From contig NC_133123.1 of the NCBI RefSeq assembly GCF_033568475.1, forward strand, positions 2,790,001 to 2,854,000: a stretch of 64,000 nucleotides of DNA. Reading direction: 5' to 3'. Below are positions 1-64,000 of this stretch, piece by piece. Made by a program: the position numbers and the translations under genes. The notes beneath the pieces were generated by a model. That model worked only from the letters and a program-made list of their open reading frames with translations. It made no database searches and was not told the DNA's origin. Positions within the stretch are counted from its first letter, which is position 1. Each line of letters starts with the position of its first letter. The DNA comes from Henckelia pumila. Lineage: Eukaryota; Streptophyta; Magnoliopsida; Lamiales; Gesneriaceae.

Positions 1-1189
1 AGATGTCCTCTCTTGGACCCATCCATTGAAAACCTTTTCAATATGGTTTCGATGTAGGTTGCTTGAGTGAGTCCTATCATTCTCTTAGATCTATCTCTAT
101 AGATCTGTATCCCTAGAATATAGGATGCCTCACCCAAATCCTTCATCGAGAATCTACCTGATAACCATATCTTTGTTGACTGCAACATCCCTAAGTCATT
201 TCCAATGAGTAGGATGTCATCAACGTAAAGTACTAAGAATGTTACCGCATCCTTAACTACTTTCTTGTACACGCATGGTTCCTTCGGGTTCTTGATGAAA
301 CCAAAATCCTTTATTGTTTCATCAAATTTCTGGTTCCAACTTCTTGATGCTTGTTTGAGACCATAGATTGATCTCTGAAGCTTGCATACCTTATGCTCGC
401 TTCCCATGGATGTGTATCCCTCAGGCTGCGTCATATAGATCTCTTCCTTAATGTTTCCATTAAGAAATGTAGTTTTCACATCCATTTGCCATATCTCATA
501 GTCATACCAAGCAGCTATGGCAATAAGGATTCTTATGAACTTGAACATTGCAACTGGTGAAAAGGTTTCATCATAGTCAACTTCTTGTCTTTGAGTATAA
601 CCTTTCGCCACCAATCGTGCCTTGTAGGTCAGTACCTTACCATCAGGCCCAAGCTTTCTGTTGTAGATCCATTTACACCTTATTGGAACAATTCCATCGG
701 TAGGATCTACTAAAGACCAAACTTGGTTTGAATGCATCGAGTCTATTTCCGACTGCATCGCTTCAAGCCATAAATTTGAATCCGCATCAGAAATTGCTTC
801 CTTGAAGTTTCTTGGATCACATCCAATGTCGGGTTCACTTTGATCCCCTTCAAGAAGAAAACCATATCTAATAGGAGGCCTAGAAGTCCTCTCGGATCTT
901 CTAGTAATAGGCGTGTCAATCAATGGTTCCTGAGGTGTAGGATCATTATTTTGTATCTCGGGTTCTTCTCGAATTTCTTCGAGTTCCATCATCTTGCCTT
1001 TCTTATCCAATAAGAACTCCTTCTCCAAGAAGGTGGCATTCCTTGAAACAAACACTTTTGTTTCATTAGGATGATAGAAATAATATCCGATTGAATTCTT
1101 CGGATACCCTACAAAATAACATAAGGTGGATCGACTATCCAACTTATCTCCCACTGTCTGCTTCACGTAAGCTGGACATCCCCAAATCC
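1..1189 (-). pseudogene. Copia integrase C-terminus and reverse transcriptase, partial
   Basis: After the one-base shift at 1190 the minus strand is open to the window edge. It shows the Copia integrase tail (GYPKNSIGYYFYHP), a variable linker near 850-1000, then RT motifs: KWIYNRKLGPDG, LVAKGYTQ, the catalytic-domain motif QMDVKT, YGLKQASRSW and the active-site box LYVDD at about 200-240. RT copies element RNA into DNA. I read the 780-1190 part codon by codon and found no stop; the rest was read by motif. RNase H is outside the window. Confidence 0.8.
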
Positions 1190-1855
1190 TCAAGTACGAA
1201 TATTAGGAGCTTTGTCATTCCATAACTCGTATGGTGTTTTGTTCACTGCTTTAGTGTGAACGTTGTTCAATAACAATACCGCCGTTTCAAGAGCATAGCC
1301 CCAAATCGAAGGTGGGAGCTCAGTGAAGCTCATCATGGATCGAACCATGTCCAACAAAGTTCGATTACGATGCTCCGATACACCATTCAGCTGAGGTGTC
1401 ATAGGAGGAGTCCACTGAGAGAGAATCCCATTCTTTTTTAGATAGCTCAAAAACTCGGTACTCAAGTATTCTCCACCTCGATCTGATCGAAGTGCTTTAA
1501 TCCTCTTACCTAGTTTGTTTTCTACTTCAGCCTTGAATTCTTTGAACTTTTCAAATGATTTAGACTTATATTTCATCAAATATAAGTACCCATACCTAGA
1601 ATAATCATCAGTAAAGGTAATGAAGTAGGTGTGACCAAATTTTGTACCAATAGTAAATGGTCCGCAAACATCCGTATGGATCAAATCCAATAGATTTTGA
1701 CTACGCTCAGGTTTTCCTTTGAAAGGAGATTTAGTCATTTTTCCTTTCAGGCAGGACTCACAAGTAGATAGAGAGTTAATATCAGACATATCAAACATGC
1801 CCTCTCCCACTAGCTTGTTCATCCTCCTTGATGAAATATGACCTAGCCTAGCATG
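1190..1855 (-). pseudogene. Copia integrase, N-terminal and core parts
   Basis: This continues the gag frame after the nonsense codon. The zinc-binding region (HARLGHIS ... CESCLKGK) is followed by the catalytic core, with Asp in HTDVCGPF, Asp in RSDRGGEY and Glu in GVSEHRNR, the D,D-35-E triad that joins element DNA to the chromosome. The frame breaks at about 1190: one T is missing at the join to RIWGCPAYVK, so reading must move to another frame. It is one piece of a single gag-pol polyprotein. Confidence 0.85.
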
Positions 1856-3154
1856 TCAAAGGTTTGCCGGGTTTTGACTATCGATTTTCCTTTTGTTCGT
1901 TGTTACCGATTTATCAACATAATTTATTGGAACGTCTTTTAATTTTAAGTTATATAGATCGTTTTCAAGTTGTCCATTTCCAATAAAACATTCATTCTTG
2001 TAAATATTGCAAATCTCATTCACAAAATTGCAAGAAAAACCATCTCTATCAAGCATAGAAACAAAAATAATGTTTTTAATCAAGTCTGGAACAAATAAAA
2101 CATCTCTCAAAAGTAACTTAAAATCATTCTGCAAAATTAAATAAACGTCTCCCACAGCTTTGGCTTCAACTCTAGAACCATTTCCGAGCCTCAGCTGGGT
2201 CTCACCCATTCTAAGCTTGCGACTTCTTGTCATCACCTGCAAATCATTGCAAATGTGAGATCCACATCCGGTATCCAATACCCAAAAAGTAGTATTAAGT
2301 GAAACATTTATTTCAATATAAAACATACCCTTCGCAGTTCGCAACTGCTCTAGATATTCCTTGCAGTTACGTTTCCAATGACTGGGTTTCTTGCAGTGAT
2401 GGCAAACATCCTTGGACTTTTCCATGTTTGAAGCCTTTGTCTTGTTCTTCTTCTCGGGTCCAGTTTTCTTGGATGGGGCAGAACGTTTCTTACCCTTTGT
2501 ACTTGGCCCCTTCTTAGCAGAAGAAGAGGAGCCCACCAAGAGAACCGATTTATCCTTCTTTAAAGTGGCTTCGTAAGTTACAAGCATATTGACCATCTCT
2601 TCAAGGGAGGCCTCTATCTTGTTCATATTGAAATTCACCACAAAACCGTCAAACGATGAAGGAAGAGAGAGAAGTAATAAGTCCACATTGAGTTCATGCT
2701 CCAATACCAAATCAAGCGTTACCAACTTCTGAATGAGCCAAATCACGCGTATCCCATGATCATGGACCGAAGTCCCTTCACGCATGCGACACGTCATTAA
2801 CTCTTTTACAGTAGCGAACCTTTCAGCTCTCGATTGAGCCCCAAAAAGTTCCTTGAGTTGTACGTGAATGTCAGCAGCATTCACGGTGTCCTCAAATCGC
2901 CTCTGGAGTTCATCAGACATCAAAGCTTGCATATAACATTTGGCCTTGATATCATGGTCCCACCATTTATCAAGTTTGGCCAACTCTTCCGGACTTATAT
3001 CAGCTGGTGCTTCCTTCGGAGGAGATTTTTCTAACACGTAGAACATCTTCTCCGAGGTCAAGACAATCTTCAACTTACGGAACCATTCCGTATAGTTTGC
3101 GCCAGTCAGTTTATTTTGTTCGAGAATAGAGAATAGTGGATTGCGCGAATTCAT
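1856..3154 (-). pseudogene. Copia gag and protease, ended by a nonsense codon
   Basis: The start is the ATG at 3154 (MNSRNPLF), chosen over an upstream in-frame ATG at 3229 because Gag similarity begins there. The N-terminal half is a UBN2-type Gag with the NYTEWFRKLK motif. A Lys-rich linker and a CCHC zinc knuckle (CHHCKKPSHWKRNC) follow, then an aspartic protease with the DTG active site (VLDTGCGSHICND). Gag binds and packages RNA; the protease cleaves the polyprotein. The frame ends at TGA 1856-1858, exactly where the conserved LWHxRLGH motif of the integrase zinc region needs Trp, so this is a TGG-to-TGA nonsense change. The same frame reopens as integrase. Confidence 0.85.
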
Positions 3155-4873
3155 CTTAATGAAATACTGAAAAGAAACAACAATAATCAGTGATTGTTTA
3201 ATTAATTTACTAAGACATAAAATAGGCAAAATTTATTTTATGAATCTCACTCCCACTATTTTAACGATTTCACTACCCTCTAGTGAAAACGAGAAACATT
3301 TTCTTTCGTGGGAACATGGAGTTCAATTGACAAACTATAGTCCCGAATAATATCAACCAACCATAATTTTCAAAAGGTAGAGCCCAATTGCTTCCAAAGC
3401 AACCTTCACGTTTTTACCTCATGTCCAATAAGGGCTCAATAATATGACGCCGTTTATTGTGACATGTCAAGATGACCCATCAATATTAAGTTATGATGGA
3501 CGGTCGCCATGTGGATCCCCCAATAATATGAGCCGATCCCATGGGAGTTCCACCCAACTTACAACATTTGTCGATCCAATGTACAGCTTTCCGACGAATG
3601 GGCCCCCCCAATAATATGAGCCGGACCATATCCGCGGGTAGCATCTCATACATTGATCGTTGATGGAAGGTAGGAACATTTAAACAATATTTAAATTTTC
3701 TTTATTTATCTTGATATCAATTTTAAATCATATTTAAAATGAGGGATTTTAATTTTGAAAATTTGTCTCATCATTTAAAATTTGTATGCTTGCGGGATTC
3801 AAACAATTTAGTCTAAACATGCATACAACGATAATATCATATATTATATTTTAGGATGATCGATTCCATTACTAATCGACCCGTGGTTGCCAATCACGAG
3901 TCTAAGTCCAATCCTAGGTGATATGCAAGTATGCAATGCAATCCTATTATATTGTGCTTCCAATTTATATTTCTTCAGTCTTTATTGTTTGCTGGGCCCA
4001 CCTTCGTCTTCAAATCTTCATCTCCCACTAAGTATAATGTATTTACAATAAATAACTATAACAAGTAGGGGATACATTTTAAGGGATGGGAACGGGCCAT
4101 AAACCAGGCCCACTTTTATTACATATGACAATTCATATTGGGCCATAAACCAGGCCCATTAATAAATCCAACAACAATAAAAACAAATGTAAATTTCCTT
4201 ACATACACCTACAAAATTGGTCATGGTAATCGATCATCCTTATCCAATAATATTTAATTCAAAATTAATTTATTGGATAACATGCAATGGCAATTAAATT
4301 AAAAAGGATAAAATCATATTCCATATATAAAATCTTATTTTACATACAAAATCATATTTTACCTTTTTATCAAATAAAATCATATTTTACATATAAAATC
4401 CAATTTTATACATAAAATCATATTTTACTCAATTTTTCCATAAGATCATATCTTATCATCAATTGTACCAAAAATAATTAATTTCATAAAATCTGATTTA
4501 ACGGATAAAATCTATAAATTTTCCAAAAATTCAAATTTATCCAAAAATCAATTTTAAAATTTTCGGACTTGAACAATTCGATCCGACGCCCGTGGACCAA
4601 TCAAAAACAATTTTCGATCGGACCAAAAATAGAATTTTAACATATTAAAATTTTAATTAAAAATAAAAATTAATTTTCCCGGGCAGCCCGTCGCTGCCCA
4701 TGCGCCGTGCGCTGCCCTGGGCAGCGATGGACTCGCTGCCCTTGGGCAGCGACGTTCGCTGCCCCGGGTTTGCCCATTAATTTTAAATTTTTAAAATCCT
4801 TTTGTTTCAAAAACCAAGGCTTAAAAAATTTTTGTACAATCGATTAATTTAATCGCTTGATCTGAGCAACCTG
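3155..4873 (-). other. Untranslated leader of the Copia element, with a GC-rich inverted-repeat cluster
   Basis: This AT-rich stretch of about 1.7 kb lies between PBS and gag and has no convincing ORF. At 4678-4769 there is a sharp GC-rich island with seven copies of GGGCAGC or its complement GCTGCCC in about 90 bp. Further down the leader, CAATAATATGAGCCG recurs near 3521-3535 and 3607-3621. This is where LTR elements carry packaging and dimerisation structures, but that role is inference. Confidence 0.6.
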
Positions 4874-4885
4874 GCTCTGATACCA
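4874..4885 (-). other. Primer binding site (tRNA-iMet type)
   Basis: The minus strand reads TGGTATCAGAGC, complementary to the 3' end of initiator methionine tRNA. It primes minus-strand DNA synthesis and lies right after the LTR. Confidence 0.85.
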
Positions 4886-4886
4886 C

Positions 4887-6723
4887 TGTTGGAAAACGGT
4901 GTTCAGATCAATCAGAATTGATATCCGGTGCAGCGGAAGTTTTAAAATTTTATATGGAACGATTCCATAACATGGGTATCAAAACTTTACGATTAATTGT
5001 GCGTGTAAAAATTAAATAACAATTAAATTTTTACCTTGAATCTCAAAACGAGATTATGGACACCAACAGATAACTCTGCTCTTGTTGTATATCCCACGAA
5101 CTGATGGACGAACAATTCTTCAATCAGGTCCACGAACAGAAGTTTAATCCCTCTAATAGACTGAACTAGAAAGTCTATCAGAAGTTTCTGCGAAGAGATA
5201 GAACAGATATGATTTGCTAATTCAGACTGCAAATTCGAAATTCGCAGACTGAAAATTCTCTAAGACAGAGAGAGGGGGGAGGCCGAAATTCCTAGACTGG
5301 AGGCTAGGGTTTTCGAAAATTTGAGTGTAAGTTGTGTCTAATTTCTGTACTGCAATAACTTATTTATAATGTGGGCTGCTAACAACTTAGGGCCCATTAG
5401 TCATAAGTTAAAGCCTGACAAGCAAAGCCCGCATGTTCAGAAATAAATATAAAATTCATCGTGACTCAGATTGATAAACCAATTTCACCAATGTGCACAG
5501 AAACCATTTCTGCATCTTTTAAAGTCAAGATAAATTTTTTGAATCCGAATTCAGTGGTTTCCAAAAATGTCCATCACTATGTCATTTTAGGAAATCTTAC
5601 TCCCTTTACTCTTAAATAAGAAGTCCCACTTCTTTATTCACTAAATTTAACTCTTTAAATTTAATTATCTCAACGTGGATTAAAAATCCATTACTTGTGT
5701 GACCCTCAATGGTTCAGGGATACAGCTAGCCGTGGGCTCACAACTCCTTGTGACTCGGAACAACAATTTTCGACTTGCCTATCAAATCATGGTAAGAGCG
5801 CCTAGCAACATCGCCCCATGATTCCCTAGGTATCATTGATAGTGCCTGCAAGAACCAATAGATTTTGGTTAGCGTACAGTACGGTCCCTTCATCCATATA
5901 TCCCGATCGAATCAACAACTATTGGTAAATCGAGAGTCGTTCGAGATTCGATAACTATGCAATGCATCTTGAAGATCAAATAGTGACATCACATGTGCTA
6001 CTAAGAAACCATTTCTTAAAACACATCATGTACTCTGGCCAGAGATTCGTCACACTAATATCTCCTCAGATTGCATAGGATATCCACACTAGCAAGTATG
6101 TGGTGAATCCTTGACAACAAAGCTTCGACTCCTATATGTGTCATAACTGTACCCAATCCCGACACCTGATGACCCCAATAAAGTCGATAAACGAGTCAAA
6201 GTGCAGTACTAGCATATAGAGTCTCAATGATGTTTCAAGTAGTAAGGACTAATGGTGTACAACCAAAACCGCGGACTTTATCCACTCGATAAGTGATAAC
6301 CACTTGGAAAGTCCAGATAGGGTAGTTCGATCATTCATCGTATGAATATCCATTTGCATGCTTTGAACATCTCTATGTCCCATACCAATGAAACGTGGTA
6401 CTCGGCATCGCAAATGCTAGTCTCAATCTTGAGCGATCCTTATCCTTATTAACGGACGGCTCAATCGACTAGGAACTGTTTAGAATATACAGTGACTATA
6501 AGATGTGTTTCATGATAGTCATCCCCATGTGCCACCACATCTTACATACACTATAGTATATTCAAGGTCTTCATCTAAACATCTTATAGTATGTCACAAC
6601 ATAATAATATGATAAAAGATAAAGTAAATGCCATTATAAAAGTGTAAATTATATTAAACAAAAGATTGTTTATACATAAAGTCATAAAAGCCCTAAGCCA
6701 CAAGTTGGCTCACCGGGCACCCA
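4887..6723 (-). repeat. 5' LTR of the minus-strand Copia element
   Basis: The inner edge is firm: on the plus strand TGTTGG starts at 4887, two bases from the tRNA-iMet-type PBS. The outer edge is inferred at 6723 (plus-strand ...CACCCA), where Gypsy RNase H homology stops. An alternative outer edge is CACAACA at 6601. The LTR would be about 1.84 kb (or 1.72 kb), within the range of long-LTR Copia elements. No second LTR is in the window to align. Confidence 0.55.
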
Positions 6724-7273
6724 CTCTTTCATCTAGTTCCTTTTTTCCTAGTGCTAAAAATGTTACTCTTCTGTTGTTAATGTTTGCCATAGAACTTGCC
6801 ATTTTTGCTAGCTTGTCCGCTTCCTCGTTTTTGGCCCGGGGAATCTGCTTTATTTCATAGCTATCTAATCGTGAGAGGAGTTCGTTAACCCGAAGTATAT
6901 ATTTTGCCATCTTTTGCTGAATAATCTCCTCGGAGTTGATTAACAACAAGCTGAGAGTCACTGTGTGCTACTAGTTTTCTGGCTTCTGCAGCTAAGGCCA
7001 ACTTAATACCTGCTATTATAGCTTCATACTCTGCTTCGTTATTCGATGCTGAAAACTGGAACTTAATGGAATACCGAAATTTGTCTCCCTGTGGATTCTC
7101 TAATAAGATCCCAACACCACTCCCTGATGTGGTTGAAGATCCATTGACAAACACAACCCAGGTGGGGGCGGAACTTTCTGCATCGACTGTTTCCATTTCT
7201 ACTATGAAATTTGCGAGAACTTAGGCCTTGATTGCTGGTCTCGGTTGGAATTCCAAACCAAATCCGCTTAATT
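6724..7273 (-). pseudogene. Gypsy (Tat/Retand) RNase H fragment
   Basis: A type-I RNase H fold is visible: WVVFVNGSSTTSGSGVG carries the first-strand acidic position but with N where the catalytic D of the usual DGS is expected. NNEAEYEAIIAGI carries the Glu and HSDSQLVVNQ the next Asp. It is split by a TAA near 7222 and a frameshift near 6930; the second part (RVNELLSRLDSYEIKQIPRAKNEEADKLA) is in another frame. It stops at the Copia LTR edge. The missing catalytic Asp and the breaks mean no activity. Confidence 0.7.
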
Positions 7274-8760
7274 CTACTGCCACTTCACCATCCCGCCGGA
7301 CGCCTCTGGGCTGGAAAGTATTTTCTTTAGAGGATGATTACTCAACACTACTTCTTGATGGGCTTGTAGGTATGGGCGTAACTTTCTACCTGCGACGACA
7401 ACTGCTAGTGCTAACTTTTCAATATTACTGTACTGTAGCTCTGCTCCTTGCAATGCTTTGCTTACATAATATACTGGCTTATGCTCGCGTCCTTCTTCTA
7501 ATGCCAGCACGGAACTGACTGCTTCAACTGAGACTGCTAAATAAAGGAACAGGGTATCACCTTTTTGCAGCTTTACCAGCAGGGAATGTGTGACTAGATA
7601 CTTTTTAAAGTCATCGAAAGCCTGTTGGCAATTCAGTTTCCACCTGAATCTCTTTCCTTGCCTTAAAACTTTAAAGAATGGCAACCCTTTGTCTGCAGAT
7701 CGGGAGATAAACCGATTAAGGGCGGCGATCCGCCCTGTTAGCTCCTGCACTCTTTTTACCATTTTTGGAGGTGACATGTTCAAAATCGCTTTGATCTTCT
7801 CTGGGTTAGCTTCTATCCCCCTCACAGAGACCATATAAACTAAGAATTTTCCTCCTCTAACCCCGAATGTGCATTTTTCTGGGTTTAATTTCATTTTATA
7901 TTTCCTTATAATGTTAAAACACTCTTGGAGGTCTCCTATGTGGGTTGAAGCTTGTATACTTTTAACAAGCATATCATCTATATATACTTCCATGTTGCGC
8001 CCGATTGTCTTCTCAAACATTTTGTTTAGAAGTCTCTGGTAAGTTGCTCCTGCATTCATTAGCCCGAACGACAATACTTCGAAGCAATAAATCCCTCGGT
8101 CAGTTACGAAGCTTGTATTTTCTTGATCTTCAGGTGCTAGCCGTATTTGATTATAGCCTTGGTAGGCATCCAAGAAGCTAAGCATCTCACACCAAGATGT
8201 GGAGTCGACTAACACATCAATTCTAGGAAAAGGGAATGGGTCTTTAGGACATGCTTTGTTCAAATCTGTGAAGTCTATGCACATGCGCCACTTTCCGCCT
8301 GGTTTTGGAACCAGTACTACGTTTGATAGCCAGTCTGGGTATACCACGGGACGTATATACTTGGTTACTAACAGTTTCTCTATTTCATCAGCGATGAGTC
8401 TGCTCTTCTCCTGGCTGAATGTTCTTTTCTTTTGCTTCACTGGTTTGACCTTTGGGTTTACTTGGAGGTGGTGAAGTGAATAATCTGGCGGTATACCTGG
8501 CAGTGCTTCATCCTTCCATGAAAATACGTCTGAGTCTTCTTTTAGAAAATTTGTTAAGGCCTCCTCTAACAGGGTTGGAAAATCCGACCCGATTCTGACC
8601 ACCTTTTGAGGATCTCCGGGTAACACTACTATATTCTTAAGTATTTCGATGGCATTAATTCTTTCGTTCTTCCCGCACTCATTCTCCACGACATGAATTT
8701 CGCTGCGATTTAGCCGATGTTCTATTTTTGTTTTATTTTCTACGAAGAGTTCTCTGAAGC
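7274..8760 (-). pseudogene. Gypsy (Tat/Retand) reverse transcriptase
   Basis: The RT domain runs from the spacer after protease (DVFSWKDEALPGI) through KWRMCIDFTDLNKA, SFLDAYQGYNQI and the catalytic YIDDMLV box, to the thumb and connection (LTGRIAALNRFISRS, AFDDFKKYL). It then enters the RNase H-like tether (YYVSKALQGAELQYS). Upstream codons remain open to about 8760, so the listed frame is not limited to its first Met. It ends after ASGGMVKW where one base is missing near 7286; homology resumes in the next frame. Confidence 0.8.
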
Positions 8761-10594
8761 AGCTTGTCTCTTTCGATTACTTGCAATTGTTTGCAAAGTG
8801 ATGGCGTGGCATTCTCTTGCCAACCTGGAGTCGCCAGTAGCTTCGTCAACTCCTTCGGGCGTGGGGAACTTGAGTTTCATATGGTAGGTGGAGCTTATTG
8901 CTCTAAACAGATTTAAGCTAGGGCGGCCTAAAATAACGTTGTATGCTGATGAAGATTGTACCACAAGAAACTTCACCATCCTAGTAACCCTTCGTGGGTA
9001 GGATCCTAATGATAGCGGGAGGGTGACTTCTCCTAATGCTTCGACGATTTCTCCTGCAAATCCGACTAGCGGTGTGTTGACTGGAGTTAATGAGGCATTG
9101 TCAATCCCTAATTTTACGAAAGCATTATGAAATATGATATCCGCTGAGCTTCCCGAATCCACCAATATCTTTTTTACCCAGAAATTAGAAATTATGGCAG
9201 AAATGACCAGGGAGTCATTATGTTCCCCACGAAGGGCTTCCAAGTCGAGGTTGCTGAATGCTACTTCCTCATTTGTTGCACTGACTTCGAATATGGTGTG
9301 TGCCTGGGTCCTATACTCAAGGGGACAATCTTGTATTGCCGCACGGATAAAATTTTTCCTTGCCCTATTCGAGTCTCCGCACGCCGGACCTCCGGATATC
9401 ATGGCGATTATGCCTCCGTTGGGTAGGTACTCGCCTGGTCTCTTTCCTTGATCATTTATTTCTTTCTGCTGATCCATTTTGTGCTGGTGCTCGGGATGCT
9501 TGTTGTTATTCCGATGATCTCGAGATTTGTCTACGAAATTTCTTAAGTGCCCTTGCTTGATTAGCCTCTCTATTTCTGCTTGTAGGCTAAAACAGTCCTC
9601 TGTGGCATGACCTTTGTCTTTATGAAACTGACAATACTTTTCAGACTGCTGCCTTTTCGGGTTTTCTTTCGTAGGGAGAGGGGGTTGTATCAATCTTTGT
9701 TGTTCGGCTATCACTAGTATGTCTGTCAAATGAGCGTTAAGCGGGATGCTCTGTGGACGAGGGTTGTACGCTTCTCGCTTCTCCTCTCTCCTCCCAGTGT
9801 TTGATTTTTCATCCTCTCGCTTTCTCTTTATGAGGTAACGTGGTTCTATAATTTCTTCTATCCTGGTGTACTTTTCAGCCCTCTCTAATAATTCTTCAAG
9901 AGTATTTGGAGGTCTTCCTGATATTGACTCTTTTAATTTCCTTTGACGGAGATTCTGTTGCATGATTCCTGCTAGTAATTCATGATTAACGTGCGGAACT
10001 TCATGAACAGCCTGAGTGAATCGCTGCACGAATTCCCTTAGGCTTTCTACTTCCTTTTGGACTATCAAGAACAAGTATGCCGCAATTTTTGGATATTTTT
10101 GATTAATAGAAAATTGGTGGAGGAAGCGTGTAGTAAGTATCTCAAGGCTGTCTATCGTTCCCGGGGATAGCTTGTTGAACCATGCGAGGGCTTGTCCTGA
10201 TAGGGTAGTTCGGAAGATTTTGCAATATGCTGCGTTGCTGATGTCATAAAGGTCAGCCTTTGCATAGTACCTCTGCCAGGATAGCTGTGGTGAACGGACT
10301 GCGGCGGGCGGGCAAAATGGCCGTGAGGCCCTCGTCGCCCTCGGTGCAACGCATGTCTTGACGGCGAGGTGGTGCGTGACTATTTGCCTCATCCTCTCAA
10401 AGTTCTCTTCCATTCTTCCTATTCACTGGTGGTACTTCGTTAGTTCCGACCACTTCTTTCTCTCGTGAATCCCTTTCTGAGTGGTGCGAGCATACCTCTC
10501 CACCAGGTGCACTTGGGTTCTTGCTACCCTGTTGCTGAGCCGCCAGGTACAGTGCTATAGCTTCTGCTGCAGCTTTGGCTGTTGCTTCCTCCAA
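8740..10594 (-). pseudogene. Gypsy (Tat/Retand) gag and protease
   Basis: The N-terminal piece (10594-10397, Ala-rich) and the long frame (10413-8740) are joined by a one-base shift near 10410. The long frame holds the Gag core (QALAWFNKLSPGTIDS, LREFVQRFTQ), a charged linker, the zinc motif CQFHKDKGHATEDC and a retropepsin-like domain with active site DSGSSADI. Gag forms the particle; the protease matures it. The next frame (pol) is entered by another shift around 8760, where intact relatives are usually continuous. The gag start is probably incomplete. Confidence 0.75.
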
Positions 10595-11000
10595 TAAAGC
10601 CTTCTAAGCAATGGGCAGATTTGGAAACAGATAACCTTGATTTAGAAGAGTTTAATGATTATATGCAACAATTTAATGACTCCTATGTCTCTAGCCATAC
10701 TCAAAGTTCTGAGTGGGAACACCAACTTGACTCCGATGAGGAAGAAGAATTTCAACGGGCTGCTGAGAGCTTCTTGTCTTCGGGTTACAACCTTCGTCCT
10801 AAGAATTAATTTTATGGGCTTTTCATTTGTTAGACTTGTTTTTCTAAATTTCTATTAGCTCATGTTTAAGCACCATGGAGTGCAACTTATGTTTACGTTA
10901 TTTTGGAGGTTTGGTTCTGCCCCTCTTTGTAATGCTTTTTATTATCAATAAATTTTGTGGCACCCAGCCACCTTTATCTTTAAAAAAAAAAAAAAAAAAA
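10595..11000 (+). pseudogene. Retroposed mRNA 3' end with poly(A) tract, source unrecognised
   Basis: A plus-strand frame encodes an acidic tail (LDLEEFNDYMQQFND, DSDEEEEFQRAAES, SGYNLRPKN) ending at 10809. About 170 bases of 3' UTR follow, with a polyadenylation signal AATAAA at 10947-10952 and, about 28 bases later, 20 or so A residues at 10981-11000. That is the structure of a polyadenylated transcript copied into DNA, either a 5'-truncated LINE-type element or a processed copy. I do not recognise the protein. The 5' limit against the Gypsy gag is uncertain and I found no target-site duplication. Confidence 0.5.
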
Positions 11001-11966
11001 ACTTGTACCTCATTCTCAGTTTAACGTGCTCGAGTCGTGCCAAATCAATTCAGAAAATTCTGCTCAAGTTGGACTTCTAAAATTCTGCACTTTCATCTTC
11101 AAGGATAAATGGATGCGAACCTCGATCAAACTCTTCTCGGTTCGAAGCTGGATTCCCGAGTTCGATCCACTTCAATATCAAGCTGAAATGAGAGTTATTC
11201 AACTACAAACCATGAGCTAAAAGCTTATTCTCATCATTCAAATCCAAAGCAAGAAGAGTGAAATAAACTCAACTCAAAACTCAAGATATATCTCGAAGTC
11301 GACGGCGTAACGACGTAACTCGGACTTCCAAACTAGATTATCATCATCTAGAATATCATATGAACTTAAGATCATACTCAATTCAAGTCCACAATTTCGA
11401 AATCCAAGTCCCACAAATTTCAGATTTTCGGTTTATCTCATAAAATGCATAACAATTTCATACGATGTCCGATCTTCGATCCGTCTTCGATTTTAGCATG
11501 TCTACTAAATCAAGTACACATATCTACTAGCAAAATTCGAAATCATCATTATCTCCAAAATCAAAGTTGAGCAAAATCGAGCCAAACTTACGGCATATTG
11601 AAGCTCTCGATGCCGTGATCATTTTTCTCTACTCCGATCACTTTTCTACGGACGGATCGTCGATTCTCGGAGCTTCTCATGGCTGAAAATAGAGTTGGGT
11701 TTCTTCTTTGTTTCTCCCCCTGCCTCTCACGAAGTTGGTCTGAAACATGGATTCAAAGTTTGCCACTAATCCCCTAATATATGCATTAGTTGACTAGTCA
11801 TAGGCAAAATAGCCATTTGGTCCTTGTCAAGTCTTTTCAAGGTCAATTCGATCCTCGATAATTATTTTAATTCAATTTCAATTCTAAATAATTTAAGAAT
11901 ATTAGAATTTAAATCAAAACTCCAAAAATTTCCAAATTAAATATTCTCGAATCAAAATTAAATAAT
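11001..11966. other. Non-coding stretch, probably LTR-element remnant
   Basis: No gene is visible. On the minus strand it continues from the PBS at 11967-11979, so part of it may be leader sequence of a Copia element. I could not recognise gag. Confidence 0.3.
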
Positions 11967-12227
11967 CGTGCTGATAACGTGTTATGAAAAAGTAAAAATT
12001 TATAAAAACTCAAAAACTCAAAATATTCTCAAACTCCACACTTTAAAATTTCTTATCTCAAATTGTGATTTTTTACACAAATGGAGAGACCTATTTATAG
12101 ATCTCAATTGGAGATTAGTTCAAAAATTAATTCATCATCATCTACATCATCACACACTAATTTTCAAAATAATACAACTCAATTTTCAATATTCAACTCT
12201 AATATAATATAATATATATTTTCAACA
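11967..12227 (-). repeat. Short Copia LTR with adjacent primer binding site
   Basis: On the minus strand the sequence starts TGTTGAAAATATAT at 12227 and ends ...CATAACA at 11980, giving 248 bp with TGTT/AACA ends. A TATA-like box (TATAAATAGG) lies at about 12090-12100. The next bases, 11979-11967, read GTTATCAGCACG, the PBS-like sequence commonly seen after short plant Copia LTRs. No partner LTR or coding region was found, so this is a truncated remnant. Confidence 0.55.
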
Positions 12228-12869
12228 AAATAGTCTTTTAAGAATTATATATAATCCTAGTAGCTACTTAATTAGTAAAAGAGTTTAGTTTAATAAATAA
12301 GTCTTCCTTTAATTTGACATCGATTGACATGTGTATGTGTGACCTTGTCAAACCAGCGATAGAACATGAAGGGATCACATTTTCAACATTCACACGCTTA
12401 GTGTTAATAATTCCACCTAACTCCAAATATAATAATTGTTTGTCTATAGTTGATGATCACTCTGTACTTACACTGAGTAATATTCAACTATTTTTTTAAA
12501 ATAATATATACCATTTTAAATTTCTTGTCATATATATTTTTTGTTTTTGAATGCAATGATCAACTGAATGTATTGCATGGAGCACGTATATTTTCAAAAG
12601 TGGAAACTTTTATATACGATAAAAGCAAGTTTTAAAAAATTAGAAGGGCCAATGAACTCAAGCTTATGAGGAAAAAAAAAAAGAAAAGAAGACATTTGCT
12701 TTTAAGTTTACTAGACTTGGGTCGGGCACCGACAAATGATCAACTAATTCATCGAACAACAAATGAATACTACAGACCAACAAACCTAACACATTTTGTT
12801 GGTTCCAAAGTTTTTTTTTTTTTTTTAAAGAATTTGTTAGTTCAAAAGTTTTGTTTTACTTTGATAATA

Positions 12870-13175
12870 AAGAGGAAAAATTATTTTTTTGGTCTACTGT
12901 GTTTGTTATTTGCGATTTTTGTCTACTATATGTTGTCAGATTTCAGTTTTAGTCAATTATATTTGTTTTTTTTTTCAATTTTAATTATTTTTTCGATGTG
13001 ACGCTGACGTAGAATAATGCATCGTGTATATCACATATGCATTGTCGACTAAAACGAATTAAAATTACAAAAAATTAGAACATGAACATAAACATACCAA
13101 AATCACAAAGTGACAAAATTATCGGACCAAAATTGCAATTTAATAAAAATTATTTGGTTAAAATCTATAGCTATC
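12870..13175. repeat. Possible MITE: AT-rich inverted-repeat element
   Basis: The left part (TTTTTTGGTCTACTG, GATTTTTGTCTAC, AGTTTTAGTC) and right part (GTGACAAAATTATCGGACC, GACTAAAACG) are loosely complementary around a core with GTGACGCTGACGT near 12997. The layout resembles the element at 18170-18480. Repeat ends and target duplications are not clear. The remaining sequence from 12230 to 13490 is AT-rich with no gene I can support. Confidence 0.35.
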
Positions 13176-13560
13176 CAACAAATAAAACTTCTGAAACTCA
13201 TAATCCAATTCGCTAGAGGTTTAATATTTGAAAATGGGTTTAGTTAAGACTTAAAGATTTGTATTAAAAAATTTATATGATGCGGATGAAATTAATTAAA
13301 AAAGAAAGGATTCATAAAAAAAAAATTCCTTGTGAAAAAAAAAGGTTAACTGAACTTGGCCTGCCGGCGGCGACGCTTTGGCCGTTGGGAATATCAAAAG
13401 GTTCAAAATTTCCGGCAACCAAAACAAATTTGACTTTTCTTCGCGGAGATGAAAGTAATCATATTCTATATTCAAATCAAATGATTCATCATTCTTGCGC
13501 AGTCTTCTTCGACCCCGTCAAAACTCGACGATCATCGGGGGCGGGTCCGCATCGGTCGTG

Positions 13561-15892
13561 ATGGCGGCTAACGGCGGCGGAGACGGCATCCGGGTGGGGC
13601 CGCACTTCGGTCTTCCGGAAGAGATACAATCGGTGCTGCCCACGGATCCGTATGATCAGCTGGATTTGGCACGTAAGATCACGTCAATGGCAATCGCGTC
13701 GCGGGTGACTAAACTCGAGACAGAGGCGGATCTTCTCCAGCAGCAGCTTGTCGACAAGGATCAGGCCATTCTGGTGCTTGAAGATAAGGTTTCCCAGCTC
13801 GAGAATGCAAACCAGGAAATCGAGTTGCGGTTAAAAATCACGCGCGGCGAAAACGTACTCACTAGTTCGATCAGACCCAAATTGATTTTCTTGTTGAAGT
13901 TGTTTTTCATTCTCTAGTTGGATTGCAGATTAAGCTATTGAAGGAGAGAGATTCTTTGGCTTTCACTGCAGAGAAGTTGAGCCAGCACTTAGCCAAGGCA
14001 AGTAGTCTTGACTACTTTGCTGCTTTTTTTTCATGTTAATTTTTTCAACTTACACCGTATTGATTGTTCCTTAATTTCATCCAAGCATGAAATTCTTGAA
14101 TTATATTTGGCATATGTTGAAGATAAATAAAGGCTGAAATGCCAGTGTAAGGAATTGGTAATTGTAATTGTGAGATCTACTAGAGTAGAAACAGAATATT
14201 TCTCTGATCTTTCCTTCAGCTCCATTGTCTTGTTATCACATTAATTCTTCGACTTCGTGATGATAAGAAAACAAACGATGAAATGTGTTTTAAACTAAAA
14301 GCTATGCCAATATCTTACTATGAATATGCATGAATATTGGAGCAAACTCTGTGAAACAGTGAAAGTTAAAATCACCATTGCTCTGTGAGTAGTTAATATT
14401 GGATGACAAATTTTGTCCGGTATATTGTTTCCATAGAGGCGTTTAGTAAACACAGAATGAATTTGGAATTTGAACCGAAGTTATTTAGGTCTTCTAATTC
14501 CAATACCTTGTATCCTCGTCCTGTCTAGTGACAGTTCTAATATGTGGATTTCATGTGGAACACTGTTCTTCTTACAGTTGCAGAATTTTAAAAGACAATT
14601 GATGCAGTCGTTAAACGATGATAGTTTTACAGTACGTTGCCTTGATCACCATCTTTTACTACTAGAATAGAATTTGGTGAAGTTCAATTAACCTACATCT
14701 TTTATCTCACCAGCAAACAGAAACTGTAGATATTTGCACTTATGAACAATCTGTCCCCAAGGCCTATGCAACCAATGGTAATTTTAATTTATTTACAATG
14801 TATTTATGTGATACATCGAACTTGGTGGTGCACGCAGCTCCTGTTCGTTATGGTATGTCCATGTTACAGTTCGAAAGTGGTACCTTCGTCTTTGTTTCAT
14901 GTTTTCATGTTGATTTATGGACTTATGGTTGCTTCTATATTTTAGATGATGATTCGAATGGCTACAGAAAACACCATTCTTTCGGGACATCTAATGACAG
15001 TGCAAGTGTAAATGACATTGGTATTGTAACATCTATCTTTGTTTTTCTGATGTACACTTTCCTGGTTTGCTGTCCAAGGGGTGATTTTGTTAATATTTTC
15101 TGGTTCACAGTTGTTCAGCAAGCTAAGAAATTGTTTTCCTCTACACCAAATGAAACTCCCCGATTTACTCCTACTGGAACTCCACATGTATTTTCTAGTA
15201 ATGCTTCCCCAAAAAGATACTCAGCCGCAAGCTCACCTCACAGAACCTCTGGCACAACATCTCCTACAACTCAGGGATCAACTTCTCTTTCTTTGTGGTA
15301 CCCATCGAGCCAGCAGTCATCAGGCACAAACTCTCCTACTTTAGGCCACCCGCTACCAGGTCTACCAATTTAAACAGTATTAATTTTATATGAATTAATC
15401 GAGCGTTAGCTTTCTGGTCGCTTTCATGTGGAAGTTTTAACTAGTATACTTAGTGGTGTTATGTTATTTGTTCTGGAAACTTTGTAGCTCGCCCTCCTCG
15501 AATCACCGGGAAGGAACTATTTCCTCAAGCCAGGTGAGTTCAGTTTCAATGACAGTACTACTGTGACCGAGTAATCTTTCAATGTGACTTGATCGTATGC
15601 ATGGTTTCTGGTATTATTTGGTATAATGCAGGAAGCGGTTATCATTGGGGCAATTTAGTGCATTCCTAGCCAATGTGAAGGAATTTAATGCACAAAAGCA
15701 ATCCCGTGAGGTGAAACACGAAGTCGATAAAAACCATTGTGCATCTAATCTAAGGGCCTATAAATATATTGTTCTCATCACATGGGTTTTTGCTTTCAGG
15801 AGACCTTGAGAAAAGCAGAAGAGATTTTTGGAATTGATAATAAAGATCTTTATGCCTTATTTCAAGGGCTACTTAGCCACAGCATCCACTAG
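13561..15892 (+). CDS. At4g15545-like coiled-coil protein, ten exons
   Basis: Exons: 13561-13854, 13929-13997, 14578-14631, 14714-14777, 14838-14852, 14946-15020, 15111-15359, 15488-15533, 15632-15710, 15800-15892. Joined they keep one frame of 345 residues. The start is the ATG at 13561. The N-terminus (LPEEIQSVLPTDPYDQLDLARKI) is the family signature, then a coiled coil (about 45-120) ending in FKRQLMQSLNDD, a Ser/Thr/Pro-rich middle (ETPRFTPTGTPHVF), and the conserved C-terminal block (RITGKELFPQARKRLSLGQF, KAEEIFGIDNKDLYALFQGL). The family resembles plant proteins annotated 'At4g15545-like'; its biochemical role is not known to me. Intron 2 begins GCAAGT rather than GT, and exon 5 is only 15 bases. 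All other introns are GT-AG. Confidence 0.88.
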
Positions 15893-17942
15893 AGCAACTA
15901 GTGGTCAGTGGAGCCACATTTTCGTTATTGTTTATCTGGTGCAATCTTAAAAGTTATTAAAACAATTAATGTTGATGTATAATCTGTTTTTATATGACCT
16001 TTTATGATTCGTTTATTTTTCTTCCCTTTCTAGTCTTGTTCTCAATTCTCATGTAATAAAGTGCTGCTAGCTGGAAATCCCATCGTTGTCAATGTTGTAA
16101 AGAGAAGAAAAAATTCATGATTTTAGACATATATAACTTATCAACTTTTCATTCATTCACTCACTTGAGTTTTATTTAGTTTTGGTCTGTTGTTAACCAA
16201 ATCCACTAAATTCATCAAATATTGTTCTTATGGTATTGATGTTCCCCAATTTGGTTCATGTCGCGACAATAAAATTAAAGGTATGCTACACATATTACTA
16301 AACTTAAAAAAAAAGGAAAATAAATAAAAGACCACTCAATATGCCATATATAGGAAACTTTGATGTCAAATAAGAATATTGGGTGGATTTAGGGACTTGG
16401 GTGGAAAAAATGAAAAAAAAAAAAAAAAAAAAAAAAAATCGTAGTGTTGTTTGAAAATCAAACATAGAACATTCCTTCAGTAAAATCTAAAACAGGACAA
16501 AAATGTTATATAAGCATGCACTAGCTAGCGAGGGAACTACACAAATTTCCTAATAATTACACATGGGTTCATGCCCTTAATCATTTAGAACCGTATAGTT
16601 CTATCATAAATAGACAGACAGCCATAATTTTACGAATTACCAAAAAAGAGTAAAGATCTTGTGAAGTGAAAAAGAAAAGGTTAAGATCGTTTTTTGACAG
16701 ATGGGATTGGATTGGCATCCCAATCGAACGGCAAAGAATTACATGTGCAGACGGAAAGATTGACAAACCCACGAGCACAATATCTCTATTGGCCCAACTA
16801 TACTCTGGTAAATCGTACTATCTCAGAATAGTTGTTTTTAAGGGTCCAAAAGGGGGAAAAAGTGTTCAAATTCTCTACTCATTTATGCCTTGGAAATCTA
16901 ATCTCGTCTCAACATGAATCTCTAGCCAACATGCATGAACATGAACTTGCTCCCAAGTGAAACCAATTCATGGAAACGAAAATCCGACAGTCATCAATTC
17001 AAGATTATATACATATGATTCCTGTCCGGCTTAGCTTTCACGATTTTGTGTTCCTCAAGATATTTCTTCTTAGTTCTTCTCAAACTTGATTGATGTCTTG
17101 GGATAGAGAAAATGGGTTTTTGGTCCGACTTAGTGCTTATATAGAACCAATGTCGTGTTGACGTCGTTTGTATGGAAACTTCGATCCTACCCCACGGGTA
17201 ATACCCATGAAGTAGATGGAACTCTCTCGTTGGTCCAAATCATGTGAGACCCACATCAATCGGATCCACATAATTTGAACTAATCATGTGCTTTCATCCA
17301 TTCTATGGGATAGGACCGAATTTTTCTCGTGGGTATCATGTCACTATTCTTTTTTAATTACTTGTTGGTACTTCTCATGACGCACTAAAACACATTGGGT
17401 TTATTTTTTCATAATTTCAATTATGCATTTATCGTGAAAGACCATAATAACGCTGTCAATTTAAAGGAATAAAGACCATATTTTTTGATGGAATAATGGG
17501 ACGATCTAGGGCATGATCCGTACTTCAATCCCGATATTTAGGCTAGCTTTATTGCGGAAATTACTAGCTATGGGTGCACAAAGAGATTATATATGGCTTG
17601 TGGATGAAGCTCTGACACTGCAGGATTGTATTCCCTGCCCTTTCAGATCACCACAAAAATATTCCACTTCCATTTTTTGCTCCATTTGTTTCAATTTATT
17701 GTCATTAACTCTAATCATTATAACATGCATGAAGTACTACAAGTTGCTTAACATAAAATCCCGTCGATTTAGGGTCTCCTAAATTGTTATATAAATATCG
17801 AATTACTAGCTGGTTTATTTTTGCAGATTTAATTGTAAAATGAATTGTGCACGTGCCAATTAAGGTGAGTCTAATTAGATATATTCGCCTCAAAGCTGAG
17901 GGCTCATGCTCTTTTTGAAATCTCAAAATAAATATTTTACTA
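15893..17942. other. Intergenic, AT-rich, no supported gene
   Basis: This holds the 3' UTR of the preceding gene (from 15893) and a 25-base A-run near 16415-16438. A minus-strand TATA-like sequence (CTATATAAG) occurs near 17138. An 83-codon plus-strand frame at 16666-16917 resembles nothing I know and is rejected as coding. Confidence 0.5.
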
Positions 17943-18135
17943 TCTATACTATTATATAAAAGTTGAGCCTATTATAGTAACTAGCTTTAAGAACACCAAA
18001 ATTTTTTATTTCATAATTACCCCTTCTTATCCACTATCTCAATAAACCTCCCTCTCAATTTATTTTTTGGCATTAAAAAAATTACATAAAAAATCATTTA
18101 TTTTACACATGCAAAGCATGTGCATTTTGCACTAG
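17943..18135 (+). mobile_element. Miniature non-autonomous Helitron
   Basis: The element begins TCTATACTATTATATAAAAG at 17943 and ends CTAG at 18135, inserted between A (17942) and T (18136), as Helitrons do. A perfect 7-bp stem with a 3-base loop (CACATGC AAA GCATGTG, 18106-18122) lies 13 bases before the CTAG end, as a Helitron 3' terminator should. There are no terminal inverted repeats and no coding sequence. At 193 bp it depends on a helicase supplied elsewhere. Confidence 0.82.
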
Positions 18136-18169
18136 TATATATAAAATATGTGTGTGTGTGTGGAAAATT

Positions 18170-18480
18170 TTTTTTTCATAAACTTGTCTAATTTTGGATT
18201 TTGGTCCATTAAATTTTTAAATTTTTGTTTCGATACATCAATTATTAATTTTTGGCTATATATATTATTCAATTGTTAACGTCACATCAGATAAATAAGC
18301 AATTTTCGAAATCGTGTTAGCATTTTTTGGTGTCACATCATCATTTTCCGATGTCACGTCAGCATTCCGAAAAAAATAGGTTGAAAGCAAAAAAAAAAAA
18401 TGTTAATGAACCAATTAAACTTTGGAAATTTATCGAATCAAACCCAAAATAAGAAAATTAGTAGACCACACAATTAAGTT
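18170..18480. repeat. Possible MITE: inverted-repeat element
   Basis: The left end (ACTTGTCTAATTTTGGATTTTGGTCC) and the complement of the right end (GGTCTACTAATTTTCTTATTTTGGG) are similar. Around the centre lie repeated GTCACATCA/GTCACGTCAGC motifs on both sides. The similarity of the arms is imperfect, so it is an old copy. No target duplication was identified. Confidence 0.4.
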
Positions 18481-18811
18481 TAATTTCCCCAAATATATGT
18501 GTGTACGTACATATAATACACATTAAATAGGCTATGTACTTATTCCCTTAATCTTACAGTAAAACTGACTAATCATTTGGGTTCAATTGTTTCCATTATA
18601 ATTAATATAACCTGAATTCAGACACGACAGAAACTAATGGAACAAAATCAATTTGTCTATTATTGCAAACATTTTCCAGCTAGGACCAACCCCATATCCA
18701 AAAAAAAGTATGCATGTGGATATATAGTGAAAATTGCAATAGCAAAATAAAATAAAATTTAATTAGAAATGTCATTTTTTATGCGGTAAAATAAAATCCC
18801 TCTCTCATTGC

Positions 18812-18822
18812 TATATATAGTT
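18812..18822 (+). promoter_or_regulatory. TATA box of the CCT-domain gene
   Basis: GCTATATATAG lies about 60-70 bases before the ATG at 18882, a usual plant core-promoter distance allowing a short leader. Confidence 0.6.
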
Positions 18823-18881
18823 GGCAGCATCAAAGCCTTTCTTGGCAAACCAGCTAAAAACCACATTTAACTTTTTCCTCA

Positions 18882-20292
18882 ATGGCTGCTTCATTCCCTG
18901 ATCCACACTATTCTCATCATACTAATTTCTCCGCGGAAATGTTCAACTTCCCGTTCCCGATTCCGGCTACTTGGACCGACAACGTGATCGGTGAAGACTC
19001 CTCGAATATGTCAAGTATATATAATATTAATGCAGGAATCAATTATCAACTTCCATCAATGAACTGTGACATGAATTCTCCAGTATCGGTGTCATCATTT
19101 CCTGAGATTTTTGGGGCGTCCGACTGCATGCCGGCGCCTGAATTCTCAGAATTCGAGACGGGTTTTCGTGGTAATATGGCTGCATGTAATTACAAACATC
19201 AGATATTTGAGCCAGTAGAAGAGTTCATGCTCTGGCCAGCTTATCACATGGCTGCTGCTCGGGTACATTTCTATATTTGTTAATATTCTTATGGTACATA
19301 CACTATATTATATTATTCATAATCACACACATTTTCATGCCTCCAAGATTTAATCATCCACAAGTGTCGCACATTAATTCGCATAACCTGGTGAAACTGT
19401 TTAATCTGTTCCAAAACCTCGAACTTGTCATGGGTGGCACAAGTGGTAGCTAGATTTTACATTTACATATTTATATACTTGTATTGTATGTAGAAAAAGC
19501 CAATATAAAGCATGCATGTCATGGAAGATTGGCCATAATCATTATACATACATGTATTAATCAGAATATATGTTATACCATAGTAGCTAGGTACTACATT
19601 CAAAAACTTTGAGGGAATCTCATTAACATATATTGCTAGGGAATACAAACCAAACAAGAAGCAAAAGCTGAAGAAAGCGAAGTCAAGATTGGAAGATATT
19701 CGGTTGAAGAAAGGAAAGGTCGAATTCTTAGATACTTACAGAAAAGGAACCAGAGAAATTTTAACAAGACAATCAAGGTACTTATTTTATCATCTTAATT
19801 AATTAAATCAAGAGCTAAACAATGCTATAAATATTGCCCTTATGCACACACATATCATGTATATATGTTTAATTATGCAGTATGCATGTCGCAAAACCCT
19901 AGCAGATAAGCGTGTCCGAGTCCGTGGAAGATTCGCCAAGAACAATGAATCCTGTCATGAAAATGAAAATGCAATGAAGAATACAAGTCATGACTATTGT
20001 TATGATTCACTTGACGAACAACTTATCCAGGTAGAGTACTTTTTAAAATTGTAGCTAGCTAGCAACATATGCTTCTCTTAGGTAGTGTTTGGAAGAGCTT
20101 CTAAGAAGCACTTTTCAACTTTTCTTAGAAGCTCTCCCAAACACTACCTTAATGTTCTACGTTAATGGATGAACATATCATATAATTTGTATTAATTGTC
20201 AGATGAAATATGAGGAGGGTGATTGGTTGGAAGTTGCTGTGGCAAGTCTTGCATATTTGCCTTACATATCCAAATTTCCTGATTATGTATAG
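18882..20292 (+). CDS. CCT-domain (CMF-type) transcriptional regulator, four exons
   Basis: Exons: 18882-19262, 19640-19777, 19881-20030 and 20203-20292; all introns are GT-AG and in phase 0. The product is 252 residues. Residues 1-127 are low-complexity with no zinc finger visible. Residues about 150-194 form a CCT domain split between exons 2 and 3 (EERKGRILRYLQKRNQRNF, KTIKYACRKTLADKRVRVRG, RFAKN), the basic module that carries nuclear localisation and DNA/NF-Y binding in CONSTANS-like proteins. Without B-boxes or a receiver domain it belongs to the CCT motif family (CMF). The C-terminus is acidic (MKYEEGDWLEVAVASLAYL). CCT proteins act in flowering time, light and clock responses; the specific role here is unknown. 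Intron 3 holds a MITE. Confidence 0.88.
20081..20148. mobile_element. 68-bp Tourist-like MITE in intron 3 of the CCT gene
   Basis: The sequence folds back on itself almost completely: GGTAGTGTTTGG...CCAAACACTACC, with arms of about 26 bp and one mismatch. It is flanked by TTA at 20078-20080 and 20149-20151, the 3-bp target duplication of PIF/Harbinger-type MITEs. It is too small to encode anything. It lies inside a transcribed intron and would make a long hairpin in the pre-mRNA. Confidence 0.8.
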
Positions 20293-22238
20293 CTTGCTTC
20301 ATTTTGTATATATATATATGTTGTTTCATCAACCAAATGATTCGGATCAGGATGTAATATTTCATGTCGATTACCATATTTTAATGAATTTTCAGGTCAT
20401 TGACCATGTAAGAACTTAACATAGCAAATGCCGTACTGCCAAATGTAACTCTCGAAAGCAGCATCATGTTTTTTTTTTTGTGCAAAAGTTATAATCTTAT
20501 TAATGTACTTCGACCCCGAACTTGTGATAATGACTGGTTTTGGTAGTTATTTTCTTAATTCCCAACGGACAAATTCTTGGATAAGTTATCACTGAAAGTG
20601 GCTAAGCAAGCCCTTGAAACATGCATTTATAGAACTACTGTTATATATTGTGTAACTTAACCAACAACAAATACAATTTCCTAATAAATTAAAACCAATA
20701 CATCCTTCTACTTTTACATATTCATATGTTTGATATTTCATTTTTTATTCTAATTGCCAAGATTGTGCTTACCAAATATGTTAAAGCTAATTACAAGAGG
20801 ATCATGCAATTACGTTTCAAATTTTCACAATGATTTTTCTAATCAAGGAACCTTGAAAAAATGGCATTATAATATTAAGGTAGTGGTTATAAGACTATAT
20901 AACGTGTTTCCACATCAAATTAATTTGATGTTCCCGGCATACACTCTCTCTCTCAAGCCTATCACCTAGCTTTCACAATCAAACAAAGAGTGCCATTATA
21001 TATATGTATCACGTGATAATAGAATTTTTGTATCAAGAGGTCAACATACACAGGGCCAATCACATATCCCAGACCCAAAAAAAAAATCTATCAAAGGTGG
21101 CTAAGTATAAGTTTTGTGGACGCGCGGTCTCAGATATTCGGGGTAATGAATATGGATTTTATATTAAAATTAATTAACTGAAAAAATTGCACCCATCGCT
21201 AGCGACTAGTGAACTCGATTTCACTAGAAATATGTCAGCTTCTCTCTGGGTTAATTTCTTGGTTTGATCTTGGCTCACTGCAAGAATGGAACAAGTAGAA
21301 AATGTGAAATGGGTGTCACAAGCAAGCATTCTCCCAAGCGTAAGAAAACACCGAACATCGATCTTTAATCATTGAATAAGGTAAATATATCCACCGCACG
21401 ACATGGATCATTTAGACCAATCACGTACATGAAAACACAAGCAGTGTTATGTTTAACGCTATTAATTCCCCATAGACTTGAGATGATCACTTGATCACAT
21501 TTCAAATTTCAATTAGAAATTTCCTTTTTTCGATCGATTTTGTTGCACTTCTTCAGTTGGATCGGAAAAGATTGCCCCTGGTAAATGGAGGACGAGTGAA
21601 GTCATTTTCAGTGCAGCGGCACAATCATTACATATATCAATGAATGGAGCAGCTAGCACCAACAAATGGGATTCCGATCGATAATTGTCCTTTGAAGTGA
21701 GGGAGGGTCAAGTTTCCACTTGGAACACACTGGTGGATATAGGAATATTCACCAGAAGTTTATGATACAAATTTCTCCTAGCTAGTTTGACCTTTCCGAT
21801 TTCTTGTTAAACTAAAATGATATACACTAGATGCACTGATAGGTTGACAATAACAAATAATAGCAGAAATTCTCGTCACCGAGTTCTAAACTTAACGACT
21901 CGAAAATTTTTCAATTGTTGCTTCAGTAGATGCCAAATCAAGCTAGATTAAGGTTGTGTTTTGGACAGCTTCTAGAAAATTTTGTTAAGTAAATCACTAC
22001 CTAAGACCAATATAACATTAATGATCCAGAGAAAATAATATGATCCAAAAAGATGGAGACAATTGATGTATAAGAGTCTGGCCCATGCTTCAGAAAGCTA
22101 ATAATGTAACGACTGTTGTTCATGATTCAATTCGACTACCTAGTTGCATGGTGACCGAAAGGTCAATAATCATAAAGCCTATATATATGAAACACAAATA
22201 ATAAGATTCTTTAACAAATTTCTTGCTTTCCTTTCGGC
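20293..22238. other. Intergenic, no supported gene
   Basis: This AT-rich stretch holds the 3' UTR of the CCT gene. Short frames (for example 20754-20969) have no coding character. A T-run lies near 20470. Confidence 0.5.
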
Positions 22239-22347
22239 CGGGAAAAATAATGTGCGTGTTGCTGTTTGTCTTGCTCGATGGTCAAATCATCATTTAGAAG
22301 TGCCAACAAATTATACCACCAAAGACAGAGTAGTACTCATGCTATAA
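22239..22347 (+). pseudogene. Diverged exon-2 remnant of the array micro-gene
   Basis: This stretch encodes NVRVAVCLARWSNHHLEVP and the rest of exon 2 of the micro-gene found at 33487, 44628, 47392 and 50202, ending at TAA 22345-22347. Exon 1 and the promoter are not recognisable upstream. The downstream unit sequence resumes after the Sirevirus at 32462, showing that the retroelement split this copy. Confidence 0.6.
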
Positions 22348-22360
22348 AATCATTTAAGCG

Positions 22361-23198
22361 TGAAAGGAATTTTATTTCTTGAATATTTCGGCCTTAATTA
22401 ATTGGAAATTATAAGATTTTGCTTTCTAGACAAGTTAGGATATTTGATAAATATTGTGTGTATATTTTCGAATATGTTAATGATATATTTGCCAAAATTT
22501 AAATTAGATCTTGATAAGGTGATTATTTGACATAATATAATCGATATTATCAAGATATGATTTACAATATTTGATAGAGTTTTTTTTCCTACTAAAACTT
22601 TGTTACCTATTCTTGTAGGACTCTATCTGAGGAAATCTTCAAAGCTTGGATGATTATCTATAAAAGAAGATTTCCACGCACAAGAAAAAAATGAGAGCTT
22701 CAGACGAAAAATACTCTGCGCATACTCTGAAGAATTCAAGGAAGATCTTGAAGAATTCTGAAGCAAGGTTTGCAACCATCGTTGTTGCATGTCTCCGTGT
22801 CGCCGTTCGTGTTGAAGACATCAGAGACAACACTGTGGGAACTGTGTTGTTGAAAATATTTTTTGTCTCTTCAATTTAGGCTACGGGAGTTGCATCCAAT
22901 TTCTTTTATACTCTTATTGTATTTTAGGATGCAAGTTTGATTTCTCAACTCGTTGAGAAATTTAGGATTTAATGACTTTTCGTAAAATCACTAGGATTAC
23001 TTTGTAAGACTATTCTTACGTTTACTAGTGATATTTAGCCCTAAGGCACCCGCACGAGTTTTATACTCGTGCAAAATTATTTACTTGTGTTTTTATTTAC
23101 GCTTTAAATTTTCGCTGCACTATGTTGTCTGTGGTGTTACGACACAAACGACAACACTGCCTTATTTTACATAACAACCACGTACACCGTTTATTTCA
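22361..23198 (+). repeat. 5' LTR of the Sirevirus
   Basis: It starts TGAAAGGAATTTTATTTC and ends TTATTTCA, 838 bp. A TATA box (CTATAAAAG) at 22658-22666 marks the promoter. One dyad motif lies near the 3' end (23122-23157), and a related cluster of GTGTTG/CAACAC half sites at 22809-22854. A 62-codon frame in the LTR is not considered coding. Confidence 0.92.
22658..22666 (+). promoter_or_regulatory. TATA box in the Sirevirus 5' LTR
   Basis: CTATAAAAG is followed by a purine-rich stretch; transcription probably starts about 30 bases downstream, defining the U3/R border. The same sequence occurs in the 3' LTR near 31921. Confidence 0.65.
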
Positions 23199-23200
23199 CA

Positions 23201-23212
23201 TGGCATCAGAGC
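23201..23212 (+). other. Primer binding site of the Sirevirus
   Basis: TGGCATCAGAGC begins two bases after the LTR and matches the initiator-Met tRNA type PBS (usual form TGGTATCAGAGC) with one change. Confidence 0.8.
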
Positions 23213-23262
23213 CGCCACTTGACTTTACTAAGTGTGTTCCTGGTTTGTGTTACAGGTTAGTT

Positions 23263-25082
23263 ATGGACACTCCGTACACAAGTGCAATTCGTCCACCTAT
23301 TTTGGATGGAATGAATTACGGCCCTTGGAAATTTAAGATGAGCATGTATATTCAATCCATTGAGTCCAAGGCTTGGCAATGTGTTCTTGATGGCTGGACA
23401 CCACCTATGAGAGATGATGATGTTCCAGGACCAAAGCCAAGATCACAATGGACAGTCGAAGAGAATATTGCGGCTATTTATAATGCTAAAGCTCTTAATG
23501 CTATATTCACTTCAGTTGATATGAACATGTTTAATTTAATTGGTACTTGTATTTGTGCTAGGGATGCTTGGGAGAAACTACAAACTCACTGTGAAGGCTC
23601 GGCAAGTGTCAAGAAGACAAGGATGCATCTCATAACTTCAAATTTTGAAAAATTGAGAATGGAGGAATCAGAGACCATCATGGAATATAATGAAAGATTG
23701 AAGAGTCTTGCAAATGAAGCATCTATTCTTGGCGATCCTATTTTGAACGAAAGACTTGTATCCAAAGTACTTCGTTCGCTTCCCAAAAGATTTCACACCA
23801 AGGTTTGTGTTATAGATGAATCCAAAGATACATCTATAATGGGTTTGGATGAGTTAATTAGTTCTCTTCGCACCTATGAGATGGAGTTGGAAGCCGAAGA
23901 TGACTCGAAAGGTAAGTCTATTGCTTTTCAAGTATCTAATAATGTTTACAATGATTTTGCTGAAGTTCAACAGGAAGTAAAGGATTCTGATCATGAGGAA
24001 AATTCTATTGTCTTGATCTCGAAGAAATTTACTGATTATCTCAAGGTAATGAAAGAAAAGAAAGATGTGAAAAGTGCACAATCCTCAAATTTTCCTAGAC
24101 TGCCTACTTCAGAGAAGCCTCAAAAACCTGCTGCTACTCGAGGACCTCGTCAAAGATATGATAGTAAGGTTCAGTCCTCAAGCAAAAATTTTGATAATGT
24201 TCAATGTAGGGAATGTAAGGGATATGGCCACTATGCTTATGAATGCGCAAATCGCCTTCGGAAAGGTATGAATGTTTCTCTGAGTGATGATGATTCTGAA
24301 TAAGAACATGAAAAGTTTGAACATGCTGATCTAATATCTTTTACTGCTTTACTGGAGAGTAAGAAAAATTTTCAGATCAATCCTCTTGGTGTTGGCTCCG
24401 GTGTTGCCACACCTAGACGCAACACTGTTCAAAAATCTGTTTGTTTTGTTGCTTCTAACCTTGATAATTTCAGTAATCATGAAGAACAGGTAGATGATCC
24501 TTATACTCTGGAAGGTATTCGTAAACTCTATGAAGAGTTGTACTGTGATTGGAACAAGAGGAATCAGTTGAACACAACTCTTACAAAAGAGAATACTGAA
24601 TTGAAAGCTGCTATGGCTAGATTGGAAATTCTCTTGAGTAAGAAAGATCTCGAATTAGGGTTGCTGAATTCTGAACTTGAAAGAGCAAAAACAACACTTG
24701 ATAAATTTAATTCCAGTTCGAGCAAACTTGATTTCATTTTGACTATGGGTAAGAATGATAAGTTTGGACTTGGTTTTAAATAAAGTGTTTTTGAAACTGG
24801 TGAATCTTCCAAAACACCAGTATTTGTGAAGGAAGGTAATGATTTCTTGAACCATCCTTTAACTGCCTTGAAAGGTAAGAAACCCATTGTTGAGAAAAAT
24901 ATTTCTGTCCCAAAGCCGAAACAATGAAAACGTCCTTTTGTGTGTCATTATTGTCTCAAACCTGGCCATATCAGGCCTTTTTGTCGAAAGTTGAAGAATG
25001 ACTATGTTTTGTGGGAATCTAAGCAAGTGTTGTCCCCCGTGTTGCACAACACTAAGAGCAACACTGGCAAAAAGAACCCACT
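23263..25082 (+). pseudogene. Sirevirus gag, interrupted
   Basis: The start is the ATG at 23263 (MDTPYTSAIRPPILDG), the usual Sirevirus Gag beginning; an upstream in-frame ATG at 23200 overlaps the PBS and is unlikely. The UBN2-type capsid region contains NYGPWKFKM and VLRSLPKRFHTK. A first zinc knuckle (CRECKGYGHYAYEC) is at about 24208-24249. Stops follow at TAA 24301-24303, TAA 24781-24783 and TGA 24925-24927. In the same frame a second knuckle (CHYCLKPGHIRPFC) appears at about 24940-24981, so they interrupt one long Gag. The region between has a coiled-coil look. Near 25080 the frame must shift to enter protease. Confidence 0.82.
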
Positions 25083-28000
25083 GTGAAGAAAGTTTGGGTT
25101 CAAAAGCCTGATGTCAGATGTTTTGTTATTTATACTTCTTTGAAAGCTAATACTGCAGGTAATTGGTATTTTGATAGTGGAAGTTCACGACACATGACAG
25201 GTTTGAAAGATCACCTCACTGACTACATTGAACAGAATGGTGGTAGAGTGACCTATGGAGGAGGTGCAAAAGGAAGGATTGTTGGCAAAGGAACACTCAA
25301 TGTGGAAGGGTTTCCAAATCTTCACAACGTCTTACATGTTGAAGGACTTAATGCAAATTTAATTTCAATTAGTCAACTGTGTGATAATGATTTGCATGTG
25401 AAGTTTGATAAAAATACTTGTGAAGTTTTTGATAATGCTAATCGTTGTGTTATCACAGGTACACGATCAGTGGATAACTGCTACCAACTAGGTGAAGAAT
25501 TAGCATGTAGACACTCAAAGATTGATGAGTTTAGTCTATGGTACCAAAAACTTGGACATGTGAATTTCAAGACCCTAAAGAATCTGAGTAAGTTTGAAGC
25601 TGTCAGAGGTCTTCCAAATCTAAAGACTGGTGTTCCATATGTTTGTGGTGCATGCCAAAAAGGTAAGCAAACCCGTGTTGCACATCCCGTGTTACAACAC
25701 TGTGGGACAACACGGTGTCTTGAACTTTTACACATGGATTTGATGGGTCCTATGGAAGTCGAAAGTTATGGAGGTAAAAAGTATTCTTTGGTATGTGTTG
25801 ATGATTTTTCACGTTTTACATGGGTAAGGTTTCTTAGAGAAAAATCAGATACTTTTGATGTGTTTAAGAAGTTGTTTACCAAGATTACTAACCTACATAC
25901 TTTGACTGTAGCAAGAATCAAAACTGATCATGGAAAGGAATTTGAGAATTCATCTTTTTCTTCTTTGTGTGATAAGAAGGGCATCTCACAGGAGTTCTCA
26001 GCCCCAAAAACTCCTCAACAGAATGAAATTGCTGAAAGAAAGAATAGGACGTTGCAGGAAATGGCTAGAGTGATGATGAGCTCAAAAAATATCTCCAAAG
26101 GATTTTGGGCAGAAGCATTGAACACAGCGTGCCATATTTCCAATCGGGTTTATTTGAGAAGTGGTTCTTCAATGACTTCCTATGATATTCTCATGGAAAA
26201 GAGACCAAATCTTAACTATTTTCATATATTTGGCTGTGTGTGTTATGTTTTGAATGATAGAAATCACCTAGCAAAATTTGATTCCAAGAGTGATAAGTGT
26301 TTGTTCCTTGGTTATTCTACTAATAATCGTGCATATAGGATGTATAACCTTAGGACCAGAACAATGATGGAATCCATTAATGTTGTTTTTGATGATGGTG
26401 CAGATCTCAAAGGAAAAACTGCTGAAGATGATGTTGAAGTCTTGCTGGAAATTCCTCCCGAAGAACACAGTGTTGTCCCAGATGTTACAACACCAAACAC
26501 AACACTGGTTCCTTCAGAAATTCATGAGAAAAATTCCCAAAATAATGAGGAAGCTGAAATGATTACTGAAAAGAACCTTCCAAGCAAGATACAGAAGAAT
26601 CATCCTTTATCACAGATTATTGGAGATGTGCATGGAACAAGGCAAACTCGAGGTAAGGACAAAGTTGACTACCGCAAGATGGTCGGTTTAGTATGCATGA
26701 GTTTCGTGTACTCTCAGGTAATGCATTCCTGTTTTGTCTCCAATATTGAACCCAAGAATGTCAATGATGCTTTGAATGATAAATTTTGGGTAAATGTCAT
26801 GCATGAAGAACTTGAGCAATTTGTCCGAAATGATGTTTGGTTTTTGGTTCCACCACCTGATCATGGTAATGTTATTGGTACAAAATGGATTTTCAAAAAT
26901 AAAATTGATGAATCAGGAAACATCATTAGGAACAAAGTAAGGTTGGTTGCTCAAGGGTATACGCAGGTTGAGGGGGTTGATTTTGATGAGACCTTCGCTC
27001 CTGTTGCCCGCATTGAGTCAGTCCGACTATTTCTAGCTATTGCATGTCATATGGGTATAAAACTTTATCAAATGGATGTGAAGAGTGCATTTTTTAATGG
27101 TATTTTGAATGAGGAAGTGTATGTGAAGCAACCCAAAGGCTTTGAGGATCCACATAACTTGGATCATGTTTACAAGTTGAAGAAAGCACTCTATGGTTTG
27201 AAGCAAGCTCCACGAGCATGGTATGGTAGGTTGACCGAGTATTTACTCGAAATTGGCTTCAAACGAGGTGAAGTTGACAAAACCCTTTTTATTCAAAAGG
27301 CCAAAAGTGAAATTCTTATTTTTCAAGTATATGTGGATGACATTATCTTTGGTGCGTCTTCTCAAAAGCATGTTGATAATTTTGTTGAATGCATGTCTTC
27401 TACTTTCGAGATGAGCATGGTAGGAGAGTTAACTTTTTTCCTTGAATTGCAAGTTAAGCAAACAAATGAATGAATTTTTCTTTGTCAAAGTAAGTATGCA
27501 AAGAACTTGGTGAAAAAGTTTTGCAAAGAGAATGTTAAGAACATGAAAACTCCTATGGGCTCGAGTGAAAAATTAGGAAAAGACAGTGTTGCGGCTGGTG
27601 TTGACAACACCATGAATCGCAGCATGATAGGGAGTCTTTTGTATTTGACTGCTAGTCGTCCTGATATCATGTTCAGTGTGTGTTTATGTACTAGATACCA
27701 ATCTGATCCAAATGTAACCCATTTAAAAGTTGTCATGAGAATTTTGAAATATGTTTCGGGTACATTGGACTTGGGATTATGGTATACAAGGGAAACCAAC
27801 ACTAACCTTGTAGGTTTTAGTGATGCTGATTGGGCTGGTGATGTGAATGATAGAAAGAGCACTACGGGTGGGTGTTTTTACATTGGCAATAATTTGGTCT
27901 CATGGTATAGTCGTAAGAAAAATTGTGTGTCACTTTCGACTGCTGAATCTGAATATGTGGCAGCCGAAAGTTGTTGTTCACAACTTCTTTGGATGAACCA

Positions 28001-28478
28001 AATGATTGAAGACTATGGTTTTAAGAGTGAACCCCCCATTGTTTATTGTGATAATTCGAGTGCTATTGATATATCAAAAAATCCAGTTCAACACTTACGC
28101 ACAAAACACATTGACATTCGTCATCACTTTATTCGAGATTTGGTAGAAAAAAGTATGATTCAAATGGAGTTTGTTGGAACCAATAACCAATTGGCAGACA
28201 TCTTTACTAAAGCATTAGATCATGAGAGATTTTCAACTCTTCGAAGTCTCTCAGCATGTGTGCATTATAATCCCTTGCATGTGTTGTCTTCGGTGTTACA
28301 ACACTACCGACAACACTATTGTTTTTCTTGTCATGCATTTTTAAGGTTTTTAGACATTCTGCACTCATTCTGTTTTGTGTGGTGTTTAAATCTTTGTTTC
28401 GTTGATTCAATCAATGCCAAGTTTTTCTGCAAACTGTTATTGAAACACACTGGCCCTTGCAAAATAGACTCTGACTAA
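25083..28478 (+). pseudogene. Sirevirus pol: protease, integrase, RT, RNase H
   Basis: Domains in order: protease ([13 protein letters not shown]); integrase zinc region (LGHVN ... CGACQKGK) and catalytic core with Asp in HMDLMGP, Asp in KTDHGKEF and Glu in IAERKNR; a variable linker holding a dyad motif at 26470; RT ([34 protein letters not shown]); RNase H (FSDADWAGD, STAESEYVA, YCDNSSAI). One TGA at 27471-27473 splits RT from RNase H in the same frame, and frame continuity with Gag is lost near 25080. The final 60 or so codons have no pol similarity and carry another dyad motif. Confidence 0.88.
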
Positions 28479-29305
28479 ACCACTAAGTAGTTGAGGGATG
28501 TATGTGTATTCCATGTTCTTGTTCCATGTGAAAGGTGGTTTCGCAAATTCAGTGTCATAATCTTTTATGAAGTTTGTTGACCAATGTCATAAATACGAAC
28601 TTTATCCAAATTGGAAGAAAATGGAAAAAGCTACTTAATTGAGTCCAATGAAGACTGTTCGATTAGTGTGAAAGCTACCACTTCTGAAATTTTTTTTATC
28701 AAGGGTAATCAAGTGTGTATGTCTCAAATGCTTTTTGAAAAACTATGGTGTTGGAGTTGATGTTGGCAACACGAGAGGCAACACTACACTCGTCAACATA
28801 TTGTTTTGCTTGTGATTGCATTTTTATTTTATGTTACACTCTGTTTAGGCATAAAATAGGTCATGCATATGCATTTTTGCTCATAAGGTTCTGTTTTTGG
28901 GTAAGGTTCTACATAGACGAATTTTTTATGATTTACCCTATTTACTAAAAAATTGAATTTTCGTGATTGATTTTTGGTTCAGTGGAGTTAGGCTGATGTG
29001 GAGGTAATTCTGGAATATTTGGATTGAAATATTTATCTCAGATTATTGCCATAATTATGGGATTTTATCTCTTTAATCTTGGTTTTTAATTTTCGTCCGT
29101 TAGGAAAGTTACCGTTGTAACTGGAGAGAGATCAGGGATCAGGGTAATTATGGGTTTGTTAGGATTTTGTTACCATTTGAGATAAGGATTCTATAAATAT
29201 TTTTTTTGATAATAATCGGGCTTTATCATCTTCTCGAAATCCTTTGTTCCCGATTGAGTTGTTTTTGCAAACCCTAACCTTCTCTCACCCTCAAATTGCT
29301 TTTCA
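28479..29305 (+). other. Spacer between pol and the accessory ORF
   Basis: Non-coding AT-rich sequence inside the Sirevirus. It carries one dyad motif at 28748-28784 in sequence that is not part of any long frame. Confidence 0.6.
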
Positions 29306-31302
29306 ATGGCAGGCTTTGATCCACAAGACATCCGAAGTGAGATGGGTCATAAAGAACCCGATGTTGCTGCTGGTGTTACAACACCGGAAATCCCATCCAC
29401 GGTGTTCTCTCTGCCGATTGTTCCAGTTTCCATGGAACCTGTCCCTCTCGCTGTTCTCATGCCTGGAGAACCAGGGAACGCAATTGATATAGAGAATCTT
29501 CCTGATTTCTCTGTTTTGAATAAGGTTAATCCTCCTCCACCGATGGCACGCCGATCTAAAAGGCAGGCAGGTTACAACCCTGACTTTACTCAGTCCAAGA
29601 GTTTTTACAAGGTCCCCGCATATCCATGGCTGAAGAAGATCGCAGCTCGGGCGAAGATTCTGATGATGCCAATTTTGAATTTGTGGCGAGGAAGAAACCC
29701 TCTAGTTCTACTGCTGCCTCTGCCTTCGCTCCGATAGTTGAATCCGTTTCTGATAGCGAGGATTCAAACTCTTCTGATCATGTCCCTTCTAAGGACATTC
29801 CAGCAGCTACTGCTCCTCAAGAAAGTGCTGATTCTGATGAAGATGCCACCTTAGCTCAAATCCTAGAGAGCCTCAAGCAAGGAAAGGGGTTCTCTTCTGT
29901 TCCTCCCTCTGCTCATCTCTCCGATGATGAGCCTGATGCTGAGATGATGGAGGATTTTGCACAAGGCAAAGCTCAACAAGATTCTGTCTCTTCCTCCTCT
30001 TCCTCCTCTGCCAATTCGGTTGCTGACTCTTCTGATAAGAGTACTGATATTGGAGGAGAAGAAGAAGTCTAAGGATGTTTCCAGCATGGATGCTGATGAA
30101 GACCCTCTAGACCAAGAGGATGTTTCTGCTGCTGCTGATGTCAGTGTTGTTGTTGGTGTCGTCAACACCACGAACAACACTGTTGATGAGGACTATGACA
30201 TGGATGCTGCTCATTCCGTCATGTTTTACTCTGGTGATGCTGCTGCAACTTGGCCTCTTCTTGCTCACAGAGGTCTACTGGATGAGAGGAACATTGATGT
30301 TCGCTCCTACGATAGGTACAATCTCATTGACTTTTTGAAGCTTCGACAGCTATATTCTACTGTTGTTGCTGTAATACCCTACTGTAAGAGGGTGATTCTG
30401 GAGTTCTACGCCAACTTGACTGCAAGCATTGAAGATCTAGAATCTGCAAAGTATGAATTGGTGTACCTTAGGGGTAGGCTGTTCGAGTTCACCCCACCTG
30501 TTATCAACTCTTTTTATTCCACCCCAGACGTTGATGAAGGCAATCCTCCAGAAATCAACGAAGTGATTTCTGTTCTCACTGGTGGTATGGTCAAAAAATT
30601 CTCTGACCATTTTTCTGCAGCTAAGCTCACCTCCTTTTATTCTGTGCTGCATAAGATAGCTGTTAGGAATTTGACTCCTTCTTCCAATTCAACAGTTATC
30701 ACCAGACCGCAGGCGGTCCTTTTATATGCCATTGGGACCGGGAGTCCTTTAATTTTGGGAAGATGATATTCAAGACTGTGCTCCAATTTGCTGATGGAGG
30801 ACTCAAATCTACAAAGCTCCCTTTTCCCTCTTTGACCTATGGCATATTGGAATCTCGGGCTTTCATCCGCAATATTACAGAAGATCTCACTGATCAACCT
30901 GAGGTTTTAAAGTTAGCACCTGGTCTTCTAAAGGGAAATCGTGTTCTGGATTTACCCTGGACTGCCACTCCTACTCCTGCTGCTGACATTGCTGGTGTTG
31001 CCCCCGATGTTGCCAACACGGGAGACAACACTGAAGAAACAGTGCCTACTCCTACCTCCCTGGAATTCACCACTGCCACCATTCAGCTGCTGATGACTCG
31101 TGCCGAGGAAAAGATTTCTCAAGCTCAGGAAGACATTGCCTTCTATAGCACGGTCTTGGCTGATTGTCGGCGACAACTTGGCATTTCTGGCCAAACAGGG
31201 GGAGATAGTGCACAAGATGAAGATGAAGCTGGTCCATCTGGGACTAAGGATGATGAGAATGAAGCCTCTGATCAAGATAACTCTGATAGTGATCAAATTT
31301 AG
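29306..31302 (+). pseudogene. Sirevirus accessory ORF after pol (putative plant transposon protein-like)
   Basis: A single long coding region is split over two frames by shifts near 29628, 30058 and 30745. It starts at the ATG 29306 (MAGFDPQDIRSEMG). An acidic Ser-rich part (29626-30060) follows, then a folded domain at about 30200-30890 containing DFLKLRQLYSTV, VILEFYANL, VYLRGRLFEFTPPVINSFY, and FNFG/IFKTVLQFAD after the last shift. These match the pattern I know as the 'putative plant transposon protein' domain (PF20167) of accessory ORFs; this family call is from memory. The C-terminus is acidic (DEAGPSGTKDDENEASDQD). Sireviruses may carry an env-like gene here, but I see no signal peptide or membrane anchor. 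Confidence 0.7.
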
Positions 31303-31511
31303 ATTTTGCTTCTTCTCTCATCTTTTCTTTAGTTGCTTCATTCTGATTTTAATATAACTGATTTTGTTCGTTCTAGTTACGTGCCTTAATTGCTCATATA
31401 TGTTAACGAGACTAACATCTTCTACCCCACTTATGCTCTGTTATATGAATTAAAGAATCTCATGTGTTATTGTCTATGTTATCCACCGTGTTACGACACG
31501 AGGGACAACAC

Positions 31512-31622
31512 TTCAGGGGGAGACTTAAAATTCAGGGGGAGAAGAATTTTTGAACTCCGGGGGAGTTTATGATTATCTCACACTTGTGCAATGTGTTGTC
31601 CAAAAAGCAAAAAGGGGGAGAT
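31512..31622 (+). other. Multiple polypurine tracts of the Sirevirus
   Basis: CAGGGGGAGA occurs at about 31515 and 31533, CGGGGGAG near 31559, and AAAAAGGGGGAGATTG directly before the 3' LTR (31607-31622). The last is the plus-strand primer used at the LTR edge. Repeated upstream copies are a known Sirevirus trait. Confidence 0.8.
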
Positions 31623-32461
31623 TGAAAGGAATTTTATTCCTTGAATATTTCGGCCCTAATTAATTGGAAATTATAAGATTTTGCTTTCTAGACAAGTTAG
31701 GATATTTGGTAAATATTGTGTGTATATTTTCGAATATGTTAATGATATATTTGCCATAATTTAAATTAGATCTTGATAAGGTGATTATTTGACATAATAT
31801 AATTCGATATTATCAAGATATGATTTACAATATTTGATAGAGTTTTTTTTCCTACTAAAACTTTGTTACCTATTCTTGTAAGACTCTATCTAAGGAAATC
31901 TTCAAAGCTTGGATGATTATCTATAAAAGAAGATTTCCACGCACAAGAAAAAAATGAGAGCTTCAGACGAAAAATACTCTGCGCATACTCTGAAGAATTC
32001 AAGGAAGATCTTGAAGAATTCTGAAGCAAGGTTTGCAACCATCGTTGTTTCATGTCCCCGTGTCGCCGTTCGTGTTGAAGACATCAGAGACAATACTGTG
32101 GGAACTGTGTTGTTGAAAATATTTTTTGTCTCTTCAATTTAGGCTACGGGAGTTGCATCCAATTTCTTTTATACTCTTATTGCATTTTAGGATGCAAGTT
32201 TGATTTCTCAACTCGTTGAGAAATTTAGGATTTAATGACTTTTCGTAAAATCACTAGGATTACTTTGTAAGACTATTCTTACGTTTACTAGTGATATTTA
32301 GCCCTAAGGCACCCGCACGAGTTTTATACTCGTGCAAAATTATTTACTTGTGTTTTTATTTATGCTTTAAATTTTCGCTGCACTGTGTTGTATGTGGTGT
32401 TACGACACAAACGACAACACTGCCTTATTTTACATAACAACCACGTACACCATTTATTTCA
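31623..32461 (+). repeat. 3' LTR of the Sirevirus
   Basis: 839 bp, TGAAAGG...TTATTTCA, nearly identical to the 5' LTR. The terminal dyad motif is kept at 32385-32420, with the first arm GTGTTG where the 5' LTR has ATGTTG. Confidence 0.92.
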
Positions 32462-32698
32462 AAGCGGAAGCAACTACTTTCTAGAAAAAGAAAAAATTAC
32501 CTCAAAGTTTCATACCTTTCTCTTGGCCAATGATCACCCAAAATTTCCTTCGCGTCTCTACCATGAGTAATATTATCCTTGTATCACAGCTACTCGAGAC
32601 TTGGCTCATGCATGCCTATAATCAAGATAATGATACTTTTTTTAAAAAATATCATTTCACAAATTAATCATCATTTTGCATCACAACATACTAAGGTA

Positions 32699-32699
<1 letters not shown>

Positions 32700-32746
<47 letters not shown>
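32700..32746. repeat. (TA)n microsatellite in array unit
   Basis: About 23 TA repeats follow GGTAGTGTA. The orthologous tract in the other units is at 34010-34023 (short), 45148-45197, 47915-47954 and 50725-50744, so repeat number varies from unit to unit. Confidence 0.9.
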
Positions 32747-32749
<3 letters not shown>

Positions 32750-33486
32750 AGTGATCATAGATTTTTTTTCACAAATTTGCTAAGAAAAAATCAATAACAA
32801 CTAATTTTTAGAATTTGCAAACACTATCTAAAAATAAATCATTTTTGCAGTGCTTATGTACCATGACCGGACTTGAGGAAGATTCCAATTGCCATAAATG
32901 AAACAAATAGGAACTATGTTCAACAATAGAGAGGGACCGTGCAGTGGACAAATAATCATGCAGACACTCCATCTACAATTAAAATTTACAAATAATTCTA
33001 CTGATAATTAACCAACAATATATATATAGACCAAGAATTATAGAAATTTCCTCCTCCCTTGGACATAGTAATAATCCAGCCAAACCCCACTGCTCTCAAG
33101 TTTCTTGAAGGGAAGATTCCTTGGTTCCACACCATGGTTCCACATAGTCACACCAGATCTTTAATTGATTTTCTTCTTTGTTGATTCTTCACCTAGAAAA
33201 TTAATCCTCAGGTGACTAAGGATTTGTATGCAATAAAATGTGATAGTGACTTCTAATATTAGAAAAAAGGTAATTTTGTTGATTTAAATGTATCATTTTT
33301 TAATCAATTCATCTCATCACTCATGTTATAGATGACCAATAGTACCGCACGTAATTATCTATAATAACACTCTCATTTGAGTGTTAGTCATACTATAAAA
33401 CAGATACGGGCAAACATAATTTCAATAAACTTCATCGGCCTAAATAAAGCTCTACCTAGTGAATCATTTTTCGCAGTCAATTAAGA

Positions 33487-33754
33487 ATGGAGGTTTACTT
33501 TCCCGATCTTAATGTGGCCTTCGGTTTGGGAATTTTTGGTATATTTCATTATTCATACCCTGAATTTTTTTTTTTGTTAGCAAGTTGTTGGTTTCTAAAA
33601 ATATTTTATACTAACTTCACTTCGTTTTTTTGTCTATTTTTCAGCTGGGAAAAATGTTGTGCGTGTTACTGTTTGCCTTGCTCGATGGTCAAATCATCAT
33701 TTAGAAGTGCCAACAAATTATACTACCGAAGACAAAGTAGTACTCATGTTGTAA
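33487..33754 (+). CDS. Putative two-exon micro-gene, array copy 1
   Basis: Exons 33487-33538 and 33645-33754 (GTATAT...TTTTTCAG intron of 106 bases) would encode 53 residues: MEVYFPDLNVAFGLGIF, then AGKNVVRVTVCLARWSNHH, LEVPTNYTTEDKVVLML. I do not recognise the family. In its favour are conserved exon lengths (52 and 110 bases) and an open frame in three of the four copies with exon 1, plus a TATA-like sequence about 40 bases before the start (here CCTAAATAAAG; CTATATAAAG in the other copies). Against it are its small size, no visible signal peptide and the fact that all copies are recent duplicates. It may instead be a fragment of a larger gene. Confidence 0.4.
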
Positions 33755-34239
33755 AGCCATTTAAGCGGAAGCAACTACTTTCTAGAAAAGAAAAAATTAC
33801 CTCAAAGTCTCATACCTTTCTCTTGGCCAGAGATCACCCAAAATTTCCTTCGCGTCTCTACCATGAGTAATATTATCCTTGTATCACAGCTACTCGAGCT
33901 CGACTTGGCTCATGCATGCCTATAATCAAGATAATGATACTGTTTTTAAAAAAATATCATTTCACAACGTAATCATCATTTTGCATCACAACATACTAAG
34001 GTAGTGTATAAATATATATATATAAGTGATCATAGATTTTTTTTTCACAAATTTGCTAAGAAAAAATCAATAACAACTTATTTTTAGAATTTGCAAACAA
34101 TATCTAAAAATAAATCATTTCTGCAGTGCTTATGTACCATGGCCGGACTTGAGGAAGATTCCAATCGCCATAAATGAAACAAATAAGAACAATGTTCAAC
34201 AATATAGAGGGATCGTGCAGTGGACAAATAATCATGCAT

Positions 34240-35529
34240 TGTAGTGACCCTTACCTGGATCACTTACTAAACAGAACTTAGGCATGCAATTAACTTAATT
34301 AAACAGATATCAGAATAATCTTGCGGAAACCATAAATAAATACAAACCCAAGGAAAGGAATCTGTAATTTATCCAAATATTATACAACCAAATCGAATAG
34401 TTGTATCAACCCAAAACAACAGAAATAAAACCTAGACGAAGCTCCGGCTGGCCAACCACTGCCTAGCCCCTCTTGGATCCACCCGCCTCGTCCAATCGCA
34501 AACCTGCCCCATGGAATAGGGTGTCCAGAAACACAGAGTACGAGACGTGAGCATAAAACGCTCAGTACGAGAGTATGAGTATACATGCATGCAAAGTGAA
34601 CTCCCTATAAACTCGAGGTTAAGGATCAGATAACAGAGATAGACCGGGCCCTGGTATGTAGCACGCTGTGCCGTCGCTTCAGGAGGTGGCTCCCATACCA
34701 TAATACCAGTGGATATGCCGGACCCAAATCGATAGAAGTCCAACCACTACCAGGATAGGGAAAAACCCTACTAACAGATATCTCGAAGGAGATAGCTCAG
34801 TATGCAAATAAATGCAGCATAAGTCAATGACATATAAATCATACAGTCACATAATACATGCATACTCAGTCAGGATATCTCGAACAGTACTTCCGTACCT
34901 CAAAATAGTGCAAGCTCTACCAACTCTAGGTCCACGCCTATAGTCTGTTCTACACTGCCAAATGATACTACTATCATTAAAGTGCTCTAAAAGCCTTAAT
35001 CAAACTATTGCATACTCCTAAATATTTATAGGAAGCAAAAGTTATACCTTCGTTCGTCGTTAGCCCTTTGATTGTCGATGCCTCCAGAACTTGGGCACAA
35101 CTCCGCTACGACTATCGAATGCCTCGAAGACTCCCGAGTCAAGCCTAGGAAGGCTAGAACAACTCGAATACGACTAGAGTAGAGAGGAAATCCGGAATTG
35201 GCAATTGAAAATGAATTCTCGGCCTTTTATTTATAGACAACGATCGGAGCTTCCGATCCTCGATCGGAACGTTCGATCCTGCCATCGGAGCTTTCGAAGA
35301 TCCTGATCTGCCACGTGTCAAAATATCACTTGTTGACTTCGGATAGGGGTGATCGGAGCTTCCGATCCTGATCGGAGCTTCCGATCTTGCCACACGTCAT
35401 GCCTAACGTAATACCATTGGAGCTTCCGATCCTGCATCGGAGCTTACGATCCTGTTCGGAGCTTCCGAACTCTATCCAAGTAATTATGATTAATTCCTTA
35501 ATTACTTATTTTAGTTACGGGCTACTACA
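34240..35529 (-). repeat. 3' LTR of the Tekay-type element
   Basis: 1,290 bp, closely similar to the other LTR. It has eight copies of the near-palindrome (35243-35475); the TATA box is at 35228-35236. The LTRs differ in copy number of the repeat and by scattered substitutions. Confidence 0.9.
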
Positions 35530-35662
35530 TTCTTTCCCACTTAAGATATTTCGTCCTCGAAATCAGATCTTAAGTACTGAATATAATACAGAAATCAGAA
35601 ACATTCTTTATTCAAATCAAACGTTTATAGAGTTTGCAACTGAACACAACTTAAGAATGAAA

Positions 35663-38600
35663 TCAAAACAACTCAGGATGGTCTTCACGCATCTTTTCCT
35701 CAAGCTCCCAAGTAGCTTCCTCAGTGCCTTGGCGCTGCCACTGAACTAAAACCAAAGGAATGACTTTGTTCCGTAAAACCTTATCCTTATAATCCAGGAT
35801 ACGAATAGGTTTCTCAACATAGGTCAAATCCTTGTTCACCTGAACCTCAGACCGCTGCAGAATATGAGATTCATCCGCCACATACCGTCGCAACAGAGAT
35901 ACGTGGAACACGTCGTGGATACTGGATAGATGCGGTGGCAAAGCTAGTCGATAAGCCAAATTGCCAATGCTCTCCAAGATCTCAAACGGACCGATAAACC
36001 TGAGAGATAAATTGCCCTTAAGGCAAAATCTGAGAATCTTTCGGAAAGGTGACACTCTCAGAAACACTTTCTCTCCGACATCGAACTGCAAAGGCCTACG
36101 CTTGATATTAGCATAGCTGGCCTGACGATCCTGTGCAGTCTTAATCCGTTTCTTGATCTGATCAACAATGTCTATCGCCTGCTGGATAAACTCCGGTCCC
36201 TCAGCCTGTGTAACACCCGGTATTTTTAAATACGTAAATCCGCATGCATAATTAGGGTATTTAATTATTTAAATTTATGATTTATGGGTTAAATAATTAT
36301 TTGAATTATTTGTGCATGATTTAATTTATTTTTAAGCATTTAACCCATAATTAGTGATTTTTATGATTTTTAGTATTTTAATTATTTTATCGCGTAGACG
36401 GGACCGTGGACGGACGAGATGACAACTTTCTATCCAATTTATTTCATGAGCCTTTTTAGAGCCCAAAAATATTATTTTGAGTTTTAGTTCCTCAAAATTT
36501 TTAGTATTTAATTTTATATAATTTTAGGAGTCCGTTTTTATTCAAAATAAGCCAAAATAATGACTTTTTATTATTTTTAAAATTTCCTTAATTATATATT
36601 TCGGGATTTATGATTTAGTATCAGATTTAAATCTTTTAAGTGGAGTTTAAATTATATTATTTTGTATATTACTAACCTAATTAATTATATTATCTATCTA
36701 CCTAATTTTAATTATTTTAAAAACCTAAAACTTCTACCCAACTCCACGCCCAAGACCTATCAGCCGCCTCCCCACTATTCCTCATCCTCTTCAGCCTCCA
36801 TTGCCACGCTCCAGCAGCTTCCAGCACCTCCATATCCTCAACTCTTGTGGTTTTCAAGTCAAATCATCGTCCCGTCGTCCCGGACTCGTCGCCTTCTCGT
36901 TTTCTCTACTATTTCGGTGAAAGGCATGATTTTCCTTCTCTTTTCTTCTCCATATCAGTATATGCATGTGTGTATCGTGTATACATCAGACTTTTCCAAG
37001 ATTTTTCCAGAAAGTTTCGGTTTTGGATGTTGCATCTTGTTCTTGCATTGTTTTGGTTTGCATACTCACGTTTCTTGCATGGATTGATCATGGCTGCTGC
37101 TCCTTGGTTGGAGACATGTATCAGGGTCCCTAGGGTCGAGTCAAGTCGGGGTTTGAGGCTAAGATAGGCAGGAAATGAAGTTCTTCACTTCTGATGCTCC
37201 TGTCGCGCAGGTTTAGGGTTCTGAGGAAGAAGACTTTGATCTCCTTCCTCAGGCCACTATTTTGGGTGAGGTTTGTTGGGTTGGAACCTACTAGATGTTG
37301 GCTAAGTTTTTGCAAGTGGTTTCACGGTTTTAGGTGGTCGGAATCTCGAGAACGAAGCAAAACGCCACAGCTGCTCCTGTCTGCACGCGAGCTGCGGGTA
37401 GGCTGTTTTGCAGAGCTTCGTTCTCCCTCTATACTTGATGGTTTGGGCTGGTTCTTACATGGTTGGAAACGTCTTGAAGAGGGCTAGAGGTAGGTGGTGG
37501 TGAGCCGACCATTGGGTGGCCGGAGCATGGCGGCCGCTGGTGTTCTTTGCCGCTGCTCGCACAGCCGAGAGCAGAAAATGGGGGAATCGGTTTTGTGGGT
37601 TTGGGCTGAGTTGGGTCGGGTCAGGGTGAGCTAGGGTCGGGTTAAGTTGGTCCGGGTCCGGGTTTTGTGGGCCGGGCTCGAGTCTTTTTATTTTTAAAGT
37701 ATTTTATGAATTAATTGGATTTTTGGACCTAGAATGTTTTATGGGCTTTAAATTATTTTAATTGGGCTTAGAACAATTTTATTGGGCTTAAGTATGTTAT
37801 TGGGCCAGATTTGAGTAATTGGGCTTGAGTGTTAGGGCCAGAAGTCCAGAACAATCCATGAGAAATTTGCATGTGTCCTGATTATATATTTAATTATTTT
37901 TATGCATTGAAGTTATTTTAATATTTATATGTTAGTAAGAAATTAAATTAAATATATAAGAAGGATACACATGTTTATTTAAGTACATGCATTCATGAAA
38001 TAATATTTTATGCATGATTTAATGTTTAAGGTTGAGCAAGAAAATATTTTATGTTGGAAGTTGAAGTAGTGTGACAATTTAAGGGGGATTCGTCCCCATA
38101 TGATTGAAGGGCAGTTTACTGCCAATTTAAGAGGTGATTCGTCACCGGCCACGTACGTTGGTTTCCATGCTGATCAGTATTTAATGTATGATTTAAGGTT
38201 ACACTATGGATACAACCATGCTATGTTAGAAAATTAATTTGCTCAACAATGTTATGTATTATGTTATATAAGTTTATTTAATTTAAGTTATGTTATGTTT
38301 ATGATACTTTAAGCATGCTTATTCATGTATATGTTATGTATTAGAATTTAATTGTTTTAAATTATTTTAAACCCTTGTTATGTTAGCATGTTGGGCCTCT
38401 AGGCTCACTACACTGGTATGGTGCAGGTGAGGACGTTGAGGATGATGTTGTACCCACCGGAGGCGAGGATGTATGAGCAGACATGCAGTGACCCCGTGAC
38501 CGTGATAGATGTCTGAGTCACATGCATGTTTTATTTATGTCAGCATGTTACATTTTATATTATTTTTTTCAGCGGTTGTGAATTTTGAATATTTTATGGA

Positions 38601-41600
38601 ATATTGTCAGTGCATGCAAATTTTAATCATTTTATTTATGCAGTATTTTTAATTAAATGTTTGACTCAGATGTTTATTTTATTTTAAAGAATGCATTTTT
38701 ATTTAAGTATTTAATTGTTTATTTATTTATTTATTTATTTTAAATCTTTTTATTCTGTGCATATATGTATGGGCATATATGTACATATTTTATTCAGTAA
38801 GTATAAAAAAAAAAATCCGCATATTTATTTATTAATTATAGAGTTAGGGTCGTTTCAGCCTGTCTCTCCCCCACTTCTTCCCAGAAGAGTGGAGTACGAC
38901 AACGTCGCCCGTACAATGCCTCAAAAGGTGCCATCCCAATACTAGTATGATAGCTGTTGTTGTACGCGAACTCGATCAATGGCAAATGATCCTGCCGGGC
39001 TGAACCAAAATCCATGACGCACGCTCTAAGCATATCCTCCAAAGTACGGATAGTGCGCTCCGACTGACCATCAGTCTTCGGATGATAGACAGTACTCAAA
39101 CTGAGAGTAGTACCCATCGCACGCTGAACACTCCCCCAGAATCTAGAAGTAAACCTGATTCCCGATCGCCTACAATGCTCACAGGCACTCCATGAAGTCG
39201 AACGATCTCCTGAATGTACATCCGTGCCATGCGATCCACAGAGTACTCTAGGCTATAGGCAATGAAATGCGCTGACTTGGTGAGTCAATCCACCACAACC
39301 CAGATAGCATCACAGTTCCTCGGGGATACCGGCAAATGGGTCACAAAGTCCATTGTGATAAACTCCCATTTTCATTCAGGAATAGGCAGACTGTGAAGCA
39401 ATCCTCCAGGTCGTCGGTGCTCTGCCTTGACCTGTTGACACACTAAAAATCTCGAAAAAAACTGATAAACACTGCGTTTCATTCCCTTCCACCAGAAACG
39501 AGTACGTAGATCCTTGTACATCTTGTTGCTCCCAGGATGAATACTCAACTTAGTACGATGTGCCTGAGACAAAATCTCCTCTCGCAACTCTACATCCTGC
39601 GGAATCACAAGCCTACCAGACAAACACAGAAAGTCATCTGACTGATAATGAAATCTAGACGAGCTACCCTCGTTAGCTAGACGAGCTAAATGCTGGGTCT
39701 TCGAATCAGACATCTGAGCATCTCGAATCTGCGAATACAAAGCTGGCTCAGATAATATCGCAAACATCTGGATACTCTGCATACCTTTCTTATGCTTGAT
39801 GGTATATCCCGAAGTACAACAGTCACTGATCGCACTAGACATCGAACAAGTCTGAAGTGCGGATAGTCGCACCTTGCGACTCAAAGCATCAGCGGTGAGA
39901 TTAGCAGCTCCCGGATGGTACTTAATCTCGCAATCATAGTCCTTAAGCAAGTCCATCCAACGTCTCTGCCTCATGTTCAACTCCGCCTGAGTGAACAAAT
40001 ACTTGAGACTCTTATGGTCGGTGAAGATCTCAAATTTCTCGTCATACAGATAATGACGCCAGATCTTCAAAGCGAACACAATGGCTGCCAATTCCAAATC
40101 ATGGACTGGGTAGTTGTCCTCGTGAAGCTTCAGCTGTCTAGAAGCGTATGCGATCACATGCCCATTCTGAGTCAGGACACAACCTAACCCCTGAAGAGAA
40201 GCATCAGTGTACACCACATACCCTCCAGATCCTGACGATAATGCCAACACCGGCGCAGAAGTCAATCGTCGTCGAAGCTCACAGAAATTCTCCTCACACT
40301 CGGAGGACCACTCGAAATCCACACGCTTGCGGGTAAGCTGCGTCAAAGGTCGAGCTAGTTGAGAGAAGTTCAGAATGAAACGACGATAATACCCTGCTAG
40401 ACCCAGAAAACTACGGATCTCAGCAACCGTCGTCGGACGCGACCAATTAAGTACTGCTTCAATCTTGCTTGGATCAACAGAAATCCCCTCCCTGGATATG
40501 ATATGGCCAAGAAACACCACTCGATTCATCCAAAACTCACACTTGCTCAGCTTGGCGTACAGCTACTCATCCCGAAGAGTCTGCAGTACCAACCGCAAGT
40601 GAGAAACGTGCTCTTCCGTATTACGCAAATACACCAAGATGTCGTCAATGAAGACCACGACAAACTTGTCCAAATACTCCCTGAAGACACGGTTCATTAG
40701 ATCCATGAACATAGCCGGCGCATTAGTCAAACCAAATGACATCACTAGGAATTCGTAATGCCCATAGCGAGTACGGAATGCAGTCTTGGCTACGTCCTGA
40801 TCACGGACTCTCAACTGATGATACCCAGATCTTAAGTCAATCTTTGAGTAAACTGTCGTGCCCTGCAGCTGATCAAACAAGTCATCAATGCGAGGCAACG
40901 GATACTTGTTCTTCACTGTAATACGATTCAGCTGCCTATGGTCAATGCACAGCCGCATCGACCCGTCCTTCTTCTTCACGAAGAGAACAGGAGCTCCCCA
41001 AGGAGATACACTAGGACGAATGTATCCCTTGTCCAAAAGATCCTGTAGCTGATTCTTCAACACGCATCTCTGACGGAGCCAGACGATACGGTGCTCGAGA
41101 AATAGGTGAAGTACCCGGCATCAACTCTATGCCAAACTCGACTTCCCTAGCAGGAGGAAAACCCGGAATCTCATCAGGAAATACATCTGGAAATTCATCC
41201 ACAACAGGAATGCTCTCTATACCAATACTCTCAGTGGACAAATCAACTGCATAGATAAGGTAGCCTTCCCCGCCAGACTCTAGAGCTCGACAGGCTCTCA
41301 AAGCTGATACTAAAGGCATCGGGGGTCGCGCTCCCTCTCCGTAGAAAAACCAGCTCTCACTCCCCTCCGGATGAAAGCGTACTAATCTCTGATAGCAGTC
41401 CACTGAAGCTCGATAGGTAGTCAACATATCTATTCCCAGAATGCAATCAAAGTCGTCCATCGCCAGGACCATGAGATTCGCTAACAGAATATTCCCTTCG
41501 AACTCTAAAGGGCAACCCATCACTAGACGCTTAGCCAAAGCTGATTGGCCTGTCGGAGTAGAAACAGACATCACTATGTCTAGTGCAATGCATGGTAACT

Positions 41601-42720
41601 TGTGCCTCTTAACAAAGCGTGCAGAAATGAAGGAATGAGATGCACCAGTGTCAATAAGTACAAGAGCAGGTATACCATAAAGCAGAAATGTACCTGCGAT
41701 GACTTTCTCATTCTTCTCCACTGCCTGATCATGTCTCAGGGCAAACACCTGGCCAGAAGCTCGTGGTCTCAAATGAGAACTCCCAGCAGGTTGTCCATGC
41801 GACCTCTGCTGAACGGTGGCCTGAGAACCAGATCCTGAACCGCCTCCCCCAGATAGTGGACAATCCCTCCGAATATGACCCACCTCGCCGCAACGGAAAC
41901 AAGCTCCATAAGCTCTACGGCACTTGTCGGATGGATGGTTTTTCCCACAGTGATCACACTTGTCCTTCCTACCAAAACGGACAATACCAGCAGAGCCAGA
42001 GGAAGAAGAAGTAGACCCAGACTTTTTGAAAGATTGGGCACGGGGACCCAAAGAACTAGCAGGTCTCGACTGAGAGAAAGACCTGTTCCGCCGAATACTG
42101 TCCTCCGCCTGGTGACAACGGCTCACCAAACCCTCGTAGGACGTGTCGTCACCAACCGCCACACGATCATGGATCTCAGGGTTAAGGCCCTGAAGGAACA
42201 TGTTATACTTCATATGGGAGCTGTCAGCAATCTCCGGACAATAAGATAACAGATCGAGAAACTTCTGCTGATATTCCTTGATACTCATGGCTCCCTGACG
42301 CAGACTCAGAAGCTCACCTACTTTTGCCTGTCGGAGAGCAGGAGGGAAATACATCTTATAGAAAGTTGTACGAAACTCGGCCCAGGTGACCACTCCTCTA
42401 GCCGAAACCAAAGGTGCAGAAGTAATCCTCCACCACCTACGCGCACGTCCATCCAGAAGATAACCCAGGGTCTCCATCTTCTGCTCCTTGGTGCAGTGGA
42501 AAGTCTGAAAAGTCATCTCCATGCGGTCTAACTAGTTTTCCGCATCCTCCGGAGACTCACCTCCAACTAAGGGCTTAGGACCCATAGCTAAGAATCGACG
42601 CACAGTGAAACGCTCGTCGTCATGATGATGATGACGTCGTTCTCGACGACGCTCTCGGTCGGCATCGCCCCAACGACCGCCTCCACTTCCATGGCTACTC
42701 TCATCATCGTAGTTTGTCAT
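35663..42720 (-). pseudogene. Tekay-type gag-pol polyprotein, broken and interrupted
   Basis: Gag starts at 42720 (MTNYDDESSHGS), with the Gag core (RARRWWRITSAP), knuckle CFRCGEVGHIRRDC and protease LIDTGASHSFIS. RT has [11 protein letters not shown] and the active site FIDDILVY near 40640. RNase H ([21 protein letters not shown]) and integrase (H2C2 region, [18 protein letters not shown]) follow. The C-terminus at 36091-35663 has LLRRYVADESH and a chromodomain-like block (VLVQWQRQGTEEATWELEE). Breaks: TAG 42532-42534, shift near 41050, TAG 40563-40565, TGA 39372-39374, shift near 39150. The nested LTR (36209-38857) then splits integrase. Confidence 0.88.
36209..38857. mobile_element. Solo LTR, 2.65 kb, inside the Tekay integrase
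   Basis: It begins TGTAACACCCGG and ends GGGTCGTTTCA and is flanked by GCCTG on both sides (36204-36208 and 38858-38862). The integrase reading frame continues on either side. No internal region remains, so it is the product of recombination between the two LTRs of a Gypsy-type element. The 3' 0.9 kb is closely similar to 52920-53816. Short frames within it are not supported as genes. Confidence 0.88.
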
Positions 42721-42785
42721 CTACAAAAATACCTCATGATGAGACTAAATCCCAAGAATACTTTTGCATGCTCTGATACCATAAA

Positions 42786-44094
42786 TGTAGTGACCCTTAC
42801 CTGGATCACTTACTAAACAGAACTTAGGCATGCAATTAACTTAATTAAACAGATATCAGAATAATCTTGCGGAAACCATAAACAAATACAAACCCAAGGA
42901 AAGGAATCTGTAATTTATCCAAATATTATGCAACCAAATCGAATAGCTGTATCAACCCAAAACAACAGAAATAAAACCTAGACGAAGCTCCAACTGGCCA
43001 ACCACTGCCTAGCCCCTCTTGGATCCACCCGCCTCGTCCAATCGCAAACCTGCCCCATGGAATAGGGTGCCCAGAAATACAGAGTACGAGACGTGAGCAT
43101 AAAACGCTCAGTACGAGAGTATGAGTATACATGCATGCAAAGTGAACTCCCTATAAACTCGAGGTCAAGGATCAGATAACAGAGATAGACCGGGCCCTGG
43201 TATGTAGCATGCTGTGCCGTCGCTTCAGGAGGTGGCTCCCATACCATAATACCAATGGATATGCCGGACCTAAATCGATGGAAGTCCAACCACTAACAGG
43301 ATAGGAAAAAACCCTACTAACAGACATCTCGAAGGAGATAGCTCAGTATGCAAATGAATGCAGCATAAATCAATGACATATAAACCATGCAGTCACATAA
43401 TACATGCATACTCAGTCAGGATATCTCGAACAGTACTTCCGTACCTCAAAACAGTGCAAGCTCTACCAACTCTAGGTCCACGCCTATAGTCTGTTCTACA
43501 CTGCCAAATGATACTACTATCATTAAAGTGCTCTAAAAGCCTTAATCAAACTATTGCATACTCCTAAATATTTATAGGAAGCAAAAGTTATGCCTTCGTC
43601 CGTCGTTAGCTCTTTGATTGTCGATGCCTCCAGAACTTGGGCACAACTCCGCTATGATTATCGAATGCCTTGACGACTCCCGGGTCAAACCTAGGAAGGC
43701 TAGAACAACTCGAATACGACTAGAGTAGAGAGGAAATCGAATTGGCAATTGAAAATGAATTCTCGGCCTTCTATTTATAGACAACGATCGGAGCTTCCGA
43801 TCCTCGATCGGAACGTCCGAACCTCGATCGGAACGTCCAATCCTGCCATCGGAGCTTCCGAAGATCCTGATCTGCCACGTGTCAAAATATCACTTGTTGA
43901 CTTCGGATAGGGGTGATCGGAGCTTCCGATCCTGATCGGAGCTTCCGATCTTGCCACACGTCATGCCTAACGTAATACCATCGGAGCTTCCAATCCTGTT
44001 CGGAGCTTCCGAACTCATCTTCGGAGCTTCCGAACTCTATCCAAGTAATTATGATCAATTCCTTAATTATTGATTTTGGTTACGGACTACTACA
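42786..44094 (-). repeat. 5' LTR of the Tekay-type element
   Basis: 1,309 bp. In minus-strand reading the first 300 bases (U3) hold nine copies of a GATCGGAGCTTCCGATC-like near-palindrome (about 43785-44035), directly upstream of a TATA box (minus CTATAAATAG, plus 43771-43780). Confidence 0.9.
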
Positions 44095-44627
44095 TGCATA
44101 CACTCCATCTACAATTAAAATTTACAAATAATTATACTGATAATTAACCAGCAATATACATATATATATAGACCAAGAATTATAGAAATTTCCTCCTCCC
44201 TTGGACATAGCAATAATCCAGCCAAATCCCACTGCTCTCAAGTTTCTTGAAGGGAAGATTCCTTGGTTCCACACCATGGTTCCACATAGTCACACCAGAT
44301 CTTTAATTGATTTTCTTCTTTTTTGATTCTTAACCTAGAAAATTAATCCTCAGTTGACTAAGGATTTGTATGCAATAAAATGTGATAGTGACTTCTAATA
44401 TTAGAAAAAGGTGATTTTGTTGATTTAAGTGTATCATTTTTTAATCAATTCATCTCATCACTCATGTTATAGATGACCAATAGTACCGCACGTAATTATC
44501 TATAATAACACTCCCATTTGCGTGTTAGTCATACTATAAAACAGATACGGGCAAACATAATTTCAATAAACTTCATCGACCTATATAAAGCTCTACCTAG
44601 TGAATCATTTTTCGCAGTCAATTAAGA

Positions 44628-44894
44628 ATGGAGGTTTACTTTTCCGGTCATAATGTTGCCTTCGGTTTGGGAATTCTTGGTATATTTCATTATTCATACC
44701 CTGAATTTTTTTTTTGTTAGCAAGTTGTTGGTTTCTAAAAATATTTTATACTAACTTCACTTCGTTTTTTTGTCTATTTTTCAGCTGGGATAAATGTTGT
44801 GCGTGTTACTGTTTGCCTTGCTCGATGGTCAAATCATCATTTAGAAGTGCCAACAAATTATACCACCGAAGTTAGAGTAGTACTCATGATGTAA
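44628..44894 (+). CDS. Putative two-exon micro-gene, array copy 2
   Basis: Exons 44628-44679 and 44785-44894, intron 105 bases. A TATA box CTATATAAAG is at 44581-44590. The predicted 53 residues keep RVTVCLARWSNHHLEVP but have AGIN for AGKN and TTEVRVVLMM at the end. The changes are substitutions without stops. The unspliced frame hits TAG in the intron, so a protein would need splicing. Confidence 0.4.
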
Positions 44895-45143
44895 AGCCAT
44901 TTAAGCGGAAATAACTACTTTCTAGAAAAGGAAAAAATTACCTCAAAGTCTCATACCTTTCTCTTGGCCAAAGATCACCCAAAATTTCCTTCGCGTCTCT
45001 ACCATGAGTAATATTATCCTTGTATCACAGCTACTCGAGCTCGACTTGGCTCATGTATGCCTATAATCAAGATAATGATACTATTTTTAAAAAATATCAT
45101 TTCACAACTTAATCATCATTTTGCATCACAACATACTAAGGTA

Positions 45144-45200
<57 letters not shown>

Positions 45201-45380
45201 TGATCATAGATTTTTTTTCACAAATTTTCTAAAAAAAAAATCAATAACAACTTAATTTTAGAATTTGCAAACACTATCTAAAAATAAATCATTTTTGCAG
45301 TGCTTATGTACCATGGCCGAACTTGAGGAAGATTCCAATCGCCATAAATGAAACAAATAGGAACAATGTTCAACAATAGA

Positions 45381-46839
45381 CAAGGGCGGATTCAGGATTT
45401 CAGTCTTGGGGGGGGGGGGGGGGGGGGGTCTCAAACTAAACACAAGATTCAAAAAAAATTAACATATCAGTTATATTCAACTAATTAAACATCAACTGTA
45501 TGTTTTGAACAAAATATTTGTAGATTAAAAAAAAATCGATGTTCATTAGAATTTTTGAAGTTTTTTATTATAATGTCAATACAAATATTTTTAGCAATTA
45601 ATTTCAATACATATCATCAATGCATCCAAAAAAAAATTGTCCTCCATTTTGCTATTATATATAATTTTGTTAATATTCATGATTGAGAATTAATTTTTTT
45701 CTAAAATAGCTATAGAGCTTGAAACTGTAATCACAAAAACGATCACTCTCAAAACAAACTCCTATATCGATCTCTATTGTTTCTCATTCTCTTTTATTTA
45801 TTTCAAATATGTTATTTAATTATTTTAAATATATATATATATATATGTATATATATGTATCATTTTATTTTATACTCATGAATTCGTCTCATATATATAC
45901 TTATTTTCCTCACATATTAACAATTTTTTTTTGAAAATGTCAATCGATAAATAACTTTCCAATATTATCTTATTTAATAAATACTTATATGGTGTAAAAA
46001 TATTATTGAAAATAATCTATATATGTAATAAAAATCTCAAATAAATATGAGCATGTTAATTTTAAATAAAAAAGTGGATAAAATATAATTAATTATTGTA
46101 CAAGTCTATATATTTTAGGGGAAAAAAACAAAAAAGTGATTATCTATGAAACAGAAATAGAGAGAGAGAGTGTGTGTGTAATTTTAGATGATAAATTTTA
46201 AATATATCAATAATCAATAAATATACAAATATTTTAGATAATTTGGAGTTGTTTTTTCAATTAATATGATATCTTCTTTCATTTTATTTGTTATTATAAT
46301 CTCATTTTATTTTATATAATTTTAGAGAAAAAATTTTAAAATTTTTAGGAAATAAATAATTTATCATTAATTAAAAAATAATAACAATTTAGTTAAAGAA
46401 GAAGGGGAATAATAAGAACAAATTAAGAAGGGGGAATAAGAAGAAGAAATTATGTATGTGTGACGTGAGAGAGGAGAAAAAAAATTTTAAAAAAAAAAAA
46501 AGAAAAAAGAGAGAAAATGAAAGATGAAGAATGAAAAGAAAGATAAGAAAAAATTAATAAAAAAGGAAAAAAGGAAACATAAGAGATAATGAGTGAATGA
46601 CGGGGAAAAGAAAAAAACAAAATTCAGATGAGAACATGTAGAACTAGGAATCGAACCCTGATAAAAAATGAACACGAAAGAACTTTTGCCACTAAGCTGC
46701 ATGAACTTTCTTTATATTTCTTAAGGGCCCATATTATATATACTAAAACTCATAAATATTAAATATATAAAACTAAAAAAAATTTAAATTTTCGCCCCCC
46801 CCCCCCTCCCCCCGGGGTCCTATGGTCGATCCGCCCCTG
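45381..46839. mobile_element. Non-autonomous hAT-like element, copy A
   Basis: The ends CAAGGGCGGATTCAGGAT...GATCCGCCCCTG are inverted and the flanking duplication is ACAATAGA (45373-45380 and 46840-46847), 8 bp as for hAT elements. The 1,459-bp interior has no transposase. It has a run of about 21 G (45408-45428) near one end and C12-T-C6 (46795-46813) near the other. A tRNA-like pair of Pol III boxes lies at 46647-46699 on the minus strand. Confidence 0.8.
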
Positions 46840-47391
46840 ACAATAGAAAAGGATCGTGCAGTGGACAAATAATCATGCAGACACTCCATCTACAATTAAA
46901 ATTTACAAATAATTCTAATTATAATTAACCAACAATATATATATATAGACCAAGAATTATAAAAATTTCTTCCTCCCTTGGACATAGTAATAATCCAGAC
47001 AAATCCCACTGCTCTCAAGTTTCTTGAAGGGTCGATTCCTTGGTTCCACATAGTCACACCAGATATTTAATTGATTTTCTTCTTTGTTGATTCTTCACCT
47101 AGAAAATTAATCCTCAGTTGACTAAGGATTTGTATGCAATAAAATGTGATAGTGACTTCTAATATTAGAAAAAGATGATTTTGTTGATTTAAGTGTATCA
47201 TTTTTTAATCAATTCATCTCATCACTCATGTTATAGATGACCAATAGTACCGCACGTAATTATCTATAATAACACTCCCATTTGCGTGTTAGTCATACTA
47301 TAAAACAGATACGGGCAAACATAATTTCAATAAACTTCATCGGCCTATATAAAGCTCTACCTAGTGAATCATTTTTCGCAGTCAATTAAGA

Positions 47392-47658
47392 ATGGAGGTT
47401 TACTTTCCCGGTCATAATGTGGCCTTCGGGTTGGGAATTCTTGGTATATTTCATTATTCATATCCTGAATTTTTTTTTGTTAGCAAGTTGTTGGTTTCTA
47501 AAAATATTTTTATACTAACTTCACTTCGTTTTTTTGTCTATTTTTCAGCTGGGAAAAAAGTTGTGCGTGTTACTGTTTGCCTTGCCCGATGGTCAAATCA
47601 TCATTTAGAAGTGCCAACAAATTATACCACCGAAGACAGAGTAGTACTCCTACTGTAA
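47392..47658 (+). CDS. Putative two-exon micro-gene, array copy 3
   Basis: Exons 47392-47443 and 47549-47658, intron 105 bases, TATA box CTATATAAAG at 47345-47354. In this copy the intron happens to be open, so an unspliced 88-codon frame also exists; the intron edges and polypyrimidine-rich acceptor are the same as in the other copies, so splicing is preferred. The product ends EDRVVLLL. Confidence 0.4.
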   Translation: MEVYFPGHNVAFGLGILGIFHYSYPEFFFVSKLLVSKNIFILTSLRFFVYFSAGKKVVRVTVCLARWSNHHLEVPTNYTTEDRVVLLL

Positions 47659-47909
47659 AGCTATTTAAGCGGAAACAACTACTTCTAGAAAAGGAAAAAA
47701 TTACCTCAAAGTCTCATACCTTTCTCTTGGCCAAAGATCACCCAAAATTTCCTTCGCGTCTCTACCATGAGTAATATTATCCTTGTATCACAACTACTCG
47801 AGCTCGACTTGGCTCATGTATGCCTATAATCAAGATAATGATACTGTTTTTAAAAAATATCATTTCACAACTTAATCATCATTTTGCATCACAACATACT
47901 AAGGTAGTG

Positions 47910-47957
<48 letters not shown>

Positions 47958-48135
47958 TGATCATAGATTTTTTTCACAAATTTGCGAATAAAAAATCAAT
48001 AACAACTTATTTTTAGAATTTGTAAATACTATCTAAAAATAAATCATTTTTGCAGTGCTTATGTACCATGGCCGGACTTGAGGAAGATTCCAATCTCCAT
48101 AAATGAAACAAATAGGAACAATGTTCAACAATAGA

Positions 48136-49558
48136 CAGGGGCGGATCCAGGATTTCGGTCTTGGGGGTGCCGTCTCAAACTAAACACAAGATTCAAAAAA
48201 AATTAACGTATCAGTTATATTCAACTAATTAAACATCAACAGTATGTTTTGAACAAAATATTTGTAGATTAAAAAAAATCGACGTTCATTAGAATTTTTG
48301 AAGTTTTTTATTATAATGTCAATACAAATATTTTTAGCAATTAATTTCAATACATATCATCAATGCATCCAACAGAAAAAAATTTCCTCCATTTTGCTAT
48401 TATATCTAATTTTGTTAATATTCATGATTGAGAATGAATTTTTTTCTAAAATAGCTGTAGAGCTTGAAACTGTAATCACTAAAACGATCACTCTCAAAAC
48501 AAACTCCTATATCGATCTCTATTGTTTCTTATTCTCTTTTATTTATTTCAAATATGTTATTTAATTATTTTAAATATATATATATATATATATGTATATA
48601 TCATTTTATTTTATACTCAATTCGTCTCATATATATACTTCTTTTTCACACATGTTAACAATTTTTTTTGAAAATGTCAATCGGTAATAACTTTCCAATA
48701 TTATCTTATTTAATAAATACTTATATAGTGTAAAAAGATTATTGAAAATAATCTATATATGTGTTAAAAATCTCAATTAAATATGAGCATATTAATTTTA
48801 AATAAAAAAAGTGGAAAAAAATATAATTAATTATTATACAAGTCTATATATTTTAGGGGAAAAAAAAACAAAAAGTGATTATCTATGAAACAGAGAGATA
48901 GAGAGAGTGTGTGTGTGTGTAATTTTAGATGATAAATTTTAAATATATCAATAATCAATAAATATACAAATATTTTAGATAATTTGGAGTTGTTTTTTTA
49001 ATTAATATGATATCTTCTTTCATTTTATTTGTTATTATAATCTCATTTTATTTTATATAATTTTAGAGAATAAATTTTAAAATTTTTAGGAAATAAATAA
49101 TTTATCATTAATTAAAAAATAATAACAATTTAGTTAAAGAAGAAGGGGAATAATAAGAACAAATTAAGAAGGGGGAATAAAAAAAAGAAATTATGTATGT
49201 GTGACATGAGAGATGAGGAAAAAAATTTAAAAAAAAGAAAAAAAAGAGAAAATGAGAGATGAAGAATGAAAAGTAAGACAAGAAAAAAAAAAAAAAAAAG
49301 GGAAAAAGGAAATAGAAGAGATAATGAGTGAATGACAGGAATAAAACAAAATTTAGATGAGAGCATGTAGAACTAGGAATCGAACCCTGATAAAAAATGA
49401 ACAAGGAAGAGCTTCTGGCACTAAGCTGCATGAACTTTCTTTATATTTCTTAAGGGCCTATATTATATATACTAAAACTCATAAATATTAAATATATAAT
49501 GCTAAAAAAATTTAAATTTTCGGGGGGGCCGTCGGATCCTATGGTGGATCTGCCCCTG
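48136..49558. mobile_element. Non-autonomous hAT-like element, copy B
   Basis: 1,423 bp, ends CAGGGGCGGATCCAGGAT...GATCTGCCCCTG, same flanking ACAATAGA (48128-48135 and 49559-49566) and the same place in the repeat unit as copy A. The interior is largely the same as in copy A, so the two descend from one insertion copied with the unit. The terminal G/C runs are much shorter here. Confidence 0.82.
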
Positions 49559-49648
49559 ACAATAGAGAGGGATCATGCAGTGGACAAATAATCATGCAGA
49601 CACTCCATCTACAATTAAAATTTACAAATAATTCTACTGATAATTAAC

Positions 49649-49748
<100 letters not shown>

Positions 49749-50201
49749 AAGAATTATAGAAATTTCCTCCTCCATTGGACATATTAATAATCCAGCCAAA
49801 TCCCACAGCTCTCAAGTTTCTTGAAGGAAAGATTTCTTGGTTCCACACCATGGTTCCACATAGTCACACCAGATATTTAATTGATTTTCTTCTTTGTTGA
49901 TTCTTCACCTAGAAAATTAATCCTCAGTTGACTAAGGATTTGTATGCAATAAAATGTGATAGTGACTTCTAATATTAGAAAAAAGTGATTTTGTTGATTT
50001 AAGTGTATCATTTTTTAATCAATTCATCTCATTACTCATGTTATAGATGACCAATAGTACCGCACGTAATTATCTATAATAACACTCCCATTTGCGTGTT
50101 AGTCATACTATAAAACAGATACGGGCAAACATAATTTCAATAAACTTCATCGGTCTATATAAAGCTCTACCTAGTGAATCATTTTTCGCAGTCAATTAAG
50201 A

Positions 50202-50468
50202 ATAGAGGTTTACTTTTCCGATCATAATGTGGCCTTCGATTTGGAAATTCTTGGTATATTTCATTATTCATACCCTGAATTTTTTTTTTGTTAGCAAGTT
50301 GTTGGTTTCTAAAAATATTTTATACTAACTTCACTTCGTTTTTTTGTCTATTTTTCAGCTGGGAAAAATGTTGTGCGTATTACTGTTTGCCTTGCTCGAT
50401 GGTCATATCATCATTTAAAAGTGCCAACAAATTATACCACCGAAGACAGAGTAGTACTCATGTTGTAA
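50202..50468 (+). pseudogene. Micro-gene array copy 4, start codon lost
   Basis: The position of the ATG reads ATA (50202-50204). The rest of exon 1 (to 50253) and exon 2 (50359-50468) are aligned and uninterrupted, and the TATA box (CTATATAAAG near 50155) is kept. Without another start the copy is probably not translated in this frame. Confidence 0.5.
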
Positions 50469-51257
50469 AGTCATTTAAGCGGAAGCAACTACTTTCTAGA
50501 AAAGGAAAAAATTACCTCAAAGTCTCGTACCTTTTTCTTGGCCAAAGATCACCCAAAATTTTCTTCGCGTCTCTACCATGAGTAATATCATCCTTGTATC
50601 ACAGCTACTCGAGCTCGACTTGGCTCATGTATGCCTATAATCAAGATAATGATACAGTTTTTAAAAAATATCATTTCACAACTTAATCATCATTTTGCAT
50701 CACAACATACTAAGGTAGTGTATAAATATATATATATATATATAAGTGATCATAGATCTTTTTTTTCACAAATTTGCTAAGAAAAAATCAATAACAACTT
50801 ATTTTTTGAATTTGCAAACACTATCTAAAAATAAATCATTTTTGCAGTGCTTATGTACCATGGCCGGACTTGAGGAAGATTCCAATCGCCATAAATGAAA
50901 CAAATAGGAACAATGTTCAACAATAGAGAGGGATCGTGCAGTGGACAAATAATCATGCAGACACTCCATCTACAATTAAAATTTACAAATAATTCTACTG
51001 ATAATTAACCAGCAATATATATATAGACCAAGAATTATAGAAATTTCCTCCTCCCTTGAACATAGTAATAATCCAGCCAAATCCCACTGTTCTCAAGTTT
51101 CTTGAAGGGAAGATTTCTTGGTTCCACACCATGGTTCCACATAGTCACATCAGATCTTTAATTGATTTTCTTCTTTGTTGATTCTTCACCTAAAAAATTA
51201 ACCCTCAGTTGACTAAGAATTTGTGTGCAATAAAATGTGATAGTGACTTCTAAATTT

Positions 51258-52919
51258 GATTCCACTATATTTTAGTGTAGATTGGTGCACTCAAATATGA
51301 AATATCATACTGTTCTAAAATGCAAAATTTCAAACTCACATGACAGGTTTTTATGCCTTAATATATAGCCTGGTTCCTCCATACGACGCCTTGACCGATT
51401 GGGATCTCAAACAGTAGAGACGAGCACCGGTTGTGACCCATCCATCGGTGATATTTTCCTATTACTATTAATACATAAGAATTTGTTCAAGTATAAGCCA
51501 AAACTGAACAAATTTTCTGAAGCAAAGTCTCATATATAGCTGGATGGACGCGTGAGACCAAACCATAAATGAGACAGTATACCAAACATGCGAAGGGGAC
51601 ACAGAAGAAACATCCAGTAGAAAAATTTATTGCATGAGTCTAAAAATGGATTTAAACAATAATCTTGGAATTCTCTTTGCATTTGAAATCACGAAAACTC
51701 ATGAAAATACCTGGTTTCAAACAACATGATCATTATCCAGGATTAGGTGTGTAACAGTCTGTCTGAAAGCACTAAAGAATGATCGTATCCCAGCAGAAAA
51801 AGACATCTTGTAGCAAGAGATCATATATGTTCTTTTCTTGTAAGGATTCAACTAAATAACCTTGGGATTTTTTTTAAAAAATGCAAATTTTATATTTGGC
51901 GGTTAAAATTAGGAGAGGGAATTCGTAGAACAAAGAGTATGCAATTTATGCACACGTTGGTTCAACTAATTCACCAGTGCAAAGTTTCCTACTGTCTTCT
52001 TTTGATCAGTACATCTCATTTGTCTTTGAAGATTATGTCATGGAAAACGAATACTCAATACATCATCATCTTCCTGTATTCTCATATTACAATGATCAGT
52101 GAAAGAATTATTATTATTACATGAAAAGGGAAAGTAAATTCAGTTACACGGTAATAATTAAAGAGCAGGAAGAGTGCCAGGATTATGTTCACCAGCTTGA
52201 ATGGTCCATTCAAGAGTTTGCGATTGGGCCTTTGGCTACCAAGAGGAGGAGTGTAGTGGCCCAGTATCTCGGGCCCAAGAATAAGCCCAACAAACCAAGT
52301 GATCAAATGAAGAATCGGGACATGCATGTTGAATAGTCAATTAGTTTGTCCATATATTTAGATTCTGCAAGGATATGTATATATTTTTTTTAAAAAAAAT
52401 AGTATTTTATAAGTGTAAAGAACATAAGTATGTGTGAAAAGATTTTTGTAAAATGTTTTGAAAAATATTTTTTAAATGTATGCTCAAAATATAGTTTTTC
52501 AAAAAGCGGTAGATGTTAGTTTAAAAAAAAAAAGAATGACGGATGTGTTTGGATGGAAGACAATGATGTAAAAAACATAAGTATGTGTCTCAAAACATAT
52601 TATATTCGTTAAAATATTTTTTATAAAATAGTTGTTTAAACACATAGTTATTTTTAAAACAACTTTTATAATAATTTATAAACAAATTTAACTTTTACAA
52701 AAACATTTCAGAAATGATCAAATGTAGAAGGGTACATGTTGAATAGTCATCAAGGTCTTTATCTTTGAAAAGTAGAAGGGTGTGAGAAATTTTCAAAATC
52801 ATTAACTACTCTAGGAGAAACATAAGAAGAAAAACGTACAGCATATCTTTTCTTGTGACCCATCTGGCGTAGACTTTATGCATAAAGTCTATTTTAAGTA
52901 TAAGTATATTATATTATGA
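51258..52919. other. Intergenic, no supported gene
   Basis: Unique-looking AT-rich sequence after the array. A 71-codon frame at 52121-52336 has no recognisable similarity. A possible small inverted-repeat element lies around 52540-52700 (GTGTTTGGATGG ... GTTGTTTAAACAC). Confidence 0.4.
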
Positions 52920-53816
52920 AAAATTAATTAAATATATATTACGGACATATTTTTAGTGCATGCATTCATGAAATAATTTTATGGCATGATTTAATGTTTA
53001 AGGTTGAGCTAGAAAATAATTTTATGTTGGAAGTTGAAGTAGTGTGACAATTTAAGGGGGACCAGTCACCACATGTTAAGGCAGTTTACTGTCAATTTAA
53101 GGGTAGTTTACTACCAGTAAGAGGTGATTCGTCACCGCCGCGTACGTTGGTTCTAAGAGACTGATCAGTCGAACTTTTAAGTTTAAGGTTACACTACGGA
53201 TATGACCATGCGATGTTAAAAAATGTTATGATCAACAATGTTTATGTATGTAATATATGATTATATATAAGATCAAGTTTAAGCAAGATTTTCAGTCATG
53301 ATTCATGATTTTTAAGCATGCTCATTCATGTATATGTTATGTATTAGTATTCCAGTGATTTAAATTATTTTAAACCCTTGTTATGTTAGCATGTTGGGCC
53401 TCTAGGCTTACTACACTTAGATGGTGCAGGTGAGTACGTAGAGGAAGATGTAGTTCCTACCGGTGGTGAGGACGTATGAGCGGACATGCAGTGATCCCCC
53501 GTGACCGTCGGCTGAGTCTTTATGGATATTTTTAAGAATTTTAAAAAAACTCTGTTTCTTTTATGTTTGTCAGTGGTGAATTTTAGTACTATTTTTATTA
53601 AATAATTTTTATTGCATGCAAACTTTTAAGTTGATTGTTTGACAGTATTCTATTTAAGTTTGACTCGGTTATTTAAGTAAGAATGTTGCATTTTATTTAT
53701 GTTATTTTTAAATCTGTTTATTTTGTGCATATATGTATGGGCATGTATGTACATCTATTTTACTTAGTATTATTTAAAAAAAAAAATTTCCGCATTTATT
53801 AGTAGTAGATGTTTCA
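52920..53816. mobile_element. LTR fragment of the same family as the solo LTR at 36209
   Basis: Similar over its length to 37950-38857: shared blocks include TGCATTCATGAAATAAT, GTTGGAAGTTGAAGTAGTG, GCATGTTGGGCCTCTAGGCT and the end GTTTCA at 53816. The 5' part of the LTR is missing. It ends 24 bases before the NAC start codon. Confidence 0.8.
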
Positions 53817-53840
53817 GAAGTTCCCAGTGGAAATTAAAAC

Positions 53841-54667
53841 ATGAGCAGCTTGGGTAATATTTGCAAGGAAGAATATCAAGATGTTCCACTTCCGGGTTTC
53901 ATATTCCATCCAACAGATGAAGAGCTCGTGGGATTTTATCTTCAAAGGAGAGTCCAAAACAAATCCTTGAGAATTGAACTCATCAAACAGGTTGACATCT
54001 ACAAATACGATCCATGGGATCTTCCTAGTAAGTATTAATGGATATTCGTGACATGTATTTGGTAATTAATTTGTTGATTTTGGAGTGACAATTAGTGATC
54101 CGTGTGGAATGGAACATATGTACGTAAAGAAAATCAATAGCATGCTACAACATGATGGATTCGAAATTGAAATTGTATAGTATTATTTTTGGTTTCGAAA
54201 TTTTGATTGATAATAACATATATTCATGGTTTTTTTGGTCTAATTAACATATGAAGCATTATATTGTTTGAAATTCAGAATTCAACAATGTGGCTGTGGG
54301 GGACAAGGAGTGGTACTTCTTCTGCAAAAGAGGAAGAAAATACAAGAATAGCATCAGACCCAACAGAGTGATTACTGGTTCCGGGTTCTGGAAAGCAACA
54401 GGAATCGATAAGCCCGTGTACTCTTCGGGCCGCGATAATTTCGTAATTGGGCTGAAAAAATCCCTCGTGTACTATCGCGGAAGAGCCGGCAAAGGCAACA
54501 AGACCGATTGGATGATGCACGAGTTCCGCCTCCCGTCCGGCCCTGACCACAAAATCCATGGATCAAGTTATAAACTGGATTCTAAAACAAATCTCACCAA
54601 AGAAGTTGTGAGAAAAATTATATATACGCGTAACCAGTTCAATTCGATTGCTCTAGTCTTTTATTAA
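53841..54667 (+). CDS. NAC-domain transcription factor, JUB1/NAC042-like, C-terminally short
   Basis: Exons 53841-54027 and 54279-54667 join in frame (A|AA codon) to give 191 residues. NAC subdomains: A ([18 protein letters not shown]), B ([18 protein letters not shown]), C ([34 protein letters not shown]), D ([29 protein letters not shown]). These match the stress and longevity regulator JUB1 (NAC042) and relatives, which bind DNA as dimers. The expected subdomain E (about EAEVWTLCRIF) and the activation domain are absent; the frame ends in [17 protein letters not shown]. An exon may have been lost to the LTR element at 55190, so this may be a pseudogene. The upstream region is LTR-derived. 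Confidence 0.75.
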
Positions 54668-55189
54668 CGCAGTACTGAGATCTAATTTTGAGGCAATTAA
54701 GACATTTTTATTTTAAAATAGCATGAGAAATGATGATCCAAAGAGACTTAATATATGACTCAGAATATACGAGAGAGTTAAATTTTTTATTTTTATTTTT
54801 ATAGCCCAATCAAGTTAATTTATAACTCAATATTCCCAAACTAATTTAAACTTTGACAATCATGACTTAGATTTTCTATATATAATATAGTGAACACTAT
54901 CTCCCAAATAAATCTCTATAAATCCGAACTCAAAACTTTAATATTTCTCTCGACAATGTACTTAAATAATATTCCTAAAACGAGTCCAACTTAAGTCTAA
55001 CTAATCATTCTCAAAATATTTACTGACCTTAAAAATAATATTATTTCCCAAGTGGTTTTTTCCTATTCTCAATCTTACTTACTTATTTTCAAGTGATTCC
55101 TCATCATTCCAAATCTTACTTACTAGACCACAAGAGATTCATTCTCATTCTTCATCCTAATTTTCCATCAAGATCATGAACCTGGTTTG
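54668..55189. other. Region 3' of the NAC gene, AT-rich
   Basis: No third NAC exon (no TLCRIF-like coding) was found. The right part probably belongs to the leader of the LTR element that begins with the PBS at 55190. Confidence 0.45.
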
Positions 55190-56400
55190 GCTCTGATACC
55201 ACTTCTGTCACGCCCCGAAACCGGACCAAGTTGACATCGGCGTTGTTTAACAATTTAACATTGAAACAACAAGCCTCATAGTACAAGTCTTGCCAAAAAC
55301 CAGTCTATTTAATAAACCATAACTGTTTTTACAGAGAAAAAAGAACAAGTGCAACAATGCGAAAGCGAAACTGAAATTTAAAGTAAAAATATTTCTTCAA
55401 CTTGAACTGATTCATCCTCACCAACCTCAGAACTTATTTTGTTCTTCGTCATCTAACTCATCTTCATTCTTATCTGGAGAGCAAAGTAAGGGGGTGAGTG
55501 TTTTGGAAAACACTCACCAAGTGGGGGCCGATCGAGCACGATAAACACCAAAATATATTTACATGTACTAATGTATATTTCATAATCTCGAAACAAAATA
55601 AGCATGCTGAATTCGAACAAATACGAAGAAAATATTGCACTGTTAATTATCTCATTTTCCGTGGTTCTACTGATCAGTCCCCTATATGTTACTCCTCTAA
55701 GGGGCGAGGCCAAAGGAACGGTTATTATAACCCACCACATCAGGGCCATGTCAAATCAAATCAAATCGTCAGAAATTTCTTAATCATTTCTAAATCGACT
55801 CTTAACAGTGCATCTCAAATATTTTCAAATAATTCTAACATGCTTCAAATAATATCACGAATAGCCAACAAATAATATATATATCAAAGTGAAACGAATA
55901 TTATCATGCCGATCGAATTTTCAAAAGTATAAGTATTTATGTTATAAAACTTAACTCACACGCAAAAATAAATATAAGTGTAGAAACTTATATCACACAA
56001 AAGAAAGGTAAAAGCCCACTTACATGGTCAAATCGGGCTGGAACAAAAATTGGGTTGAAATGCCTCTAAAATCCTATACTTCATTCCTCACGTGAACAAT
56101 TTGCACCACTACTAAAATTTACATGATTTTTTCTTCTTTTATTTGAAAAATCCATTGCTTGTTTATACTCTATTTATATATGCTAGAATGAGTCCGTTTA
56201 TTTCCTCCACTACACCACCTTCAATAGCCATCAATCGACAGTTACCATTTAAGTTAATTGACAACATAATGAATCATCAATTCTCAATTTTGTGACTTGT
56301 AACAAAACTTTATAATGTAAACTTAATGGATAATAATATAGTCTTGAACGTGGGTTCAAGGTTGAGAATTTAAAAAGACCGTCAATTGAGACATAACATC
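55190..56400 (-). mobile_element. LTR-retrotransposon remnant: PBS and LTR
   Basis: The plus strand shows GCTCTGATACCA (55190-55201; minus TGGTATCAGAGC PBS), then after four bases TGTCACGCCCCGAAACC at 55206, a common Gypsy LTR start in inverted view. A minus-strand TATA-like box (ATATAAATAGAG) lies near 56168-56180. The outer end is not defined, and no coding region remains. Confidence 0.6.
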
Positions 56401-58020
56401 TGATTAATTATCAAACAATAATTATATACAATAATTAGATATAATATGAATCTTAAAATTTACTGATTATAGGACATGAGTTTGTGGTAGAAGAATTTAG
56501 GACATATTGGTTTTTAGATAAATCAAGAATAAAGACTAATAACTAGTCAATAATTATCTATATTGACATATGAATATAGAGATGAATAAACTCATATATT
56601 CCATCAAAGTATTTTCATGTGAATAAAAATTTTGATTTATTTCACTAGTAGATAAATTTTTTTTTTTATAAAAACATATTTTTATTTATTATATCGTGAA
56701 TTTGATCATGAATATCACAACTACCCTGTTCTCTACTTTAATTTATGATGTAATCGCTCTTATTCATTAATAATATATTATCGTTATGTAAAAAAATTAT
56801 TCAAAACTATTTGTTGTATAGATTACATATTTTTCCTTCATTTATGTATGTTAATGGCCAATGGGAGAGATTCGGGCCGGCGAGCATAAATTCAATGTCT
56901 ATTGCAATGAGTATCAAGTACCGGTTGATCAAATTTGGATGCACAATAAATAAACAATAAACATGTAGATATGCCTACTCATGATTATGGGATTTTCAAA
57001 CAATAATTAGAAAATAAACAAAATAATCAAAAATCATATATAAAAAACAAAACCAATAGTATTATAAACACGCACTACTATTGATTAAGTCCTTTATAGA
57101 TATTTTGACAGCTTATAATGTAAAGCAATTATTGTTGTTGTTGTTGTTGTTGTTGTTCGGTTCTATACGATTCCAGTTTTAATTTCAAGTACTATTTTTT
57201 TTTAAAAAAAAATCTAATTTCAACATAGAATTAAAAAATTTACCCAAAAACTTATGTGAGACCGTTTTACAAGTAAACTCTGTGAGATGCATCTATATAT
57301 GTGTATGAAATGAGTCGACATTGTTTACAATTAAAAATAATACTTTTGACTAGTAAAACGATCTCATACCAGTTGTGTTTTGTAATATTGTTGATTTTAG
57401 TGAAAATATTATTTTTATATTAAATAAGTTATTTTTTATTGCTTGTGTGAATCTGCTCAACACATCTAGATATGTGAGACTTGAAAAAAAAATATAAATC
57501 AACTCACAATGTTTATTAAAATTCTATATGATATCGGTTCTAGTTTTGATTCCGTTTTATCTGGGATCAATATAAAAATGATATCGAATCTAATGTTTTG
57601 TTTGGACATGTACTTATAAAATATTTTTATAAATGTTTTTTTAAAAAATCTTATAAAATATTTTAAAAGTTGTTCTAAGAATAAATGTATTCGAACAAAT
57701 ATTATATGAAAATATTTTTACATTAGAAAAGTAATATTGTTCGTTCTTGTCTTTCATAGTTTCATTATAAAAATATCTAAAAACGCGTCTTAAGTATCTT
57801 TAAAAATATACTTGGATAACAATTATTTAAAAATATTTTCCATGAAAATTTTAAAAAAATTCATGCAAATACATAATTTAAATTTTTTATGTATAAAATA
57901 CTGAAATTTTTTTAAAAAGGATTTTTTTTTAGAGGGAAAACTAAATTAAGTAATTATCGAGACGAAACATGGATTTTTGGGAACTTGTTTTTACTATGAG
58001 TCTACGACTGATGGTTTGAC
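56401..58020. other. Intergenic, AT-rich
   Basis: Contains a (TTG)n microsatellite at about 57133-57156 and a likely old repeat at 57250-57480 (GTGAGACCGTTTTAC / GTAAAACGATCTCAT, loosely inverted). No gene is supported. Confidence 0.5.
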
Positions 58021-58025
58021 GGGAA

Positions 58026-58260
58026 TGGGCTTTGTGCAACATTGATTATCGGGCTTCAAGCCCATATTTAAAATTTCTTTGCCCTTTAAAAACGTAAGGC
58101 AAATCGTGGGCCGGATATATATTCCTTGGAATATTCGTTTGTGGATGAGCCTTGCTTTTGTTGCACCAATGATCGGACAAGTGAATATGTAATTACATTT
58201 ATGCCCTGATTTGATTTAGGGTTTGGGGACACTCGTTGCGTACCTCTCGCTTTATATCTC
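58026..58260 (+). promoter_or_regulatory. Promoter of the EF2 gene: site II motifs, telo-box, TATA
   Basis: TGGGCT at 58026-58031, AGCCCA at 58059-58064 and TGGGCC at 58107-58112 are site II type elements. TTAGGGTTT at 58216-58224 is a telo-box, and CTTTATATC near 58250 is TATA-like. Site II plus telo-box is the known arrangement for plant translation-machinery genes. A 5' UTR intron is likely from 58322 (GGTAATTCG) to 59024 (ATCGCAG). Confidence 0.65.
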
Positions 58261-59089
58261 GCACTTGCTCATCTAGTGCCTCCGCGTGCCGCTTTTAGCT
58301 CCTCTGCTATCTTTCGCTTTGGTAATTCGATCTCTCTAAGCTTTTCGCTAATTATGTTCGATCTTTGGAAATCGTTTGTTTGAGATTGATATGTTTTTAT
58401 CTGTTTGGATTAATTGGCGTCGAACTTGAGAATTACTTACTGAATCGGACTAAACCTGACTTTTTTAGTATGTTGCGTTGGATGTGATTCATTGGAGATT
58501 GCAAGGTTTTTCCAATTGATTGGTTGTTGTGGCGATACATGGATGATATGTGATGAATATTTCGTTTCGGATCCGAATTTATGCAGAGTTTTTCTTCCTA
58601 TGGTGAATGATTTACAAATATAACTACTTATTTGTAATTTGCTGGCACAAATTTTGTACTGGTGGTTCGAGATTTCAGCGCAGATTTTTCGGATATGCTT
58701 TAGTTACTTATTAGAAATGCGCATCAAGTATGACTGAATGTTTTTTAAATGATGATTGTCAGGCGTTACTAACGCCTTATCTATTATATTGGAATCCGGA
58801 AGATTTTACTTTTCTGCAGCAAACAGTGTGACATATTCTGTTTAACGGTGTGAACCTGGATGAACTTTGACTAATGATTGATGATTCTCGTTCTGCATGA
58901 GATTCTTGAAGACTGATTAACAGCCGCGATATATATGCTTGTTAGATCATAGTGCGCATGGCTAGTGCTTTTGTGAGGTTTTGTTTCTCATTTTTTATTT
59001 TCATGTTCTGTTGTTGAATCGCAGGAATATTTGGGGGGAGGCCTCCTATAAGTTTTGATTGTTGGTGAAGTTTAAAAAAACCAGTAAAG

Positions 59090-61838
59090 ATGGTGAGTGC
59101 AGGAGTTAATTTCAAACGATAAATGAGATAAATTTTGGTTCGGCTGGGAAATCTGACCTCAAAATTTACCTATATTTACCAGGTGAAGTTCACAGCCGAA
59201 GAGCTCCGTAGGATTATGGACTACAAGCACAATATCCGGAACATGTCTGTCATTGCACATGTTGATCATGGTACCATAGCTGCAACCTTGAAATGCTGCA
59301 ACCTTGAAATGATTCCTTATAATTTGTAGTACAGTTATTGAATTTTGGCAACTATTTTTCACTTTGAGGCAAATCTTTAATTCTTTATTTATCTGCAGGG
59401 AAGTCCACTCTTACAGATTCTCTTGTTGCGGCTGCTGGTATCATTGCTCAGGAAGTAGCTGGTGATGTAAGAATGACAGATACCCGTGCAGATGAAGCTG
59501 AACGTGGTATAACGATCAAGTCCACTGGCATCTCTCTGTACTATGAAATGTCGGATGAATCTCTGAAGAACTATAAGGGAGATCGACAGGGCAACGAGTA
59601 TCTCATCAATCTTATTGATTCTCCTGGACACGTCGACTTCTCTTCTGAAGTGACGGCTGCTCTTCGTATCACTGATGGTGCTCTTGTTGTGGTGGACTGT
59701 GTTGAAGGTGTGTGTGTCCAGACAGAAACTGTTCTACGACAAGCACTGGGAGAAAGGATACGGCCTGTCTTGACTGTTAACAAGATGGACAGGTGTTTCT
59801 TGGAACTCCAGGTGGATGGGGAGGAGGCATACCAAACTTTCCAGAGGGTCATTGAAAATGCAAATGTTATCATGGCCACGTACGAGGATCCCCTTCTTGG
59901 AGATGTTCAGGTTTACCCGGAAAAAGGTACGGTTGCTTTCTCCGCTGGGTTGCATGGCTGGGCATTCACCTTGACGAACTTTGCGAAGATGTATGCCTCA
60001 AAATTTGGTGTGGATGAGTCCAAGATGATGGAAAGGCTCTGGGAGAGAACTTCTTTGATCCTGCCACTAAGAAGTGGACTTCCAAAAATTCTGGCTCTCC
60101 TACATGCAAACGTGGATTTGTTCAGTTTTGTTATGAGCCCATCAAGCAAATCATCAACACTTGCATGAATGATCAGAAGGACAAGTTGTGGCCGATGCTG
60201 CAGAAGCTTGGTGTTACGATGAAATCGGAGGAGAAGGAATTGATGGGGAAAGCACTGATGAAACGTGTCATGCAAACCTGGCTCCCTGCTAGTACCGCCC
60301 TATTGGAAATGATGATATTCCATCTCCCATCACCCTCCAAGGCTCAAAGGTACCGTGTGGAGAACCTGTACGAGGGGCCTCTTGATGATACATATGCTAA
60401 TGCCATTAGAAACTGTGATCCTGAGGGACCTCTCATGCTCTATGTGTCCAAGATGATTCCAGCCTCTGACAAGGGTAGGTTCTTTGCTTTTGGTCGTGTA
60501 TTCTCCGGCAAGGTGTCGACGGGTTTGAAGGTTAGGATCATGGGTCCAAACTATGTTCCTGGGGAGAAAAAGGACTTGTACACAAAGAGTGTCCAGAGAA
60601 CCGTTATTTGGATGGGCAAGAAGCAGGAGACTGTTGAAGATGTTCCGTGTGGGAACACTGTGGCCATGGTCGGTCTCGATCAATATATTACTAAGAATGC
60701 TACCTTGACCAACGAGAAGGAAGTCGATGCCCATCCTATTAGAGCCATGAAATTCTCTGTCTCACCCGTCGTGCGTGTTGCTGTCCAGTGTAAGGTTGCA
60801 TCCGACCTACCTAAACTTGTTGAAGGTTTGAAGCGTTTGGCCAAGTCGGATCCTATGGTTGTCTGTACTATGGAGGAATCTGGGGAGCACATCGTCGCTG
60901 GTGCTGGAGAACTTCATCTTGAGATCTGCTTGAAAGACTTGCAGGATGATTTCATGGGTGGTGCCGAAATTATAAAATCAGACCCGGTTGTGTCTTTCCG
61001 TGAGACTGTTCTTGAGAGATCTTGCCGCACTGTGATGAGCAAATCACCTAACAAACACAACCGTTTGTACATGGAAGCTAGACCGTTGGAAGATGGACTT
61101 GCTGAGGCAATCGATGATGGCCGTATCGGTCCAAGAGATGATCCCAAGGTTCGTTCGAAGATCTTGTCAGAAGAGTTTGGTTGGGATAAGGAGCTGGCGA
61201 AGAAGATTTGGTGCTTTGGTCCTGAAACCACGGGTCCAAATATGGTGGTAGATATGTGTAAGGGAGTTCAGTACTTGAATGAAATTAAGGATTCCGTTGT
61301 TGCCGGTTTCCAGTGGGCTTCAAAGGAAGGTCCATTGGCTGATGAAAACATGAGAGGTATTTGCTTTGAGGTGTGTGATGTTGTTCTTCATGCTGATGCC
61401 ATACATAGAGGTGGTGGTCAGGTTATTCCAACAGCAAGGAGGGTTGTTTACGCATCACAACTCACTGCGAAGCCTCGCCTTTTGGAACCGGTGTACATGG
61501 TGGAGATCCAAGCTCCGGAGCAAGCTCTTGGTGGAATTTACAGTGTCTTGAATCAGAAACGTGGGCACGTCTTTGAAGAAATGCAGAGGCCGGGAACTCC
61601 TCTTTACAATATCAAGGCATACCTACCTGTTGTTGAGTCATTTGGTTTCTCAAGTACCTTGAGGGCTGCGACCTCTGGTCAGGCATTCCCCCAGTGTGTG
61701 TTTGATCACTGGGACCTGATGTCGTCTGATCCATTGGAGGCAGGATCTCAGGCAGCCACTCTGGTAGCTGACATCCGGAAGAGGAAAGGTTTGAAGGAGC
61801 AGATCACGCCCCTCTCTGAATTCGAGGACAGGCTATAA
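59090..61838 (+). CDS. Eukaryotic elongation factor 2, with one base missing
   Basis: EF2 is the cytosolic GTPase that moves tRNAs and mRNA through the ribosome. Exons: 59090-59092 (ATG only), 59183-59270, 59399-61838. Coding length is 2,531 bases, one short of the 2,532 needed for the usual 843 residues. GTPase motifs are AHVDHGKS (26-33), [17 protein letters not shown] and NKMD. The diphthamide His lies in DAIHRGGGQ (about residue 700), and the C-terminus EFEDRL is normal. The break is at 60041-60043, where LWGEN needs four G and only three are present; after it the frame is off by one and recovers full similarity from about 60044. Everything else is conserved, so this is either a very recent null allele or a sequencing error. 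Confidence 0.93.
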
Positions 61839-63095
61839 AGCACCAGGCAGGGGTAAACCTTGTGTTTCCTATTGATTTTCTGTATCTTGGTGGCATGATA
61901 TTTCAACTTGTTTATTATAATTTAATGTTTTTTTTTCTGAGAAGAACCAATGTAGCGTCCGTATGAGTTTAAACCCATGTCAAGTTGAGTTGTCTTTTAA
62001 TTTAAACATGAATGTTGTGTTTATTTTGTTTAACAAATTTTGGTGGTACACTGTTCCGATTTATATTTTATCTGGCTTTTGAACTTCTGTCCTGGTAAAA
62101 AAACGTGTATAGTACCAGAAAATTTCTGGGTCGTTATATGCTTAAATCCTGTTTTGTAGGATGACATGTAAGAATTGGCAACGAATCATTCTGCATTAAT
62201 CTTACAAGCAGATTCTTGACCATGAAACTCCGATTATAGAGTAAAGCGTGGAAATTATGTATGACTTGTATGACATTGCTGATGGCCGTGAAACCAACGG
62301 GATGTTACTTTTTTGAAGATATCATCCGCTGCATCTTTTTTCTTGTCAATCTCTTGTAACATCTTTAAAGTGCCCTATTTGAATATACTTTTGATCAGAC
62401 ATAAAAATGTCTTCTGCTGAATAATTAAAACGTTTTGATTGTTGCACTACTCAATTATTTAAAACAATTCTTATGCTTTTTATGCAATTTTTTTGCTTAA
62501 ATTAAAACAATGAATATAACATTCTATAATTAAAGTGGTAATATAGTAATAAACATAAACAACAGTTAAAATAATTATTTGACACGAAACTGATTAGTGA
62601 TTATAGCTGAAACTATAACAAATTTGAGATGAGGTACTGGGTTCGCGACCTAATTATAATAATCTCTTCATTCACAGCACTGAAAAAACAAAAACGAACA
62701 AAAACAAAAACAAGATTAAATTTCAGTAAAAAGTGAAAGATAGAGATATTTTAATTAGAATTAGATATAATAATAGATTGAAAATTTCCAAACTAATGAA
62801 CAAGGAGATGGTTCCATTTCGGGTAGTTTCTGTTTATTGTGTTTAAGAAATATGTTCAAATATACAAGATCATCTAATCTCTTCTTTCATTTCTAAAAGA
62901 AATAAAATGTTTCTAAGCCTACAATACAAAAGCAAATGTTTAATAGTAAATAAAACTCAAGCTCACATGACTTATAACAGAGAGAATAATAAGATGCTAC
63001 AATACACTAGTGAACAACAGCCAAAACTTCTACTGCCAGTACGAGAAGAAGAATAAATGGCCTGCCTTTTAACCTCGGATGTGAAATGGAAGAAC
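61839..63095. other. Intergenic region between convergent EF2 and HEMC genes
   Basis: Holds the 3' UTRs of both genes, which point at each other. AT-rich; no coding region is supported. Confidence 0.6.

Positions 63096-64000
<905 letters not shown>

Follow-up and report, generated by a model that had tools for sequence, protein, structure and literature searches.

The window analysed here is a 64-kb stretch (64,000 nucleotides) of Henckelia pumila DNA, in which a single LTR retrotransposon is reported, at 22361–32461. Its 5' LTR (U3-R-U5; 22361–23198, forward strand) and 3' LTR (31623–32461, forward strand) share 98.2% identity, and a target duplication of 5 bp, AAGCG, is present at 22356–22360 and, adjoining the 3' LTR, at 32462–32466. 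The TATA-like box of the 5' LTR is located at 22658–22659. The open frames, all on the forward strand, include one with gag (23122–24303; Retrotran_gag_2 and zinc knuckle), one of pol (25083–27473; Pol_BBD, gag_pre-integrs, rve, SH3_retrovirus and RVT_2) and one for the C-terminal part of pol (27507–28478), which has no match in Pfam and contains an RNase H-like region by alignment to relatives. The domain order (Retrotran_gag_2, gag_pre-integrs, rve, SH3, RVT_2) is of the copia type, with integrase preceding reverse transcriptase. Polypurine tracts reading AGGGGGAG are repeated within 31515–31621 (forward strand; copies at 31515, 31534 and 31613), and a further one is found at 31197. Many Sireviruses, though not all, have an envelope-like ORF that follows pol and precedes the 3' LTR. 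Several identical polypurine tracts before the 3' LTR are a mark of Sireviruses according to the available part of PMC2829016. The element possesses the copia domain order, the identical polypurine tracts and an ORF between pol and the 3' LTR, and was provisionally placed among the Sireviruses with relatives ranked by similarity and the class read from domains, polypurine tracts and ORF layout.

The ORF between pol and the 3' LTR is an accessory gene (29306–31302, forward strand; ATG at 29306). It is broken in the window copy into the frames 29306–29737, 29626–30072, 29957–30766 and 30763–31302. Its domain is PF20167 (Transposase_32; 30041–30763), which is matched by 22 of the 22 accessory-protein members; the domain search, which gave PF20167, lent no support to an envelope. 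Moreover, an internal TATA-like box, CTATAAATA, lies at 29191–29199, some 115 bp ahead of the start codon of the accessory gene, and is present at 17 of the 30 fetched loci, the window copy included. Judging from its sequence, this box is possibly an internal promoter from which the accessory gene would be expressed separately.

Repeated sequence was also seen around the element. A 142-bp direct repeat (87%) flanks it at 22219–22360 and 33626–33767, so the element may have inserted within another repeat. Stretches of 32462–32695, outside the element and within 32462–34000, recur 1.3 kb further, and one sequence outside the element recurs at 33381, 44522, 47286 and 50096.

In the preliminary description of this DNA a dyad motif was claimed at 13 positions of the element, and we confirmed the motif at all 13. 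The whole 64 kb was scanned with four half-sites and flexible spacing. As a result, we obtained 13 distinct sites at ≤3 mismatches, comprising 11 of the 13 positions listed earlier and two extra LTR sites at 22797 and 32060. The positions 27586 and 29361 score four mismatches, with three of the four half-sites present, and the dyads number about 15 in total. The rest of the 64 kb, outside the element, holds no position at ≤5 mismatches. The half-site consensus is RYRACAYNR, with the three ACA core letters found in 58, 57 and 60 of 60 half-site slots. Half-sites within one arm are mostly 12 bp apart, and the two arms are inverted, with an inner gap of 1 to 4 bases. An arm spacing of six bases, as described before, holds in most copies (6/6), but it is 6/7 at 24389, 8/7 at 25675 and 6/8 at 22797 and 32060. 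The spacer bases do differ among dyads, and the spacers are hypervariable.

The sites are distributed, as had been stated, over both LTRs, coding parts and spacer. The 5' LTR carries an extra dyad (22797–22833; spacing 6/1/8), at which most fetched copies are closer to the motif than the window, and another near its 3' end (23122–23157); their counterparts in the 3' LTR are located at 32060–32096 and 32385–32420. The dyad in gag lies past the first zinc knuckle (24389–24425; residues GVGSGVATPRRNT, with compatible residues in relatives), followed by one in the linker ahead of the protease region (25027–25064). The dyad at 25675–25713 (spacing 8/2/7) falls exactly between the GAG-pre-integrase domain and the integrase core, and that at 26470–26505 is in the linker from the integrase SH3-like domain to reverse transcriptase. 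Downstream of the reverse transcriptase domain there is a dyad of three half-sites, the fourth missing (27586–27610), and then come a perfect dyad at the 3' end of pol (28281–28316) and one in the spacer from pol to the accessory ORF (28748–28784). The accessory ORF has another three-half-site dyad in its N-terminal part (29361–29384; residues DVAAGVTTP), one N-terminal to the PF20167 domain (30144–30180; residues SVVVGVVNTTNNT) and one directly past a DLPW motif (30995–31031; residues GVAPDVANTGDNT), where Castilleja proteins have a compatible site at the same place. Finally, the dyad at 31476–31511 is immediately upstream of the polypurine-tract cluster. Eight dyads fall within reading frames (of gag, pol or the accessory gene), either upstream of 28281 or beyond 29306. 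They occur regardless of reading frame, since coding copies are in differing frames and others belong to the LTRs and the spacer.

Such an array is not reproduced by shuffled sequence. When the element was dinucleotide-shuffled 200 times, an average of 0.01 positions (maximum 2) reached ≤3 mismatches, versus 15 observed; two of these 15 are shifted registers of genuine sites. We also shuffled the coding segments with the protein kept and synonymous codons permuted (one segment had an internal stop), and none of 300 shuffles reached the 7 observed site clusters at ≤2 mismatches, the mean being 0.80. This codon check was one that the preliminary description had set for its own claim, and the outcome speaks for the claim. 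The dyads follow one another at intervals of about 0.77 kb (range 0.3–1.3 kb), and this spacing is over-regular (CV 0.31, P 3.5e-5 for 13 sites; P 1.75e-4 with the two extra LTR sites), an evenness to which the tolerance of linkers may contribute.

We then analyzed the conservation of the dyads among copies and relatives. A DNA search of the own genome with a piece of pol gave 40 scored copies from 3936 first-look candidates, and the dyads are kept at the same places in these genomic copies, as would be expected from the earlier claim. Over 15 sites, copies of >85% identity (5 of 10, 27 of 29 and 9 of 10 rows for three stretches) differ from the window in 2.9% of cells in the core, 6.7% in the flanks and 9.5% in the spacers; these copies are related to each other, so the P values of the comparison are overstated. 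A kept core with free spacers is, at the level of sequence, the signature of a protein-binding site. The constraint is uneven: at 23122 there are more differences in the core than in the flank, to which deviations of the window copy itself contribute.

The relatives were assessed from proteins, that is, by whether their residues could be encoded by a dyad with at most one forced mismatch. We found 73 dyad-compatible places in 31 Gesneriaceae proteins (22 pol and 9 accessory), of which those from Henckelia are paralogous copies of the same H. pumila genome and not independent species, versus 1 in 98 other pol proteins and 6 in 14 other PF20167 proteins. The gag-pol places of compatible sites are identical in Primulina and Henckelia. 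Outgroups align without gaps at 25675 and 27586 and have other residues there, so the motif was written by substitution at these two places. In Castilleja (Orobanchaceae), 5 of 9 accessory proteins have a compatible place, several of them beside DLPW as at 30995, which suggests that the array predates the divergence of these Lamiales families. The nearest outside pol relative (P0001; 61% by search, 64% in alignment) has no dyad-compatible place. Two further H. pumila proteins (P0127 and P0133), 41–50% identical in the search tables, represent a second PF20167 accessory family of the same genome; they have no dyad-compatible site, and their element could carry a different motif. DNA of the relatives was sought among viral contigs and none was found. 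One unrelated IMG/VR contig contains a single palindromic match to the motif (L001:6016-6051).

The accessory protein is a candidate for reading these sites. For two predicted models of it, the best match is VANC21 bound to its target DNA, and a Foldseek search of the accessory models against PDB and BFVD gave no significant match. The PDB profile search did not connect the protein to VANC, its sole match being irrelevant (E 1.1), nor did Pfam, as DUF1985 and DUF287 are absent among 25 of the 26 families listed; the domain is not notably basic. A role of the dyads as sites for an element protein, with VANC as comparison, had been proposed before. It is favoured by the VANC21 match of the two models and by the kept letters of the half-sites, and the dyads are probably sites for the accessory protein.

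Several other explanations were weighed. Chance, codon bias, a protein-level repeat or an inserted small mobile palindrome is a highly improbable source of the dyads. Dinucleotide and codon shuffles rarely give the motif. Several coding copies in one frame do resemble repeated peptides of the form xVxxGVxxT, but we rejected a protein-level repeat because coding frames differ and non-coding copies exist; a mobile palindrome was rejected at 25675 and 27586, which are length-neutral versus the gap-free outgroups. Almost certainly, the dyads form an array of selected nucleic-acid sites. Whether they act as RNA is a separate matter, and the suggestion that they are dispersed hairpins of the genomic RNA bound by Gag, like multiple packaging signals, was not upheld and appears unlikely. 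What speaks for it is the dyad itself and the folding energy, as 10 of 12 sites fold with z ≤ -2 versus dinucleotide shuffles; all dyads are downstream of the LTR TATA and so probably in the transcript, and the left arm at 27586 can pair with CGCAGCAT via wobbles. However, the folding energy is low because the sites are dyads, and pairing shows no sign of being kept. The own left and right arms pair no better than arms swapped among sites (permutation P 0.32, 0.11 and 0.18; 12 sites, low power). Among 29 copies at five sites, 62 core changes are one-sided and none is two-sided; of the 62, 44 break a pair and 18 keep it. The left G>A change, giving an A-C mismatch, was counted 24 times versus 12 for the right C>T change that keeps G-U, so that the pairing-keeping change is the rarer. 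Moreover, the outer left half-site is kept at 27586 and 29361 though the outer right one is missing, and the spacers are hypervariable. Recognition as DNA fits better than recognition as RNA, and the dyads are most likely sites in double-stranded DNA.

As for what binds this DNA, a host factor recruited by the element, for example an AP2/B3 protein of the RAV type, might recognise the dyads, as also suggested before, with a rather small probability. Their core CAACA equals the AP2 site of RAV1, and RAV1, CAACA and CACCTG co-occur in the literature, but the dyad consensus has no CACCTG partner, transcription does not require sites all along gag and pol, and none occurs elsewhere in the window. 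It is also possible, though not likely, that the accessory protein binds the dyads for another step than anti-silencing, such as compaction or import of cDNA, guidance of integration or activation of transcription. This would rest on the same structural and sequence evidence, and the internal TATA-like box suggests a separately transcribed regulator; the closest structural match, however, is an anti-silencing protein, and even coverage of the whole element exceeds what a promoter needs.

Our preferred reading is that the roughly 15 dyads are the target array of the element's own PF20167 (Transposase_32) accessory protein. The PF20167 domain would have a fold like the DNA-binding part of VANC21 and would recognise, in double-stranded DNA, the RYRACAY half-sites, of which a dyad has at most four; these lie 12 bp apart within an arm and are inverted between arms, so that the whole integrated element would be marked every ~0.77 kb. 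The protein, perhaps expressed separately from the internal TATA-like box, would once bound most likely counter host silencing by bringing about a loss of DNA methylation, in the manner of VANC on VANDAL transposons. We give this full reading a probability of about 0.52. The array, its regular spacing, the constraint in copies, the same places in relatives, the frame independence and the best structural match of the two predicted models are directly supported, and from them we infer that the accessory protein binds the dyads. That this binding is anti-silencing is more speculative, depends on analogy with VANC and has about an even chance.

The role of additional or "envelope-like" ORFs in plant LTR retrotransposons is described as an open question in the accessible portions of PMC7264820 and PMC11728184. 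The present locus supplies a protein together with its likely DNA target, resolved to single letters, and the hypervariable spacers serve as a natural control. If the preferred reading is true, sequence-specific self-recognition against silencing extends beyond VANDAL DNA transposons to a class that accounts for a large share of plant genomes, and selection for a binding site can act within coding sequence of retroviral type. We tentatively extend it, at somewhat less than even odds, as follows: a Lamiales LTR retrotransposon lineage may encode a VANC-fold sequence-specific anti-silencer and may have had its gag-pol linkers, LTRs and accessory gene rewritten for a regular target array, and the PF20167 "envelope-like" or additional ORFs in Sireviruses, possibly also in Athila, may be self-recognising DNA-binding anti-silencers and not envelopes.

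Some RNA viruses use dispersed packaging signals, in which RNA hairpins are recognised. The dyads resemble these as many degenerate copies of one recognition motif across coding RNA, but here the half-site letters are kept and the pairing is not. In the literature searched, which covered few subscription journals, no paper was found that connects LTR retrotransposons with a VANC-like protein or with target motifs dispersed along the element. The RM boxes of Sireviruses are, in the part of Bousios et al. 2010 (PMC2829016) available, palindromic boxes clustering in the LTR upstream of TATA and 5' of ENV, forming CpG islands, and having the core CGG-CCG in all Sireviruses described there but Tnd-1. 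Both systems have many palindromic copies in one Sirevirus, with sites in the LTR as well as close to the "envelope" gene; unlike RM boxes as excerpted there, the dyads have the core RYRACAY and no CGG-CCG core, run through gag and pol, and lie downstream of TATA in the LTRs. The U3 of the 3' LTR has no RM-type box cluster and a single CGG. According to the available text of PMC11728184, Transposase_32 occurs in ORF1 of Athila and in further additional ORFs of LTR retrotransposons from plants; Athila is similar in its PF20167 ORF between pol and the 3' LTR, whose protein has a predicted nuclear localisation signal, and differs as a Ty3-gypsy element for whose ORF that text mentions neither a target motif nor a function. 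According to the accessible part of PMC12844716, CG methylation falls strongly in the middle of sunflower elements of the SIRE lineage.

The closest comparison is with VANC of Arabidopsis VANDAL elements. In the portions of PMC5735166 and PMC10398659 at hand, VANC proteins bind short motifs of their own transposon and remove silencing marks, partly beyond the bound regions. Both systems have a transposon-encoded accessory protein and short motifs repeated along the element; the predicted accessory fold may resemble DNA-bound VANC21, and the own element carries many motif copies, here 15 dyads that would be the target of the accessory protein. The VANC6 motif AGTTGTCC, as given in the part of PMC5735166 available, has GTTGTCC in common with the outer half-sites at 25027–25035 and 26470–26478; these read GTGTTGTCC, and the shared letters are their last seven. 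This may be chance. Unlike VANC, the present element is an LTR retrotransposon with target duplication and polypurine tracts, not a Mu-like VANDAL DNA transposon; its Pfam domain is PF20167 and not DUF1985/DUF287; and its putative target sites are dispersed, inverted and four-part, occurring also in coding DNA, whereas those of VANC are repeated in tandem in non-coding DNA. The accessory protein and its dyads would, by analogy, work like VANC, yet stand outside VANC by element class, Pfam domains and motif layout.
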